Positions 1-64,000 of a DNA stretch of 64,000 nt are shown here, one piece after another. This stretch comes from Acidobacteriota bacterium (GTDB lineage: Bacteria; Acidobacteriota; Holophagae; Holophagales; Holophagaceae). Location of the stretch: contig JACPYP010000029.1 in assembly GCA_016195985.1 (NCBI GenBank), positions 1-64,000 of the forward strand, written 5' to 3'. A program made the position numbers and the translations under genes. The notes beneath the pieces were generated by a model. The model worked only from the letters and a program-made list of their open reading frames with translations. It searched no databases and had not been told where the DNA came from. Within the stretch, counting starts at the first letter, position 1. The number at the start of each line of letters is the position of its first letter.

Positions 1-402
1 ACCAGCGAGTGGGATCGCGGAGGCGCCACTTGATGTGGCGCCGGAGCGAGATCGGCGGCTGGCGCAGCCAGACGCAGTTCGAGCCCAGCGTTAAATGGGT
101 CGGCGCCCATCCCGCGCCCAGCTGGGCTCGGACCAGCGAGTGGGATCGCGGAGGCGCCACTTGATGTGGCGCCGGAGCGAGATCGGCGGCTGGCGCAGCC
201 AGACGCAGTTCGAGCCCAGCGTTAAATGGGTCGGCGCCAATCCCGCGCCCGGCTGGGCTCGGACCAGCGAGTGGGATCGCGGAGGCGCCACTGATGTGGC
301 GCCGGAGCGAGACCGGCGGCTGGCGCAGCCAGACGCAGTTCGAGTCCAGCGTCAAACGGGTCGGCGCCACCCACGCGCCCGGCTGGGCTCGGACCAGCGA
401 GC
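1..402. repeat. Tandem repeat, 131-bp period, about three copies plus a stub
   Basis: Copies begin at 1, 132 and 263, each opening with ACCAGCGAGTGGGATCGCGG; a truncated fourth start is at 393. Copies one and two are nearly identical. Copy three lacks one loop base (130 bp) and has more substitutions. Each unit carries a perfect hairpin with arms GGCGCCAC and GTGGCGCC around a 4-5 nt loop, a second hairpin CTGGC-gca-GCCAG, and a palindrome around GCCC(A/G)GCTGGGC. A period of 131 is not divisible by three, so any reading frame changes at each copy, which argues against a repeat protein. The array starts outside the window. Function unknown. Confidence 0.9.
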
Positions 403-552
403 CAGACGCCCCACGCCCCCACCGCCTCTCCCAACCAAACCCCGCACCCCCCTGTACCTTAAATCTCCAACCCACCCCCACGCCCCACACCCCAAATTCC
501 ACGCAAATCCCAAGTGCCAAGTCCTGCTTTGACCGGCTAGAATCGTCTCCCC
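403..552 (+). other. C-rich spacer with a possible -10 box before the first gene
   Basis: The stretch is strongly pyrimidine-biased on the plus strand, with several C5-C6 runs. A TAGAAT at 538-543 lies 9 nt before the ATG at 553, resembling the leaderless arrangement seen at 41423 and 58289. No convincing -35 accompanies it, and no Shine-Dalgarno precedes the ATG. Confidence 0.3.
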
Positions 553-1050
553 ATGCCCACAAATGCCCCTTTCCGAATCATGCCGGAGCTGGCCCGCTTC
601 ATCACGAGCGGCATCTCGATCAACACTGGCTCGGGCAGCCCCGAGGGCCTTCCCAGCCAGTGCCGGGCCTTCGGCTGCCGCGTGAACGCCGACGGCAGCC
701 TCACCGTCTTCCTGGCCGCGCCTCAGGCCGCCGCGCTGCTCCGGGATGTGGGCGCGTCCAGGGCCCTGGCCGTGGTGTTCAGCAATCCGCCCACCCACCG
801 GACCATCCAGTTCAAGGGGCGGGACGCGCGGGTGGAGCCCCTGGAGGCTGACGATCCGGAGCGGGTGGCCGCCTACCGCGACGCCTTCGTCCGCTGCCTC
901 CTGCCCCTGGGCTTCACCGAGGCCACGGTGAGGGCCCTTCTGGACTGCCCTGACCGCGACCTGGTGGCTTTGACGTTCACGCCGGAAGCGGCTTTCAATC
1001 AGACCCCCGGGGCCCAGGCCGGCGAGCCTTTGACGGCGGAGGTCCGATGA
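553..1050 (+). CDS. Pyridoxamine 5'-phosphate oxidase-like (flavin split-barrel) protein
   Basis: 165 residues. The N-terminal half (MPELARFITSGISINTGS, then a strand-rich core) resembles small FMN-binding split-barrel proteins of the PNPOx superfamily; no catalytic residue can be assigned by eye. An alternative start is the internal ATG at 583. The gene overlaps the next by 4 bp (ATGA), and the next protein also begins with a PNPOx-like domain, so the two probably work together. No Shine-Dalgarno is visible at 553, and a TAGAAT box lies just upstream. The fold assignment is a family-level inference; the substrate is unknown. Confidence 0.6.
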   Translation: MPTNAPFRIMPELARFITSGISINTGSGSPEGLPSQCRAFGCRVNADGSLTVFLAAPQAAALLRDVGASRALAVVFSNPPTHRTIQFKGRDARVEPLEADDPERVAAYRDAFVRCLLPLGFTEATVRALLDCPDRDLVALTFTPEAAFNQTPGAQAGEPLTAEVR

Positions 1051-2396
1051 TCCCCATCCGCGCGCTCCGGGACTGCCTGGACGGCGCCATCCCGGGGGTG
1101 GTGTCCACCTGGGGGCCGGACGGCATGCCCAACGTGGCCTACATGTCCCAGGGCCACTACCTGGACCGGCGGCACCTGGCCCTGTCCTACCAGTTCTTCA
1201 ACCGCACCCGCCAGAACATCCTCGCCAATCCCCGGGTTCTCCTGGGCCTCATCCACCCCCAGACGGCCCAGCAGTACCGCGTCCACCTGACCTACCAGCG
1301 CACGGAAACCGAAGGGCCCGTCTTCGAGGCCATGAAGGCGAAGCTGGCGGGCATCGCTTCCCACACGGGCATGAGCGAGGTGTTCCGCCTGCGGGGCTCG
1401 GACATCTACCGCATCGAACGGGTGGAAGGGGTTCCCGGCACGGCCCTGCCCATGCCGGAACCCGCCGTGGACACCCTTTCGGCCCTGCGCGCCTGCATGG
1501 CGAGGCTACCCCTCAGCCCCGACGCCGAATCCCTGCTGGATGCCCTGCTGGACGGGCTGCTCGATCACTTCGCCATCGAGCAGGCCCTGGTCATGATGCT
1601 GGATCCGGTGAGGGCGAGGCTCTACACCGTGGCCAGCCGTGGCTACGCCACCTCGGGCGTGGGCTCGGAAATCCCCGTGGGCCATGGCGTGATCGGCGTG
1701 GCGGCCCGGGAGGGGGTGCCCATCCGCATTTCCCACATGACCTCCGAGTACGCCTACGGGCTGGCCATGCGGGAAGGCGCCGAGCGCCAGGGCCTGGGCG
1801 CCCTGCTGGAAACCGAGATCCCTTTTCCGGGACTCCCGGCCCCGGGCAGCCAACTGGCGGTGCCCATCCCGGGAGTGCGCGAGCCCCTGGGGGTGCTGTT
1901 CGTGGAAAGCCCCACGGAGATGCGGTTTTTCCACGCCGATGAAGATGCCCTGGCGGCCCTGGCGATCCAGGTGGGGGCCCTGTTCCGCCTCTTCCTCGCG
2001 GAACTGGAGCTGGGCGAGGAGCCCCCGGCCGCGATGGAGGGCCACCCTCCGCCCAGCGGCGCTCTGATGCAGATCCGGCACTACGCCGCCAACGACAGCA
2101 TCTTCCTCGGCGATGACTACCTCATCAAGGGCGTGGCCGGCAACATCCTCTGGACCCTGCTTCAGGACCACCACACCCAGGGGCGGGTCCACTTCAGCAA
2201 CCGCGAGCTCCGCGCCGATCCCCGGGTGCGCCTGCCGGATCAGAGCGACAACCTGGAAGCGCGGCTGGTGCTCCTCCATCGGCGCCTGGCGGAGCGGCAG
2301 GCCTGCGTCCAGCTGGAGAAGACCGGCCGGGGACGCTTCCGCCTGGCCGTGGACCGGCCCCTGGAGCTGGTGGACGTGGAGGGGGCGGGGATCTGA
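1047..2396 (+). CDS. PNPOx-like / GAF / winged-helix-like fusion protein
   Basis: 449 residues in three parts. Residues 1-140 form a flavin split-barrel-like domain (IPGVVSTWGPDGMPNVAYMS, then FNRTRQNILANPRV). Residues about 160-330 look like a GAF sensor domain (ESLLDALLDGLLDHFAIEQA, later GVREPLGVLFVES and the DALAALAIQVG helix). Residues about 345-445 (GNILWTLLQDHHTQGRVHFS, FSNRELR) look like a small helical or winged-helix module. The start overlaps the previous stop. The combination suggests a redox- or ligand-sensing regulator rather than a metabolic oxidase, but that is inference. The 250 bp after it hold no gene; a weak AACCCG/CGGGTT inverted repeat near 2426 may terminate it. Confidence 0.65.
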   Translation: MIPIRALRDCLDGAIPGVVSTWGPDGMPNVAYMSQGHYLDRRHLALSYQFFNRTRQNILANPRVLLGLIHPQTAQQYRVHLTYQRTETEGPVFEAMKAKLAGIASHTGMSEVFRLRGSDIYRIERVEGVPGTALPMPEPAVDTLSALRACMARLPLSPDAESLLDALLDGLLDHFAIEQALVMMLDPVRARLYTVASRGYATSGVGSEIPVGHGVIGVAAREGVPIRISHMTSEYAYGLAMREGAERQGLGALLETEIPFPGLPAPGSQLAVPIPGVREPLGVLFVESPTEMRFFHADEDALAALAIQVGALFRLFLAELELGEEPPAAMEGHPPPSGALMQIRHYAANDSIFLGDDYLIKGVAGNILWTLLQDHHTQGRVHFSNRELRADPRVRLPDQSDNLEARLVLLHRRLAERQACVQLEKTGRGRFRLAVDRPLELVDVEGAGI

Positions 2397-2646
2397 GGCC
2401 TCCGGCTCGGATCCCGTGTCCCGATAACCCGCGGGCCCGGGTTCATCCGGGGGCGCAGGGAGTCTTTGGGATCTTCGTGGAGATCCTTTCAAATCACCCA
2501 GGGCCCCACGACACGTTTTTCTTAAAACCTTCTTAAAGGCTTGCTAATTCTTTCTTAAGGGTGGAAAAAACAAATAAACCTTCGCGTTTTGGTGCGATAA
2601 CCCCTCATCGGGATCCGAACCCCCCCGACCCCTGATGAGGTGAATC
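2397..2646 (+). promoter_or_regulatory. AT-rich leader with hairpin covering the cytochrome ribosome-binding site (2603-2640)
   Basis: From about 2515 the sequence turns AT-rich with four CTTAA-type elements, unlike the GC-rich surroundings, so a promoter is likely here although no clean -35/-10 pair stands out. CCTCATC at 2603-2609 pairs perfectly with GATGAGG at 2634-2640, extended by GGG/CCC across one bulged T. The 3' arm contains the GAGG Shine-Dalgarno six bases before the ATG at 2647, so the hairpin would mask it. Confidence 0.55.
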
Positions 2647-3213
2647 ATGTCCCTGTCCCTGACCCTGACCCTGTCCCTGGCCCGGCCCTTCCTCCTGAGC
2701 CTGCTCGGTCTCAGCCTGGTCCAAGCCGGCACCCCAGGCCAGTCCGTCATCCAGCGCGGAGCCTACCTGGTGCAGGTGGGCGGCTGCAACGACTGCCACA
2801 CGCCCCTGAAGATGGGCCCCAAGGGCCCCGAACCGGACATGGCCCGCATGCTGTCCGGCCACCCCGAGGCCCTGAAGATGCCCCCCGCGCCGCAGCTGCC
2901 GGAGGGCCCCTGGATGATCTCCATGGCCGCCACCGCCACGGCCTTCGCGGGCCCCTGGGGCGTGAGCCACGCCGCCAACCTCACCCCGGACAAGGAGACC
3001 GGCCTGGGCGGCTGGACCGAGGCGCAGTTCCTCCAGATGGTGCGCAGCGGCCGGCACCTGGGCCAGGGGCGCCCCGTCCTGCCCCCCATGCCGGTCCAGA
3101 ACCTGCGCGCGGCCACCGAGGCGGACCTGAAGGCCATCTTCGCCTACCTGAAGAGCGTTCCCGCCATCTCCAACCGCGTGCCCGCCGCCGTCGAGCCCGT
3201 CGCCGCCCACTGA
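2647..3213 (+). CDS. Exported single-haem c-type cytochrome
   Basis: 188 residues with a Leu-rich signal peptide cleaved near residue 28 (LGLSLVQAG). One haem-attachment site, CNDCH at residues 47-51, lies in a GGCNDCHTP context typical of cytochrome subunits of periplasmic dehydrogenases. Met-rich segments such as VLPPMPVQN could give the axial ligand. The C-terminal helix LKAIFAYLKSVP is the usual class I cytochrome c ending. GAGG precedes the ATG by 6 nt and lies inside a predicted hairpin. The signal peptide is encoded by imperfect 6-bp repeats (CCCTGA/T). The next cytochrome gene follows after 13 bp, so the two probably form one periplasmic electron-transfer unit; the donor is not visible here. 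Confidence 0.85.
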   Translation: MSLSLTLTLSLARPFLLSLLGLSLVQAGTPGQSVIQRGAYLVQVGGCNDCHTPLKMGPKGPEPDMARMLSGHPEALKMPPAPQLPEGPWMISMAATATAFAGPWGVSHAANLTPDKETGLGGWTEAQFLQMVRSGRHLGQGRPVLPPMPVQNLRAATEADLKAIFAYLKSVPAISNRVPAAVEPVAAH

Positions 3214-3226
3214 TTCCGGATCTGCC

Positions 3227-4285
3227 ATGCGCGCCCTCCTCGCCGCGGCCGCGGCGGCCCTCGGCCTGACCTCCCTGGCCGCCCACGCCGTCCATGCCGC
3301 CACCCCCGGGGCCCCCCGCCTCCTGTCCCAGACCGGCCTCTACGCCAGTCCGGGCCGGGTCGACGCCCGGCACCTGGCCTACGCGCCCCAGTACCCCCTG
3401 TGGACCGACGGCGCCGCCAAGTCCCGCTGGCTGCACCTGCCCGCGGGCGCGACCGCCGCATCCATCGCATCCATCGACGGCCGCGACGAGGATGCCTGGG
3501 TCTTCCCCGTGGGCACCAAGGCCTGGAAGGAATTCCGGTTCCAGGGACGCAAGGTCGAGACCCGGCTGCTCTGGAAGACGGGGCCGTCCTCCTGGATCTT
3601 CGCCAGCTACGCCTGGAACGAGGCCCAGACGGACGCCGTGCTGGTGCCTGAATCCGGGGCGGCCGAGGCCGCCGAGGTCGCTCCTGGCCGGGGCCACAGC
3701 ATCCCCTCCCGCACGGATTGCCGCACCTGCCATGGCGAGGGGAGGCAGACCGAACTCCTGGGCTTCAACGCCCTGCAGCTGTCGCCGGACCGGGATCCCG
3801 GGGCCCTCCACGGAGAACCCTGGCGGCCCGGCATGACCGGCCTGGGCGACCTGGTGGCCCGGGGCCTCCTCCGCGGGGCCCGCCGCGACCTCCTCACCCG
3901 CCCGCCCCGCATCCAGGCGGAGCAGCCCACCACCCGCTCCGCCCTGGGCTACCTGGCCGCCAACTGCGCCTCCTGCCACCGCGGCGACCGCCCCCTTCCG
4001 GGCCTCGATCTGGATTTCCGCCACACCTCCCGCATCGCCCGCGAAGCCGATGAACCGGGGCTCCGCACCACGCTCGGACGGCCCAGCCTCTTCCAGCCTC
4101 CAGGCCTCTCCTCGAGCCTGCGCCTGGCGCCGGGCCAGCCGGATCGCAGCGCCCTTCTGCAACGCATGGCCTCCCGCCGCCCCGCCTCGCAGATGCCGCC
4201 CCTGGGATCGGCCCTGGTGGACGAAGCGGCCGTGACGCACCTCCGCCAATGGATCGCCGCCCTGCCCATGACCCCTTCCCACTGA
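3227..4285 (+). CDS. Exported protein with two c-type haem sites
   Basis: 352 residues. A signal peptide (MRALLAAAAAALGLTSLAAH) is followed by a domain with YPLWTDGAAKSRWLHLPAG and WVFPVGTKAWKEF. This matches my recollection of the HNE_0200-type (TIGR03806) diheme family, though I cannot verify it. Haem motifs are CRTCH (165-169) and CASCH (247-251), spaced as in two fused cytochrome modules. MPPLG near the C-terminus is a candidate axial Met. It lies 13 bp after the single-haem cytochrome and probably acts with it in periplasmic electron transfer. The substrate is unknown. Confidence 0.8.
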   Translation: MRALLAAAAAALGLTSLAAHAVHAATPGAPRLLSQTGLYASPGRVDARHLAYAPQYPLWTDGAAKSRWLHLPAGATAASIASIDGRDEDAWVFPVGTKAWKEFRFQGRKVETRLLWKTGPSSWIFASYAWNEAQTDAVLVPESGAAEAAEVAPGRGHSIPSRTDCRTCHGEGRQTELLGFNALQLSPDRDPGALHGEPWRPGMTGLGDLVARGLLRGARRDLLTRPPRIQAEQPTTRSALGYLAANCASCHRGDRPLPGLDLDFRHTSRIAREADEPGLRTTLGRPSLFQPPGLSSSLRLAPGQPDRSALLQRMASRRPASQMPPLGSALVDEAAVTHLRQWIAALPMTPSH

Positions 4286-4314
4286 CCTCCTTCCTCCATC
4301 CCCCGAGGTTCCCC

Positions 4315-5289
4315 ATGTCCCCTGCCATGTCCTCCGCCAGTCCCGCCCCCTCCCGTCTCGACCTGCTCGCCGCCATGCTGCGCATCCGCGCCTATGAAGA
4401 ACGGATCGTGGCCTTTCACGACGAAGGCCCCTTTCCCCATGTGTGCACCTCCGTGGGCCAGGAGGCCGCCGCCGTGGGCGTGGTGTCCGCCCTGCGGCCG
4501 GACGACCAGATCCTCACCAACCATCGCAGCGCGGGGCACCTGCTGGCCCGGGGCGCGGATCCCGGGCGCCTCCTGGCCGAAGTCATGGGCCGCAGCACGG
4601 GCTACTGCAAAGGCAAGAGCGGCACGCTGCACATCTCCGCCAAGGAGCTGGGCGTGATCCTCACCTCCACCATCGTCGGGGGGGAGCTTTCCCTGGCCCC
4701 GGGCGTGGCCCTGTCCCGCAGCATGCTGGGCGGCGAAGGCATCGTGGTGTGCTTCTTCGGCGACGGCGCGGCCTGCGAAGGCATCTTCCACGAGTCGCTG
4801 AACCTGGCCTCGGTCTGGAACCTGCCCGTGCTCTACGTCTGCGAGAACAACCAGTGGCAGGCCTTCGTGCACCGCAAGGAGACCATGACCGGCGACCACG
4901 TGGGCCCCTGGGCCGCGGCCTATGGCATGGACCACCTCACGGTGGACGGCAACGACGTGGAGGCCGTGCTGGAAGCGGCCACCTGCGCCGCGGCGCAGGT
5001 GCGCCAGACCCGCCGCCCCTTCCTGCTGGAGGCCTCGACCTACCGCCAGCGCGGACACATGGAGCCCCACGACCAGTCCTACGTGGACCCGGCGGAAATC
5101 GAAGCCTGGCTGGCCAAGGATCCCATCGACCGGCTGTCCGCCCGGCTGCTCGACGCGGGGGAACTGACGCCCCAAGGCCTGGAGGCGCTCAGGCTCCAGG
5201 CGCGGGAAGCCATGAACGCCGCCGCCGCCTTCGCCCAGGCCTCGCCCTTTCCCGATCCTTCCGAACTCACCACCGACGTCTACGCCTGA
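4315..5289 (+). CDS. 2-oxoacid (pyruvate/acetoin-type) dehydrogenase E1 alpha subunit
   Basis: 324 residues. Thiamine-diphosphate binding is shown by FFGDGAACEGIFHESLNLAS followed by ENNQW, the GDG-x(about 26)-N motif. HTSVGQEAAAVG-like and YRQRGHMEPHDQSYVDP segments are typical of PdhA/AcoA. The start at 4315 is preferred because CGAGGTT lies just upstream; an earlier in-frame ATG at 4249 would overlap the cytochrome gene. The E1 beta gene follows after 9 bp. No E2 lipoyl transferase or E3 gene is nearby, so the pair either uses partners encoded elsewhere or works as an acetoin- or artificial-acceptor-type dehydrogenase. Pyruvate, acetoin and branched-chain oxoacids cannot be distinguished from sequence alone. 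Confidence 0.9.
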   Translation: MSPAMSSASPAPSRLDLLAAMLRIRAYEERIVAFHDEGPFPHVCTSVGQEAAAVGVVSALRPDDQILTNHRSAGHLLARGADPGRLLAEVMGRSTGYCKGKSGTLHISAKELGVILTSTIVGGELSLAPGVALSRSMLGGEGIVVCFFGDGAACEGIFHESLNLASVWNLPVLYVCENNQWQAFVHRKETMTGDHVGPWAAAYGMDHLTVDGNDVEAVLEAATCAAAQVRQTRRPFLLEASTYRQRGHMEPHDQSYVDPAEIEAWLAKDPIDRLSARLLDAGELTPQGLEALRLQAREAMNAAAAFAQASPFPDPSELTTDVYA

Positions 5290-5298
5290 GGAGCCCCC

Positions 5299-6276
5299 AT
5301 GTCTTTGATGAACGCCCATGAAGCCCTCGGCCAGGCCCTGGCCGAAGAAATGCAGCGCGACAGCCGCGTCCTGATGTTCGGCGAAGGCGTCGCCACCAAG
5401 CGCAAGGACCTGCTGGAGGCCTTCGGACCCCAGCGGGTACGCAACACGCCCCTCGCCGAAGGCATCATCGCGGGCACCGCCGCGGGCGCGGCGGCCACCG
5501 GCCTGCGCCCCGTCGCCGACCTGCTCTTCGCCCCCTTCCTCTGCTTCGCCATGGACGGGATCGTGAACAGCGCGGGCAAGCTGCGCTACATGTCCGGCGG
5601 CCAGTTCGAGTTCCCCATGGTGATCCTCGCCATGACCGGAGGCGGCTGGACCGTGGGCGCCCAGCACAACCACAACATCGAAGCCTGGTTCGTCCACAGC
5701 CCCGGCCTGAAGGTCGTGATGCCCTCCACCCCCGCGGATTTCAAGGGCCTCATGAAGGCCGCCATCCGGGACGACAACCCCGTGTTGTTCTTCATGGACA
5801 TGGCCCTGGGCTTCGAGCCCGGCGAAGTCCCGGAAGGCGAGTGGATCGTCCCCCTGGGCCAGGCCGCCATCCGCCGCGAAGGCACGGACCTGACCCTGAT
5901 CTCCTACGCCAAGACGGTCCACACCTGCCTGGCCGCCGCCGACGCCCTGGCCGGACAGGGTCTCTCCGCCGAGGTCATCGATCTGCGCACCCTGAAACCC
6001 CTCGACGAGGCGACCCTGCTGGCCTCGGTGCGCAAGACCGGGCGGGCCATCGTGGTCCACGAGGCCGGGGCCCTCTGCGGCGTGGGAGCCGAGGTCGCCG
6101 CGCTCCTTTCCGAAAAGGCCTTCGACGCCCTCAAGGCGCCCCTGGTCCGCATCACGGGCCCGGACGCGCCCGCCCCGTCCAGCTACGCGCTGGAACAGGC
6201 CTTCATGCCCCAGCCCGCCGCCATCGCGCAGGCCGGCCTGGACCTGGTCCAGCGCGATGCCCTCGTGGGCCGTTAA
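5299..6276 (+). CDS. 2-oxoacid (pyruvate/acetoin-type) dehydrogenase E1 beta subunit
   Basis: 325 residues. Residues 1-180 are the pyrimidine-binding transketolase domain (MFGEGVATKRKDLLEAFGP, TPLAEGIIAGTAAGAAATGL, PFLCFAMDGIVNSAGK). The remainder is the C-terminal transketolase domain (EVIDLRTLKPLDEATLLAS, IVVHEAG). GAGGAG lies 5 nt before the ATG, 9 bp after the alpha subunit stop, so the two are cotranscribed and form the alpha2beta2 heterotetramer. The paired E1 without E2/E3 is the oddity. A kelch lipoprotein gene follows after 21 bp. Confidence 0.92.
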   Translation: MSLMNAHEALGQALAEEMQRDSRVLMFGEGVATKRKDLLEAFGPQRVRNTPLAEGIIAGTAAGAAATGLRPVADLLFAPFLCFAMDGIVNSAGKLRYMSGGQFEFPMVILAMTGGGWTVGAQHNHNIEAWFVHSPGLKVVMPSTPADFKGLMKAAIRDDNPVLFFMDMALGFEPGEVPEGEWIVPLGQAAIRREGTDLTLISYAKTVHTCLAAADALAGQGLSAEVIDLRTLKPLDEATLLASVRKTGRAIVVHEAGALCGVGAEVAALLSEKAFDALKAPLVRITGPDAPAPSSYALEQAFMPQPAAIAQAGLDLVQRDALVGR

Positions 6277-6297
6277 CCCTCCCATCTGAGGTCCGTC

Positions 6298-7680
6298 ATG
6301 TCATCCGCCAAGCTCCTCCCCTGCCTCTTGCTTGTCCTCGCGGGCCTCGCCTGCGGCGGAGGGCCTTCCGGAAGCGGCCAGGCCCCAGCCGCAGTCCTGC
6401 TCAGCCCCCAGGCTTCCACCCTGAAGCCCGGCGGCCAGGTGGGCTTCAGGGTGGTGGATGATCAAGGCCATCCCTTGGCGGCGGCCTACAGCATCGTGGA
6501 ACCCGGCGGCGGAAGCATCGATGCCGAGGGCCGCTACCAGGCCCCGCTGGCGGCCGGTACCTACCATGTGCAGGCCCGGGTCAGCACTGGGGTGGGCGCA
6601 GGCCTGGCCGAAGCCACCCTGCGGGTGGAGCCCTACCTCGGCGAACTCAAGGCCGCGCCCGATGCCCAATTCACCCGCTCCGAACACACGGCCAGCCTCC
6701 TGGGGGATGGCTCCGTGCTGGTATTCGGCGGCATGGAATCCAGCTTCGCCGAACGCTTCCTCCCAGACACAGGCGCCTTCGTCCCCGCGGGCGACAGCGG
6801 CCTCACCCGCTGGGCCCACACGGCCTCGGCCCTGCCCGACGGCAGCCTGCTCATCGCCGGTGGCCTGCACGGCAACCGCGCGCTGGCCGAATCCTCCCTT
6901 TACGCCGATGGATCCTTCGCACCCCTGCCTGCGGGCCTGGGCGCCGCCCGCCACGGGCACAGCGCGGCCACCCTCGCCGACGGGCGCGTGCTGCTGGCGG
7001 GAGGCCTTCCGGCCCCGGGCTCGGACGTGGCGGCCCTGGCCAGCAGCGAGCTGTACGATCCGGCGCAGCGCCACTTCGGCAGCACCGGAGAACTGAACCT
7101 GCCCAGGACCGGCCACACCGCCACCACCCTCCAGGACGGAAGCGTCCTCGTCGTCGGCGGCCGGGACAGCACCTGCCTCTTCAACTGCCCCCAATCCGTC
7201 TGGCGCACCGCGGAACGCTACGATCCGGCCAGCGGCACCTACGTCTGGGGTGGCGCCATGTCCCAGCGGCGCTTCGGCCACACCGCCACCCTCCTTCCTG
7301 ATGGACGCCTCCTCGTCGCCGGAGGCACCTCGCCGGATCTCCAGGGCACGGACGTTTCATCCCTCGTCGAGATCTACGATCCCGCCACCAACCGCTTCAC
7401 GGACGCGGGCCGCATGATCCGGCCCCGCAGCCGCCACACGGCCACCCTCCTGGGCGACGGCACGGTGCTGTTCGCGGGCGGGGAAACCTTCGGAGAGGGA
7501 ACCCTCGCCAGCAACACCGTGGAAGCCTTCGACCCCCGCACGGGAGCCAGCCGCCTCTTCCAATCGGACCGGACCACGCGCTACCGCCACACGGCCACGC
7601 GGCTCCATTCCGGACAGGTGCTCCTGGTGGGCGGATCCGAGGGCGGGGGCGGCCTCAAGGCCGTGGAACGCTACAACTAG
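6298..7680 (+). CDS. Kelch-repeat lipoprotein, seven-bladed propeller
   Basis: 460 residues. A lipoprotein signal peptide ends in the lipobox LAGLAC (Cys at about residue 19), followed by a Gly/Ser linker. Residues 30-115 look like a bacterial Ig-like domain (LSPQASTLKPGGQVGFRVVD). Seven kelch units follow, each with an HTA(S/T)LLxDGxVLxxGG core: HTASLLGDGSVLVFGG, HTASALPDGSLLIAGG, HSAATLADGRVLLAGG, HTATTLQDGSVLVVGG, HTATLLPDGRLLVAGG, HTATLLGDGTVLFAGG and HTATRLHSGQVLLVGG. That is enough for one closed propeller. Likely outer-membrane or surface anchored with a binding role; no catalytic residues are evident. Confidence 0.88.
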   Translation: MSSAKLLPCLLLVLAGLACGGGPSGSGQAPAAVLLSPQASTLKPGGQVGFRVVDDQGHPLAAAYSIVEPGGGSIDAEGRYQAPLAAGTYHVQARVSTGVGAGLAEATLRVEPYLGELKAAPDAQFTRSEHTASLLGDGSVLVFGGMESSFAERFLPDTGAFVPAGDSGLTRWAHTASALPDGSLLIAGGLHGNRALAESSLYADGSFAPLPAGLGAARHGHSAATLADGRVLLAGGLPAPGSDVAALASSELYDPAQRHFGSTGELNLPRTGHTATTLQDGSVLVVGGRDSTCLFNCPQSVWRTAERYDPASGTYVWGGAMSQRRFGHTATLLPDGRLLVAGGTSPDLQGTDVSSLVEIYDPATNRFTDAGRMIRPRSRHTATLLGDGTVLFAGGETFGEGTLASNTVEAFDPRTGASRLFQSDRTTRYRHTATRLHSGQVLLVGGSEGGGGLKAVERYN

Positions 7681-7682
7681 GC

Positions 7683-7844
7683 TCAGGCCTTCGCCTTCGG
7701 TCCGAAGGCCTGCTCCAGCAGCTTGCGCGCATCCACGCAGATGGAGCACAGGCAGACGGACCGGGACGCCGACTTCGCGTGCTCCATCATGTAGCGCCGC
7801 AACAGAGCCATCAGTTTGGCGTTCGGAATGGAATCCGGGGACAC
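7683..7844 (-). CDS. Possible small Cys-containing protein, 53 residues
   Basis: The GTG start at 7844 is chosen because GGAG lies 5 nt upstream. The product has an amphipathic helix (IPNAKLMALLRRYMMEHAKS) followed by SVCLCSICVDARKLL with a C-x-C-x2-C cluster, and ends GPKAKA. I do not recognise a family. It lies tail-to-tail with the kelch gene, and its 3' end coincides with a strong hairpin, so it may be a real small protein or a chance frame. The frame is open further upstream to 8042, but that part looks non-coding. Confidence 0.4.
   Translation of the reverse strand: MSPDSIPNAKLMALLRRYMMEHAKSASRSVCLCSICVDARKLLEQAFGPKAKA
7684..7712. terminator. Perfect 10-bp hairpin after the kelch gene
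   Basis: CAGGCCTTCG (7684-7693) and CGAAGGCCTG (7703-7712) form a perfect stem with a 9-nt loop starting 3 nt after the kelch stop codon. There is no U-tract, so termination efficiency is uncertain. The same bases encode the C-terminus of the small minus-strand frame at 7683-7844. Confidence 0.5.
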
Positions 7845-8137
7845 GGCAACTCCATGGGTAGGCGCATCAAGCCCTGGCCCATCCTTCATCCTGGCAGCAA
7901 GGCGGCAGCCTCTCACCTGCGAGTTCTCTCCGCATGAAGCGTTAAACATTTGCCGAAGCCATCTTTGGCGGGTTTCGCCCAGGGGCTTGAAGCGGGTTCC
8001 GGCCCCTTTCCACCGGGCGGGGCGGGCTGGGTTCAGCCCCACCCGATTGGGTCGGATTCCACCCGGAACGGCCGCCGGGGCTTGGGTCGGCGCGTTCTAA
8101 GGGCCATTCGATCAGCACAAGGACCGGCCTCCTTCCG

Positions 8138-8153
8138 TGGCACCTCGCTTGCC
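8138..8153 (+). promoter_or_regulatory. Sigma-54-type (-24/-12) promoter
   Basis: TGGCAC at 8138-8143, five bases, then TTGCC at 8149-8153. The GG and GC elements have the 10-bp spacing required by RpoN, matching the TGGCAC-N5-TTGC consensus exactly. Transcription would start near 8165, about 65 nt before the ATG at 8231. No RpoN activator gene is intact in the window. The rest of 7845-8137 shows no other clear feature. Confidence 0.5.
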
Positions 8154-8230
8154 TTGGAACCGCAGACACCGGCCCAGCGCTCCCGGATCCCCCGGGTGGG
8201 GCGCCGCGCCGCCATCCACGAGGAGAGCCC

Positions 8231-9355
8231 ATGGACACCATGAAAGTGCCCTGCTGCCCCGAACTGCTCCGGGACGACAACTGCGACGTGCTGGTCTTCA
8301 CCCGCACCCTGAACTACCCCTTCCTCTACAAGCGCGAAGTGCGCCTGGCCATCCAGCTGGTGCTCACCTTCCGCCTGAAGCGCTGCACCCTGGGCCTGGT
8401 CCTGGGCGATCCGGTGTACTCCACCACCCTGCTGCCCGGCGAGAAGGTGCGGCTGGCCACCACGGACCGGCGCACTTCCTTCACCTACGACGCCAGCACC
8501 AAGCTCAGCTACCGCAGCGAGCAGATCTCCGAGGAGCAGTACTGGATGAACGCCTCCCAGTCCTACTTCTCGGATCTGGAGAATTCCCAGTCCGGCCACG
8601 ACGTGTCCACGGACAAGGGCCACTGGGATTTCAGCGGAAGCGCCGGAGGCAGCGTGTCCCTGGTGCCCTGGGATCCCGGCGTGAGCGCCAGCTCCAAGGC
8701 CTCGGGCAACCACGATTCCAGCTCCACCTTGGACTACCTGCACCGCCAGAGCTCCAACATGCACGCGGCCGCCACCCAGGCCGTGCACGCCACCCACACG
8801 GCCCACGCCATCTCCATCGGCGAGGTGGCCACCCGCACGCACATCGAAGGCGAGTCGGAGGACCACTTCGAAGCCTCGTCCCGGGAATACTCCAACCCCA
8901 ACGCCTGCCACGCCATCACGTACCTCTTCTACCGCATCAACAAGAAGCAGAAGGTGAGCTTCGAGCTGCTGAGCATCGACCGGCTCATCTCGTACCCGGG
9001 CCTGGCCAACAACCTGGCCGCGGCTCCCGCGGGCATCACCCCGGCCATGCGGGCCGATATCCTGAAGCAGCTGGACGCGGAGCTGCAGGCCGCGGGCATC
9101 CTCGGCGAAGACGGCCTTCCGGCGGCCGCCCTGAAGAAGCAGCTGGAGCTGCAGCTGGAATTCTCGCTGCCCACGGCCGGCATCATCGTCAAGGGCTGCC
9201 TGGACGAATGCAACACCTGCGAGCCCGCCCGGCGCGAGCGCGTCCACCTGGAGAACGAGCTGCTGCGCAAGCAGATCGAGTTGCTGGAGAAATCCCAGGA
9301 ATACCGCTGCTGCCCCAAAACCTGCGGAGATGCGGACAGCGACGACGACGAATGA
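8231..9355 (+). CDS. Unrecognised protein with His/Ser-rich middle and Cys-rich coiled-coil tail
   Basis: 374 residues, GAGGAG 5 nt before the ATG. There is no signal peptide or membrane segment. Residues 20-110 are strand-rich with LGDPVYSTTLLPGEKVRLAT and TSFTYDASTKLSYRSEQISE. Residues 120-215 are Ser/His/Ala-rich low-complexity helix (SSNMHAAATQAVHATHTAHA). Residues 270-325 are helical, and the last 60 contain CLDECNTCEPARRER, a short coiled coil (LENELLRKQIELLEK), then CCPKTC and an acidic tail. The Cys clusters could bind metal. It is monocistronic between a sigma-54-type promoter and a strong terminator, so its expression is probably conditional. Function unknown. Confidence 0.7.
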   Translation: MDTMKVPCCPELLRDDNCDVLVFTRTLNYPFLYKREVRLAIQLVLTFRLKRCTLGLVLGDPVYSTTLLPGEKVRLATTDRRTSFTYDASTKLSYRSEQISEEQYWMNASQSYFSDLENSQSGHDVSTDKGHWDFSGSAGGSVSLVPWDPGVSASSKASGNHDSSSTLDYLHRQSSNMHAAATQAVHATHTAHAISIGEVATRTHIEGESEDHFEASSREYSNPNACHAITYLFYRINKKQKVSFELLSIDRLISYPGLANNLAAAPAGITPAMRADILKQLDAELQAAGILGEDGLPAAALKKQLELQLEFSLPTAGIIVKGCLDECNTCEPARRERVHLENELLRKQIELLEKSQEYRCCPKTCGDADSDDDE

Positions 9356-9370
9356 CCCTCCGGACGCGAC

Positions 9371-9394
9371 GAGGCCCGGCAAGCGCCGGGCCTC
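9371..9394. terminator. Bidirectional hairpin terminator
   Basis: GAGGCCCGGC (9371-9380) and GCCGGGCCTC (9385-9394) form a perfect 10-bp GC stem with loop AAGC between two convergent genes: the protein ending at 9355 and etfA ending at 9416. Confidence 0.8.
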
Positions 9395-9415
9395 GCGGGT
9401 CATGCGTCGGGCTTG

Positions 9416-10387
9416 TTACTTGGCCTTCTGGATCTGCTCGGTGAGTTCGGGCAGCAGCTCCATCAGATCGGCCACCACGCCCACCTGGGCCGCCTGGAAG
9501 ATGGGGGCCTTGGGGTTCTTGTTCACGGCCACGATGAAGGGGCTGCCCTTGAGGCCGCCCAGGTGCTGGAAGGCGCCGCTGATGCCCAGGGCCAGGTAGA
9601 TCTTGGGCTTGACGGTCTGGCCTGAGGTGCCGACCTGGCGGCCCTTGTCCAGCCACTTGGCGTCCACGATGGGACGGGAGCAGCAGACAGTGGCGCCCAT
9701 GGCTTCCGCCAGCTCGTCCACCAGGGAGAGGTTGTCCTGCTCGCCGATGCCGCGACCCACGGACACCAGCACGTCCTCGCGGGTGATGTCCACGTCGCCC
9801 GCTTCGGCCTGCACCACTTCCAGGAAGCGGCGGCGGGCGGTGAGGCCGGCGGCCTCAGCGGACTTGTCCACCACGGTGCCGGCGGCCGAAGCCGTGGCCG
9901 GCGCGAAGGAGCCGGGGCGGAAGCTGATGACCAGGCCCTTGGAGGCGTCGGCCTGCACGTGGGCCGATACCTGGCCGGCGAATTCCTGGCGCACGACCTT
10001 GACCAGAGAGCCCTCGACGCCATCCACGCCCACCACGTCGGGCAGATAGGCGGCGCCCAGCTTCACGGACAAGCCGGGGCCCAGGTCGATGCCCAGCGTG
10101 CTGTGGGACAGCATCACCACGGCGCCCGCGGGCAGGACCTTCGTCAGCAGGGGGCGGATCAGCTCGGCATTGGGGTAGGCCAGGGACTCCTGGTTGAAGC
10201 TCCAAACCTCGGGAAAGGCTGCGGCCACTTCCGTGGCGACAGCGCCGAGGGAGGGGCCCGAACCCAGGACGAGCGCCGTGGGGGCGCAGCCGGGGAACAG
10301 GGTCTGGGCGGCGTTGAGCAGCTCCAGAGCCGCGTCGTCGGCCTTGCCGCCGGCGTGGGGGATGAGTGCGAAAACCTGAGTCGCCAT
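9416..10387 (-). CDS. etfA: Electron transfer flavoprotein alpha subunit
   Basis: 323 residues, the usual EtfA length. The C-terminal FAD-binding domain has the signature VGTSGQTVKPKIYLALGISG then FQHLGGLKGSPFIVAVNKNP. The N-terminal domain is typical (VFALIPHAGGKADDAALELL). It overlaps etfB by one base (TAATG), so translation is coupled. EtfAB passes electrons between the acyl-CoA dehydrogenase and the membrane iron-sulfur oxidoreductase encoded in the same operon. It is the last gene of the eight-gene operon, with a hairpin terminator about 20 bp downstream. Confidence 0.96.
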   Translation of the reverse strand: MATQVFALIPHAGGKADDAALELLNAAQTLFPGCAPTALVLGSGPSLGAVATEVAAAFPEVWSFNQESLAYPNAELIRPLLTKVLPAGAVVMLSHSTLGIDLGPGLSVKLGAAYLPDVVGVDGVEGSLVKVVRQEFAGQVSAHVQADASKGLVISFRPGSFAPATASAAGTVVDKSAEAAGLTARRRFLEVVQAEAGDVDITREDVLVSVGRGIGEQDNLSLVDELAEAMGATVCCSRPIVDAKWLDKGRQVGTSGQTVKPKIYLALGISGAFQHLGGLKGSPFIVAVNKNPKAPIFQAAQVGVVADLMELLPELTEQIQKAK

Positions 10388-11175
10388 TAGTTGATCCCTC
10401 CCTTGGCCTTGAGGAGCTCCACCAGCTGGGCGGCCACTTCCTTGGTGCTGCCCGTCAGCATCTCGGCGCCGGCACCGGCCACGGGGACGAAGTAGTCCAC
10501 GCGCCGCACCTTGGCGGCAGCCTGGCCCACGGCAGCGGCGTCGACGCCCAGGGCGGCGGCGTCCAGCACCGGGATTTCCACGGAAGCCACCTTGCGGATG
10601 CCGCGGAGGCCCACGTAGCGGGGCTCGTTGATGCCGGTCTGGATGGACAGCACGCAGGGCGTGTCGATCTCGTTCAGCTCCTGGCTGCCGCCTTCGATCT
10701 CGCGGCCGATGCGCAGGCTCTTGCCCGCCACTTCCACCCTGTTGACCAGGGAGGCGTAGGGGTAGTCCAGCAGGGCCGCCAGCATGCCGCCCACCTGGGC
10801 CGCGCCGTCATCGGCCTGGGCGCCGGTGAGGACGAGGTCATAGCTGCCCTTCTGCACGGCGGCCTTCAGGATGGTGGCCACGCCCAGGCCGTCGGAGCCG
10901 GTGAAGGCGCCGTCGACCAGCATGAGGCCCTGCTCGGCGCCCATGGCCATTTCGCGGCGCACGGACTCCTCGATCTCCGAATCGCCCAGGGCGACCACGG
11001 TCACGGAGCCGCCTTCGCGCTCCACGATCTGGATGGCCTCTTCCACTGCGTAGTTGTCCCACTCGTTGACGGCGTAGACCAGGTCTTCGCGGCTGATGTC
11101 AGCCCCGCCAGCGGCCACGCTGATCTCGTTCTCCGCCGAATCGGGAACGCGTTTCACGCACACCAGAATGTCCAT
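10387..11175 (-). CDS. etfB: Electron transfer flavoprotein beta subunit
   Basis: 262 residues. MDILVCVKRVPDSAENEISV and VYAVNEWDNYAVEEAIQIVE are hallmark EtfB segments. The middle holds the nucleotide-binding loop (VTVVALGDSEIEESVRREMA, then MGAEQG) and the conserved GDGAAQVGG-like stretch ADDGAAQVGGMLAALLDYPY. It is preceded by the membrane oxidoreductase gene after 22 bp and overlaps etfA. Whether this Etf bifurcates cannot be settled by eye; partnership with a quinone-linked oxidoreductase suggests the non-bifurcating respiratory type. Confidence 0.96.
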   Translation of the reverse strand: MDILVCVKRVPDSAENEISVAAGGADISREDLVYAVNEWDNYAVEEAIQIVEREGGSVTVVALGDSEIEESVRREMAMGAEQGLMLVDGAFTGSDGLGVATILKAAVQKGSYDLVLTGAQADDGAAQVGGMLAALLDYPYASLVNRVEVAGKSLRIGREIEGGSQELNEIDTPCVLSIQTGINEPRYVGLRGIRKVASVEIPVLDAAALGVDAAAVGQAAAKVRRVDYFVPVAGAGAEMLTGSTKEVAAQLVELLKAKGGIN

Positions 11176-11197
11176 GCTTGTCCTCCGTTGGAATGAA

Positions 11198-13252
11198 TCA
11201 GTGCTGCAACTGCCCGTCGACCAGCTCGCACAGGTCGATGGCTTCCATCTGGCCTTCGAGGCCCGCCACCTTGATGGCGTCCTCCATGTTAGTAAGGCAG
11301 AAGGGGCAGGCGGTGATGATCACATTGGCCCCGGCTTCCTTGGCCATGTTGACGCGGAGCACACCCATGCGCTGTTCTTCCTCGGGTTCGTAGAAGAGGC
11401 CCAGGCCGCCGCCGCCGCAGCAGAAGGAGCGGTCCTTGCAGGCGCCGGCCATCTCCACCCGCTTGAGGCCGGGGATGGCGTCGATGGCCACGCGGGGCGC
11501 GTCATACATGCCGTTGTGGCGGCCCAGGTAGCAGGGGTCGTGGTAGGTGTAGGTCTTGGAGGGATCGGCCAGAGGACTGAACTTGAGCTTGCCCTTCTCC
11601 ACGCCCGCGGCGATGACTTCGCTGACGTGCTCGACCGGCGGCAGGCCGGCGTAGTCGTTCTTCAGGGCGTTGTAGGCATGGGGATCGCTGGTGACGATGC
11701 GCTTGGCGCCCGTCTCGAGGATGGCCTCGGTGTTCTGCTCCTTCAGGCTCTGGAAGAGCATTTCCTCTCCGTAGCGCCGCACTTCGTGGCCGCTGTCCTT
11801 CTCCTCCTTGCCCAGGGCCAGGAAGTCCACGTCGGCCTTGGTGAGGATGCGGGCGGTGGCCTGCGCGATCTTCTGCATGCGGTCGTCGTAGGAGGTCATG
11901 CTGTCCACGAAGTAGAGGGTCTCGGCCTCGTCGCCCTTCTCGGCGAGCTTGACCTCGAAGCCTTCGCCCACGCCCGCGGCCCAGTCGGCCCGCTTCTTCT
12001 CCAGCTTGCCCCAGGGATTGCCGCGCTTTTCGAGGGCGCTGAGGGGCTTCTGCAGGGACTGGGGCACCATGCCCTCATCCACCATGCCGCGGCGCAGGTC
12101 CACGATCTTGTCGATGTACTCGATGCCGATGGGGCATTCCTCTTCGCAGGCCCCGCAGGTGGTGCAGGACCAGATCTCGTCTTCGCTGTAGATGCCGCCG
12201 ATGAGGGGTTCGGCTTCCGTCTTGTCCGTGCCGAACACGGGGTAGCGCTGGTAGAGGTGGTCGCGGCCCTTGATGCTGATGAAGCGGGGCGACAGGGGGC
12301 GCTTCACCCGGTTGGCGGGGCAGTTGTCCGAGCAGCGGCCGCAGTCGGCGCAGCTGTAGAAGTCCAGCTGGTGCTTCCAGGTGAAATCCTCGATCTTCTT
12401 CACGCCGAAGGAGGTCAGCTCGTCGAGGCCCTTGTCGTCCACGCCGTACTTCACGGGCTTCACGTGGCCGGGCTTCAGGCGCATGAAGTAGACGTTGAAG
12501 AGCGACGTGATCACGTGGAAGTGCTTGCCCATGGGCAGCAGGCACAGGAAGTAGAAGAACGTCAGGTCGTGGATGGCGTAGCTGGCGACGTTGATTCGCC
12601 CCAGGGCCGGAATGGAAAGCCCGGAGAAGAGGTGCTGGAAGCCCCAGGCCAGGGTGTAGGGCGTGGCGGTTCCATGGGTGCCCGCGGCCAGGAGGCTGCC
12701 CTCGAAGGCGCTTTCGGACAACAGCAGGGTGCCGATGAGGCCCAGCACCAGGATGGCTTCGCCGGTGTGATCCTTGCCCAGCTCCTTGGGAACCGCGTAG
12801 CGGGCGGGACGGACGACGCCGCGGCGGTAGGCCAGCACCACCACCGAGAGGAACACGGCCGTGGCGGCGTAGTCCTTCGCTATGTTGTAGACCACGCCCA
12901 GCTCTCCCCCGAAGCCCGGGAGCGTGAAGTGTTCCATGAAGCCCAGGAAGATGAGCTGGAAGGAACGCAGCCCCAGCACCAGGAAGCCCAGGAACAGCAC
13001 GATGTGCAGCACGCCCGCCAGCATGTAGCGCGGGTGGCGCCACTGGGCCAGCCAGACCTTGAGCACGAGGATCGTGCGCTCTCCGATGTTGTCGAAGCGG
13101 GCGTCCGGCGCGGCCTTCATCAGGGGCGCCATGCGGCGGACCATCATCCAGGCGAAGCAGGCGGCGCCCACCAGGGGAATCAGGAGGAACAGAAGGCGGG
13201 CGGGAACCCCCGCCAGCGAAGCCGTGGCGGGGGAAAAGGGCAGGGCGTGCAT
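11198..13252 (-). CDS. Membrane iron-sulfur Etf:quinone oxidoreductase
   Basis: 684 residues. The N-terminal third is a polytopic membrane domain of about six helices (around 18-38, 78-108, 128-145, 165-185, 200-220 and 228-255) with several histidines (HPRYML, GVLHIVL, IHDLTFF, GKHFHVITS) that could bind haem b as in NarI-like domains. Two [4Fe-4S] ferredoxin motifs follow: CADCGRCSDNCP (301-312) and CTTCGACEEECP (363-374). A CCG-type domain (HDPCYLGRHNGMYD, FCCGGGG, CPFC) closes the protein. This architecture is known as the EtfAB:menaquinone oxidoreductase of syntrophic and metal-reducing bacteria. Between acd and etfBA it would exchange electrons between Etf and the quinone pool. Confidence 0.9.
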   Translation of the reverse strand: MHALPFSPATASLAGVPARLLFLLIPLVGAACFAWMMVRRMAPLMKAAPDARFDNIGERTILVLKVWLAQWRHPRYMLAGVLHIVLFLGFLVLGLRSFQLIFLGFMEHFTLPGFGGELGVVYNIAKDYAATAVFLSVVVLAYRRGVVRPARYAVPKELGKDHTGEAILVLGLIGTLLLSESAFEGSLLAAGTHGTATPYTLAWGFQHLFSGLSIPALGRINVASYAIHDLTFFYFLCLLPMGKHFHVITSLFNVYFMRLKPGHVKPVKYGVDDKGLDELTSFGVKKIEDFTWKHQLDFYSCADCGRCSDNCPANRVKRPLSPRFISIKGRDHLYQRYPVFGTDKTEAEPLIGGIYSEDEIWSCTTCGACEEECPIGIEYIDKIVDLRRGMVDEGMVPQSLQKPLSALEKRGNPWGKLEKKRADWAAGVGEGFEVKLAEKGDEAETLYFVDSMTSYDDRMQKIAQATARILTKADVDFLALGKEEKDSGHEVRRYGEEMLFQSLKEQNTEAILETGAKRIVTSDPHAYNALKNDYAGLPPVEHVSEVIAAGVEKGKLKFSPLADPSKTYTYHDPCYLGRHNGMYDAPRVAIDAIPGLKRVEMAGACKDRSFCCGGGGLGLFYEPEEEQRMGVLRVNMAKEAGANVIITACPFCLTNMEDAIKVAGLEGQMEAIDLCELVDGQLQH

Positions 13253-13277
13253 GACGGGCTCCGTGGAAGCGGTCGGA

Positions 13278-15092
13278 CTACTTGCCGCCGAAGGCGTCTT
13301 CGGGGATGTCGTTGGCGATGCTGCTGGCGCCCAGGACCGTCTCCATGTGGCCCAGGGTCACGGGGAGCATGTTCCGGCTGAAGAATTCGGCGCTCATGAT
13401 CTGGCCTTCGTAGAAGGCGGCGTCCTTCTCCTTCGCGCCTGCCTTGAGGGCCGCGGCTGCCACGTTGGCGCGCCACAGGAGCATCCAGCCCATGACCATG
13501 TCGCCCACCGCTTCCAGGAAGCTGAAGGCGTGGGCCGAACCCGTCATGGGATCGGACTGCATGGTGGCGGTCATGTGGGCGGCGGTCGCTTCCAGCCGGG
13601 CGAGGGCCGGAGCCACACGGGCCGCGATGGGGGCCACGCGCTCCAGACCCTGGGCGGTGTTCAGAGCGTCCTTCATGTTGGCGAAGAGATCCTGGATGGC
13701 CTGGCCGTTGTTCTGGCTGAGCTTGCGGCCGATGAGATCCAGGGCCTGGATGCCGTTGGTGCCTTCGTAGATGGCGGTGATGCGCACGTCACGGAGGAGC
13801 TGCTCGACGGGGAACTCGCGGCAGTAGCCGTAGCCGCCATAGACCTGCACGCCCAGGCTGCAGACCTGGAAGGCGCGGTCCGTCACGTAGCCCTTGGCGA
13901 TGGGAATCAGCAGATCGACCATGGCCTGGGTGCGGGCCTTCTCCTCGGCATTGGTGGCGATGTGGATGCGGTCCATGCAGTGGGAGATGAAGTAGCCCAG
14001 ACTGCGCATGCCCTCGACGTAGCTCTTCATGACCATGAGCATGCGGCGGACGTCGGGGTGCTGGATGATGGCCACCGAGGGAGCGCTCTTGTCCGCGCCC
14101 TTCAGCAGGTGTCGGCTCTGAACGCGGGTGCGGGCGTAGTTCACGGCGTAGAGGTAGGACGCGCTGGCGCAGGCCAGGCCCTCGGCGCCGACCATGAGCC
14201 GCGCCTCGTTCATCATCATGAACATGCCGCGCATGCCCTTGTTGGGCTCGCCCAGCAGGGTGCCGATGCACTGGCCCTTGCTGCCCAGGGACAGGGAGCA
14301 GGTGGCGTTGCCGTGGATGCCCATCTTCTCTTCAATGCCGGTGCACACCACGTCGTTGAACTCGCCCAGGCTGCCGTCGTCATTCACGCGGTACTTGGGC
14401 ACCAGGAACATGGAGATGCCGGCGGTGCCCGCAGGGGCGCCTTCGATGCGGGCCAGCACGGGGTGGATGATGTTCTCCACCAGGTCGTGCTCACCGGCGG
14501 AGATGAAGATCTTGTTGCCGGTGATGGAGTAGGTGCCATCGGGGTTCAGGGTCGCCGTGGCGCTGAGGGCGCCCACGTCGGAACCGGCATCGGCTTCGGT
14601 GAGCAGCATGGTGCCGCCCCACTCGCCGCTGTAGATCTTCTTGAGGTAGAGGTCCTTCTGCTTCTGGGTGCCCAGCTTCTCCACCAGCTTGCCGGCGCCG
14701 TGGGTGAGCCCGGCGGTCAGCATGAAGGCGAAGTTGGCGGCCATGAGGTAGTCCGTGGCGGCGCTGGCGACGGTGTGGGGCATGCCCTGGCCGCCCCACT
14801 CCGGATCATCGCTCATGGCCAGCCACTCGCCTTCGGTAAGCGCCTTCCAGGCCTTGTGGAAGGACCCGGGCATGGTGACGGCGCCATTGGCGAAGTGGGC
14901 CCCGATGCGATCCCCATCCACCTGAGTGGGCAGGATTTCCTTCACGGCCAGATTCCTGGCTTCATTGACGATGAGATCGACAGCCTTGCGGTTGAAATCG
15001 GCGAAGTGCTTGTTCTTCGCGAGTTCATCCACCTTGAACTGCTCGTAGAGGACAAAGTCGATGTCGCGGCGGTCAGCGAGAATCTGGGCCAT
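13278..15092 (-). CDS. Acyl-CoA dehydrogenase, ~600-residue family
   Basis: 604 residues. The ATG at 15092 has GGAGG 5 nt upstream; a TTG four codons earlier is rejected. The standard ACAD core is visible: LTEADAGSDVGALSATAT (FAD/substrate loop), VQVYGGYGYCREFPVEQLLR and RITAIYEGTNGIQALDLIGR, whose Glu is the expected catalytic base. The extra ~130 C-terminal residues match the larger ACAD subfamily that pairs with Etf. In this operon the natural substrate pair is butyryl-CoA/crotonyl-CoA, with AbfD supplying crotonyl-CoA. Specificity is inferred from context. Confidence 0.93.
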   Translation of the reverse strand: MAQILADRRDIDFVLYEQFKVDELAKNKHFADFNRKAVDLIVNEARNLAVKEILPTQVDGDRIGAHFANGAVTMPGSFHKAWKALTEGEWLAMSDDPEWGGQGMPHTVASAATDYLMAANFAFMLTAGLTHGAGKLVEKLGTQKQKDLYLKKIYSGEWGGTMLLTEADAGSDVGALSATATLNPDGTYSITGNKIFISAGEHDLVENIIHPVLARIEGAPAGTAGISMFLVPKYRVNDDGSLGEFNDVVCTGIEEKMGIHGNATCSLSLGSKGQCIGTLLGEPNKGMRGMFMMMNEARLMVGAEGLACASASYLYAVNYARTRVQSRHLLKGADKSAPSVAIIQHPDVRRMLMVMKSYVEGMRSLGYFISHCMDRIHIATNAEEKARTQAMVDLLIPIAKGYVTDRAFQVCSLGVQVYGGYGYCREFPVEQLLRDVRITAIYEGTNGIQALDLIGRKLSQNNGQAIQDLFANMKDALNTAQGLERVAPIAARVAPALARLEATAAHMTATMQSDPMTGSAHAFSFLEAVGDMVMGWMLLWRANVAAAALKAGAKEKDAAFYEGQIMSAEFFSRNMLPVTLGHMETVLGASSIANDIPEDAFGGK

Positions 15093-15179
15093 GGGGGCCT
15101 CCAAGGGTTCAGGGGCGCAGGGTGAGGCAGGCTCTGGCGTCCTGCGCCGGATGGGGATCGTGGGGTGGTCGCCTGCCGC

Positions 15180-16535
15180 CTAGGCGAAGGCGGGTTCGGC
15201 CAGGGCCGCCGCCGTCTTCTTCTTGGTCGTGGAGGCGATGCGGGTGACGTTGAGGAGGTGCTTGTAGGTGAAGTTCTCGGAGATGGAGTTGCCGCCCCAG
15301 CTGCCGCAGCCCAGGGTGTTGGTGAAGGCCAGGCCGCCCTCGACCGAGCCGCCGGCGGTGGTGGCGCAGGGGGCATTCACGATCACGCGGGAAACCGGGA
15401 TCATGCTGCCGGCCATGGCGATGTGCTCCTGGTTGTTGGAGTGGATGCCGGCGGTGTGGCCGCTGCCTTCCAGCAGGAGGTTCGTCGTGGCGATGTGGAC
15501 GGCTTCGTCGAAGGTCTTGTAGGAGAAGGCGGCCAGCACGGGGCACATCTTCTCTTTGCAGATGATGTCGGCGCTGCCGATGCCCTTGGCTTCGAGCACC
15601 AGGACCTTGGTGCCCTCGGGAACGGTGATGCCGGCCTTGGAGGCGATGTACTTCACGGACTGGCCCACGGTCTCGCGCGCCAGGGCGCCGTTCTCGAAGA
15701 TGACATCCACCACCCGCTGGCGCTCGGAATCAGGCACCAGGTAGGCGCCCTGCTCCACGAAGGCCTTCATCACTTCGGCGCGGTCGTCCTCGTGGTAGAT
15801 GAAGGACTGCTCGCCGGAGCAGATGATGCCGTTGTCGAACTTGCGGCCGGTGACGACCTTGCCCGCGGCTTCCGGGAAGTTGATGTTCCGGTCGAGGATC
15901 ACCTGCACGTTGCCGGCCCCGACGCCGAAGGAGGGCTTGCCGGAGGAGTAGGCCGCCTTCACCATGGCCATGCCGCCGGTGGCCACCACCACGTCGCAGG
16001 ACTTCATGAGCTCCTGGGTCTTCTCCACGGAGGGATCCTTCACGACCTGGATGAGGCCTTCGGGGACCTTGAAGGGCTCGAGGGCCTTGCAGATCATCTC
16101 CACGGTCAGGCCGGAGCACTTCTCGGCCTTCGGATGGGGGGCGATGATGATGGCGTTCTTCGTCTTGAGGGCGAACATGATCTTGGACATGGGGGTAACC
16201 ACGGGATTGGTCATGGGCGTGATGCCCGCCACGACGCCGATGGCCTTGCCGATCTCGATGAGGTCGGTCTTCTCGTCCACGCGCAGGATGCCCATGGACT
16301 TCTTGCCCTTGAGGTCGTGCCAGACGCCCTTCGACTTCCCGTGGCACTTGGCGATCTTGTCTTCCAGAACGCCCATGCCCGTCTCTTCCACGGCCAGCTT
16401 GGACAGCTCGTGGGCGTTGTCGTGCACCGTCTTGGCAACGGTTTTCACGATCTCATCCACCTCATCCTGGTTGAAGTTCTTCTCGAAGTAGCTCTGAGCC
16501 TTGCGGGCCTTGGCGACCATGCTCTTGATGTCCAT
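15180..16535 (-). CDS. sucD: CoA-acylating succinate semialdehyde dehydrogenase
   Basis: 451 residues. It belongs to the CoA-dependent aldehyde dehydrogenase family: ITPMTNPVVTPMSKIMFALK, ATGGMAMVKAAYSSGKPSFG, GAGNVQV and the catalytic Cys in DNGIICSGEQ (Cys239). It would convert succinyl-CoA and NAD(P)H to succinate semialdehyde. Generic acetaldehyde or butyraldehyde dehydrogenases share this fold. The specific name rests on the flanking 4hbD-cat2-abfD genes, the same set as in Clostridium kluyveri. The 87-bp gap to the next gene shows no obvious promoter. Confidence 0.88.
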   Translation of the reverse strand: MDIKSMVAKARKAQSYFEKNFNQDEVDEIVKTVAKTVHDNAHELSKLAVEETGMGVLEDKIAKCHGKSKGVWHDLKGKKSMGILRVDEKTDLIEIGKAIGVVAGITPMTNPVVTPMSKIMFALKTKNAIIIAPHPKAEKCSGLTVEMICKALEPFKVPEGLIQVVKDPSVEKTQELMKSCDVVVATGGMAMVKAAYSSGKPSFGVGAGNVQVILDRNINFPEAAGKVVTGRKFDNGIICSGEQSFIYHEDDRAEVMKAFVEQGAYLVPDSERQRVVDVIFENGALARETVGQSVKYIASKAGITVPEGTKVLVLEAKGIGSADIICKEKMCPVLAAFSYKTFDEAVHIATTNLLLEGSGHTAGIHSNNQEHIAMAGSMIPVSRVIVNAPCATTAGGSVEGGLAFTNTLGCGSWGGNSISENFTYKHLLNVTRIASTTKKKTAAALAEPAFA

Positions 16536-16567
16536 GAACTCATCCTCTCTTTGGAATTGGGGGTGGG

Positions 16568-17683
16568 TTAGAAAAGGGATTGGTAGATGTCGCGGATCTC
16601 GTCCCGAGACAGTGCGACGTAATTGTTGGCCAGCAACCGCGTCTGCTTCTGCATGACGGTGTCGGCGAAGGATTCAATCTCCGCGGGCTTCATGCCGTAG
16701 GAGCTGAGCTTGTTCTTGGAAAGGAGCTTGCCGAAGACCTCGTCCAGCTTCTCGTAGACGCGGGAGGCGTCCACGTTCAGGATGGCGGCCAGCAGCGTGT
16801 TCAACTCCTGGATGCGGCCCACGGGCTGCTTCTCCTGGTAGCGCTTGAACACGGCGGTAAAGAACTGGTAGTTGGCCTCGCCGTGTGGCACGTGATAGGT
16901 GCCGCCCAGGGGATAGGACAGCGCGTGCACCGCGCCCACGCCGGTGTTGCCGAAGGCGATACCCGCGAAATTGCTGGCCACCAGCATGTCTTCCAGGCGC
17001 TCGTAGCGGTACTCGGGGCCCTGCGCGATGATCCGGTTGAACACGTCCAGGATCAGCTCGATGGCGGCCTTGCAGTAGAGCTTCGTGTAGGGGTTCGACT
17101 TCGGGGAGACGTAGGATTCCACCGCGTGGATGAAGGCGTCGATGGCGCTGTAGACGTAGAACTTGAAGGGCAGGCCCTTGAGCAGCTCGGGGATGATCAC
17201 GGCGTCGTCGGCCAGGATCGCGTCGTCGGCCAGGCCCATCTTGGTGTGCTTGGAGGTGATCTCGGCGATGGAGAGGTTGGTGACCTCGCTGCCGGTGCCG
17301 CAGGTGGTGGGCACGATGACCAGCTTCTTGGCCTTCACGATGGGGATGCTGCGCTCGAAGGCCTGGACCACGTCCTCAAGCCCGTCAAGCACGAACAGCT
17401 TGGCGATATCGATGACCGTGCCCCCGCCGATGGCGATCACGCGGTCGTACACGCGGCCCTTCACGTCGCCGAGGATGCTGTTCATCATCACGTCGGAGGG
17501 CTCGCCTGCGCCGTAGTGCTCCTGCATCACGAAGTGGCAGCGGAGATCCAGAGCCTTCATGAAGGGGGCGTGGAGGAACTCGTGGGTGATGACGAGGTCG
17601 CGCTCCGTGAGCTGAAATTCCTGGGCGAAATCCGCGACGGTATCGAAGCGGCTCAGCCGGGTTTTGAGAGAGAAAAGCTGCAT
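16568..17683 (-). CDS. 4hbD: 4-hydroxybutyrate dehydrogenase (iron-type ADH)
   Basis: 371 residues, the same length as the C. kluyveri enzyme as I recall it. Group III alcohol dehydrogenase signatures: the GGGTVIDIAK NAD-binding loop, PTTCGTGSEVT, and metal ligands within YSAIDAFIHAVESYVS (Asp and His), VHALSYPLGGTYHVPHGEAN (two His). It reduces succinate semialdehyde to 4-hydroxybutyrate. Its ATG sits one base after the cat2 stop codon, so the two are translationally coupled. Confidence 0.92.
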   Translation of the reverse strand: MQLFSLKTRLSRFDTVADFAQEFQLTERDLVITHEFLHAPFMKALDLRCHFVMQEHYGAGEPSDVMMNSILGDVKGRVYDRVIAIGGGTVIDIAKLFVLDGLEDVVQAFERSIPIVKAKKLVIVPTTCGTGSEVTNLSIAEITSKHTKMGLADDAILADDAVIIPELLKGLPFKFYVYSAIDAFIHAVESYVSPKSNPYTKLYCKAAIELILDVFNRIIAQGPEYRYERLEDMLVASNFAGIAFGNTGVGAVHALSYPLGGTYHVPHGEANYQFFTAVFKRYQEKQPVGRIQELNTLLAAILNVDASRVYEKLDEVFGKLLSKNKLSSYGMKPAEIESFADTVMQKQTRLLANNYVALSRDEIRDIYQSLF

Positions 17684-17684
17684 G

Positions 17685-18998
17685 TCAAACTCCGATGGCG
17701 CAGGGCGCGGAGGAGAAGCGGCGCTCGAACTCCTCAGCGAGGCCTGCCCTGAAATCCGGGTGGGCGATGCCGATCAGGCTCTGGGCCCGCTGCCGGAGGG
17801 TTTTGCCCTTGAGGGAGGCGATGCCGTATTCGGTGACGATGTAGTCCACATCGTTGCGGGAGGTGGACACCGCGGCGCCGTGGGCCAGGAAGGGCACGAT
17901 GCGGGATACCTTGCCGCCCGCGGCGGTGGAGGGCACGGCGATGATGGATTTGCCGTCCACGGCCATGCTGGCGCCGCGCACAAAGTCCACCTGGCCGCCC
18001 ACGCCGCTGAACTGCTTCAGGCCGATGGATTCAGAGGCCACCTGGCCCATGAGATCCACTTCGATGCAGGAGTTGATGCACACCATCTTGTGGTTCTGCA
18101 TGACCACCGTCGGGTGGTTCACATGGCTCACCGGGTGCATCTTCACCTGGGGGTTGTTGTTCACGAAATCGTAGAGGCGCTGGCTGCCCATGAGGAAGGT
18201 GGCCACCAGCTCGCCCTTGTGGATGGACTTCTGGCTGCCGTTCACCACTCCCTGTTCCACCAGGTCGATGAGGCCGTCGGAGAACATCTCGGAGTGGACG
18301 CCCAGATCCTTCTTGTCTTTGAGGAACATGAGGACCGCGTCCGGGATGGCGCCGATGCCCAGCTGGAGGGTGGAGCCGTCCTCGACGAGGGTCGCGCAGT
18401 ACTCGCCCAGCTTCTTTTCCACCTCGCCGATCTTGGGCAGAGGCAGCTCGAGGATGGGGCAGGAAGTCTCCACGATGTGGTGCAGCTTCGAGACGTGGAT
18501 GAGGTTGTCGCCGCCGATGAAGGGCATGCGGTCATTGGCCTCGGCGATGACGATCTTCGCCAGTTCGGCCGCGGGCTTGGTGTAGTCGCAGGACACGCCG
18601 AAGCTGCAGAAACCTTCCGCATTGGGGCGGGTCACCTGGACGAGGGCCACGTCCACCGGCAGCTGCTTCTTGAAGAGGCTGGGGAACTCGTGGAAGAAGC
18701 AGGGCGTATAGTCGCCGCGGTTCTCTTCCACCGCCTTGCGGTTGTTGGCGCCCACGAAGATGCCGTTGAAGCGGAAGTGCTGCTCCATGCCCTCGGCCAG
18801 GTAGCCTCCGTCGCCCAGGCAGAGCATGTGGACCATCTCCACGCCGCGGAGACGGTCCTTCTGGGCCACAAGGGCCTTCAGCAGCTCCGTGGGGGCGCCT
18901 GCCGCATGGCCAACCACCACGCGATCGCCGCTCTTCACCGCCGCCAGGGCTTCCTGCGCGGTGCTCAGCCTCTCCCGGTAAGTGTTCTGCCAATCCAT
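17685..18998 (-). CDS. cat2: 4-hydroxybutyrate CoA-transferase
   Basis: 437 residues. Family I CoA-transferase with the acetyl-CoA hydrolase/transferase fold. The catalytic Glu237 lies in LGVHSEMFSDG, the position equivalent to Glu238 of Clostridium aminobutyricum AbfT. GIGAIPDAVL and FSGVGGQVDFVRGA are the conserved glycine loops. It activates 4-hydroxybutyrate with acetyl-CoA or butyryl-CoA, so no ATP-dependent ligase is needed. Located between abfD (79 bp upstream) and 4hbD. Confidence 0.93.
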   Translation of the reverse strand: MDWQNTYRERLSTAQEALAAVKSGDRVVVGHAAGAPTELLKALVAQKDRLRGVEMVHMLCLGDGGYLAEGMEQHFRFNGIFVGANNRKAVEENRGDYTPCFFHEFPSLFKKQLPVDVALVQVTRPNAEGFCSFGVSCDYTKPAAELAKIVIAEANDRMPFIGGDNLIHVSKLHHIVETSCPILELPLPKIGEVEKKLGEYCATLVEDGSTLQLGIGAIPDAVLMFLKDKKDLGVHSEMFSDGLIDLVEQGVVNGSQKSIHKGELVATFLMGSQRLYDFVNNNPQVKMHPVSHVNHPTVVMQNHKMVCINSCIEVDLMGQVASESIGLKQFSGVGGQVDFVRGASMAVDGKSIIAVPSTAAGGKVSRIVPFLAHGAAVSTSRNDVDYIVTEYGIASLKGKTLRQRAQSLIGIAHPDFRAGLAEEFERRFSSAPCAIGV

Positions 18999-19077
18999 GA
19001 CTTCTCCTCCCGCCCCGACGGGGCAGCCTGCTTCAGCCTGGGCTTGCGCCGCTCAGCCTCTGTCTTGGCCTTGCGGC

Positions 19078-20535
19078 CTACTTGTTCTCGCTGTCTTTCA
19101 CCTTGGCGATCTTCTTGGCCAGGAGCTTCTTGGCCTCGAGGTTGGACTGGCGGGCGATCATGATGCGCTGGGCCTGGGGCGAGCCGGCGCCGTGCATGGA
19201 CTCGGTGCGGTAACCCACGGCGGCGGTGCCCAGGGTGAGGTTCTCGATGAGACGCAGCACGCGCATGCGGTTCTCGGTGCCCACACCCACGGCGCCCCGG
19301 AGGTACTTCTTCACGTAGGGCCCGACCTTCTTGTCGCGGTAGTCCGCCTCGGAAGGCATGGTCACCATGATGCCGCCGGCGATGTCTTCGGCCAGGCGGG
19401 CGATCTCGTAGGGGTAGCGGGTCACGTTCTGCTTGCAGACGTTGGCCAGGAGGTTGTCGATCTGGTAGTTGCCGGCCTTGGTCTTGCAGCCTTCCGCCGA
19501 GCAGGCGATGCCGCAGGCGTAGAGGGTTTCATTGAGATGGGTCATCTCGATGATCTTGTCCTTGATGTGGTTGGCCTTCGCCGCGCCGTTGTAATCCGCG
19601 GCCAGGGCGGCGGCGCCGATGAGCACATCGCCCACGCCGGTCTTGCATCCGCCGTAGGACTGGCGGTGGTAGCCCGCGAAACGCTCGACCATCATCCCGG
19701 CGAACTCCCACTCCTTGCAGAGGAAGACGCGGTTCCAGGGCACGAACACATCCTCGAAGATCACCAGGGCCTCGTGGCCGCCGAACTCGGAGTTGCCCAC
19801 ATCGATGTCCGCGCCCGCTTCCATCTTGCGGGTATCGCAGGACTGGCGGCCGTAGATCATGAAGACGCCTTCCGCGTCCGAGGGCACGGCGAAGGAGACG
19901 GCGTAGGCCTTGTCCTCTTCTTTCATGGCCTGGGTGGGCATGATCAGGTGCTCATGGGAGTTCAGCGCGCCGGTCTGGTGGGCCTTGGCGCCGCGCACCA
20001 CGATGCCGTCCTTGCGCTCCTCCACGATGTGGAGGTACATGTCCGGGTCTTCCTGCTTGGAGGGGGACAGGGAACGGTCGCCCTTGGGGTCGGTCATGGC
20101 GCCGTCCACCGTCAGGTCGTTCTCCTGAACGAACTTCATGTACTCCGTGAAGCGCTTGTGGTACTCGGTGCCGCACTTCGCATCGATCTCGAAGGTGGTG
20201 GAGAAGATGGCGTTGAAGGCATCCATGCCCACGCAGCGCTGGAAGCAGGACGCCGTCTTCTGGCCCAGGAGGCGCTGCATCTTCACCTTCTTCACCAGGT
20301 CTTCCGTGCTCTGGTGCAGGTGGCAGAAACGGTTCACGGTCTTGCCGGTGAGGCTCGACGTGGCCGTCATCAGGTCCTTGTACTCCTCCTGCTCGGCCAG
20401 CTCGTAGGTCATGGCCACGGAGTTCAGGGAGGGGCGGATCATCGGGTGGTCGACCGGATTCTCGACCAGCTCACCGAACAGATAGACCTTCAGGTTCAGC
20501 TTGCGGAGGCTAGCGATGTATTGGTCTTTGTTCAT
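19078..20535 (-). CDS. abfD: 4-hydroxybutyryl-CoA dehydratase / vinylacetyl-CoA isomerase
   Basis: 485 residues, very close to the C. aminobutyricum enzyme. The [4Fe-4S] ligands are all present: Cys97 and Cys101 in ASCFQRCVGMDAF, and His290 and Cys297 in AGYHRQSYGGCK, matching Cys99, Cys103, His292 and Cys299. FAD-domain motifs VVRGAKAHQTGALNSHEHL and YGRQSCDTRKMEAGADIDVG are present. It dehydrates 4-hydroxybutyryl-CoA to crotonyl-CoA, a radical and oxygen-sensitive reaction. The start at 20535 (MNKDQYIASLRKLN) fits the family; the frame is open further upstream but unlike it. No strong Shine-Dalgarno precedes it. First gene of the operon. Confidence 0.97.
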   Translation of the reverse strand: MNKDQYIASLRKLNLKVYLFGELVENPVDHPMIRPSLNSVAMTYELAEQEEYKDLMTATSSLTGKTVNRFCHLHQSTEDLVKKVKMQRLLGQKTASCFQRCVGMDAFNAIFSTTFEIDAKCGTEYHKRFTEYMKFVQENDLTVDGAMTDPKGDRSLSPSKQEDPDMYLHIVEERKDGIVVRGAKAHQTGALNSHEHLIMPTQAMKEEDKAYAVSFAVPSDAEGVFMIYGRQSCDTRKMEAGADIDVGNSEFGGHEALVIFEDVFVPWNRVFLCKEWEFAGMMVERFAGYHRQSYGGCKTGVGDVLIGAAALAADYNGAAKANHIKDKIIEMTHLNETLYACGIACSAEGCKTKAGNYQIDNLLANVCKQNVTRYPYEIARLAEDIAGGIMVTMPSEADYRDKKVGPYVKKYLRGAVGVGTENRMRVLRLIENLTLGTAAVGYRTESMHGAGSPQAQRIMIARQSNLEAKKLLAKKIAKVKDSENK

Positions 20536-20664
20536 GTCAGCACCGTTGAAAAGGGCCGGATTTTTCAATGAAAGGCAATGCAGACCTCTCCTCACCGGGG
20601 GTCTGTCCCTCCCGGCTTGCCCTTCATGCTTCTTCAACCCGGCGTTGATGGATCGAGAAGACAA

Positions 20665-20691
20665 ATCGGTAAATCGTTACCGATCGGTCAA
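20665..20691 (-). promoter_or_regulatory. Inverted-repeat operator and -35 region of the abfD operon
   Basis: ATCGGTAA (20665-20672) and TTACCGAT (20677-20684) are perfect arms around ATCG. The right arm overlaps a second perfect palindrome, ACCGATCGGT (20679-20688). On the minus strand a TTGACC box (20686-20691) abuts the repeat; no good -10 is evident. The symmetry is what TetR-family repressors use. No TetR gene lies in the window. It sits 130 bp before abfD. Confidence 0.6.
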
Positions 20692-20699
20692 GTAGAGAT

Positions 20700-21096
20700 C
20701 CATCCACTGCCGCCCGTCAATGGGATTCCACGTGCCGGATTGAGTACAGCTTATTCCGAAATGCCTGTTTTATCCCATCAAGATAAAGCAACACAGCTAT
20801 TTTGCGCCTTTCTTCTCAATTCTGATGTTTGATTTTGACCCACGGCCGGTTGTGTCCTAGATCACCATAGATTACCGTTACATCATCATTTTTTGACCCC
20901 CGTGTTTCCTCCAATTGCACCCGAGGGTCCCGCTCCGGAGACCCTCCAGCGGGCCCGTCTGCGTTCCCGTGGCGAATGCCCTGATTCCCCGGATGTGAAG
21001 GCCGCTGCTGAATCTGCGAAGACCACCCGGAGCTTCCATTTCAAGAAGAGAACTCCGAAACGGGCTCCCGCAGGCCTTTCTCTGGCGACCCGGAGA
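20700..21096. other. AT-rich spacer between abfD operon and LytTR operon
   Basis: About 20740-20910 is much richer in A+T than the rest of the window. It holds no credible reading frame. It probably carries upstream regulatory sites for the abfD operon, but I see no further clear symmetric element. From about 20920 to 21096 the composition returns to normal. Confidence 0.4.
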
Positions 21097-21870
21097 TCAG
21101 ATTCCCAACCCGCTCCGGACCTCCTTCGCCCTTCCTTTGGGGACTTCCAGCTCAGTGCCCCGGGTGTCGCGCAGGCGCAGGACGAGGTTCCCCGAGGGCA
21201 GGCTGAGAACCTCGCGGACCCAGGCGGCGTTCAGCAACACCGCGCGGTGGATGCGCAGGAAGCACCGTGGATCCAGCCGCTGCTCCAGATCCGCGAGGGT
21301 GTGATCGACACAGTGGGCCTTGCCGTCCGTCATGGCGTAGGTGAGCTTGTCCTGGACATGGAAGTACACGATGTCCCGCAGGTCCAGGAAAGTGATGCGG
21401 GCGCCCAGCCTCGCCGCGATGCGGGCAGGGCTTTCGCCGCCAGGACGCTGGGAAGCGGCCAGGGCCTGACTCAAAGCCCGGCCAAGGGCCTGGACATCCA
21501 AGGGCGCGGGGCCTTTCCTCAACCGTTCGGCCTTCGCCAGGGCCTGCTCCAGATGCTCAGGTTTCACGGGCTTCAGAAGGTAGTCCAGGGAATCGGCCCG
21601 GAAGGCCTCGAGGGCGTGCTCGGGATGCGCCGTGGTGAAGACCACCGCGGGCGGCGACGGCAGGCGGGCGAGCAGGTCGAAGCCAGTGAGCCCTGGCATG
21701 TGGATGTCGAGGAAGAGAACATCCACCGGAATCCGGCGCAGGATCTCCAAGGCCTCCGCCGGATCCGTGGCGGTCGAAACGATCTCCGCCCGCCCCGTGG
21801 CCTCGATCATCCGGCCGAGCCGCTCCAGCGCGAGCGGCTCGTCATCCACGAGGGCGGCGCGGAGCTTCAT
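21097..21870 (-). CDS. LytTR-family response regulator
   Basis: 257 residues. The receiver domain (1-120) has the acidic pair VDDEP, the phospho-acceptor Asp in VLFLDIHMPGLTGFDLL and the conserved Lys in YLLKPVKPEHLE. The C-terminal LytTR DNA-binding domain (about 155-255) includes IVYFHVQDKLTYAMT and FLRIHRAVLLNAAWV. The ATG at 21870 overlaps the kinase stop (ATGA), so kinase and regulator are translationally coupled. Target genes are unknown. Confidence 0.93.
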   Translation of the reverse strand: MKLRAALVDDEPLALERLGRMIEATGRAEIVSTATDPAEALEILRRIPVDVLFLDIHMPGLTGFDLLARLPSPPAVVFTTAHPEHALEAFRADSLDYLLKPVKPEHLEQALAKAERLRKGPAPLDVQALGRALSQALAASQRPGGESPARIAARLGARITFLDLRDIVYFHVQDKLTYAMTDGKAHCVDHTLADLEQRLDPRCFLRIHRAVLLNAAWVREVLSLPSGNLVLRLRDTRGTELEVPKGRAKEVRSGLGI

Positions 21871-22970
21871 GGGGCCGCTTCCCGGGGCAACACCAGGCTC
21901 ACGCAGCATCCGCCGCCTGCCTGGGACACCTCCAGCCGCGCGCCCTCCCCATAGAGCGCATCCAGGCGGGCGATCAGGTTTTCCAGCCCATGACCCGGGC
22001 GCACCTCCCTGAGGTCGAACCCCGGGCCGTCATCCCGCACATCGATGCGCAGGGCCTCGCCCTCCGCGCCGAAGGCCACGGCGATGGCCCCTCCCTGGGG
22101 CCGCGCCGCGATGCTGTGTTTGACGGCGTTTTCCACCAGGCCCTGGATGGCATGGGGAGGCACAGGCCAATCCATCCATGGCCCGCCATCTCCGAGCTCG
22201 AAGCGAAGGCGCTTGTCGAAGCGCGCCGATTCGATTTCCAGAGTGGCCCGCACCAGTTCCAATTCCTCGCGGAGGGGCACCGAGGCACGGGAAGCCGTGT
22301 CCAGAGAGGCCCGTAGCAGGTCCGCCAGCCGGCCCACCATCTGCTCGGCCCGCTCCGGCGCGCGGGGCACCAGGGAGGCGATGGCGTTCAGGGTGTTGAA
22401 AAGGAAGTGGGGATGCACCCGGGCCGCCAGCAGGGAAAGCTGCGCCTGGGCCGCCAGCCGGGAAGCCTCCGCCTTTTCCAGTTCCTGTTCCCGCAGGCGC
22501 GCCTCGGCTTCTCCGAGACGCCGGGCCAGGGCATCGTAGGCCAGGGCGGCCCCGGCGCTGCAAAGCGCCAGCAGGCCTCCCAGGCGCAGGTTGAATCCCA
22601 GCATGCGCCACATCTGCCGGCCAGGCAGGACGCCGGACGCCACCAGAACCCCGCCCGCCAGCAGGCACCCCAAGGCGACGATGAGCAGCGTCCCCCCCGC
22701 GAGGGCCAAGAGCAACGGGGGGCCCGGCCGATGGATCCGCTGGACCAGCCACGGGACGAAGAAGCTCAGAGGAACCCCGATGGCCAAGGCATGGCTGCCG
22801 CTCAGGGCCAAGATGCGGCCCGAGAAGGCCACGCGGAAATCCACCCCGAACAGGAAGGCCACACCGCAGGCCGCCAGGGTGGCGCCGAGGGTCAGGGCCG
22901 CCACGAGCAGGGGATGGGGATGCCGGAGGGCCGTCTGGCCGGCCGATGGAGGAAGGGCAATGGGAGCCAT
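21867..22970 (-). CDS. LytS/AlgZ-type sensor histidine kinase
   Basis: 367 residues. Four membrane helices lie in the first 150 residues (around 22-45, 58-78, 85-110 and 125-145), followed by a coiled coil (GEAEARLREQELEKAEASR). The His_kinase domain has the phospho-acceptor in ARVHPHFLFNTLNAI. The ATPase domain has LVENAVKHSIAAR and VRDDGPGFDLREV. No extracellular sensor domain is present, so the signal is probably sensed in the membrane. The ATG lies 6 nt after the stop of the exported-protein gene, making a three-gene operon. Confidence 0.93.
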   Translation of the reverse strand: MAPIALPPSAGQTALRHPHPLLVAALTLGATLAACGVAFLFGVDFRVAFSGRILALSGSHALAIGVPLSFFVPWLVQRIHRPGPPLLLALAGGTLLIVALGCLLAGGVLVASGVLPGRQMWRMLGFNLRLGGLLALCSAGAALAYDALARRLGEAEARLREQELEKAEASRLAAQAQLSLLAARVHPHFLFNTLNAIASLVPRAPERAEQMVGRLADLLRASLDTASRASVPLREELELVRATLEIESARFDKRLRFELGDGGPWMDWPVPPHAIQGLVENAVKHSIAARPQGGAIAVAFGAEGEALRIDVRDDGPGFDLREVRPGHGLENLIARLDALYGEGARLEVSQAGGGCCVSLVLPREAAP

Positions 22971-22976
22971 GGGGGC

Positions 22977-23792
22977 CTACTTCCCGAGGGGTTCGAGCGT
23001 GGCTGTGCGGAAGACGTTCATCATCATGGGGATGGCCTGGCCCGGCAAGCTGATCTCACCCAGCACATCTTCAAAGAGCGTGGCGTATTCCACCTGCCCT
23101 GTTTCCTGGGACAGCCAGATCTGGCCCCAGTAGTGGCTGCGCCCCTTGAGTTTCGCCGGAACCACCAGATCCAGCGTGTTGTGGAAGGCCCGGTAGTCCA
23201 CCACGGCGCAGGGGCGGCCCTGGCGCTGCGAGAGGCCGGTCCAGGTCAGCTCGATCCGGTGGTTGCGGAAGGTGCCCGTGCCGGCCAGATCCACGGAGGA
23301 CGACTCTCCTGGAGGCACCACGAACGCTTCGTTCAACCGCAGCCGCCCCAGCCAGTCCTGGCCGAAGAACTCGAACATGTGGGTGTCCCAGACGAGGTTC
23401 CGCTCCAGCGACGCGTCCTGGGGGAATCCCTTCAGGAAGGCCGCCTTCGTCATGTTCGGAGCCTCGGCGTAGGGATAGCTGAACCCCTCCATGAAGGCCC
23501 GGGGCTGCCCTTCGCTGTAGGTCGAGGTTCCACCGTTGGCGAAGGCCAGCTCCGCATGGCTCCACCGCGCCCGGTCCCCTTCGCGGGTGTAGAGGGCGCT
23601 CGCCCGCTGGCGGGAAAGGATGACGCCATGGAGGTCCATGATTTGGTACTCGGACATGACGCGCCAGGTGCGGGGAACCGACTGCTTGAGCGGCGGCTTG
23701 ACGGGAAGGGTCCAGGTTTGGGCCCGCGCATCAAGGCTGAGCAAACAGGCCAGCAGAAGGGTGGACGTGGATCGAAGCGCGGATCGAAGCAT
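22977..23792 (-). CDS. Exported protein of unknown function linked to a LytS/LytTR pair
   Basis: 271 residues. The ATG at 23792 has GGAGG 6 nt upstream; a TTG four codons earlier is rejected. A signal peptide (SALRSTSTLLLACLLSLDARAQ) cleaves near residue 25. The mature part is beta-rich with TWRVMSEYQIMDLHGVILSR, HMFEFFGQDWLGRLRL and HYWGQIWLSQETGQVEYATL, reminiscent of periplasmic lipid-binding-type folds, but I do not recognise the family. Being first in the operon with a sensor kinase, it could be the sensed partner or the regulated product. Confidence 0.75.
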   Translation of the reverse strand: MLRSALRSTSTLLLACLLSLDARAQTWTLPVKPPLKQSVPRTWRVMSEYQIMDLHGVILSRQRASALYTREGDRARWSHAELAFANGGTSTYSEGQPRAFMEGFSYPYAEAPNMTKAAFLKGFPQDASLERNLVWDTHMFEFFGQDWLGRLRLNEAFVVPPGESSSVDLAGTGTFRNHRIELTWTGLSQRQGRPCAVVDYRAFHNTLDLVVPAKLKGRSHYWGQIWLSQETGQVEYATLFEDVLGEISLPGQAIPMMMNVFRTATLEPLGK

Positions 23793-23934
23793 GGATGCCT
23801 CCAAAAGGCCTCAGGGGCCAGTTCCAGCTTCACCCCCGCCGGGGGCCTTTCCGCCGCAGCCCCGACAAGCCTGCCGCCCTTGCGCCTGGAACGGAAGAAT
23901 CCACGGCTGAACCGCCGCCAGAGGCGGCTTGAGA

Positions 23935-24537
23935 TCAGGAAGGATCCGGCGCCACGTGGGGGAGGCGGGGCCCGTTCAGAAGGCCCCAGGCAAGGATGGC
24001 CATCACCTGGGTGGCCTGCTCCAGGTCCTCGCCGGCCACGCGGTCCACGCCGTCGAGCCGGGTGTGCTGCACGTGGGTGCCGTAGTCCAGGGGCTCCTGG
24101 CGCGGCACGAAGGCGGGCAGGCCGGCCCGGCGGAAGGGTTCCTGATCGCTGCCTCCCGGTCGCGCGTAGAGCACATCCTGGGCACCCAGCGGTTCCGCCG
24201 GCTTCAGCGCCGCCACCGTGGGCGCCTCCAGCAGCACCCCTGGCCCGCGCACGATGCCACTCGCACGTCCCGCGCGCCCCTTGGTGCCTCCGGTCCAACC
24301 CCACTGCGCGATATCCAGCGATGGGCCGTTGGCGTTGCACAGCCGGGCCCAGGCCTCGGCGCGCCCGAGGCCAGCGGAGCCATTCAGGCGAGGTCCGATG
24401 CCGTCGCACAGCGCTTCGAGATTCTGCATCAGGCTGCCGCACGCCTGGATTTCATGGATCAGCCGGGCCGGGGGGGGGCCTCCTGGCCGCGAGGCTCAAG
24501 TTCAGGAGGCCACGCAGCAGGACGCCCCGCCCCCGAA
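23935..24537 (-). pseudogene. Degraded M28-type aminopeptidase
   Basis: The frame from about 24460 reads LIHEIQACGSLMQNLEALCD then GIGPRLNGSAGLGRAEAWAR, the N-terminal signature of exported M28 peptidases. It jumps almost at once to the C-terminal part: GGSDQEPFRRAGLPAF, YGTHVQHTRLDGVDRV, EDLEQATQVMAILAWGLLN. The central catalytic region with most zinc ligands is missing, leaving about 165 residues of an expected 450 or more. Upstream, a signal-peptide-like stretch (LLRGLLNLSLAAR) is in another frame, separated by a run of nine Gs at 24470-24478. A run of eight would join the frames. No start codon is convincing. Confidence 0.75.
24470..24478. repeat. Homopolymer G9 tract
   Basis: Nine consecutive Gs on the plus strand within the 5' part of the M28 remnant. 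Loss of one base would fuse the signal-peptide-like frame to the peptidase frame. Such tracts slip during replication, and they are also a common site of sequencing error. Confidence 0.9.
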
Positions 24538-24965
24538 TCAGCGGGACCTCGGGTAGAGGCCCGCCACGAAGGCGGGAAAGGTGCCTGCTTTGAGCTGAGC
24601 CAGCGCCTCCTCGAACTTCTCCGGGCGGTTCTCGGGCTTCTTGTCCCGCAGTGCCTCGTAGGCCCGCACCACGCCTTCCAGCGCCGCCCGATGCACGGTC
24701 GCGCCGTGGTCCGGCGCTTTGCGCGGATCCTGCAGGTCGCCCTTGGCCTCGGTTTCCATCCAACGGGCGGGCACTTCGGGACCAAAGGTCATATCAGGCG
24801 CTTCCTCCATCCACTTGGCGAACCACCGGCCCTCAGGCGTGAGGAGCTTGAGCGGATCCAGATCCGTTTCGGCGGCCAGGCGCTGGACCCGCGCGCGCTC
24901 GGCGCGCAGGGGAAGGCCGCGGCGCAGACGAGCGCCGCGGGAAGCAGAACGGTACGGAGGGCCAT
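24538..24965 (-). pseudogene. Frameshifted small exported protein
   Basis: The ATG at 24965, with AAGGAG 5 nt upstream, begins a good signal peptide (MALRTVLLPAALVCAAA). That frame then turns into Arg/Ser/Pro nonsense, while the next frame continues sensibly from near 24912: LRAERARVQRLAAETDLDPL, PEGRWFAKWMEEAPDMTFGP, ALEGVVRAYEALRDKKPENR, ending at 24538. A single-base shift near 24910-24915 restores a protein of roughly 140 residues. The family is not recognised. It may be a real frameshift or a sequencing error. Confidence 0.65.
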
Positions 24966-25073
24966 GGCGGCTCCTTCGGCAAGGTGGGGCATTCGGAAGA
25001 AAGGACGCAGGCCTTGATGGAAGGTTCGCCGTTTCCTTCGGGACGCGGTCCACTGCCCCCTGGCCCCGCCGAT

Positions 25074-25105
25074 GAAGAAGGCCCCGATGAAGCCGGGCCT
25101 TCTTC
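25074..25105 (-). terminator. Hairpin terminator after the chitin-binding-type protein gene
   Basis: GAAGAAGGCCC (25074-25084) and GGGCCTTCTTC (25095-25105) make a perfect 11-bp stem with a 10-nt loop, 21 bp beyond the stop at 25126. The stem is symmetric, so it may act in both directions. Confidence 0.75.
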
Positions 25106-25125
25106 AATCAAGAGCGGGCCTCATC

Positions 25126-26601
25126 TCAGAGCTTCTTCCAGACCGCCCAAAGTTGCGGCTGGTTGGGTTCCCAACCCGGCTGGGAGAGGTGATCAAAGGT
25201 GCACAGGTAGGCGGCGCCCAGGTAGGCGACCTTGTCGCCCGCATGGTACGGATGGTTGGTCACCCAGGCACTGGCGCTGTCTCCGGCCGGCTGCGTGGCC
25301 ACCAGGGCGCTCCCCGAATAGAGATGAACGAGATTGCCCTCATCCCCGTCGTTGTACATCCCCTCCATGTTGATATGGTCCGAAGAGGTGCGGGTTTCCA
25401 TATCCCGGATCTGAAGGAAATCGAAGAAGAGCTTCGGGGCTGATGGGTTTGATATCGGAATGCAATTGCGCGTGATGCAATACACGAAGTCATCACTGAA
25501 TCCGGCGATGGCGGGCGAATAGGACAGGTCCGGAGCCGTGGGCCCAGTAGCGTCATCGTCGTCGAACACCCCATCGGGGGCGGTCAGCCGGAAGGGTGCC
25601 GTGTTCTGAGTCACTGTCCCGTTTTCATACCGCCAATGCACGAGGCGCTTGATCGTGGGATAGGAACCCCGAAGCGTCGACTCCGCCATGACCCACACAT
25701 CCAGGGTGCCCGGCTTCAAGGACAAGGCGACTGGATCGCCTTTGGGCGCAGGGTCGTAGAAACCGCCTTCGCTTTGCGGGGCGCCCCAATCCTCTTCAGG
25801 CGCGTTCAGCAAGCCCGGGTCGCCCAGCGCATCCTGCAGCAGGTCATTGGTCGAATGGCGGACGATCAAGTGTCTCTCTTGATCCATGTAGACACAGTAG
25901 AGAACCTGCTTTCCATGCCCATCCGCCATCACGGCCGAGGCAGGCGCCGAAACCGGATGGTGGGCCATGCGGTCCCCGTTCCCGATAAAACACTGGCGCC
26001 ATCCCCGGTCGCTGTGCGCGCCGGCGCCCGTGTCCACGATCCGGTGCCAAAGCGTGTTTTCGCCGGGGGCGTCCACGCTGTTGGTGACGGCGAAGACATC
26101 GGTCCGGTGCGGGTTGACCGCCGTCACGGACGGTTTGAACTGGTATTTGTAGAGCACATGAAAAAAGCCGCCGTCCAGCTCATTGCGCTCATATTCGGCC
26201 GACGTGAAATGCTCGCCGTCAGCGGACGTAGCTCTCCACATGCTCTCGGGGCTCTTGTACCAAACCACCTGCCACGCTGGGGCGCCTGATGCATTCCTGC
26301 AGCTCGCGGCGCAAGGCGCGGATCCCATGACTCCAGCCTCCGTCACCCAGGTATAGGGGTCGTACAGGGGATCCCAGGATCCTCCCAGCTCCTCCTTGAC
26401 TTCCCCCTGGCGAACGAAGGGGATCGCGAGATGGCCCAGGCGACCGTCATCGCCGCGCACGAATTTGTCCAGGCGCCGGGAGGCGAGTTCCGGACTCAGC
26501 GCGGCGCTTTGCGCGCCGAGGGGTTGGGTTGCAGCGGCTAAGGCGAGGCCGATGCCAAGCGCCAGGCAGAGCTTCGCCCATGGATGGTTGAGCTGGTGCA
26601 T
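25126..26601 (-). CDS. Secreted protein with C-terminal chitin-binding-type (CBM5/12-like) domain
   Basis: 491 residues. The ATG at 26601 has AGGAGG upstream; the open frame beyond it to 26772 is unlike coding sequence. A signal peptide (LCLALGIGLALAAATQPLGA) is cleaved near residue 31. Residues about 60-440 are a beta-rich region with WRATSADGEHFTSAEYERNE, QVLYCVYMDQERHLIVRHST and GTLDVWVMAESTLRG, resembling sialidase- or glycosidase-type propellers. The last 50 residues (WVTNHPYHAGDKVAYLGAAY, WEPNQPQLWAVW) fit the aromatic-rich CBM5/12 fold that binds chitin. Catalytic residues cannot be assigned. Four or more Cys (GSAPCAASC, CITRNC) suggest disulfides. Confidence 0.75.
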   Translation of the reverse strand: MHQLNHPWAKLCLALGIGLALAAATQPLGAQSAALSPELASRRLDKFVRGDDGRLGHLAIPFVRQGEVKEELGGSWDPLYDPYTWVTEAGVMGSAPCAASCRNASGAPAWQVVWYKSPESMWRATSADGEHFTSAEYERNELDGGFFHVLYKYQFKPSVTAVNPHRTDVFAVTNSVDAPGENTLWHRIVDTGAGAHSDRGWRQCFIGNGDRMAHHPVSAPASAVMADGHGKQVLYCVYMDQERHLIVRHSTNDLLQDALGDPGLLNAPEEDWGAPQSEGGFYDPAPKGDPVALSLKPGTLDVWVMAESTLRGSYPTIKRLVHWRYENGTVTQNTAPFRLTAPDGVFDDDDATGPTAPDLSYSPAIAGFSDDFVYCITRNCIPISNPSAPKLFFDFLQIRDMETRTSSDHINMEGMYNDGDEGNLVHLYSGSALVATQPAGDSASAWVTNHPYHAGDKVAYLGAAYLCTFDHLSQPGWEPNQPQLWAVWKKL

Positions 26602-26603
26602 GC

Positions 26604-26633
26604 TTCCTCCTTTTTGGGATGGGATGGGAGGAA
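26604..26633 (-). promoter_or_regulatory. Hairpin covering the ribosome-binding site of the CBM protein gene
   Basis: On the mRNA strand, TTCCTCC (26633-26627) pairs with the Shine-Dalgarno-containing GGAGGAA (26610-26604) through 7 perfect base pairs around a 16-nt loop. Folding would hide the ribosome-binding site. Confidence 0.5.
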
Positions 26634-26798
26634 ACATCGGGCCAGGGTCCGTCCCTCGCTGGAACATGCGCGCAAACTTTTGGGTGCCTCCGAGAACACG
26701 CGCAACAGCGTTCTGCCCCGGCCGGCCCTCCGGAGCACCGGGCGGGCCTGAGCCGTAGTCACGCGGATCCATGGGGATCCGCGCTTCGGAAACGGATT

Positions 26799-27584
26799 CT
26801 AGTCCAGGACGATCTTGAACTTGCCCCTGGCCAAGTGCTTCTTGTTCTCCCAGACCGTGAAGGTCTTGACCTTGGCGAGCTTTTCCTTTTCCTCATAGGT
26901 CCCGTCGGAATTGCGGGAGATCACCTTCTTGTTTTCGCCCTCGCTGGTCTTCCCGCCGTTGACGAAGCTGAACGCGTCCAGGGTGATGACGACGGCGGGA
27001 ATGCCGTACTTCTCCTTCCACTCCTCCAGGACCTGCGGGCTGAAGGGCACCTCATCGCCGATGTCCTCGCTGAGGGTCCGGTAGGTGAAGGTTTCGGGCT
27101 GCGTGTGGTCGTACTTCTTGTGGTACTCGGTCAGCATCAGGGCTTCCTTCTTGGTGCTGAACTGCTCGAAGTAGCGGGACCACTCCGTGCGTTCCCCATA
27201 GGCGGGAGTATCGCCCTCCCGGCTGGCGACGAGGATGAAGTTGCCTCCGACCTCCCGGTTGAAGCGGCCTGCCCTTTCCCCGACCCCTTCGATGTGCCAG
27301 ACCAGGACCCGGAGATCGTGGGTGATGTCCTTGATCTTCTTGTCGAAGAAAGCGCGGTAGTAGAAGGTTTCCCACTCCTTCATCTCGCTCAGCTTCACGG
27401 AATCCGTAACCACGTTTTTGTAGCCCGCGTCGTCGTTATACGGAAGCACCTCGCCCACCAGGACGTTCCCCACACCATTGCTGATCTTCGCGTATTTGGA
27501 TCCCCCATGCAGGAGGCTGGCGGATGAAACAGTCAGGCACATCATCAGGCCCGTCCCGAAAGCGGCGGTGTTGAAAAATCGCAT
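26799..27584 (-). CDS. Exported protein of unknown function
   Basis: 261 residues. The ATG at 27584 follows GGAGA; the frame continues upstream but is non-coding in character. A signal peptide (FGTGLMMCLTVSSASLLHGG) is present. The mature protein is charged and Lys/Glu-rich, with LVGEVLPYNDDAGYKNVVTD, ETFYYRAFFDKKIKDITHDL and IPAVVITLDAFSFVNGGKTS. No family is recognised. Its codon use is less GC-extreme than its neighbours, consistent with acquired DNA in this eroded region. It has its own promoter-like sequence at 27614-27642. Confidence 0.7.
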   Translation of the reverse strand: MRFFNTAAFGTGLMMCLTVSSASLLHGGSKYAKISNGVGNVLVGEVLPYNDDAGYKNVVTDSVKLSEMKEWETFYYRAFFDKKIKDITHDLRVLVWHIEGVGERAGRFNREVGGNFILVASREGDTPAYGERTEWSRYFEQFSTKKEALMLTEYHKKYDHTQPETFTYRTLSEDIGDEVPFSPQVLEEWKEKYGIPAVVITLDAFSFVNGGKTSEGENKKVISRNSDGTYEEKEKLAKVKTFTVWENKKHLARGKFKIVLD

Positions 27585-27613
27585 CTTGGCATCTCCTTTT
27601 GAACCAAAAAATG

Positions 27614-27642
27614 ATTTTGCCGTGCTGTTGTAAGTTTGACAA
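27614..27642 (-). promoter_or_regulatory. Sigma-70-type promoter for the exported protein gene
   Basis: On the minus strand TTGTCA (27642-27637), a 17-bp spacer and CAAAAT (27619-27614). It lies about 30 bp before the ATG at 27584, in an AT-rich patch. A GTAAG/CTTAC inverted repeat flanks the -35. Confidence 0.45.
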
Positions 27643-27752
27643 TTAACCTTACTTAGAAGACAAATCACCCACACAGCGACTATGCCGTCCGAAATCCGTT
27701 CCCACCCGCCGGCCCTCGCCGAACGCCGCGTGGGCCGTCCTCCACGGGTCTT

Positions 27753-27850
27753 TCAGACGCCCCATTTCTGCCATTTCCGGTGAAGGGCATTCCGGCTCAT
27801 TCCAAGCTCCCGCGCCGCGAGCCCATTTTGGTGCCGGCCATGACCGGGGT
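27753..27850 (-). pseudogene. C-terminal Fis-type helix-turn-helix remnant of a regulator
   Basis: The frame ending at the TGA at 27753-27755 reads HQNGLAARELGMSRNALHRK then WQKWGV. This is the classic Fis-family HTH that ends sigma-54 activators (AARxLGxSRNALxRKxxKxG). No start and no upstream AAA+ domain are present, so only the last 30 or so residues survive. Confidence 0.6.
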
Positions 27851-27900
27851 GAGGGCCTCCCCTCTGAGGCGCTACCGATAGAGTCGCCCGTGAGGCGTGA

Positions 27901-28151
27901 TTACTTGCCCAGGCCAGTGACTCGTTGAGTCAGGTCCTCCGGCGCCAAGAAGACGTATGCCCTCCCCTCCCGCAGCTTCTCGAGAAGTCCAAGCGTCACG
28001 AGATCGAGGAGATCGGTCCTTGCCGTCTGATAGGCGACAGAGTGCATTTTTTCGTGCTCTTCGATGTAATAGCCCGCGCCTGGATGCTTCAAAGCATGGG
28101 TGAGGAGCGCTTTCTGCCGGTGGTTGAGCTTTGCCCGCAGAGCGGGGGACG
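27901..28151 (-). pseudogene. C-terminal fragment of a Fic-family protein
   Basis: The frame reads LRAKLNHRQKALLTHALKHP then GAGYYIEEHEKMHSVAYQTA and RTDLLDLVTLGLLEKLREGR, ending QRVTGLGK. This is the winged-helix tail typical of Fic proteins (HxxxxVSYxTARxDLxDL). The catalytic HPFxxGNGR core is absent. The fragment stops at about 28151, exactly where the transposase fragment begins, so an insertion event truncated it. Confidence 0.75.
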
Positions 28152-28307
28152 CCTCAGCAGAACGGCCTCTGCGAGCGGTTCAACCGCTCCTTCAAAGAGG
28201 AATGCGCCTGGCTCTACCGTTTCAAGGACATTCAAGAGGCCCGTGCCGAGGTCGGCCGCTATATCGATCACTACAACCACGAGCGCCCTCATCAGTCGCT
28301 CGATTAA
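28152..28307 (+). pseudogene. C-terminal fragment of an IS3/IS481-type transposase
   Basis: The frame from 28152 to the TAA at 28305-28307 reads PQQNGLCERFNRSFKEECAW then LYRFKDIQEARAEVGRYIDH and YNHERPHQSLD. This is the end of a DDE integrase-core transposase; the third catalytic Glu is in CERFN. No inverted repeats or N-terminal part remain. It abuts a Fic fragment on the left and a phage tail gene on the right. Confidence 0.8.
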
Positions 28308-28317
28308 GGGCGGCTTC

Positions 28318-30546
28318 ATGGGGACGGGCCGGACCATCTGGCAGGACGTGGGCTTCCGCTACTACGCCGGGATGCTTCTGAAGCTCTGCCTAGGCCCTGT
28401 CGATTTGCTGGAGCTGAAAGCGGACGGCAAGTCGTTCTGGACCGGTGTTTCCACTGGTGGTGTGTTGAACATTGACGCGCCCGGGCTATTTGGTGGAGAG
28501 GACAGTGGTGGCGGTCTTTCCGGCACCATTAACTTCCTGCCCGGATCCCTGACACACGCAGTGGATCCCTATTTGCAGAGCCAGCTTGGATCGCCTCTGC
28601 CTGCATGGCGTGGCGTCGCCACCCTCGTGTGGCGCGGCCCTTCTGCAGGTGGTGAGAACGGCTACCTGGGCACGAGCAAACGCATTGCTCCCATCAGTGC
28701 CGTGGTCCGGAGACTGCCATCGAACCTCGGCCTTCCAAACGCCGTTACCAATCTGAATGGCGATGCGAATGCTGCCGAAGTCATCTACGAGCTGCTGACC
28801 AACCCCGATTGCGGCATGACTCAGCCAGCCTCGATGATCGACCTGGCAAGCTTCCAGGCGGCAGCGAATCAGCTGGCCTCCGAGGGACTTGGAATCAGCG
28901 CGACCTGGGATAACGACAGGCCGGTTCGTGACTTCATGGACGACATTCTTAGGACCATCGACGGCGCCTGTTTCGTGGATTTCAAGACCGGGCAATGGAC
29001 GTTCAAATTGGCTCGGGGAGGTTACAACATCGCCACCCTGCCCGTGCTCGATGAATCCATCATCACGATTCTAGAGGGATACAGCGAATCTGCGATTGAT
29101 GAGAGCACCAATCAGGTTCAACTGACCTACACGGACCGTGCGTCAGGATTTGTTGAACGGCAGGTGCAGGCCGCATCATTCAGTAATATCCGCCAACAGG
29201 ATGCGGTCGTGAACCAGGCCCTGTCCTATCCCATGATTAGCAGGTCGGACATGGCCGCCAAGCTGGCGGATCGGGATCTCCGGGCCATCTGCACCTCATT
29301 GGCCAAAGGGGATCTGATCTGCAACCGGGTGGCCCGGAATCTGCTCCCCGGAGATGTCTTTGTGCTTCGATGGGGGCCCCTCGGCCTCGACCAGGTGGTT
29401 TGCCGTGTTCTGCGCACCAGCCGTGGCACCTTGAAGAACCGTGCCATCCGTATCAGCTTCCTGAAGGATGTCTTCAGCCTTGGGCAGGCGCTCTATGGTG
29501 CTCCGGCCGTCTCGGGTTGGACCAACCCTATCCAGGATCCAGCGGCCTGCCCTGCTCAGCAGCTGCTGGAGGCGCCCTATCACCTCACTCGGCAGGATGC
29601 CCCCAAGCTGCTCATCATGGGACAGCGGCCCAATGGCAGCTGTCAGACCTATGACATCTGGGTCAAGAAGACCTTCCCCTCTGCGGATGCCGATTTCACG
29701 TATCGCGGAACCGGACTGGCCTTCGCTCCCGTTGGCACCCTGACTTCAGCCTATGGCATGACAAACGCTGTGGATGAGGTTGGCTTCACGGTCTCCGGCA
29801 GCTCCGACCTGGCGGCTCTGGCGCCCGTGCTCGATTCAGAGCTGCGCCTGGGCGCCAACGTGGCCTATTTCGAGAGCGGCGAAGCCATCGTCTTCCGGCA
29901 GCCTGTCGCGAACGGCGACGGCACCTGGACCCTGACAGGGATCTGGCGCGGCGTCTTCGACACCGTTCCTCAAGCCCATGCGGCTGGAGAACGCATTTGG
30001 TTTGGCGCCTACGGGCAGGCCAGCACGGATGAATCCTTCGCTGCGGGTGACACCCTGGCGGCCCGGCTTCTTCCCTCCGGCTTCCGGGGGACCTTGGCCC
30101 TGGCCAGTGGACTCCTGTCCAACCTGAACCTCGTGGGCAGGGCTGCCAAGCCTTATCCCCCGGCAGGGCTCACCGTGAACGGGCTTGCCACCCTCACAAC
30201 CTCTGTGGGGGATGCTGCGGCCGCATGGGTGCATCGCAACCGCCTGACCCAGGCCCTGGTGGTCCGGCAGGACGACCCCGGCCAGGCCGCACCAGAGGGC
30301 ACCTATACGGTGCGGGCCTATGTCGGCGGCACCCTCAAGCGCACCTTCCCGGGCGTGGTGGCCACCAGCCAGGTCTATACGGCGGCACAGAGGGCCGCTG
30401 ACGACGTCGACGGGACCAAGACGGTGGAGATCTCCATCCAGAGCGTCAACGGCGCTCTGACGAGCGTCGAGCGCAAGAGCCCGGCCTTTGTGATGACGGG
30501 GGCTGGTATGACGTGCGGCCTCTACTGCGGCGGAATTCAGGGGTGA
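28318..30546 (+). CDS. Prophage tail protein (Phage-tail_3 type)
   Basis: 742 residues from the ATG at 28318; the frame is open further upstream, but that part belongs to the IS fragment. GFRYYAGMLLKLCLGPVDLL at the N-terminus and the central block QVQLTYTDRASGFVERQVQA, LPGDVFVLRWGPLG are typical of the large tail/baseplate proteins of siphophages. C-terminal parts look fibronectin-like. There is no ribosome-binding site at 28318 and the IS fragment ends 10 bp upstream, so the native 5' region and promoter are probably lost. GC content is visibly lower than in host genes. Confidence 0.75.
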   Translation: MGTGRTIWQDVGFRYYAGMLLKLCLGPVDLLELKADGKSFWTGVSTGGVLNIDAPGLFGGEDSGGGLSGTINFLPGSLTHAVDPYLQSQLGSPLPAWRGVATLVWRGPSAGGENGYLGTSKRIAPISAVVRRLPSNLGLPNAVTNLNGDANAAEVIYELLTNPDCGMTQPASMIDLASFQAAANQLASEGLGISATWDNDRPVRDFMDDILRTIDGACFVDFKTGQWTFKLARGGYNIATLPVLDESIITILEGYSESAIDESTNQVQLTYTDRASGFVERQVQAASFSNIRQQDAVVNQALSYPMISRSDMAAKLADRDLRAICTSLAKGDLICNRVARNLLPGDVFVLRWGPLGLDQVVCRVLRTSRGTLKNRAIRISFLKDVFSLGQALYGAPAVSGWTNPIQDPAACPAQQLLEAPYHLTRQDAPKLLIMGQRPNGSCQTYDIWVKKTFPSADADFTYRGTGLAFAPVGTLTSAYGMTNAVDEVGFTVSGSSDLAALAPVLDSELRLGANVAYFESGEAIVFRQPVANGDGTWTLTGIWRGVFDTVPQAHAAGERIWFGAYGQASTDESFAAGDTLAARLLPSGFRGTLALASGLLSNLNLVGRAAKPYPPAGLTVNGLATLTTSVGDAAAAWVHRNRLTQALVVRQDDPGQAAPEGTYTVRAYVGGTLKRTFPGVVATSQVYTAAQRAADDVDGTKTVEISIQSVNGALTSVERKSPAFVMTGAGMTCGLYCGGIQG

Positions 30547-30549
30547 TCA

Positions 30550-31482
30550 ATGGCTAAGACATTCGGACCAAACCTAGGCCTGCTGGTTGATGCCGCTCAG
30601 GGCGAGGCTCACTATGCCGAACTGATGAAGCAATGGCGCGGGCTCGACGGCCTGGTGATGCCGTGCGTCAACGCCGTTGGAAAGAACACGCCTCCCGTAT
30701 CTCCTATGGATGGTGCAGCCTATATCGTGGGCCCCAGCTCAACCGGAGCATGGGCATCGAAGAACAACCAGATCGCACGGTGGTCAAGTGTCGCGGCGGC
30801 CTGGGAATTCTTCATTCCGAAGACTGGATGGAGGGTCGTTGATTCCTCGGACCCCGCCCTTCCTGTTTGGTCCTATACCGGTTCAGGATGGACGGGATCG
30901 ACTGGTTTTTCTGGGAGCATTCTTCAGGCCGGATCTTCCTTCGGCCGCTTTGAGGGCCTATTCACGACGGCCCCTCCTGGGGCTTCGGGCGTTGGTATTG
31001 AAGTTGGTAATAATGGTGGTATCGGTCGAATTGCATCCATTAATCGAACGTTATCCTCTAATGCCCCCTTGCAATTCGCAGCATCGTCATACGACTTCCA
31101 ATCTGGTTTGGCAACGTTTGGGTATGGGGTCAACTTCGGGCAGACCGATCTGAAGAATTACCAGGAAGGCACCTGGACGCCCACGCCTGTTGGCCTTACC
31201 ACGACAGGGAGCCCAACCTATACGGGTCGATACACGCGCATTGGAAGGTTTTGTCTGGTGTCTGTGGTCATCACCCCGAACGGTGGAACAGTGGCCGCAA
31301 CTGCAAATACGTCCTATTTTTCTGGACTTCCGTTCACTGTTCTCAGTTCATCACCAGCCCCTGCGGCTGATGCCGCTGTCGGAAGCTATTCCCAAGGGGT
31401 TGCCAATGGCACAAACCTCTATCTCCCCACGATGCCATCAAGCAACCTAAATCGATTTGTTTCATCAATATACGAAATCTAA
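30550..31482 (+). CDS. Prophage DUF2793-type protein, probable tail fibre
   Basis: 310 residues, starting 3 bp after the previous stop. Residues about 30-110 (NTPPVSPMDGAAYIVGPSST, GAWASKNNQIARWS, FFIPKTGWRVV) match the DUF2793 module found in phage tail and gene-transfer-agent fibres. Residues 195-310 (YQEGTWTPTPVGLTTTGSPT, YTGRYTRIGRFCLVSVVITP) resemble a receptor-binding tip domain of tail fibres. Codon use is markedly less GC-rich than in the host genes. Confidence 0.75.
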   Translation: MAKTFGPNLGLLVDAAQGEAHYAELMKQWRGLDGLVMPCVNAVGKNTPPVSPMDGAAYIVGPSSTGAWASKNNQIARWSSVAAAWEFFIPKTGWRVVDSSDPALPVWSYTGSGWTGSTGFSGSILQAGSSFGRFEGLFTTAPPGASGVGIEVGNNGGIGRIASINRTLSSNAPLQFAASSYDFQSGLATFGYGVNFGQTDLKNYQEGTWTPTPVGLTTTGSPTYTGRYTRIGRFCLVSVVITPNGGTVAATANTSYFSGLPFTVLSSSPAPAADAAVGSYSQGVANGTNLYLPTMPSSNLNRFVSSIYEI

Positions 31483-31492
31483 AGGAACTCCC

Positions 31493-31834
31493 ATGCTTAC
31501 TGACTCGACGACAACCAAACAGATTGAAATCGGATACTTCGAGGGCGCTCCCGCCTTTGTATTCCGCGAGACAGTGAATACGGTCCTCCGGGACGGAATC
31601 GTGATCGCAGAGACTCCGCACCGAGAAAGCTATGCGCTTGGCAGTGATGAAGCAAAAGCTGTCCTTGGTGATGCGCTCGCGGGTGCGCTGGCGCATGTGC
31701 AGGTGCTCACTGCCCAGATAGATTCCGACAATCGCACCATCAACTCTCTTATGGGGGAGGTTCAGCACCTGGCCGATCAGGTTGCCCAGGCGCAGGCTCG
31801 GGTTGCCGAATTGGAGGCGGCCGGGACCAACTAG
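31493..31834 (+). CDS. Small prophage protein with C-terminal coiled coil
   Basis: 113 residues, AGGAA before the ATG at 31493. The N-terminal half is beta-like (IEIGYFEGAPAFVFRETVNT). The C-terminal 55 residues form a heptad-rich helix (VQHLADQVAQAQARVAELEA). It follows the fibre gene by 10 bp and is probably a tail-fibre accessory or chaperone. Family not recognised. Confidence 0.6.
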   Translation: MLTDSTTTKQIEIGYFEGAPAFVFRETVNTVLRDGIVIAETPHRESYALGSDEAKAVLGDALAGALAHVQVLTAQIDSDNRTINSLMGEVQHLADQVAQAQARVAELEAAGTN

Positions 31835-32115
31835 CGCACCCTCTTCTTGATTTGGCGTGTCAAATCATGTGCAAGTGTCGCGCCAAGCCGCCCGCCGCGT
31901 TACAGTCCGGTGGGGTCCCTGCGAAGATCCGGCGACTTCGAAGAGGCTCCCCTAGGCCACTGCCGCACCCGAGTAGGGCCAACCTATCGCCCTGATGGGA
32001 TGAACCAATGAACCCCAGGCAACCGGAGCATAAAACCAAATGGATTGCAGGGGGGCCACAAGCACTCCAGGAGCACACCCATGGTTGATTGGAGGTTGAA
32101 TGGCTCAATTTTCAA
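31835..32115. other. Non-coding stretch between prophage remnant and tRNA-Pro
   Basis: No credible gene. TGATTTG (31848-31854) and CAAATCA (31861-31867) form a weak hairpin 14 bp after the last phage gene. No integrase gene, attachment repeat or lysis genes are seen, so the right end of the prophage has been lost here. Confidence 0.5.
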
Positions 32116-32117
32116 TG

Positions 32118-32142
32118 AAAAGGGCCGCTTGGATGCGGCCCT
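32118..32142 (-). terminator. Intrinsic terminator of tRNA-Pro
   Basis: AGGGCCGC (32121-32128) and GCGGCCCT (32135-32142) form an 8-bp stem with a 6-nt loop. On the minus strand it is followed by TTTTC, giving a classic rho-independent terminator 18 bp beyond the tRNA 3' end. Confidence 0.85.
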
Positions 32143-32159
32143 AAGTGCTTGATTTTATT

Positions 32160-32236
<77 letters not shown>

Positions 32237-32257
32237 AAGGGGACAGTGTATCGTCAC

Positions 32258-32694
32258 TTAACGCTGGTGGCGATGCTGTGGACGGGTGAGGCCCTCGATC
32301 TGCGAGAGGTCCCGCACGTCCCGCTGGAGCAGGGTCTGGAGGTAGCTCTCGAACCATTGGCTGCGGCGCCGCCCGGCCCCTGGCTTCCGGAAACCCTCCA
32401 GCCAGGACGGACGCGATCAGGGCCTCCCGATCGAGGTCCAAGTGCTTTGACTCCAGAGGGGCTGCGTCGAGAAGCTGGTCCACGAGGTTCGCGGAGAGCC
32501 CCTGGATCTCGCCCTGCGACAGACCCTCGAGGGGGACCCGTTCCATGCGGCCCGCCAAGGATTCAGAAAACTGGGGCTGGCCTTCCAGGACCTTGGCCAG
32601 GGTGCTCTCGCCACCTGTCGGGACCCAGGAGCAGAACCACGGGGGTGTCTTGCAGGGCTTCGGCAACCAGGGGGGTCAGGGCCCGATCAAACAT
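32258..32694 (-). pseudogene. Broken DUF4143/AAA_14-type ATPase
   Basis: Three frames must be joined. From the ATG at 32694: MFDRALTPLVAEALQDTPVV then LLLG. After a shift at the P-loop near 32615: STLAKVLEGQPQFSESLAGR then MERVPLEGLSQGEIQGL and ALIASVLAGGFPEARGR. After a second shift near 32375: SQWFESYLQTLLQRDVRDLS then QIEGL. The last motif is the hallmark of DUF4143 ATPases. The Walker A GPRxxGKST is destroyed, and the gene stops at about 145 residues of an expected 380 or more. Dead gene next to the tRNA/prophage junction. Confidence 0.8.
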
Positions 32695-32695
32695 G

Positions 32696-32728
32696 TTGAA
32701 AACATGCCACTGAATGGCACCTTTTCAA
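32696..32728. terminator. Symmetric two-part hairpin terminator
   Basis: TTGAAAA (32696-32702) pairs with TTTTCAA (32722-32728). Inside, TGCCA and TGGCA pair around CTGAA. The A/T outer stem makes it work in either direction. It lies about 60 bp after the stop of the exported protein gene ending at 32789. Confidence 0.65.
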
Positions 32729-32788
32729 CGACAAGGAATGCAACATGCACCCAAGCCGGGACCCGGCGGCCCAGGGGCCGCGCATCCC

Positions 32789-33937
32789 CTACTTGGCGCC
32801 GATGGCGACGCTGCGGAGGTTGAGGCCGGCCCGCTGCAGGTCGAAGATCTTGGCGGCGAGGCCCACCAAGAGCTGGGTTTCCATTTCCTCGCGGCCGCGC
32901 TTGGTGGCGCCGGCGGGGGGAATGGCGGTGATGTCCGCGGCGGTGCGGCCCTTGGACCAGTTCAAGTCCATGGCGAAGGAGACCTTCTTGTCCTGGCTGG
33001 CCAGTTCCCCGGCCACGTTGGACATGCGGCCTTCACTGCCGTAGCCCACCCGCAGCCACCCGGGCCCCTCGAAGCCGCGGCTGCTGTTGTTGAGGTTCAC
33101 GGACTGCAGGCGGTTGTTGGCGGCGTAGGCGAAATCCATCCGGGTGTGCACGCCCTGTTCGTCGTTGCGGAAGTCCAGGCGGACGGGCTGCTTGGTGCTC
33201 TTGTCCACGGCGACTTCCAGCCGCCCCCGCTTCCAGAAGCCGAGGCTCTGGGCCAGGCTCTGCTCGCGCTTCTTGGCGTCCCAGCCCTGGGTGGGGGCAC
33301 TGAAGACGAGGCGCTGCACCGTATGGCCGTTGATGGATTCCTCGCCGGCGATGGTGGCCTGGAAGGTGGGTCCGTCGACGTAGACGGTCTTGATGTCGTT
33401 CAGGGTCTGGCGGAACCAGGTCATGTAGGTGAGCGGCGCGTCGGAAGCGGCGGGATCGACCCGGGTGGTGTAGGCGTTCTGCTCCTTGCTGTAGATGAAG
33501 CCGCGGTTGCCCCGCCGGGTGTAGAGGATGGTGCCGAAATCGCCCGCCAGATCCGTCTTGAAGTCGCCGTTGGCGAAGTAGGTGCCCTTCACGCGCAGGT
33601 TGGCCGAGCCGCCCTGGCTGTTGCCCTTCACCTGGCCCTGGCTCAGGCTGTCCACCTTCTGGTTCACGGCGGCGCCGCTGAGGGCGATGCCCAGGGTGCC
33701 CTGCATGTCCACGGAGGAGATGCCCTGGTAGGGCTGGCCGAACCAGGCGGCATCGATGGCATCCAGGGTTTCCTTCAGGCCTTTGCGGGCCGCTTCGGCC
33801 TCGGGCGTGGGCTTTGCGGGGGCCTTGGACGCGGCTTTGGGGGCGGCCTTGGAGGGACCCGCCTTGGCCGGCTTGGCGGGCGTCTGCGCGGGAAGCAAGG
33901 CGGCGATGAGCAGGAAGGGCAGGGCGGAGGGACGCAT
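32789..33937 (-). CDS. Exported LolA/LolB-like protein of unknown function
   Basis: 382 residues. Signal peptide (ALPFLLIAALLPAQT), then an Ala/Lys/Pro-rich linker to about residue 50. The mature domain is beta-rich (ILYTRRGNRGFIYSKEQNAY, INGHTVQRLVFSAPTQGWDA, LEVAVDKSTKQPVRLDF), in the style of periplasmic lipoprotein-carrier folds. GAGGT precedes the ATG. The zinc-ribbon gene ends 16 bp upstream, so the two may be cotranscribed. Family assignment is tentative. Confidence 0.65.
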   Translation of the reverse strand: MRPSALPFLLIAALLPAQTPAKPAKAGPSKAAPKAASKAPAKPTPEAEAARKGLKETLDAIDAAWFGQPYQGISSVDMQGTLGIALSGAAVNQKVDSLSQGQVKGNSQGGSANLRVKGTYFANGDFKTDLAGDFGTILYTRRGNRGFIYSKEQNAYTTRVDPAASDAPLTYMTWFRQTLNDIKTVYVDGPTFQATIAGEESINGHTVQRLVFSAPTQGWDAKKREQSLAQSLGFWKRGRLEVAVDKSTKQPVRLDFRNDEQGVHTRMDFAYAANNRLQSVNLNNSSRGFEGPGWLRVGYGSEGRMSNVAGELASQDKKVSFAMDLNWSKGRTAADITAIPPAGATKRGREEMETQLLVGLAAKIFDLQRAGLNLRSVAIGAK

Positions 33938-33953
33938 GGGAAACCTCGTCGGG

Positions 33954-34364
33954 CTATCGATGAGAGTGTTTGGGGGCTGCCTTTGGTTCCGGCCGTTCCT
34001 TGGCGAAGCAGGCCCGGCACAGGGCCTTGCTGGGGTCGTCAGGGATGAAAGGCAGGTATTCCTGGGCCCCGCAGGCGGCGCAGGTAATGTGGGTCAGGAT
34101 GCGGGCCGCCTCTTTCCCGCCCTTGCGCTTGTAGACAAAGGAACGGCGGTAGCAGTCCGGGCACAGGTAGAACTTCTGGCCGGTCTCGACCTTGAAATGC
34201 ATGCCGCAGTCGGAGCAGATCTTCTCCCGGGGAAGCTTGGGATCCGGCGGCGCCACCGGGGCGCGCTTGGTCAGCAGCACGGGCGCGGGCTTCGCGGCCT
34301 GCTCCGGAACCGCATCTCCCGTGAGAGGACCGCTCGCTGAAGTGGATCCTTTTTTCATTGTCAT
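33954..34364 (-). CDS. Double zinc-ribbon protein
   Basis: 136 residues. A disordered N-terminal 45 residues are followed by two four-Cys zinc ribbons: CSDCGMHFKV with CPDC (about 50-75), and CAACGAQEYL with CRAC (about 98-120). CxDCG-x-F followed by an aromatic/charged spacer resembles bacterial zinc-ribbon proteins of the CxxC-x(n)-CxxC type. The start could be 34364 (MTMKKG) or the second ATG at 34358. It is divergent from meaB across 76 bp. Probable nucleic-acid- or protein-binding role; unknown. Confidence 0.75.
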   Translation of the reverse strand: MTMKKGSTSASGPLTGDAVPEQAAKPAPVLLTKRAPVAPPDPKLPREKICSDCGMHFKVETGQKFYLCPDCYRRSFVYKRKGGKEAARILTHITCAACGAQEYLPFIPDDPSKALCRACFAKERPEPKAAPKHSHR

Positions 34365-34440
34365 GATTCCCTTGGGCCAGAGCCGAGGAACCAGGGTACC
34401 CCATCCCGCCAGAGGCCGTGAAGTCTGGCATCCTGGGCGC

Positions 34441-35379
<939 letters not shown>

Positions 35380-35409
35380 GTCCGCCAATACCCACCCGAT
35401 AGGGCTTTC

Positions 35410-36585
35410 ATGGCCACCCGAAGTCTCAACAAGGAAGAGCCCGAGGCCGTCCGCATGGTCTTCCAGCGGCTCTGCGAAGGCGAGGAAAGTGTCCAGGTGG
35501 CCTTCGGAACCCTCAAGGGCGACTTCAAGGTGCTGGCCGAGGCCTCCGATCGCGTCATCCTGGGCATCTCGGATCTGGAGCGGGGCCAGTGGCGGCTGAA
35601 GCCCGGCGCCCATCTGGCCCTGCGACTGGTGGACCGGGGCCTGCCCTTCGAGGCCGTGGTGGATTTCGAAGGCCACGGAAAACTCCATGGCGTGGAAGCG
35701 GGGCACGTCAGCATGCCCCGCCTGCTCCGGGCCCTGGATGCGCACCGCATGGCCGAGTACATCCCCGACCGGCCCATCCCCTGCCCCTTCGCCGATCAAA
35801 GGAACGACGTGAAGGATGGCCTGGCTTCGGCCTTCGGAGAGGACGGCCTGGAACTGATGCCCCCGGAGGGCACCCATGCGCTGAGCGACCTGCTGCGCCT
35901 GAACGCCTCCTCCACCCTGGAATTGCGCATCGCCCCGGGCGAAAGCCTCGTCCTGGCCGTGAAGGTCGCCTATTTCTCCGACAAGGCCTGGGGCCTCCGC
36001 CTGGATGACTCGGCGGACCGGGAGACCGTGGGCCGCTACCGGCAGTGGCTGCTGGAGGCCCGCCACCAGCAGGCCAACCGCGACCGGGCCCGGTTCAACC
36101 CCGGCGGCCTGGAATCCCCCAAGCTCCAGGGCCGCAAAGAATCGGCGCAGGCGCACACGGCCCGGCCCCGGCTGCTGGCGGACCGGGACCCTTTGATCCT
36201 CGTGCTGGCCGAAGGCGAGGCCTTCCCCGCCCGCCTGGCCGAAGCCGTCGGGCGCAAATTCGGCGTGGCCGGCCTCGACCTGGGCCCCGGCCCCCTGAAA
36301 CCCGCCCTGGGGGATCTGGGCGCCAGCGCCGACAGCTGGGGAAGGGTCCGCCTCATCCTCATCCACCACCGGCTCCGCTCCGGCACGGCCCTGGAGCGCT
36401 GCCGCAGGGTGGTCCAGGAGGAAGCCTGTCCCTTGCCCATCCTGATCGCGGGCACCGAGGAAGAAAGCGACCTGAAGCGGAACCGCTCCGTCGCCGCCGG
36501 GGCCGTGGACTACCTGGTGATCGATCCCTTCCACGTGCTGCAGGTGCTCCGGACCCTGGACGAGACCCTTAAACTCTTCGGCTGA
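35410..36585 (+). CDS. PilZ-like protein with C-terminal degenerate receiver domain
   Basis: 391 residues. The first ~230 residues contain two beta-barrel-like halves reminiscent of PilZ/YcgR modules (FEAVVDFEGHGKLHGVEAGH, LVLAVKVAYFSDKAWGLRLD), though a clear RxxxR c-di-GMP motif is not seen. Residues about 265-390 follow a receiver fold (DPLILVLAEGE, RVRLILIHHRLRSGTALERC, LPILIAGTEEES, AVDYLVIDPFHVLQVLRTLD). The phospho-Asp position (LIHHRLRSG) and the conserved Lys (VIDPF) are both replaced, so it cannot be phosphorylated in the usual way. The MCP gene follows after about 70 bp. Confidence 0.6.
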   Translation: MATRSLNKEEPEAVRMVFQRLCEGEESVQVAFGTLKGDFKVLAEASDRVILGISDLERGQWRLKPGAHLALRLVDRGLPFEAVVDFEGHGKLHGVEAGHVSMPRLLRALDAHRMAEYIPDRPIPCPFADQRNDVKDGLASAFGEDGLELMPPEGTHALSDLLRLNASSTLELRIAPGESLVLAVKVAYFSDKAWGLRLDDSADRETVGRYRQWLLEARHQQANRDRARFNPGGLESPKLQGRKESAQAHTARPRLLADRDPLILVLAEGEAFPARLAEAVGRKFGVAGLDLGPGPLKPALGDLGASADSWGRVRLILIHHRLRSGTALERCRRVVQEEACPLPILIAGTEEESDLKRNRSVAAGAVDYLVIDPFHVLQVLRTLDETLKLFG

Positions 36586-36654
36586 ATTAAATCCTCCCGG
36601 CCTTCGACCCGATGGGACCTTGGGGTTCCTTTCCCCCCCTGGCCGGAGCCCTGC

Positions 36655-37839
36655 ATGTCCTTATCCCAACGTCTGAGTGTGCGCGGGAAGCTTCTCCTGA
36701 TGCTCGCGCCCCCCATGGCTGGCTACGCTTTCTTCAACATCCACGACACCCTGCTCGACTACCGGGCCCTGGCCGCCCAGGGACTCATCGACAAGGGGCT
36801 GGATATCAGCCATCCCTTGTGGCGGACCTTCCTCTTCGATTTCCTCTCCTCCTTCGTGATCTGGGTGGTCGCCGCCCTGGTGGTGTACCGGGTGAGCCTC
36901 TGGATCACGCGGCCCCTGAATGCTCTGGCCCAGGGACTGAAGCAGAGCGACCTCACCTTGCAGCTGGCCGTGGAAAGCCAGGACGAGACCGGCCAAGCCG
37001 CGGCCGCTTTCAACACCTACAACGCCCGCATGCGAGACGTCTGCAGGCACCTGACGGGATCCTCCGGCTCCGTGGCCAGCGGCGCCACCCAGCTTTCCGC
37101 CTCCAGTGAGCAGATGGCCACCACCAGCTCCAGCCTGGCCGAGAACTCCATGGCCCAGCAGGAAGCCTTCGAGCGCGTCGCGGCCGCCGTCACCGAGCTG
37201 TCCGCCTCCATCGACCAGGTGGCCGGCCACATCCATCGTTCCCAGAAGGAATCCGAGGCCGCCGTGGCCGCCGTGAACCAGGGCACCCAGGCGGGCGGGG
37301 AAAGCGCCCAGGCCATGGATGACATCCGTGCCGCCACCATCCGCATGGTGGCCGCCGTGCGGCTCATCCAGGACATCGCCCGGCAGACCAACCTGCTGTC
37401 CCTCAATGCCGCCATCGAGGCCGCCAAGGCCGGGTCCATGGGCAAGGGCTTCGCCGTGGTGGCCGAAGAAGTCCGCAAACTGGCGGAGCGAAGTGGCGCC
37501 GCCGCCCGGGAGATCGGCGAACTCATCGAGCAGAGCAACGCTTCCGTGGACCACGGCGCCGAGATGGTGGACGCCACCGTGGCCGCCCTCGGCGCCATCG
37601 ACGCCAACATCCACGGCCTGGCCGCCATGATCCTGGAGGTGGGATCCGCGGCCGAAGAGCAGGCCCGCACCAGCGCCGAGGTGGCCCGGCAGGTGGACGA
37701 GAACCTGCAACGCGTGGCCCACAACGCCACCGCCACCGAACAGATGGCCCGGACCGTGAGCGAGGTGGCCCAAACGGCATCGGGACTGGCCCGCGTGGCC
37801 GCGGACCAGAATCAGCTGGTGGGACAGTTCAGGGTCTGA
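36655..37839 (+). CDS. Methyl-accepting chemotaxis protein with minimal sensor region
   Basis: 394 residues. Two membrane helices (around 12-28 and 62-82) enclose only about 35 residues, too few for a ligand-binding domain. A HAMP-like linker ([20 protein letters not shown]) leads to a signalling domain with the kinase-contact hairpin [20 protein letters not shown] then [18 protein letters not shown]. It probably senses energy state, membrane properties or a partner protein. It ends 4 bp from the convergent desulfurase gene. Confidence 0.93.
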
Positions 37840-37843
37840 GGTC

Positions 37844-39070
37844 TTAGGCCCGCAGCGCCGCCACGTGGCCGGCGCGGCGGTGCCGGCCCGCGGCGATCTC
37901 GCGCACGCCTTCGATGGCGGCCTGGATGTGCTCCTCGTGGTTGAAGGCGCCGATGCCGAAGCGCACGGCGCCGTGCAGGGCCGTGGTGCCCAGGTGGTCG
38001 TGCACCATGGGCGTGCAGTGCAGGCCCGTGCGGCAGGCGATGTTGTGGTCCACGTCCAGCATGGTGCCCACGTCCGCCGCTTCCAGCCCTTCCACATTGA
38101 GAGACAGCACGCTGATGCGCTGCTTGCCGGGAACGTCCTCGGCGCAGTAGAGGGTCACGCCCTCGATCCCGCGCAGGCCGTCCCGCAGCTGTGTCCAAAG
38201 GGCCATTTCGTGGTGGTGGATCGTTTCCAGACCCATGGCGTTGACCCAGGTCACCCCGGCGTTCAGGCCCGCGATGCCGGGCAGGTTCGGCGTGCCGTAC
38301 TCCATGCGGTAGGGATATTCGTCCAGGTGCTGGCGCTGGGCGCTCTTCACGCCGGTGCCGCCCGCGCGGGTGCGGCGGATCTCGACGCCCTCCCTGACGT
38401 ACATGCCGCCGATGCCCATGGGCCCCATGAGGCTCTTGTGCCCCGTGAAGCAGACGATGTCGGCGTTCAGTTCGTCCATCTTCACGGGCACCATGCCCGC
38501 GCTCTGGCTCACGTCCAGGATGAAGCGGATGCCCCGCTCGCGGCAGGCGGCGCCGATGGTGGCGGCGTCCTGCACGGTGCCGATGACGTTGGAGGCGTGG
38601 TTCAGGACGCAGGCCTTCGTCTCCGGCCGGAAGCGGCGGATCACCTCCTGGGGGTCCACGTAGCCCGTGACGTCGAAATCCACCCAGTCCACGGGGCTGC
38701 CCTCCTGCTCCAGCTTCCAGAGGGGACGCAGGGTGGCGTTGTGCTCCACGTGGGTGGTCACCACATGGTCTCCGGGCTGGAGGCTGCCCCAGATGGCCAG
38801 GTTGAGCGCGTCCGTGGAGTTGTAGCCGAAGACCAGCCGGTTGGGATCCGTGCCGCCGAAGAAGTCGCAGAGCAGCTTCCGGGTGTCGTCCACCAGGGCG
38901 CCCGCTTCCAGACAGAGGTCGAAGCCGCTGCGCCCCGGGTTGACGCCGGCGGAGCGGTAGAAGCGGTCCATGCCCTCGTAGACCTCCTGGGGCTTGGGGA
39001 AGGACGTGGCCCCGTTGTCGAGGTAGATCATCTTCACTTCGGGCGGGATGGGCAGGTGGAGCAGGCTCAT
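37844..39070 (-). CDS. Cysteine desulfurase (class V aminotransferase)
   Basis: 408 residues. PLP-binding Lys212 is in FTGHKSLMGPMGIGG. The persulfide-forming Cys352 is in CRTGLHCTP, equivalent to the RTGHHC of SufS-type enzymes; a second Cys346 lies nearby. The EGFP-like C-terminal VRFGIGAFNHEEHIQ is typical of the TIGR01977-type desulfurase family. The ATG at 39070 has GAGGTG upstream and overlaps the DsrK-like stop (ATGA). As last gene of the dsrC cluster it probably supplies cysteine sulfur as persulfide to DsrC. Selenocysteine lyase activity is an alternative for this family. Confidence 0.88.
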   Translation of the reverse strand: MSLLHLPIPPEVKMIYLDNGATSFPKPQEVYEGMDRFYRSAGVNPGRSGFDLCLEAGALVDDTRKLLCDFFGGTDPNRLVFGYNSTDALNLAIWGSLQPGDHVVTTHVEHNATLRPLWKLEQEGSPVDWVDFDVTGYVDPQEVIRRFRPETKACVLNHASNVIGTVQDAATIGAACRERGIRFILDVSQSAGMVPVKMDELNADIVCFTGHKSLMGPMGIGGMYVREGVEIRRTRAGGTGVKSAQRQHLDEYPYRMEYGTPNLPGIAGLNAGVTWVNAMGLETIHHHEMALWTQLRDGLRGIEGVTLYCAEDVPGKQRISVLSLNVEGLEAADVGTMLDVDHNIACRTGLHCTPMVHDHLGTTALHGAVRFGIGAFNHEEHIQAAIEGVREIAAGRHRRAGHVAALRA

Positions 39071-40410
39071 GGGAGCACCTCTGAATGCGTGGGTACGATG
39101 AGGGCCGCGGCCACCAGTTCCGCCACGGTCTTGATCTGGACTTTCAGCTGGTATTCCTTGTTCAGCTCGCTGAGCTGATCGATGCAGTTGTGGCAGGGCG
39201 CGGCCACCACCTTGGCTCCGGTGGCGCGGATCTGGTCCGCCTTCTTCTTGCCCGCGGCCAAGCGCCGGTTCCGGTAGCGGCTCATGGCCAGCTGGCCTCC
39301 GCCTCCGCCGCAGCAGTAGTTCTCCACGCCGTGGGGCGCCATCTCCACCAAGTTGGCCACGGCGCGCCGCAGCACCCGGCGCTGGGGTTCGGAAATGCCG
39401 CCGTGGCGCACCAGGTTGCAGGGATCGTGCAGGGTAACGGGTTCCTGGTTCCGGGCGGAATCCACGTGGATGCGACCTTCGTTCAGGTAGCCGTCCATGA
39501 GTTCCAGGATGCTCACCACGGGGAAGGGGAAGCGCTGCTTGAGCCACTCGGGCCCCATCCACCGGGCGCTTTGGTAGCCGTGGCCGCATTCGCCGATGAC
39601 CAGCACCTGGCAGCCCAGGCGCGTCATGGCGTCCGTGAGGTTCTTCACGATGGCCGCGGCCTGGTCGTCCTCGCAGGTGAAGAGGGCGTAATTGGTGAGA
39701 TCCCACCCGCCGTCACTGGCCAGGGTCCAGTCCTCGCCCGCCGCCCAGAAGACCTTGGCGCTGGCCTGGAGAGAGAGCGGAAAGAACTTGGCCTCGCGGG
39801 GATTCACCGTGAAGAGGCAGCGGGCCCCCTGCTTGTCGAGGGGGATGCGGGCCTCCGGATCGCCCGTGTCGGCCTGCAGCTCCTCCTCCATCCACTCCAC
39901 GGTCTCGACCCACTCTTCGCGCTCGATGGCCATGTTGTTACCGTGCTGCAGGCTGTTCTCGACGGTGGCCTGCAGGTCCTCGGGCACCAGGCCCATGGCG
40001 CCCAGGGCGCGCCGCGCCGCCCGGAACAGGGCGGGCAGGGGGATGCCGATGGTGCAGTTCATGGAGCAGCGGCCGCAGAGGGTGCAGCGGCCGAACACCG
40101 CATCCACCCAGGCTCGGGCCATGTCGCGGTCGAAGCGCTTCGCTCCCACCAGGCCCGGCGCGAGCCGGCCCATGGTGGTGAAGTGCGCCTTGAACACCGA
40201 GGCGATGTGATCCAGCTTGCGGCCAGGCACGTTCTCCAGCTCGGGTTCGGTGCGATGGTAGTGGCAGCCCCCGGCGCAGAGGCCGCAGCGCACGCAGGCG
40301 TTCAGATAGCTGGCCTCCGCCTCCTTCAGGCCGCCCCGGAATACCTCCAGGCCGCGCGCGTAGTCCGCGTCCGTGAGGGTATCCAGCTTCTGCTCCAGCT
40401 CAGTGGACAT
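39067..40410 (-). CDS. DsrK/HdrD-like iron-sulfur oxidoreductase
   Basis: 447 residues. Two [4Fe-4S] motifs: CVRCGLCAGGC (Cys39, 42, 45, 49) and CTLCGRCSMNC (Cys109, 112, 115, 119). The second lacks the usual following Pro. The C-terminal part carries GECGHGY and a CCG domain (HDPCNLVRHGG, YCCGGGGG at 365-371, CHNC at 406-409), the non-cubane [4Fe-4S] site that cleaves disulfides in HdrB/HdrD and DsrK. It overlaps the membrane subunit gene by 11 bp. With DsrC encoded in the same operon, the likely substrate is a DsrC disulfide or trisulfide, reduced with quinol electrons. Confidence 0.88.
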   Translation of the reverse strand: MSTELEQKLDTLTDADYARGLEVFRGGLKEAEASYLNACVRCGLCAGGCHYHRTEPELENVPGRKLDHIASVFKAHFTTMGRLAPGLVGAKRFDRDMARAWVDAVFGRCTLCGRCSMNCTIGIPLPALFRAARRALGAMGLVPEDLQATVENSLQHGNNMAIEREEWVETVEWMEEELQADTGDPEARIPLDKQGARCLFTVNPREAKFFPLSLQASAKVFWAAGEDWTLASDGGWDLTNYALFTCEDDQAAAIVKNLTDAMTRLGCQVLVIGECGHGYQSARWMGPEWLKQRFPFPVVSILELMDGYLNEGRIHVDSARNQEPVTLHDPCNLVRHGGISEPQRRVLRRAVANLVEMAPHGVENYCCGGGGGQLAMSRYRNRRLAAGKKKADQIRATGAKVVAAPCHNCIDQLSELNKEYQLKVQIKTVAELVAAALIVPTHSEVLP

Positions 40411-41029
40411 GGGATCCCCCCGGGGGAAACACCCCGCGCCGCCCGAAGAAGGCCCCGAAATGGGACCGGGCCATGAAGAAGAAGAGGCAGTGGCGGATCT
40501 TGCCGAGGGGCGCATAGAACAGCAGCAGGATCGCGCTCAGCAGCCAGGCCTGGCCGGGCGACACCAGGGCCAGGGCCACAAAGGCCGTGGCCAGCAGGTT
40601 CGACACGAAGTCATCGGGACGGGACAGGCCGCGCAGTTCCGCCTTCAGAAGGCGCTTCAACAACAGGCCCAATCCCCCCATCGCGCCCAGTGCCAGCAAG
40701 GCCCGGGCACCCAGCCAGAGCGACCGGGGCAGCTCGAATCCCGCCAGGCTCAGCGCGAGCAGCGCGAAGGCCGTGAAGATCCCCCCATGGAAGGCCAGGC
40801 CCAGCCCGTACGAGGGCAGGTGCTCGCGCACGCTCTCCTTGGCGCCGGGGCTCATGGCGCCGGTGAAGGCGTAGCGGATGCCCGCGGCCGGATCACCCGC
40901 CGCGGCGGCGAAGGGCTGGCGCGAGCCGAAGGCCCGCGCCCGGGCCCGCAGCACGAGCAGGCCTGCCACGGCCCAGACCCCGGCCGCGACCACGGCCGTG
41001 CCGAGCGGGGTGAAAAGCTGGTTCGGCAC
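40400..41029 (-). CDS. DsrM/NarI-like membrane cytochrome b subunit
   Basis: 209 residues. The GTG start at 41029 has GGAGG 4 nt upstream. About five membrane helices are seen (around 8-28, 78-98, 104-122, 145-162 and 165-182). Histidines at the membrane faces (REHLPSYGLGLAFHGG, KIRHCLFFFMARSHFG) could ligate haem b. The end APLGKIRHCLFFF then FGRRGVFP closely resembles DsrM/HmcE-type quinol-oxidising subunits. It would pass electrons between the quinone pool and the iron-sulfur partner encoded next. Confidence 0.8.
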   Translation of the reverse strand: MPNQLFTPLGTAVVAAGVWAVAGLLVLRARARAFGSRQPFAAAAGDPAAGIRYAFTGAMSPGAKESVREHLPSYGLGLAFHGGIFTAFALLALSLAGFELPRSLWLGARALLALGAMGGLGLLLKRLLKAELRGLSRPDDFVSNLLATAFVALALVSPGQAWLLSAILLLFYAPLGKIRHCLFFFMARSHFGAFFGRRGVFPPGGSHVH

Positions 41030-41037
41030 GGGGCCTC

Positions 41038-41358
41038 CTACACGCAGCCGTCAGGCTTGGGCAGGCCCGCCAGCTTGCAGGCGCCCTTGGCGGGACCGCT
41101 GGGGAAGAGTTCGTAGATGCGCTGGAGACGCAGGCCCGTGGCCTTGCAGACGGCGCGCACCATGGGGGCGCCCTGCTTCTCCTCGAAGTGGCCGCGGATG
41201 AAGCGGATCACGGACCAGTGCTCCTCGGTCAAAGCCTCGAGCCCCTCCTCCGCCTGGGCCAGCGCCAGGGCCAGTTCCTCGTTCCAGATCCCCGGATCCA
41301 CCAGAAATCCTTCTTCGTTCAGGGCCACCGCTTGTCCATGGAACATCAGGCCGCTCAT
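41038..41358 (-). CDS. dsrC: DsrC/TusE-family sulfur carrier protein
   Basis: 106 residues. It ends in CKLAGLPKPDGCV with both redox cysteines, Cys94 and Cys105, separated by ten residues as in true DsrC, not only the single Cys of TusE-type members. EEHWSVIRFIRGHFEEKQGA and FPSGPAKGACK are family hallmarks. The ATG at 41358 follows GGAGGG; an ATG 4 nt upstream is in another frame. It is the first gene of the cluster. It would carry sulfur as a persulfide or trisulfide on the two cysteines and be recycled by the DsrMK-like pair. No dsrAB sulfite reductase gene is in the window. Confidence 0.93.
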   Translation of the reverse strand: MSGLMFHGQAVALNEEGFLVDPGIWNEELALALAQAEEGLEALTEEHWSVIRFIRGHFEEKQGAPMVRAVCKATGLRLQRIYELFPSGPAKGACKLAGLPKPDGCV

Positions 41359-41399
41359 GCATCCCTCCGGAGCCGCATCCCGCGCGGCCAGCAACGGGT

Positions 41400-41435
41400 T
41401 TGGATTTTGTGTGAATGGAAACTAGAATTGTGTGC
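41400..41435 (+). promoter_or_regulatory. Leaderless sigma-70 promoter with MocR-type direct repeats
   Basis: TTGGAT (41400-41405), a 17-bp spacer and TAGAAT (41423-41428). The ATG at 41436 lies 7 nt after the -10, so transcription would begin at or next to the start codon. TTGTGTG occurs twice in the same orientation, at 41407-41413 and 41428-41434, 21 bp apart (two helical turns). MocR/GabR-type proteins bind such direct repeats. The copies overlap the spacer and -10, and also lie in the gap to the divergent dsrC gene. Confidence 0.7.
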
Positions 41436-42788
41436 ATGACAATCTGGGTGCCCGACCTTTCGCACGCCTCCGGCCCCACCTACCTGGCCGTGGCGGATGC
41501 CATCGGAACCGCGGTACGGCTGGGTCAGCTGCGGCCCGGCGACCAGCTCCCCACCCACCGTTCCTTAGCCGATCTCCTGGGTGTGAATGTGAGCACCGTC
41601 ACACGCTCCTACCGGGAAGCGGCCCGCCGCCTCCTGGTGGGCGGCGAGGTGGGACGGGGCACCTACGTGCTGGGCCTGGCCTCGGAAGCAGCCCTCTTCG
41701 CGCTGCAGAACCGCCCCGAGGGCGGCGTCATCGACCTCTCCACCAACCGCCCGCCGGTGGGCCTGGCCGAAGGCGATCTGGGGGTGGGCCTCGCCAACCT
41801 GGGCTGGAGCGAGGGGGGCCGCTTCCTCGACTACCCGGCCCCCGGCGACACGCGCCTCCACCGCGAGGCCGCCACCGCCTGGCTGAAGCGCCGCGGCCTG
41901 AAGGCCGAAGCCGAGCACCTGCTGATCTGCGCCGGGGCCCAGCACGCCATGGACACGGCCCTCAGTCTGCTGGACGAGCACCGGGATCTGGCCTGCGAAT
42001 CCCTGGTCTACCCCGGGCTGAAGGCCCTGGCCCGCCAGAACCGGAGGCGCCTGCATCCCATGGGCATGGACCGGGAGGGGGTGCTGCCCTCGGCCCTGGA
42101 AGCCGCCGCCAAGGCGGGTCTGCGGGTGGCCGTGCTCTCTCCCACGCTGAACAATCCCACCACCGCCACCATGAGCCTGGGCCGCCGCGAACGCCTCGTG
42201 GCCATCGCCCGGAAGCATGATCTGCTCCTGGTCGAGGAGGATGTCTACGGCCTGCTGCCCGAGGACGCGCCGCCGCCCTTGGCCGCCCTGGCGCCGGAGC
42301 GGGTGCTCTACGTGACGGGCCTCTCCAAGACCGTGGCCGCGGGCCTGCGCCTGGGCTACCTGCTCCTGCCGCCCCCGCTGCGCACCCGCGCCCGGGACGC
42401 GGAGCACCACACGACGTGGTATGTCTCGCCCATGAGCATGGCCCTGGGCACGGCCTGGATCGAGGACGGCACCGCCTGGCGCCGCCTCCTCACCCAGCGC
42501 AAGGAGCTGGCCGCCCGGCACCGGCTCTGCGCCCAGGGGCTGCGGAGCCTCGCCTGGCGCGGCGAGGCCCACTGCCCCCACATCTGGCTGCCGGCGCCGC
42601 CCGGGGGCCAGGAACGCTTCAGGCGGCGCGCCCTGGAGGCGGGCGTGGTGGTGGTGTCCTCGGATGTCTTCGCCGCCACCCGGGCCGTGCAGGAACCGGG
42701 CATCCGCGTTTCCATCGGCGCCGCTCCGGACCGGGCCACCCTGGCCCAGGGACTGGCCCGCCTGGAGGGCCTGAACGCCCTTGCCTAA
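41436..42788 (+). CDS. MocR/GabR-type regulator: GntR HTH fused to aminotransferase
   Basis: 450 residues. Residues 10-75 are a GntR-type winged helix (AVRLGQLRPGDQLPTHRSLA, LLGVNVSTVTRSYREA). The rest is a class I aminotransferase fold with the PLP Lys in VTGLSKTVAAGLRLGYLL and NNPTTATMS. The start at 41436 (MTIWVPDLSHASGPTYLAVA) fits the family and the leaderless promoter; an upstream in-frame ATG at 41415 would lie inside the promoter. It is divergent from dsrC across 77 bp, so it probably autoregulates and may control the sulfur cluster. It ends 4 bp from aguB. Confidence 0.92.
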   Translation: MTIWVPDLSHASGPTYLAVADAIGTAVRLGQLRPGDQLPTHRSLADLLGVNVSTVTRSYREAARRLLVGGEVGRGTYVLGLASEAALFALQNRPEGGVIDLSTNRPPVGLAEGDLGVGLANLGWSEGGRFLDYPAPGDTRLHREAATAWLKRRGLKAEAEHLLICAGAQHAMDTALSLLDEHRDLACESLVYPGLKALARQNRRRLHPMGMDREGVLPSALEAAAKAGLRVAVLSPTLNNPTTATMSLGRRERLVAIARKHDLLLVEEDVYGLLPEDAPPPLAALAPERVLYVTGLSKTVAAGLRLGYLLLPPPLRTRARDAEHHTTWYVSPMSMALGTAWIEDGTAWRRLLTQRKELAARHRLCAQGLRSLAWRGEAHCPHIWLPAPPGGQERFRRRALEAGVVVVSSDVFAATRAVQEPGIRVSIGAAPDRATLAQGLARLEGLNALA

Positions 42789-42791
42789 GGA

Positions 42792-43648
<857 letters not shown>

Positions 43649-43652
<4 letters not shown>

Positions 43653-44674
43653 GGAACCTCCGGCTGCTGCTGGGTGATGCAATGGAAGGCGCCGCCGCCG
43701 CTGAGGATGGCGCGGGCGGAACGGCCCACCACCCGGCGGCCCGGGAAGAGCGGCGCCAGGGCGCTCACGGCGGCTTCATCGAAGGCGGTGCCGTAGGTGG
43801 GAACGATCACCGTCTTGTTGCCGATGTAGAAGTTCACGTAGCTGGCGGGCATGACTTCGCCCTCCTCGTTCTCCACCAGGCCGGGCGAGGGGATGCGGAC
43901 CACCTGGAGCTTCCGGCCCCGGGCGTCGGTCATGGCACCCAAGTCCGCGGCGAGGTGGTCCAGGGTGGCGGCATTGGGATCGGCCGCATCCTGGGCCTGC
44001 ATGCACACCACTACGCCAGGGGCCACGAAGCGGGCCAGGGTGTCGATGTGGCCGTCGGTGTGATCGTTGAGGAGGCCCTCGTCCAGCCAGAGCACATTCT
44101 CGGCGCCCAGGCCTTCGCGCAGAGCGGCCTCGATCTGAGCCTGGTCCATGTCCGGGTTGCGGTTGGGGTTCAGCAGGCACTGGCGAGTGGTGAGCAGGGT
44201 CCCCTCGCCGTCCACCTCCACAGAGCCGCCTTCCAGGATCCAGTCATGGTCGATGAGGTGGGCGCCGCTGCGGCCCGCCACGCGGGCGGCCACGTGATCG
44301 TCGCCCGGCAGTTCGTACTTGCCGCCCCAGCCGTTGAAGCGGAAGCAGGCCGCGTGCAGGGCGCCCGCCTCATCCTTCACGAAGATGGGGGCGGTGTCCC
44401 GCAGCCAGATGTCGCCCACGGGCACGGGGTGGAAGCGCACCTGGGCCAGCACCGGCGCCAGGGCGGCCCGGGCCTGGGCTTCGGCGGCCTCGCCTCCCAC
44501 CAGCAGTTCCAGATGCTCTCCGCCGCCTTCGGCCATGGCCAGGCACAGGGCCGCGAACTCGGCCTGAGCCGGGGCCAGATTCTCCTGCCAGAGGTGGCCG
44601 TGGCTGGGCCAGGCCAGCCAGCAGGCGCTGTGGCGGTCCCACTCGGCGGGTTGATGGAGGACGGGACGGGTCAT
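43649..44674 (-). CDS. aguA: Agmatine deiminase
   Basis: 341 residues, peptidylarginine deiminase-like fold. It has WLAWPSHGHLW near the N-terminus, GDIWLRDTAPIFV, the substrate loop LNDHTDGHIDTLARF and the catalytic Cys332 in GGGAFHCITQQQP. It converts agmatine to N-carbamoylputrescine, the substrate of the overlapping aguB product. The 160 bp upstream, shared with the divergent CocE-type gene, holds a TATGAT box (44806-44811) on the plus strand and nothing clear on the minus strand. Confidence 0.95.
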
Positions 44675-44833
44675 ATCGGCACGGATTCCTGCAAGGAGAA
44701 CCCCGGCATGGGGCCCACCCTCCAGTTCATCAAAACCCGGGGGCCCCGTCGAGGGGAATGGCTGCTCCGACAGGAAGTCTCCACTGGAATCGGGGTCATA
44801 CCACGTATGATGGGGTATCCACCCGGAGCCCCC

Positions 44834-46747
<1,914 letters not shown>

Positions 46748-46777
46748 GCGGGGAACCAGATCCATCTTCCGGCATGA

Positions 46778-46801
46778 AAACGCCCCGCATGCGGGGCGTT
46801 T
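46778..46801. terminator. Bidirectional intrinsic terminator
   Basis: Perfect stem AAACGCCCCGC and GCGGGGCGTTT around AT, with A-tract and T-tract flanks, between convergent stops at 46747 (+) and 46805 (-). Confidence 0.92.
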
Positions 46802-46804
46802 CAT

Positions 46805-47155
46805 CTACTGCCCTTTGGGCGTTTTCTTTTCGGCCTTTTCGGCCTTCTTAGGCCGGCCATCGGAAGTCAGGAACTTGTCGGGGTTCGCCGTCAGCTTGTC
46901 CGCGGCCGCCTGATCGATGACCGTGTACTCGCGGCCCCGCACCGTGACCTTGACGCCCTTCCCCTCGGGAATGGTTTTTCCGGTCACGGGGCAGACGGTC
47001 TTGTCGTGGCCCTTGTGCTCGTCTCCATCCACGGCCGGGGCGATGGCCCGAGCCTGGCTCTGGCTGGGGACCGGATCCTGGAGGGGCGCCGCAGCAAGGA
47101 TCAAGGGCGCGGAAGCGGCTGTTGCAATAACGAAGGCGATGGATCGTTTCGACAT
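46805..47155 (-). CDS. Exported YHS-like metal-binding protein
   Basis: 116 residues, GGAGG 5 nt before the ATG at 47155. Signal peptide (FVIATAASAPLILAAAP). The core CPVTGKTIPEGKGVKVTVRG then REYTVIDQAAADKLTANPDK FL resembles the YHS/TRASH-type domain (CPVxGK followed by a short beta-hairpin and a Tyr-containing helix). The tail is Lys/Ala-rich. A role in metal binding or delivery is likely by family, but the metal is unknown. The 220 bp upstream, to 47378, hold no other gene. Confidence 0.7.
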   Translation of the reverse strand: MSKRSIAFVIATAASAPLILAAAPLQDPVPSQSQARAIAPAVDGDEHKGHDKTVCPVTGKTIPEGKGVKVTVRGREYTVIDQAAADKLTANPDKFLTSDGRPKKAEKAEKKTPKGQ

Positions 47156-47377
47156 GAAAACCTCCTGATCAGGCGGACACGGACTCCGCAGACGGTTGGA
47201 AGGCCTCGCCAGTTCAGTGGGCCTGACGAGGTCCCCCAACATAGATTCACGCGCCGGCCTGTCAACACGACCGGATGGTGGGGGTCCGGCCTAGATCCTT
47301 CGGCGGGCAGCTCTTCCATCACAGACGGAGCCGGCGCCACATCTAAGAGCAAGACGGACCCGTGCCCGGAGGCCCAC

Positions 47378-49273
47378 ATGCCTGATCCGATTCTGGTTCC
47401 AGCCGCGCAGCCCCAAGCCTCCTCCGAGGAGGAATCGAGAAAGCTCGCCGAGGGGGCCCGCGAAACGGCCTGGGTCTTTCCCAGCTTTCTGAAAGAGATC
47501 TTCGGCGGAAGATTCGATCTCGGCCTGCTCGCGTCCGTGCCCCAGCCCGCGCCGGCCAGGCCCGGATTCGCCGCTTTCCACGCGCGCATGAAGGCCTTTC
47601 TCTCCCAGGTGGATTCGGACCGCATGGACCGCGAAGGCGCCTACCTGCCCGAGGCCTTGCAGGCCCTGAAGGACATGGGCGCCTTCGGAATGAAGGTCCC
47701 CGCCGAGTACGGAGGTCTGGGATTCAGCCAGTGGGAGTACGGCCTGATCATGGAACTGCTCGGTTCCCAGGATGCCAATCTGCTCGCGCTCCTCAGCGCC
47801 CATCAAAGCATCGGCGTGCCACAGCCGCTCAAGCTCTTCGGCACGGAGGAACAGAAGGCGAGGTACCTCCCGCGCATCGCGGAGGGCGCGGTCAGCGCCT
47901 TCGCCCTGACCGAACGGGAGGCCGGAAGCGATCCCGCCAATCTCAGGACGACGCTCCGGCGCACTCCGGAAGGCGGCTTCCTGCTGAGCGGCGAAAAACT
48001 TTGGTGCACCAACGGAACCATCGCTGACTTCTACGTGGTGATGGCCCGCCATGACGACACCCGGGAGATCAGCGCCGTCATCGTCGAGCGGGCCTGGGAG
48101 GGCGTGGAGGTGGTCCGGCGCTGCCGCTTCATGGGCCTGCGCGCCCTGGAAAACGGCGTCGTCCGGTTCAAGGACGTGAGGGTTCCGAAGGAGAACCTGC
48201 TGCTGGGCGAAGGCAAGGGCCTGAAGCTGGCCCTGGTGACGCTCAACACCGGCCGCCTGAGCATTCCCAGCGCCCTCATGGGCGCTTTCAAGCGCCTTGT
48301 CCAGATCCACCGGGCCTGGGACAGCGCGCGCATCCAGTGGGGGCAGCCGATCGGCAGGCATGAGGCCATCGGACAGACGGCGGCGGATTGCGCCGCCACG
48401 GCCTTCGCCGTGGAAGCCGTGGCCCAACTCTGCAACCGCATGGCCGACGCCGGCGACCGGGACATCCGCCTGGAGGCCGCCATGGCCAAGATGTGGACGA
48501 CCGAGGAAGCGTGGACGGCGCTCGACCGCGTCCTGCAGGCCCGGGGAGGCCGCGGGTACGAAACCGCCGACTCCCTCCGGGCCCGGGGCGAAGCGCCTAT
48601 CCCCGTGGAACGCATGATGCGCGACGCCCGCATCAACCTGATCTTCGAAGGCAGCAGCGAGATCATGCGCCTGTTCATCGCCCGGGAAGCGGTGGACATG
48701 CATCTCGCCAAGGCCTGGGATCTCGTGAACCCCAAGAGCCCTCTGGGACAGCGGCTGAAGGCCCTTCCCCGGGCCCTCGCCTTTTATGCCGCCTGGTATC
48801 CGGCCCGCTGGTTCGGCCTGCTGACCCCCTTCCACCACCTGGACCACACCCGGCTGGGCGGCCATCTGCGCTTCGCGGAACGCCGCGCCCGCAAGCTCGG
48901 CCGGGCCCTCTTTCATCAGATGCTGCGCCACGGGCCGCGGCTGGAGCGCAAGCAGGCGACGCTGTTCCGCGCCGTGGAGATCGGGGCGGATCTGTTCGCC
49001 ATGTGCGCCGCCGTGCTCCATGCCAGGGACCTGGAGCGGGCCCAGGCCCCCCACGCCAAGGAAGCCACGGACCTGGCCGATCTGTTCTGCCTGAACATGC
49101 GCCGCCGCATCGCCGCCCGCTTCCGCGACCTGCGGATCCATTCAGACGGCCTGAAGGCCAGGGTCAGCGGACAGCTGCTGGATGGCGCCTACCGGTGGAT
49201 GGAGGAGGACCTGGTGCCAAGCGAGGCCATCGACTCGCTGGAACCAGGCGGCGGAGGCGGCTCAGTGGGATGA
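47378..49273 (+). CDS. Acyl-CoA dehydrogenase, long-chain/FadE-like
   Basis: 631 residues, GGAGG before the ATG. ACAD core: AFALTEREAGSDPANLRTTL, MGLRALENGVVRFKDVRVPK, LQARGGRGYETADSL and INLIFEGSSEIMRLFIAREA. The last ~190 residues form an extra helical domain (AFYAAWYPARWFGLLTPFHH), as in VLCAD/ACAD9-type enzymes, pointing to longer acyl chains than the operon enzyme at 13278. It is monocistronic, and its 3' end overlaps the convergent midA gene by 12 bp. Confidence 0.92.
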   Translation: MPDPILVPAAQPQASSEEESRKLAEGARETAWVFPSFLKEIFGGRFDLGLLASVPQPAPARPGFAAFHARMKAFLSQVDSDRMDREGAYLPEALQALKDMGAFGMKVPAEYGGLGFSQWEYGLIMELLGSQDANLLALLSAHQSIGVPQPLKLFGTEEQKARYLPRIAEGAVSAFALTEREAGSDPANLRTTLRRTPEGGFLLSGEKLWCTNGTIADFYVVMARHDDTREISAVIVERAWEGVEVVRRCRFMGLRALENGVVRFKDVRVPKENLLLGEGKGLKLALVTLNTGRLSIPSALMGAFKRLVQIHRAWDSARIQWGQPIGRHEAIGQTAADCAATAFAVEAVAQLCNRMADAGDRDIRLEAAMAKMWTTEEAWTALDRVLQARGGRGYETADSLRARGEAPIPVERMMRDARINLIFEGSSEIMRLFIAREAVDMHLAKAWDLVNPKSPLGQRLKALPRALAFYAAWYPARWFGLLTPFHHLDHTRLGGHLRFAERRARKLGRALFHQMLRHGPRLERKQATLFRAVEIGADLFAMCAAVLHARDLERAQAPHAKEATDLADLFCLNMRRRIAARFRDLRIHSDGLKARVSGQLLDGAYRWMEEDLVPSEAIDSLEPGGGGGSVG

Positions 49274-50326
49274 TTCCTTCCATCCTTCCAGGACGCGGAA
49301 CCGGCTCCCCATCATGTTGGGCAGGGTGAGCTGCAGCAGGTTTTCGGTGCGCGCCTTCCGCTCCGCTTCGGGCAGGCCCATCCATTCGCCGCCCCATCGG
49401 TCCAGGGGCGCATGGGTGCGGATCCACTTGCTGAGCTCCACGTGGCCCAGCTCCGAGAGGCCTTCGCCTTCGAGCAGCCGGGAGAGCCGCGTGAAATCGA
49501 CATCGGCTGTCAAGTCGGCCTCGCCCAGGTCCTCGTGCCACTTTCCGTCCACCCCATGGGCCTTGAAGCGACGCAGATCGGCGCCCTTGGCCAGCAGCCG
49601 GTCCGCGGATTCGCCGTAGTCCACCGCCAGGAAGAGCCCGGCCTGCAGGGGGGCCGCCAGCGATTGGACGAGGCCGGGCAGGCCCTCGCACCACACGCTC
49701 CCATCCTGGGGTTCCAATCCGTCCGTCTGACCGGCGAACCAGGCCCCGGCCTCGCCGGGATCGGCCGCCTGCCACTCGGGCCCCGCCTCCGTCAGCACCT
49801 CCCGGATCCATCGCGTTCCGTCCCAGCGCCAGGGCTGGGCGGGCAGGGCATCGAAGAGCTCGTTGCTGAAGACCGCGCCGAGGAAGGGTTCCAGCGCTTC
49901 GGATTCGGCGGCGAACCGCGCGCGATGGACCGCCAGGAAGGGAGCGAGGGCCGATTCAGCCGCCCGTTTCGCCGCGGGATTGTCGTCCCGGTGCACGTAG
50001 ACCAGGGCCTTGGCAAAGGGCCCCGACACCGCGTTCAGGAGGTCGCGGCCCAGCCATCCCCGGCCTGCGCCGGGCTCCAGGGCCGTGAAGCGGGCGGGCC
50101 GGCCCAGCCGCTCCCAGGCCGCCTCCAGGCGCAGCGCCAGGGTCTGGCCCAGGAGGGGACCGAGATCCAAGGCCGTGTAGTAGTCCTTGCCCGCGAAACC
50201 CCAGGGGCCTTCCGGCCTCCTGTAGTAGCCATGCTCCGGATGGTAGAGCCCGAGGGCCATCACCTCCGAGGCGGGCACCGGCCCCTGGGCCAGGCGGGGT
50301 TGCAGCAAGTCATGAAGGGGATTCAC
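49262..50326 (-). CDS. MidA/NDUFAF7-type SAM-dependent methyltransferase
   Basis: 354 residues. The GTG start at 50326 has GGAGAAGAA upstream and overlaps the transporter stop (GTGA). MALGLYHPEHGYYRRPEGPW near the N-terminus, ALEPGAGRGWLGRDLL (SAM-binding glycine loop), GAVFSNELFDALPAQPWRWD and LFLAVDYGESADRLL are the MidA family signatures. The mitochondrial homologue methylates an arginine of complex I; the bacterial target is not established. Last gene of the sigma factor operon. Confidence 0.9.
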   Translation of the reverse strand: MNPLHDLLQPRLAQGPVPASEVMALGLYHPEHGYYRRPEGPWGFAGKDYYTALDLGPLLGQTLALRLEAAWERLGRPARFTALEPGAGRGWLGRDLLNAVSGPFAKALVYVHRDDNPAAKRAAESALAPFLAVHRARFAAESEALEPFLGAVFSNELFDALPAQPWRWDGTRWIREVLTEAGPEWQAADPGEAGAWFAGQTDGLEPQDGSVWCEGLPGLVQSLAAPLQAGLFLAVDYGESADRLLAKGADLRRFKAHGVDGKWHEDLGEADLTADVDFTRLSRLLEGEGLSELGHVELSKWIRTHAPLDRWGGEWMGLPEAERKARTENLLQLTLPNMMGSRFRVLEGWKESSH

Positions 50327-52872
50327 TTCTTCTCCAAAGGCCACTTCTCGAGCAGCACGGGCAGCAGCCACTGGGTGAGCAGCAGGGCCAGGGCCACGCC
50401 GCCCAGGCAGGCCAGGCCCAGGCCCCGCAGGCCGCGGTAGCCGCTGAAGACCATGCCGCCGAAGCCCGCGAGGGTGGTGCCTGCGCAGACGGCGTTCACG
50501 CGGGCCACGCGCTGGGGCGCATCCTTCTCGCCCCTGGCGCGGTGCAGCAGGTTGAAGGCCGTGTCCACGCTCACGCCCAGGGCGATGGGGATGGCCATGA
50601 GGGAAAGGAAGGTGAGGGGTTCTCCACCCCAGCCCAGGGCCCCGAAAACGCCAGCCTGGCTGGCCAGCAGCGGCACCAGGGCCAGCGCGGCGAAACGCAG
50701 GCTCCGGCCGAAGATGGCGATGACGAGGAAGATGCCCGCCAGGGCCAGGAGCACGGCCTGCTGCACGGCTTCCTTGGCGATGCCCTTCACCACGCGGAAC
50801 AACGGCTGGGTGCCCACGAAGCGCCCTCCGGCCGCCTCCACCACGGGCGTGAGGCGGTTGAGCGAGGCCTCATCCAGGCGCAACGGAACTGTCAGGGCCG
50901 GAGCCAGCGGCGGCGGCTTCTGGTGCAGGCGGAAACCATCCCAGAGGTTCCAGGGGTGCCGCTCTTCGGCGGGAACCGTCCGCGGCAGCATGGCCTGCAG
51001 GGCTGCCACGGGCTGGGCCGGATCCGAGGCCGCCGCGGCCAGGGCCGCAAGGGAGCCCTCCAGCCCCGCGGGATCCAGGCCAGCCCTGGAAGCGGCTTCC
51101 AGGACCTGGCGCCGCCAGGTTTCCGAACCCAGGGCATGCCGCAGTTCCGGATTCAGAGTCTTCCAGTCGGGCACGGGAATCCCCGCCTCCCGCAAAATGG
51201 GGCTCAGCTTGTTCCAGCGGGCGGGCAGGCGGTCCGGGTCTTCCAGGGGAATCTGCAGGGCCAGGGGCTGCAGGCTGGCGCCCAGGGTGCGGGTCATGCG
51301 CTCCTGCAAGGTGAGGGCGGGATTGCCCTGGGCCCGGAAGCGGCGCAGATCCTCCTCCCAGCGGGTGCGGGGCGCCCCCACCAAGGCGACCGCCAGCACG
51401 GCCAGCGCCACCCACGGGGCCCAGCGCCGGCGGGGCTTGCCCGGCAGCTCCGGGCCTGGCGCGAAGGTGCCCCGCCCGCAGTCGAGCAGGAGCAGCAGCG
51501 GTGGCAACACCAGGAAGGTCGCCGCCAGACAGGCCAGCAAACCCAACCCGGTGGTGAGGCCCAGATCGCGGATGCCGGGAAAGGGAGCGAAGGCCAGCGC
51601 GAGGAAGGCCATGGAGGTGGCCAGGGCGCCCGCCACCACGCCTGGGCCCGTGCCCAGCAGGGCGGCCCGCAGGGCGCGAGGCTTGGAGTGGCCGGCCCGC
51701 CGGTCGTCCCGGTAGCGGCTGAAGAGGAGGATGCCCACGTCGTCGCCGACACCCAGCAGCACGGCCCCAAAGCCCGCGGCCATGAGGTTCACCCGGCCCA
51801 GCACCCAGCCCGTGAGCCCCAGGGCCCAGAGCATGCCCACCAGCAGGGGCACCATCACGAAGCCGTAGCCCGCCAACGTGCGGAAACCCAGCCAATAGAC
51901 GAGGCCGATGAGGAGGAAACTCAGCGCGAGGCTCAGCACCACTTCCACGGTGAGGCGGTGGGATTCCCAGGCCGTGATGGCGTGGGCGCCCGTCGCCTGC
52001 AAGGCGAAGGGCCGGTCTTCCGAAGGCGCCAGAGCCGCCTCCATGCCGCGCAGGCTGGCGGTCGCGGGGAGAGGCCCCTTGGCGCCCTGGCCCAGCCAGG
52101 TCAGGACGCGGGCAGTGGCCTTGGCATCGGTGGCCGGAAAGCCGGCCACCAAGGGCAGCATCACGAAGCGGCCATCTTTCGTCTCGAAGTACCCGGTGCG
52201 CACCTTCAACGTGAAGGCCCGGCCGAGGGCGGTGGCCTTGGCCAAACCCTCGTCATCCCGGGGGGCCAACTCGCGCAGCCCCAGGGGGTCCAGCCGCGCG
52301 AGGGCTGCGGGTAGCGGCTCGGGCGAGGACAGGGCCCTGGCTGTGGCCTGCAAGCGGCGTTGCAGGGCCGCGAGGTCCGTGAGGGGCGCCAGCCGGTCCC
52401 CAAGCCAGGCAGGCGCCATGGTGTAGAGGGTCTCCGTGGTGAGGCGGCTCACGGCGGCATCGCCTTCGGCAATGCCGCCCAGCGCCAGCAGCGCGGGCCA
52501 AGGGCTCACTCCCCCGGGCCCCGGCACGGGAATGGGATCGGACAAGCGGCCTTCGGCCGCGAGGCCGTTGAGGGGCAGGTTCCCTTCCGTGAGAAGCCGG
52601 TCCACCAGGCCCTCAGCCCAGGTCCGGCGGGCTTCCAAGTCGCCTTCCTGGCCTTCGGCCACCAGCCAGATGAGTTCCTGCTGGCCCACGCCCGCTTCCA
52701 GGTTCGCGCGGACGGCGGGATGCTCCGAAGGCAGCAGGCTCATGAGATCCAGGGCCCGTTCCACCCGCAGGGTGCCCCAGCCGAGCAGCAGGGTGAGGCC
52801 CGCCACGCAGAGCCAGAGCCCCCTCGACCGGCTGAGGTGGAGACGGAGCAGGGCGCGCAGCAGGGCTTTCAT
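50323..52872 (-). CDS. MMPL/RND-family transporter (HpnN-like)
   Basis: 849 residues. The N-terminal helix (WLCVAGLTLLLGWGTL) and a periplasmic domain are followed by a five- to six-helix bundle (VVLSLALSFLLIGLVYWLGF, AAGFGAVLLGVGDDVGILLF, GVVAGALATSMAFLALAFAP). A second periplasmic domain and a second bundle (AVLLALAGIFLVIAIFGRSL, LMAIPIALGVSVDTAFNLLH) follow. GVGDDVGILLFSRYR and GVSVDTAFNLLHRAR are the duplicated MMPL signatures with charged helix-4 residues. Such proteins export lipids or hopanoids to the outer membrane. It overlaps the ATPase gene upstream (ATGA) and midA downstream. Confidence 0.88.
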   Translation of the reverse strand: MKALLRALLRLHLSRSRGLWLCVAGLTLLLGWGTLRVERALDLMSLLPSEHPAVRANLEAGVGQQELIWLVAEGQEGDLEARRTWAEGLVDRLLTEGNLPLNGLAAEGRLSDPIPVPGPGGVSPWPALLALGGIAEGDAAVSRLTTETLYTMAPAWLGDRLAPLTDLAALQRRLQATARALSSPEPLPAALARLDPLGLRELAPRDDEGLAKATALGRAFTLKVRTGYFETKDGRFVMLPLVAGFPATDAKATARVLTWLGQGAKGPLPATASLRGMEAALAPSEDRPFALQATGAHAITAWESHRLTVEVVLSLALSFLLIGLVYWLGFRTLAGYGFVMVPLLVGMLWALGLTGWVLGRVNLMAAGFGAVLLGVGDDVGILLFSRYRDDRRAGHSKPRALRAALLGTGPGVVAGALATSMAFLALAFAPFPGIRDLGLTTGLGLLACLAATFLVLPPLLLLLDCGRGTFAPGPELPGKPRRRWAPWVALAVLAVALVGAPRTRWEEDLRRFRAQGNPALTLQERMTRTLGASLQPLALQIPLEDPDRLPARWNKLSPILREAGIPVPDWKTLNPELRHALGSETWRRQVLEAASRAGLDPAGLEGSLAALAAAASDPAQPVAALQAMLPRTVPAEERHPWNLWDGFRLHQKPPPLAPALTVPLRLDEASLNRLTPVVEAAGGRFVGTQPLFRVVKGIAKEAVQQAVLLALAGIFLVIAIFGRSLRFAALALVPLLASQAGVFGALGWGGEPLTFLSLMAIPIALGVSVDTAFNLLHRARGEKDAPQRVARVNAVCAGTTLAGFGGMVFSGYRGLRGLGLACLGGVALALLLTQWLLPVLLEKWPLEKK

Positions 52873-53762
52873 CGCCTCTGCGGATCCAGCCGGTCGATCC
52901 AGAACTGGAGGGCCGGCACCATCTCCACCCGCTCGGCGCCCCGGAGGCGCTCGAAGAGGCTGGCGTCTTCCAGGCGCACCAGGGGGTGGTTCTCGCGGCG
53001 GTCCATGGCCTCGGGCGGATAGGAGGCCGTGAGGATGGTGGGCAGCTCCTCGCTGTAGCGGTAGTCCAGCAGCTGGGCCAGGGCCGCGGCGATGCGGATG
53101 TCCGAATCCATGCGGTCCCAGTCATCCAGCACGAGGAGGGGCAGCTCCTGCAACGGCTCGACAAGGTCGCGCACGCTCTGGAAGGTGGCGTTCTGGAAAC
53201 TGCGCACGTCGTAATAGGTGTCCTTGATGGCCTGGCTGAGGCTGCGCACGGAAACGAAGCGTCCCCGCTTGCCCGTCTGCTCGGACCAGGCGCGGAGCGC
53301 GGCGGCGGCCAGGGTGCTGCGGCCGCTCTGGGCGGGGCCGTGGATCCACCACAGCTCCCAGCCATGCCGGAATTTGTGCTTGCCCGAGGTGGCCCACTGC
53401 GACAAACCCTCAGCCCCCAAGGGGCGGATGCCGTGCTCGGGCCGCTTGCGCAGGGCTGCCAGCAGCTTCACCAGCTGGTCGCGGCCTTCCAGCTCGCCCA
53501 CGTCCTCGGGGGGACGCGAGAGCAGTTCTTCCAAATCGGGCACGCGGTCCAGCAGGGCGCGCACGCCGCTGGCCTGGGCGTTGTTCCACCACTTCCAGAA
53601 TCGCGTGAAGTCCGCTTCCCGGTAGCGGGCGGGCAGGCCTAAAGTCTCGGCATCCGGCGCCACGTCGGCGGTGCAGCCGCACACCAGCACGGGCTTCTGG
53701 GGATCCGGATCGAAGACCAGGCCTTTGCCGTGGCAGCGCGGGCAATCGGCGCGCCCCTTCAT
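52869..53762 (-). CDS. DnaC-like AAA+ ATPase with altered Walker A and N-terminal zinc ribbon
   Basis: 297 residues. A four-Cys ribbon (CPRCHGKG at 7-14, CGC at 28-30) precedes a helical region and an AAA+ core. Walker A reads GPAQSGRST (142-150), with Arg148 where Lys is expected. Walker B is LLVLDDWD (Asp213-214), sensor 1 about ILTASYPP, and an arginine-finger-like segment is LFERLRGAERV. The layout is that of DnaC/IstB helicase-loader ATPases. The Lys-to-Arg change predicts weak or no ATP hydrolysis. It overlaps the sigma factor gene (ATGA) and the transporter gene (ATGA), an unusual operon setting. Confidence 0.75.
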   Translation of the reverse strand: MKGRADCPRCHGKGLVFDPDPQKPVLVCGCTADVAPDAETLGLPARYREADFTRFWKWWNNAQASGVRALLDRVPDLEELLSRPPEDVGELEGRDQLVKLLAALRKRPEHGIRPLGAEGLSQWATSGKHKFRHGWELWWIHGPAQSGRSTLAAAALRAWSEQTGKRGRFVSVRSLSQAIKDTYYDVRSFQNATFQSVRDLVEPLQELPLLVLDDWDRMDSDIRIAAALAQLLDYRYSEELPTILTASYPPEAMDRRENHPLVRLEDASLFERLRGAERVEMVPALQFWIDRLDPQRR

Positions 53763-54625
53763 GGCCCGTCTCCCCCGCGCAGGAAGCCGCCCAGCACTTC
53801 ACGGCGGCGTTCCCGGATGCGCGCGAAGGCCCGCTCCTCCAGCTGGCGCACGCGCTCGCGGGAAATGGGGGGAGCGAAGCGCTTGCCGATCTGCTCGAGC
53901 GTCAGGGGGTCTTCGCCGCCAATGCCGAAGTGCAGGGTGATGATGGTGCGTTCCTTTTCGCTCAGGGAGGCCAGGCTGGCGTCGATCTGCTCGAGGAAGG
54001 CCTCCTGGTCCAGCGTGTGCATGGCGGAGGGCTCCACCTCCTGTTCCAGGCTGTCGCCCACGGTGAGATCCGAATCGCCCAGCCCCTGCTCCGTGGACAC
54101 CGTGGATGTGGTCTGCTGGAGCAGCTGATAGCGCTCCACGTCCTCGATGCTCAGGCCCGCGGCCTCCGCGATCTCCTGCAGCTGGGGCGCCCGGCCCAGG
54201 GCCTGGCTGAGCTTCTGCGTCACCCTATTGAGGTGGACCAGGTGGCCCGCGACCTTCTGCGGAAGGCGGATCTTGTTCCCGTGCTCGGCCAGCGCGTGGA
54301 AAATGGCCTGGCGCACCCACCAGGAGGCGTAAGTGAGGAACTTGTTGAGGCGCTCGGGGTCGAAGCGCTTGGCGGCCTCGATCAGCCCCAGGTTGCCCTC
54401 GCTGATGAGATCCAGCAGGTCCAGCCCCATGCCCTCGAACTTGCGGGCCTCTTTCACCACGAAGCGGAGGTTGCCCTCCACCAGGCGGCGCAGGCCTTCG
54501 GGATTGCGGTCGTTCTGCCACATGCGCCCGTAGAACCGCTCCTCCTCCGCTGTCAGCAGAGGCAGATGGCGGATGGAGTCGAAGTACTTGTCGAGCGAGC
54601 GCTCTTCGAGATGCCGGAGGGGCAC
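53759..54625 (-). CDS. RNA polymerase sigma-70-family factor (RpoH/alternative type)
   Basis: 288 residues with a GTG start at 54625 and AGGTGA upstream. Region 1.2 (DKYFDSIRHLPLLTAEEE), region 2 (LRFVVKEARKFEGMGLDLLD, NLGLIEAAKRFDPERLNKFL, TYASWWVRQAIFHAL), region 3 and region 4 (LTLEQIGKRF, SRERVRQLEERAFARIR) are all present. No region 1.1, so a group 2/3 factor. The RpoH box is not obvious. hspR-dnaJ-dnaK lie directly upstream, so a heat-shock or envelope-stress role is attractive but inferred. First gene of a four-gene coupled operon. Confidence 0.92.
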   Translation of the reverse strand: MPLRHLEERSLDKYFDSIRHLPLLTAEEERFYGRMWQNDRNPEGLRRLVEGNLRFVVKEARKFEGMGLDLLDLISEGNLGLIEAAKRFDPERLNKFLTYASWWVRQAIFHALAEHGNKIRLPQKVAGHLVHLNRVTQKLSQALGRAPQLQEIAEAAGLSIEDVERYQLLQQTTSTVSTEQGLGDSDLTVGDSLEQEVEPSAMHTLDQEAFLEQIDASLASLSEKERTIITLHFGIGGEDPLTLEQIGKRFAPPISRERVRQLEERAFARIRERRREVLGGFLRGGDGP

Positions 54626-54654
54626 GGTTCACCTAAGTGGGAGACACCAGCATA

Positions 54655-54676
54655 GCAAGCGATTCCGCCCGCTTGC
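54655..54676 (-). terminator. Hairpin between hspR and the sigma factor gene
   Basis: GCAAGCG (54655-54661) and CGCTTGC (54670-54676) pair perfectly around 8 nt, 12 bp after the hspR stop. No T-tract. A TATGCT on the minus strand (54654-54649) directly follows and could be the -10 of the sigma factor gene. Confidence 0.45.
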
Positions 54677-54687
54677 GAAGCCCCGCC

Positions 54688-55065
54688 TCAGGAGCGCTTC
54701 CTCAACCCGTGGGACGCCAGTTTCACCAGGCCCGTGGCCGAAGCCGGCCGGGGCACATCCTTTATGCCCGCTGCTTCCAAGGCATGGGCCAGACGCTCCA
54801 GGTCCTCCTGCAGGTGATTCAGCCGGTCGCGCATGCCCAGCACCACTTCCACGCCCGCCAGGTTCACGCCCAGGTCACGGGTGAGGTTCAGGATGAACTC
54901 CAAGCGCTCCAGGTCCTCGTCGCTGTAAAGGCGGGTCTTGCCCTCGGTGCGGCTGGGGGTCAGGAGGCCCTCCCGCTCGTAGAGACGCAGGGTCTGGGGG
55001 TGCACGCCATAGCGCATGGATACCACGCCGATCATGTAGGCGCCCAGGCGGGGATCTTTAGCCAT
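54688..55065 (-). CDS. hspR: HspR-type MerR-family repressor
   Basis: 125 residues. MerR-type winged HTH at 9-75 ([60 protein letters not shown]) followed by a short coiled coil ([20 protein letters not shown]). The ATG at 55065 overlaps the dnaJ 3' end by 8 bp. HspR is known to repress dnaK/dnaJ operons with DnaK as corepressor. The classic HAIR operator (CTTGAGT-N7-ACTCAAG) is not present here; a different inverted repeat lies at the dnaJ promoter. Confidence 0.88.
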
Positions 55066-56125
55066 GATTCGCACTCCGCTGCTTGCGCACGTCCGTGTCG
55101 TTCAGTTCCGCCAGTTCCCGCAACAATTCTTTGCTGCGCTCATCCTGGATGGCGGGAGTGACCACGGCCACCTCCGCGATGAGGTCCCCGCGCTGGGTGC
55201 TGCGGGGCACGGGCATGCCCTGGCCCTTCAGGCGAAGGCGGGCGCCGGTCTGGGTGCCCGGCGGCACCTTGATGGTCTGCTGGCCTTCGGGCGTGGGCAC
55301 GTCCACCTTGGCGCCCAGGGCCGCCTCCGAGAAGCTGATGGGCAGCCGCACATAAAGATTGGGCCCTTTCCGCTCGAAACGGGCATCGGGCTCCATGCTG
55401 ATCTGCAGGAAGAGGTCCCCGGGGCCGCCGCCGCGACGGCCAGCCTCGCCCTTGCCCGCCACCCGCAGCTTGGCACCGTCCTCCACGCCCGCGGGAATGG
55501 AGATGGTCACCGTCTCCTGCCGGGAATGGCGGCCCGCTCCGCCACAATCGGGGCAGGCCGGAGCCTTGGAGCCTCGCCCCTGACAATCGGGGCAGGTCCG
55601 TCCGAAAGAGAGAAAGCCCGAGCCTCCGCCGATCTTCCCCTTGCCCTGGCAGGTGCGGCAAAGCTCCTGTTTGCGGTTGGACTCCCCGGTGCCCCGGCAG
55701 CTGAGGCAGGGCTCGGAACGGTTCACGCGGAGGTTCAGGCGCGTGCCCTCGAAGGCTTCCTTGAAGCCCAGCCGCACGGAGTGGAGCAGATCCTCTCCCC
55801 GCATCGGTCCGGTGCGCGCCTGCCGCCCTCCGAACCCCGCGAAGATGTCCTCGAAGGAAAAGCTCCCTTCCTGGTGGAAGCCGGGAGCCGCCTGGGCACC
55901 CGGCCCGCTGGGGTCGCCGTAGGTATCGTAGTTGCGCCGCTTGTCGGGGTCCGACAGCACGTCATTGGCCTCGGACAGCTTTTTGAACTCCGCCTCCGCT
56001 TTGGCATCGCCTGGGTTGAGATCCGGATGATGTTTCCGCGCCAGCTTTCGGTACGCCCTCTTGATGTCCTCTTCGGAGGCCGATGTGGGCACGCCCAGGA
56101 TCTTGTAGTAGTCGGGGTGGGGCAT
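55058..56125 (-). CDS. dnaJ: Chaperone DnaJ (type I)
   Basis: 355 residues from the ATG at 56125. The J domain has the HPD motif in [11 protein letters not shown] short Gly/Phe region ([13 protein letters not shown]) follows. The zinc domain has all four CxxCxGxG repeats: [24 protein letters not shown] and CPDCGGAG. The C-terminal substrate domains include [19 protein letters not shown] and RLKGQGMPV. It stimulates DnaK ATPase. It starts just downstream of the dnaK terminator with its own promoter and is cotranscribed with hspR. Confidence 0.96.
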
Positions 56126-56129
56126 GGCT

Positions 56130-56164
56130 TTAGTGTAGGACACTAAGATTTCATTCGCGGTCAA
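56130..56164 (-). promoter_or_regulatory. dnaJ-hspR promoter with overlapping inverted-repeat operator
   Basis: On the minus strand TTGACC (56164-56159), a 16-bp spacer and TGTCCT (56142-56137), 11 nt before the ATG. The -35 is formed from the T-tract of the dnaK terminator. TTAGTGT (56130-56136) and ACACTAA (56140-56146) are perfect 7-bp arms around AGG and cover the -10, an ideal repressor site. Confidence 0.65.
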
Positions 56165-56197
56165 AAAAGCGGAGCCCCGGCCAACCCGAGGCTCCGC
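56163..56197 (-). terminator. Intrinsic terminator of dnaK
   Basis: Stem GCGGAGCC (56169-56176) with GGCTCCGC (56190-56197), extended by CGG/CCG with one mismatch, followed on the minus strand by six T residues (56168-56163). Confidence 0.88.
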
Positions 56198-56252
56198 GTG
56201 GGGATCCGGGGGTGTCCGCGCAGCGAAGCGGAGCGAGGAACCCCGGGGGAAG

Positions 56253-58151
<1,899 letters not shown>

Positions 58152-58201
58152 GTCGTTCCTCCTTGAAGCCAGGTGGGTTCAAAGCCTTCTCTGGAGCCTT
58201 C

Positions 58202-58229
58202 AGCATAGGGGATGGGGGCCTTTTGTCAA
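58202..58229 (-). promoter_or_regulatory. dnaK promoter
   Basis: On the minus strand TTGACA (58229-58224), a 16-bp spacer and TATGCT (58207-58202), about 50 bp before the dnaK start. The -35 is a perfect sigma-70 consensus. It lies in an AT-rich island shared with the divergent yacG promoter. Confidence 0.75.
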
Positions 58230-58266
58230 TGTAATCTTCAAAATTGAACTCATATTTTCTTCTTCA

Positions 58267-58294
58267 TTGACCACTTGTCCATGCCGGATATCCT
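58267..58294 (+). promoter_or_regulatory. Leaderless yacG promoter
   Basis: TTGACC (58267-58272), a 16-bp spacer and TATCCT (58289-58294). The ATG at 58302 is 7 nt after the -10 and no Shine-Dalgarno exists, so the mRNA probably starts at the start codon. Confidence 0.65.
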
Positions 58295-58301
58295 GACATC
58301 C

Positions 58302-58490
58302 ATGACCCTTCGCCCTTGCCCCCTTTGCCGGAAACCCACGTCTTGGGAAAGCAACCCTTTCAAGCCCTTCTGTTCCGAGCGCTGCCAAACCCAGGATCTG
58401 GGCGCTTGGTCCAGCGAGAGCTACCGCGTCCCCGAGAAACCCCAGGAAGAGGAGGGCGAAGGATGGAGCGGCGAGGGCGAGGAGGGCTGA
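58302..58490 (+). CDS. yacG: DNA gyrase inhibitor YacG-like zinc protein
   Basis: 62 residues. CPLCRKPTSWESNPFKPFCS then ERCQTQDLGAW gives the four zinc Cys (CxxC and C-x3-C) of YacG; an acidic, probably disordered tail follows. The E. coli homologue binds GyrB and inhibits gyrase. The start at 58302 (MTLRPCPLC) fits the family; an upstream in-frame ATG at 58281 would lie inside the promoter. Its TGA directly abuts the stop of the convergent HMG-CoA lyase-like gene. Confidence 0.88.
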   Translation: MTLRPCPLCRKPTSWESNPFKPFCSERCQTQDLGAWSSESYRVPEKPQEEEGEGWSGEGEEG

Positions 58491-59474
58491 TCAGTCCGGA
58501 GCCGAGGCCGAACCCAGGGCCCGTTCCCGGATGGCGGTCAGGCTCGCAGGCACGGGATGCAGGTCCTCCGTTCGGCCCGCATGCATGACCTGGCCGGGCA
58601 CGTCGTGGCCCAGCAACTCCGGCAGCGAGCGGGCCGCCGCCAGCAGGCCGGAAAGATCCACGTCCATGGGATGGCCCTGGGCCCGCAGCAGATGCACCAG
58701 ATCCTCGGTGCAGACATTCCCGGTGGCGCCCGGCGCGTAGGGGCAACCTCCGATGCCGCCCAGGGACGCATCGAAACGATCCACGCCCGCCTCGATGCCG
58801 GCTAGCGCGTTTACCAGGCCCATGCCCCGGGTGTTGTGCAGGTGCAGGGTTACCTGCGCCCGGGGGAAGCGCGTCCGGAAGGCTTCGCAAAGGCTCCTCA
58901 CTTGATCGGGATGGGCCATGCCCGTGGTGTCGCAAAGGGAAATGCCCTCCACGCCCCGATCAAGAAAACGCTCCGCGAATCCGAAGACCACGGCCTCGGG
59001 AATCGCGCCCTCCATGGGGCAGCCGAAGCAGGTGGAGAGCGACACGTTCAGCGTCACGCCCGAGGCCTTGGCCAGATCCACCACTTCGAAAAGCCGGGCC
59101 ACGGATTGCTCGCGGGTCATGCGCAGGTTCAGCAGGTTGTGGGTTTCGCTGGTGGACATGGTGAGGTTGAGTTCGTCTGTCCCGGCCGCGATGGCCCGCT
59201 CCGCGCCCTTCAGGTTGGGCACCAGGGAGGTGTAGACCAGGCCCGGCTGCCGCCGGATGCCGCGCAGCACCTCCTCGGCATCGGCCAGAGCCGGGATGGC
59301 CTTGGGCGAGGTGAAGGAGGTCACCTCGATCTTCGCTAGGCCGCATAGGCTCAGGGCGTCGATGAGCCGGACCTTGTCCGCCGTGGGAATGAAGCGGGGT
59401 TCGCCCTGGAAGCCATCCCGCGTGCCCACTTCCTGGATGTGGATCCGGGGTTTCGCGGTGGATGACTCGGCCAT
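58491..59474 (-). CDS. Hydroxymethylglutaryl-CoA lyase-like enzyme
   Basis: 327 residues of the DRE-TIM family. QEVGTRDGFQGE holds the catalytic Arg-Asp pair, VSLSTCFGCPMEG and ISLCDTTGMAHP line the barrel, LHLHNTRGMGLVNALAG gives the metal-binding His pair, and GGIGGCPYAPGATGN contains the mobile-loop Cys typical of HMG-CoA lyase. It cleaves HMG-CoA to acetyl-CoA and acetoacetate in leucine degradation; related lyases act on other hydroxyacyl-CoAs. The start is the ATG at 59474. Its gene follows the glycosyltransferase by 8 bp. Confidence 0.85.
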   Translation of the reverse strand: MAESSTAKPRIHIQEVGTRDGFQGEPRFIPTADKVRLIDALSLCGLAKIEVTSFTSPKAIPALADAEEVLRGIRRQPGLVYTSLVPNLKGAERAIAAGTDELNLTMSTSETHNLLNLRMTREQSVARLFEVVDLAKASGVTLNVSLSTCFGCPMEGAIPEAVVFGFAERFLDRGVEGISLCDTTGMAHPDQVRSLCEAFRTRFPRAQVTLHLHNTRGMGLVNALAGIEAGVDRFDASLGGIGGCPYAPGATGNVCTEDLVHLLRAQGHPMDVDLSGLLAAARSLPELLGHDVPGQVMHAGRTEDLHPVPASLTAIRERALGSASAPD

Positions 59475-59482
59475 GGCCCCCC

Positions 59483-60445
59483 CTATTTCGCCTGATGGAC
59501 CTTCTTCACCATGTAGCGGGGGCGGTCCCGCACTTCCTGGTAGATGCGGCCGATGTACTCGCCCAGCAGGCCGAAGGCGATGAACTGGCAGCCCACGAAG
59601 AAGAAGAGGATGGCGAAGAGGGTGAACACGCCCTGGGCCGTGCCTTCGGGATGCATGAACCGGTAGGCCACCAGCCCCAGGAAGAGCAGGAACCCGACGG
59701 CCGCCGTGATCACGCCGAACACGCTCAGAGCCTGGAGAGGCAAGAGGCTGAAGCTGGTGAGCAGGTCGAACTGGAGGTTGATGAGCTTCCACAGACCGTA
59801 CTTGCTTTCCCCGGCGGCGCGCTCGGCGTGGGCCACGGGCACTTCGGCGATGCGCTTGGCGAAGCTGTTGGCCAGGGCCGGAATGAAGCTCGAGCGCTCC
59901 TTGCAGAGCAGCATGGCGTCTACCACGCCGCGGCTGTAGGCCCGCAGCATGCAGCCGTAGTCGTGCATCTGGACGCCGGTGGTGCGCCGCGTGATGGCGT
60001 TGACGATCTTGCTGGGCATGGTGCGGAAGAAGCTGTCGTTGTTCTGGCGGCCCTGGCGCCAGCCGCCCACGGAGTCGAAGCCTTCCTCCACCTTGGCCAC
60101 CAGCTTGGGAATCTCCTCGGGGGGATTCTGAAGGTCGGCGTCCATGGTCACCACGATCTGGCCCTGGGCCTCGGCGAAAGCTCCGAAGATGGCGCTGTGC
60201 TGCCCGTAGTTCCGGTTGAACTCCACGACCTTCACCCGGGGCTCGGCCTTGGCGATCTCGACGAGCATGGACAGGCTGCGGTCCCGGCTGCCGTCATCGG
60301 TGAAGACGATCTCCCAGGGCTTGCCTGGATCTGCGAAGGACTCAGCCATCACCTTGGACAGGCGCTCCCACAACGAGGGGATGTTCTCCTGCTCGTTGTA
60401 TATGGGGATGACGATGCTGAGGTAGGTGTCAGAATGGACGTCCAT
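59483..60445 (-). CDS. Membrane glycosyltransferase family 2 (ArnC/GtrB/DPM-like)
   Basis: 320 residues. The GT-A domain has SIVIPIYNEQENIPSLWERL, FTDDGSRDRS, the DxD-like motif MDADLQNPPEE and MHDYGCMLRAYSR. The C-terminal two membrane helices (FGVITAAVGFLLFLGLVAYR, LFAILFFFVGCQFIAFGLLG) and the RPRYMVKK tail are characteristic. It transfers a sugar from a nucleotide donor to polyprenyl phosphate at the inner membrane. Sugar unknown. GGAG precedes the ATG. Confidence 0.92.
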   Translation of the reverse strand: MDVHSDTYLSIVIPIYNEQENIPSLWERLSKVMAESFADPGKPWEIVFTDDGSRDRSLSMLVEIAKAEPRVKVVEFNRNYGQHSAIFGAFAEAQGQIVVTMDADLQNPPEEIPKLVAKVEEGFDSVGGWRQGRQNNDSFFRTMPSKIVNAITRRTTGVQMHDYGCMLRAYSRGVVDAMLLCKERSSFIPALANSFAKRIAEVPVAHAERAAGESKYGLWKLINLQFDLLTSFSLLPLQALSVFGVITAAVGFLLFLGLVAYRFMHPEGTAQGVFTLFAILFFFVGCQFIAFGLLGEYIGRIYQEVRDRPRYMVKKVHQAK

Positions 60446-60500
60446 GAGGGCTCCGGAGGGTCCATTCTAGTAGGATCAAGCCTGCGCATTGGAGTCAGTC

Positions 60501-61220
60501 ATGGCCGAGCCCAAGATCCTGCTGGTGGAAGACGAGCTCAGTCTGGCCGAAGGCATCAAGCTCAACCTCGAACTGGAGGGCCTTTCCTGCACCTGGATTC
60601 CCCGCGGCGACCAGGCCCTGAAGCAGATCATGGCGGAAACCTACGACCTGGTCATCCTCGACGTCATGCTCCCTGGCATGGACGGGTTCACCATCTGCGA
60701 GAAGGTGCGGGAGGCCAAGAATTTCACGCCCATCCTCTTCCTCACCGCCAAGAACACGGACGACGACCGCGTCCACGGCTTCGAGACGGGCGCCGACGAC
60801 TACCTGGGCAAGCCCTTCCAGGTGCGCGAACTCCTGCTGCGGGTGCGCGCCATCCTCCGCCGGGAAACCTGGTACAAGAGCCGCGAGATCAACAGCCGCC
60901 AGGTCTACGGCGCCCACTGGGTGGACTTCGACAATTTCTGCGGCGAGGGCCCCGGCGGCCCCTTCCAGCTGGGCGTGAAGGAATCCATGATCCTCAAGCT
61001 GCTCATGGAGCGGCCCGGCCAGGTGGTGAGCCGCACGGACATCCTGGACAAGGTGTGGGGCGAAGACGCCTATCCCACCAGCCGCACCGTGGACAACTTC
61101 ATCGTCCGCATCCGCCGCGTCATGGAGGACGATCCCCACCACCCGCGCTGGGTCCACACCATCCGCAGCGTCGGCTACCAGTTCGATCCCGAAGGCAGGC
61201 AGCGCAAGGGCGAGGAATGA
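60501..61220 (+). CDS. OmpR-family response regulator
   Basis: 239 residues with GGAG before the ATG. The receiver has acidic residues in LLVEDELSLAEG, the phospho-Asp in LVILDVMLPGMDGF and Lys in YLGKPFQVRELLLR. The C-terminal winged helix has LKLLMERPGQVVSRTDILDK, SRTVDNFIVRIRRVMEDDPH and RSVGYQF. No kinase is adjacent, so it is an orphan locally. TAGGAT upstream near 60470 may be its -10. Monocistronic with a strong terminator. Confidence 0.95.
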   Translation: MAEPKILLVEDELSLAEGIKLNLELEGLSCTWIPRGDQALKQIMAETYDLVILDVMLPGMDGFTICEKVREAKNFTPILFLTAKNTDDDRVHGFETGADDYLGKPFQVRELLLRVRAILRRETWYKSREINSRQVYGAHWVDFDNFCGEGPGGPFQLGVKESMILKLLMERPGQVVSRTDILDKVWGEDAYPTSRTVDNFIVRIRRVMEDDPHHPRWVHTIRSVGYQFDPEGRQRKGEE

Positions 61221-61250
61221 AAAACGGGGCGCCGCGGCGCCCCGTTTTTT
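61221..61250. terminator. Bidirectional intrinsic terminator
   Basis: AAAACGGGGCGCC (61221-61233) and GGCGCCCCGTTTT (61236-61248) form a perfect stem, with T6 on the plus side and A4 on the minus side. It starts at the regulator stop codon and serves the convergent gene ending at 61265. Confidence 0.95.
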
Positions 61251-61264
61251 GGAAGTAGGGGATC

Positions 61265-62377
61265 CTACTTGACGTCGTAATCCCGGCTGCGGCCCAGTTT
61301 CTGGAAGAGGGCGGCCTGGTCGGCGAGGTTGGCCGGAGCGGGGCCCTGCTTCACGTCGGCGAGCACCGGACGCTTTTCCTCGCCTTTGCCGAACTTGCTG
61401 TCGGCCATCACCGGCTCGAAGGTGGGCAGGGGAACCAGTTCGGGGGCGGGGCCTTCGGGCGCCTTGGAGGCCGCGATGTCCGCAGCCTTGCTCAGCAGGG
61501 TGGCGCCACCGTTCAGGCGCCGCGCATCCAGCCATCCGAAGCCCGGATCGCGCAGCAGATCGAGGTCATCCTTGTCCAGCCAGGCCAGCAGGTCGTTCAG
61601 GGCCTTGGTCTGGACCGGATCGGGCAGGCGGCGGCTCTTCTTTTCGCCCTTCACGTCCACTTCCTGGGCGGTGTTCTCGATCCAGGCCTGGGCCCGCTTC
61701 ACCCACAGGGCCGTGATGGCCTTTTGGCCGGCGAAGCCCTCCGGCGCCTTGGGGCCTTTCACCGCCTTGGCCTTCTTCCCCTTGGCCGGGGCTTCGGGTT
61801 CGGCCCAACCGGGTGCCGCGGCATCCACCTTGGCATCCAGGAGCAGGCCCTTGATCTTGGCCAGACGGGGTTCCAGGCCCTTGGGCCCGGTCTTCGCCGC
61901 AGCGCGGGCCGCGGTCTGCAGGTCCTTCCAGGTGCTCTCGAGGAGGAGCTTCTTGCCCTCGGCATCGTAGAGGCCGTGGTTGGTGTTGAACTTGGCCAGG
62001 TAGGCCTCCACGGGAGCCAGGGCGGCCGAAGCCTTTTCTGGAATATCCAGCTTGGCCTTCACCAGGGCTTCCAGAGTCTCGCGGACTTCCAGGGCCCTGG
62101 GGTGGCTGTGGTAGAAGCCCAGCTCGTGGGCGGAAAGCGCGGCCCGGTACAGGGTGTAGGCGAGCTTGCGCTGGGTGGGCCGGAGCTGGTCGAAGCCCTT
62201 GGGTTCGGCGGCCTTTGGTTCCTCCTGGGGGACCACTGGGGGTTCCTGGGCCGGTTTGGTTTCCGGGGCCGGAACCTGAACCGGCGTGGCCGGGGGTTCC
62301 TGAGGCGGTGTCGGCGGGGGCGTCTGGGCCAAAAGGCCCGAGGCCACGATCAAGGCCATGACCCAGTGTCGCTGCAT
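61265..62377 (-). CDS. Exported Pro-rich protein of unknown function
   Basis: 370 residues. Signal peptide (HWVMALIVASGLLAQ), then a Pro/Glu/Gln-rich linker to about residue 60. Residues 62-150 (RPTQRKLAYTLYRAALSAHE, YLAKFNTNHGLYDAEGKKLL) faintly recall the N-terminal lobe of dipeptidyl-peptidase III, but the HEXXGH zinc motif is absent. The rest is Lys/Ala-rich with LWVKRAQAWIENTAQEVDVK. Likely periplasmic; function unknown. Confidence 0.6.
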   Translation of the reverse strand: MQRHWVMALIVASGLLAQTPPPTPPQEPPATPVQVPAPETKPAQEPPVVPQEEPKAAEPKGFDQLRPTQRKLAYTLYRAALSAHELGFYHSHPRALEVRETLEALVKAKLDIPEKASAALAPVEAYLAKFNTNHGLYDAEGKKLLLESTWKDLQTAARAAAKTGPKGLEPRLAKIKGLLLDAKVDAAAPGWAEPEAPAKGKKAKAVKGPKAPEGFAGQKAITALWVKRAQAWIENTAQEVDVKGEKKSRRLPDPVQTKALNDLLAWLDKDDLDLLRDPGFGWLDARRLNGGATLLSKAADIAASKAPEGPAPELVPLPTFEPVMADSKFGKGEEKRPVLADVKQGPAPANLADQAALFQKLGRSRDYDVK

Positions 62378-62434
62378 TGATGACTCCTTGGTGAAGGTGC
62401 TATGGAATTCCCCAGTATGCAGCAGGGGAGAATC

Positions 62435-64000
62435 TCACGCCTCGACCGGAGTCTCTACGAGCCGCTCGAGACTTTGCTTGAGTTGCTTTAGATCGAAAGG
62501 CTTACCCAGGTAGGGCACCTGGCTGGCCTCCAGGAATTCCCGGGTCTTCACGTCGAAGGAATCCCCCGTGGTGTAGAGGATCCGCCGGGTCATGGCCGGG
62601 CGCTGGGCCTTCAGCCAATCAAAGAGATCGACACCCGAAAGGCCGGGCATGCGGATGTCCGAGACGATGACGTCAAAGGTGCCGGCCTCCAGCTTCTGGA
62701 TCGCCTCATCGCCCCGGGGGCTGGATTCCACCTCCATGCCCCAGGCGCTGAGAGCATCCACGAGGCACTCCAGCAGGAAGCTTTCGTCGTCGACCACCAG
62801 GGCCCTGGTGCCCTTCAGGCCCGCCTGGGCGGGGGGAGCCACCACGGCCTCCTTCACGGGCACGACCGGAAACTCCATCAGGAGTGCGTTTCCGAGCCCC
62901 TCCTGGCTGCGCGCGCTGATGCGGCCCCCGTGCTGGCGGGCGATGATGTCGGCGATGGGCAGGCCCAGGGCTTCGGTGGTGGTGGCCTGGGCCGGATCGA
63001 ACAGTTCCGCCTGCCGCGCTTCGCCCACGGCCGGGCCCGTGTCCTGGACCACCACCTGCAAGCTCTCGCCGGACACCCGGGTGGCCACCCTCAGCCGCTT
63101 GATGGGGCTCAGGGCCATGGCCTGCAGGCCGTTCAAGAGCAGGTTGGTGAGGGCCTGGACCAGGAGCCCCGGATCCAGGGCCGTCAGGGGCAGGGCCGGA
63201 TCCAGATTCAGCTCCACGGAAGCGCCCATGCGCTGTGCCTTGGCATCCACCAGGGCGGCGGCCTCCTGCACCAGATCGTTCATCCGCACGGGCAGGGGCC
63301 TGGGGCTGGGCGGATTCAGGACGGTTTGCAGGGGGTGCAGCAGGCTCTGGATGGAATCCACCGCCTTCACCAGGCGGGTGGCCTGCTCGGCCTGGTGCGG
63401 ATCCATGGAGGATTCGGCGATGAGCCGGGATTCCAGCAGCACCGGGGTGAGCCGGTTGGCGGCCTCGTGGAAGAGGGAGGGCACCAGGCGCCCCAGGGCC
63501 TCATGCTTCTGGGAGTGGACCAGCTGATCCTGCAGGTCCCTGTGTTCGGACAGATCCCGCACCAGGGCCGAATAGGCCAGCACCCGCTCGTCGTTGCCGC
63601 GGACAGGCGCGTAGGTGATGTTCGCCGGGAAAGCCACGCCCCCTTTGCGGAGCCGCGTGGTGGCCATGTCGCGGATCACCTGGCCGCGGCCCACCTGCTG
63701 GGCCACCTGGTCCAGTTCCGTCAACAGGTGGTCCGGCGTCAGCTGGGCCATGCTGCGTCCCACGATTTCAGGGCGCGAATAGCCGAAAATGCGCTCCGCC
63801 GCCATGTTCCAGGTCAGGATCTTGCCGTCAGGAGCATAGGAGATGACCGCTTCGCCGATGTTCTGCACCAGGCCTTCCAGGTAGCGCCGGGTTTTCAGGT
63901 TGTCTTGGTTGGCGCGGTCCAGCTGGGTGTAGAGCTGGCTCAGCTCCTCGTTTTTCTTTTCCAGCGTGTCCTTCACCTGCTTCAGCTCGGAATAGAGCCG
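62435..64000 (-). CDS. PAS-histidine kinase-receiver hybrid protein (5' end outside window)
   Basis: 522 residues visible, with the frame still open at the window edge. A coiled coil (KDTLEKKNEELSQLYTQLDR) leads to a PAS domain (IGEAVISYAPDGKILTWNMA, RIFGYSRPEIVGRSMAQLTP). The kinase core has the phospho-His in SLFHEAANRL and an N-box NLLLNGLQAM, where the usual Asn-Ala is Asn-Gly. VVQDTGPAVGE and GLPIADIIARQHGG complete the ATPase lid. A C-terminal receiver (VVDDESFLLECLVDAL, IVSDIRMPGLSGVDLFDWLK, YLGKPFD) has its Asp and Lys. Likely a soluble sensor with intramolecular phosphotransfer; input unknown. Confidence 0.92.
   Translation of the reverse strand, partial: RLYSELKQVKDTLEKKNEELSQLYTQLDRANQDNLKTRRYLEGLVQNIGEAVISYAPDGKILTWNMAAERIFGYSRPEIVGRSMAQLTPDHLLTELDQVAQQVGRGQVIRDMATTRLRKGGVAFPANITYAPVRGNDERVLAYSALVRDLSEHRDLQDQLVHSQKHEALGRLVPSLFHEAANRLTPVLLESRLIAESSMDPHQAEQATRLVKAVDSIQSLLHPLQTVLNPPSPRPLPVRMNDLVQEAAALVDAKAQRMGASVELNLDPALPLTALDPGLLVQALTNLLLNGLQAMALSPIKRLRVATRVSGESLQVVVQDTGPAVGEARQAELFDPAQATTTEALGLPIADIIARQHGGRISARSQEGLGNALLMEFPVVPVKEAVVAPPAQAGLKGTRALVVDDESFLLECLVDALSAWGMEVESSPRGDEAIQKLEAGTFDVIVSDIRMPGLSGVDLFDWLKAQRPAMTRRILYTTGDSFDVKTREFLEASQVPYLGKPFDLKQLKQSLERLVETPVEA

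Follow-up and report, generated by a model that had tools for sequence, protein, structure and literature searches.

The window analysed here, a stretch of 64,000 nucleotides from an Acidobacteriota bacterium (positions 1 to 64,000 of contig JACPYP010000029.1, assembly GCA_016195985.1), carries a compact cluster of four genes on the reverse strand and a divergent regulatory gene.

37844..39070, minus strand: csd, cysteine desulfurase; ATG at 39070; TIGR01977 over cut-off
39067..40410, minus strand: CCG iron-sulfur protein; ATG at 40410; family scores, cysteine rows, structure matches and tree
40400..41029, minus strand: NarI-like membrane subunit; GTG at 41029; predicted structure, helices and invariant His pair
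41038..41358, minus strand: dsrC, DsrC/TusE-family protein of 106 aa; ATG at 41358; PF04358 and TIGR03342 over cut-off
41359..41435, no strand: control region shared by dsrC and mocR; direct repeats GCACACAAT and TCACACAAA, 21 bp apart
41415..42788, plus strand: MocR-type regulator (GntR + aminotransferase), divergent from dsrC; ATG at 41436 is the likelier start

The dsrC gene is followed after a gap of 8 bp by the membrane gene, which overlaps the iron-sulfur gene by 11 bp, and this in turn overlaps csd by 4 bp. The head-to-tail order of dsrC, NarI-like gene, CCG gene and csd, opposite a MocR gene, had been read from the sequence in a preliminary description and is borne out by the ORF coordinates and the family scores; the architecture of this four-gene operon is solid.

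DsrC scores 116 bits against PF04358 (cut-off 24.9) and 101.2 bits against TIGR03342 (cut-off 53.5). Counting from its ATG, both redox cysteines are found where they had been described, CysB being Cys94 and CysA the penultimate Cys105. In the 45 aligned rows of the module, CysA is conserved in 45 and CysB in 44, the exception being locus L189, where CysB is replaced by Ala and yet the whole gene set is present. Cys71 is likewise conserved in 45/45 rows, and was dropped as a mark of the module since it occurs also in 24 of 30 DsrCs from comparison genomes; all five DsrC sequences of known structure that were inspected lack it. The tail of the protein is -KPDGCV. The ending -PDGCV occurs in all 52 distinct DsrC sequences linked to Csd or to the module, and -PTGCV in 23 of the 26 others, which offers a simple marker to separate csd-linked from DsrAB-type DsrC. 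According to PMC3397948, the second cysteine occurs only together with DsrAB, except in Methylococcaceae, Marinobacter and Lawsonia, and DsrC/TusE proteins from organisms without DsrAB almost always lack CysB. The retention of CysB without a detected dsrA runs against this rule: both redox cysteines are kept in 37 of the 38 genomes carrying this DsrC that were searched for dsrA and had no match over cut-off, where they accompany the membrane CCG pair and, mostly, a linked cysteine desulfurase. This retention, the split between the two tails and the direct repeats between dsrC and mocR are new here.

The product of csd scores 390.9 bits against TIGR01977 (cut-off 377), its second-best model being the selenocysteine lyase SclA with 289.8 bits, under the cut-off of 525. 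Numbered from the ATG, the PLP-binding Lys212 is conserved in 47/47 rows, the catalytic Cys352 in 46/46 and an extra Cys346 in 39/47. It is, on these matches, a predicted cysteine desulfurase with its active Cys, as had been proposed, and the suggestion that cysteine is the apparent sulfur source is supported, a desulfurase being a natural sulfur donor. In Allochromatium vinosum (A. vinosum), DsrC becomes persulfurated, at the penultimate Cys only, after exposure to IscS plus cysteine or to sulfide, with the effective donor for DsrC left unstated (PMC3397948).

The membrane protein has five long helices and was predicted by AF2 with a pLDDT of 93.8. It has no Pfam match, and reaches only 30 bits against HmcE (cut-off 275). 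Two His residues are invariant in 53/53 rows (His80 and His179 of the alignment row; +1 when counted from the GTG), and would fit a predicted bis-His haem. The top Foldseek match of the model is NarI (E 0.025), with VIA Z scores of 12.2-12.5 and rmsd of 4.8-5.4, where a Z below approximately 13 can mean a mere common helical arrangement. Eight NarI chains are the best matches, and EtfD comes ninth, as the first match other than NarI (Z 9.6 over 190 residues). For the iron-sulfur protein, CCG (47 bits) and Fer4_8 (35.2 bits) are both over cut-off. These scores and the cysteines checked in 53 rows confirm the two [4Fe-4S] motifs and the CCG site previously noted; two CCG motifs are present, of which only the second is complete in the alignment, as C-X34-CC-X38-C-X2-C. 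The C-terminal part is HdrB-like (HdrB Z 18.7-19.7), and the best structural match of the whole model is EtfD, with Z 27.1 over 387 residues.

The preliminary description had called this pair DsrM and DsrK. Its functional side, a pair of this kind fitting electron transfer from quinone to a CCG site, is supported by the His pair, the CCG cysteines and the predicted folds. By family scores and tree the pair is not DsrMK, and the two names are loose labels for it. The iron-sulfur protein scores 292 bits against HmcF (cut-off 750), 288 against TmcB (735) and 217 against DsrK (NF045796; 400), all under cut-off, and the iron-sulfur rows located 7-12 kb from dsrA in genomes G428 and G311, which read as DsrK-type, lie far outside the module clade. 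The pair is nearer to HmcEF/TmcCB than to DsrMK, yet under the Hmc and Tmc cut-offs too. With the DsrMKJOP/DsrC system of sulfate and sulfite reducers the module shares a two-cysteine DsrC, a putative membrane cytochrome b and a CCG iron-sulfur protein; it differs in the low DsrK score, in having no dsrA over cut-off and in its -PDGCV tail. The Tmc and Hmc complexes of Desulfovibrio (TmcBC, HmcEF) give the best family scores of the iron-sulfur protein, and DsrC has been proposed as a partner of Tmc: DsrC or ferredoxin were suggested as its electron partners (PMC4215793), and Tmc was proposed as electron donor to DsrC (PMC10553843). Here the scores are far under the cut-offs, csd and dsrC are in the operon, and no gene with at least two CXXCH motifs, as for an adjoining periplasmic multihaem cytochrome, was found among 22 crudely called genes between 27001 and 55000 of the window. 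The predicted membrane carrier, cytochrome b and CCG disulfide chemistry liken the pair to the HdrDE of methanogens, as does the HdrB fold that was matched; the differences are that the substrate here would be DsrC and that one of the two CCG motifs is incomplete in the alignment. EtfD, the ETF:menaquinone oxidoreductase, combines a membrane part and a CCG part in a single chain that receives electrons from ETF, whereas two genes are found here, with DsrC as neighbour.

It is clear that the gene set is not accidental, given its conservation across loci. Within the iron-sulfur clade, dsrC and csd are kept in 39 of 46 loci, so that the expected conservation of the operon in relatives holds for the gene set, though in several gene orders. 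Contig NZ_BSDE01000003.1 of Geothrix limicola (L068) is among those with the operon. Of the seven loci without the full set, five stop at a contig edge; Csd is missing within the stretch examined at L174, and both DsrC and Csd are missing at L178. DsrC is linked to Csd also where the iron-sulfur and membrane pair falls in a different clade (L192, L198, L202), and in five more genomes (L237, L241, L246-L248) dsrC and csd lie tail to tail with no iron-sulfur gene in the 3.3-kb stretch. In the family of the window, DsrC is found in 20 of 77 genomes; among the 25 that were searched for Csd, orthologues (442-859 bits) occur in 19 of the 20 with DsrC and in none of the five without it. Two loci labelled 'Deltaproteobacteria' (L081) and 'Bacillota' (L084) belong to genomes of this same family (G067 and G068) and are not counted as other phyla. 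No fifth conserved gene was seen beside the module across phyla. Other neighbours, CGGC-domain, PALP and TPR genes among them, return at no more than a few loci.

The draft genome carrying the window (98.3% complete, not closed) has no match to dsrA, and neither does any of 45 related module genomes reach the cut-off, this search covering the module genomes and leaving aside the contigs from other phyla and the genomes of the five tail-to-tail loci. The comparison genomes have dsrA in 5/5, one of them split; a TAG apparently inside dsrA of three of them was rejected as an interruption, being the normal terminal stop. ATP-sulfurylase (sat) is absent from 25/25 genomes, including that of the window, whose single NIR_SIR gene lies within an apparent cysG-cysI-cysH-cysDN cluster and looks like an assimilatory cysI. 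The view that neither dsrAB nor sat accompanies the cluster is therefore upheld for this genome. Among single-contig genomes with DsrC, three (G072, G073, G077) have no NIR_SIR match and two (G025, G040) have one each.

These observations are consistent with a DsrC redox module that is self-contained, a dedicated cysteine desulfurase standing in for DsrAB, a reading to which we assign a probability of roughly 0.45. Csd would take up the sulfur of cysteine as a persulfide of the enzyme and pass it directly to Cys105 of DsrC; Cys94 would then attack the persulfide formed there, whereby sulfide is set free and DsrC is left with a disulfide. The NarI-like subunit would draw electrons from menaquinol, and the CCG protein would use them to reduce the disulfide, the net reaction being cysteine + MQH2 -> alanine + H2S + MQ. 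We infer the sulfur transfer, the disulfide, the quinone, the electron direction and the H2S product. No match to TusA (PF01206) or DsrE/TusBCD (PF02635) is present in the genome of the window, which makes direct transfer from Csd to DsrC the simplest route there. Linkage despite rearrangement, co-occurrence of Csd and DsrC, the redox cysteines, the His pair and the complete CCG site count for the persulfide reading, and L189 without CysB, L174 without Csd, L178 without both proteins and the similarity to EtfD count against it. For a thiol disulfide menaquinol is a poor electron donor, so that flow in the reductive direction may depend on a driving force.

Sulfur loaded by Csd onto DsrC could instead go, as sulfane sulfur, to an acceptor in biosynthesis, be it for tRNA thiolation or for the assembly of Fe-S clusters or cofactors, the membrane pair only keeping DsrC reduced or feeding electrons to the acceptor. 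DsrC is homologous to TusE, and a relay from IscS through TusA and TusBCD that ends in TusE is known in E. coli (PMC3397948); it resembles the module in joining a cysteine desulfurase to a DsrC/TusE-family protein, and differs from it in that two redox cysteines and a membrane redox partner are found here. TusA occurs in 17 of the 45 module genomes, so that a relay could operate in those. This role seems unlikely, given the retention of CysB, the missing TusA and DsrE matches in the genome of the window, the patchy occurrence of the module, ill-suited to a housekeeping role, and the lack of a conserved acceptor gene beside it. The direction could also be oxidative, with the CCG protein oxidising the thiols of Csd-loaded DsrC and passing the electrons to menaquinone, as is thought for DsrMK of sulfur oxidisers. 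EtfD, which as an ETF:menaquinone enzyme would run toward menaquinone, is the best match of the iron-sulfur model and the first other than NarI of the membrane model, and a reverse function of DsrMK was proposed in cable bacteria (PMC13293266). This is quite unlikely: DsrAB, which would oxidise the DsrC trisulfide, was not found, and the resulting disulfide would have no obvious partner.

That Csd is a selenocysteine lyase and the module serves selenium metabolism could be suggested from the SclA score and from SelD, which is over cut-off in 23 of the 45 module genomes; it is highly improbable, with Csd under the SclA cut-off and SelD in only 5 of the 20 DsrC-containing genomes of the family, that of the window not among them. 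A sulfate or sulfite reducer with an ordinary DsrMK, and with dsrAB elsewhere in its genome, would have the same kind of parts, and the draft is unclosed. Such an arrangement is scarcely credible in view of the sat and dsrA searches, the position of the only NIR_SIR gene and the single-contig genomes devoid of one. Selenium link, Tus relay and sulfate reduction were each tested for the genome of the window through SelD, TusA/DsrE and sat/dsrA, and are unsupported.

Taking up the persulfide reading again, the module may represent a DsrC-based energy metabolism free of sulfite reductase, in which cysteine sulfur, as the desulfurase persulfide, would act as terminal oxidant for a menaquinol:DsrC oxidoreductase, serving either respiration to H2S or a redox reset of thiols via the membrane. 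This wider proposal is possible and more tentative than the module itself. Two-cysteine DsrC was previously tied to DsrAB-based sulfur respiration, and the module would add a third route to load DsrC, beside DsrAB and TusA/DsrEFH. If the mechanism holds, DsrC would be a more general carrier through which organic sulfur is connected with the quinone pool, and wrong counts would result where surveys rely on dsrC and dsrMK-like genes alone to call sulfite or sulfate reduction. A literature search limited to open-licence papers gave no recognisable description of a dsrC-csd-CCG operon; in the nearest published case, a syntrophic MAG that carries dsrC and asrAB, a cysteine desulfurase is expressed as well (PMC10579422).

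The MocR protein contains GntR and Aminotran_1_2 domains (Pfam) and scores 398.5 bits against the EhuR model, under the cut-off of 480. It was seen only in 14 of the 20 loci of the family, besides four further acidobacterial loci (L074, L076, L078, L082), and is therefore placed outside the core of the module. The regulatory tie previously suggested gains from the shared 77-bp control region, in which the repeats form a candidate operator: the first box, as a degenerate pattern, is found in 17/17 loci, and both boxes lie exactly 21 bp apart in 15 of the 17.

It is clear that the DsrC module with a cysteine desulfurase is real and conserved, and that it occurs with no DsrAB where this was searched. 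At the window locus (contig C7 of genome G000, 4.26 Mb in 33 contigs, 98.3% complete), the four genes and the divergent regulator gene of the preliminary description were all borne out: dsrC, a NarI-like membrane gene, a CCG iron-sulfur (FeS) gene, the desulfurase gene csd and, upstream of dsrC, the GntR-aminotransferase gene mocR. The desulfurase scores above the TIGR01977 cut-off and has both the PLP lysine and the catalytic cysteine, and the FeS protein contains the CCG domain and two [4Fe-4S] motifs. The DsrM and DsrK labels proposed earlier for the membrane/FeS pair do not hold, given that the FeS protein falls below the cut-offs of DsrK (217 of 400 bits), HmcF (292 of 750) and TmcB (288 of 735), and the membrane protein below that of HmcE (30 of 275). 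Window positions 11240-11638 also match the FeS profile, at 51.2 bits, within a 719-aa frame for a second, distant CCG protein.

The membrane protein has invariant His80 and His179 (53 of 53 rows), and its model (pLDDT 93.8) aligns with NarI with Z 12.2-12.5 over 152-162 residues and with EtfD with Z 9.6 over 190 residues, and Foldseek gave no match to it below E 0.001; for a helical protein, these similarities are suggestive only. In the FeS protein, C330, C365, C366, C405 and C408 (alignment-row numbers) and seven ferredoxin-type cysteines are invariant, and an eighth is nearly so. Its model (pLDDT 94.1) matches EtfD with Z 27.1 over 387 residues (rmsd 2.8) and HdrB with Z 18.7-19.7 over 236-237 residues. 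Together, the two proteins resemble the halves of a split membrane CCG oxidoreductase.

Of 93 genomes of the class, 22 have DsrC (PF04358), and all but two of these belong to the window's family, for which 77 genomes were covered; the two outside it (G004, G006) have TusE-like tails, -PKSCL. In 19 of the 20 family genomes, dsrC is followed by the membrane and FeS genes. The same contig continues into csd in 17, and the other three (G067, G068, G071) stop at a contig edge (in G068 the remainder of the FeS gene and csd lie on other contigs, and in G067 a partial csd does). Csd orthologues (442-859 bits) occur in 19 of the 20, and the search of five DsrC-free family genomes gave no match above 121 bits. 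Geothrix limicola Red804 also carries the operon.

The divergent MocR gene is found in 14 of the 20 family loci. Candidate boxes resembling GCACACAAT and CACACA lie exactly 21 bp apart in the dsrC/mocR intergenic region of 15 of 17 loci, a set that leaves out L033, which also has MocR; the first box, as a degenerate pattern, is found in all 17. Direct repeats with a spacing of two helical turns suit MocR regulators.

In a scan of genome contigs with the FeS alignment, the four genes are in order at 21 of 27 loci, many on the same contigs as the family set, and the other six are cut by a contig end. The non-family records are titled Acidobacteria, Thermoanaerobaculaceae, Eisenbacteria, Krumholzibacteriia, Latescibacterota, Gemmatimonas or Fibrobacter, or have no phylum; some bins may be mislabelled, since the FeS tree places the rows titled Gemmatimonas, Fibrobacter and Latescibacterota very near each other. 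Among 396 phylum genomes, 77 gave an FeS match at E <= 1e-40, and 30 stretches around such matches were inspected. All four genes are present in 16, a partial set in four (L174, L177, L178, L185), and neither DsrC nor Csd in ten, all with FeS identity <= 43%. The orientation of csd varies, from same strand (L180) to convergent (e.g., L175, L176, L181) or divergent from dsrC (L189), and so does gene order, with dsrC after the FeS gene in L192 and L202, and dsrC and csd ahead of the membrane/FeS pair in L198. Because the linkage is kept through such rearrangement, it is not mere inertia. A CGGC-domain protein adjoins the module in separate lineages (L032:6039-6551, L186:4576-5019 and L198:4898-5416; PF08821 was scanned in L032 only). 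In L202, the place that MocR has in family loci, directly upstream of the membrane-FeS-DsrC genes, is taken by a response regulator paired with a histidine kinase (L202:3328-5729).

In the FeS tree (65 rows, excluding L031, L033, L034, L084, L092 and any match shorter than 300 letters or containing a stop, such as L181), the module clade comprises 46 rows with support 100/97. DsrC and Csd lie within the stretch for 39 of these; L083, L087, L093, L177 and L185 end at a contig edge, the L174 stretch has no Csd, and the L178 stretch neither DsrC nor Csd. L192, L198 and L202 belong to a different FeS clade with the same DsrC-Csd association. In the Csd tree, built with no outgroup, L192 and L198 fall inside a 38-row branch (support 100/99) that excludes L182, L183 and L188; L202, whose match contains a stop, was left out. 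A response-regulator domain is part of a related FeS protein at L191:11945-13693 and L194:6221-7972, both from genomes with dsrA; in L194 the next gene encodes a histidine kinase.

The penultimate cysteine of DsrC (Cys105) is present in 45 of 45 aligned rows and the second redox cysteine (Cys94) in 44. All 52 distinct Csd- or module-linked sequences end in PDGCV; Csd was seen in the stretch for 31, and the other 21 come from stretches that were cut or of insufficient length, including L174, in which no Csd was seen. Duplicates were dropped, and therefore most family members in this count come from short stretches. The other 26 tails are PTGCV (23), PKSCL (2) and PKGCI (1). PTGCV is found in one DsrC from each of five dsrA genomes (L230, L231, L236, L238, L245; further copies in G311 and G196 are left out) and in all five solved DsrCs displayed.

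Genome searches gave no DsrA above cut-off in 45 genomes (weak sub-cut-off matches in G142 and G246) and no ATP-sulfurylase in the 25 searched. The 45 were picked by a module-type FeS protein or a family DsrC, and the count excludes other named FeS-scan records and the genomes of L237, L241 and L246-L248. They include five with no neighbourhood seen (G125, G137, G155, G267, G398), one whose FeS gene has neither DsrC nor Csd alongside (G328) and one with the contig cut before dsrC (G266). Both redox cysteines are found in 37 of the 38 genomes of this set whose DsrC was read, the exception being G152 (L189). Of five comparison genomes, whose FeS matches are weaker and of DsrK type, four have dsrA above cut-off, and in the fifth the gene is split in two pieces. 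The single NIR_SIR gene of G000 lies in a cluster (L137, G000:C30:12000-24000) that, judged by visual inspection, holds cysG, a SirC-like gene, cysI, cysH, cysD and cysN and apparently serves assimilatory sulfate reduction. Single-contig DsrC-bearing genomes have one NIR_SIR match (G025, G040) or none (G072, G073, G077). Of 47 genomes searched in the window's genus, 36 gave no NIR_SIR match.

DsrE was found in 9 of 25 genomes, TusA in 17 of 45 and SelD, above cut-off, in 23 of 45, each in 5 of the 20 family DsrC-bearing genomes; in G000 none of the three was above cut-off. Given that no TusA or DsrE match is found there, Csd to DsrC is the shortest sulfur route in G000, and Csd would pass sulfur directly to DsrC. 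This could be followed by menaquinol reduction with H2S release, by delivery to an acceptor, or by oxidation into the quinone pool. A. vinosum DsrC, treated with IscS plus cysteine or with sulfide, is reported to be persulfurated only at the penultimate cysteine (PMC3397948), and DsrC is a proposed recipient of Tmc electrons (PMC4215793, PMC10553843).

Csd-related matches at G077:C1:3440558-3441691 and G078 C11:37152-37856 each extend across a single in-frame TGA. Since the match in G077 adjoins selD and TusA- and DsrE-domain matches, it may represent a selenoprotein encoded within a selenium cluster.
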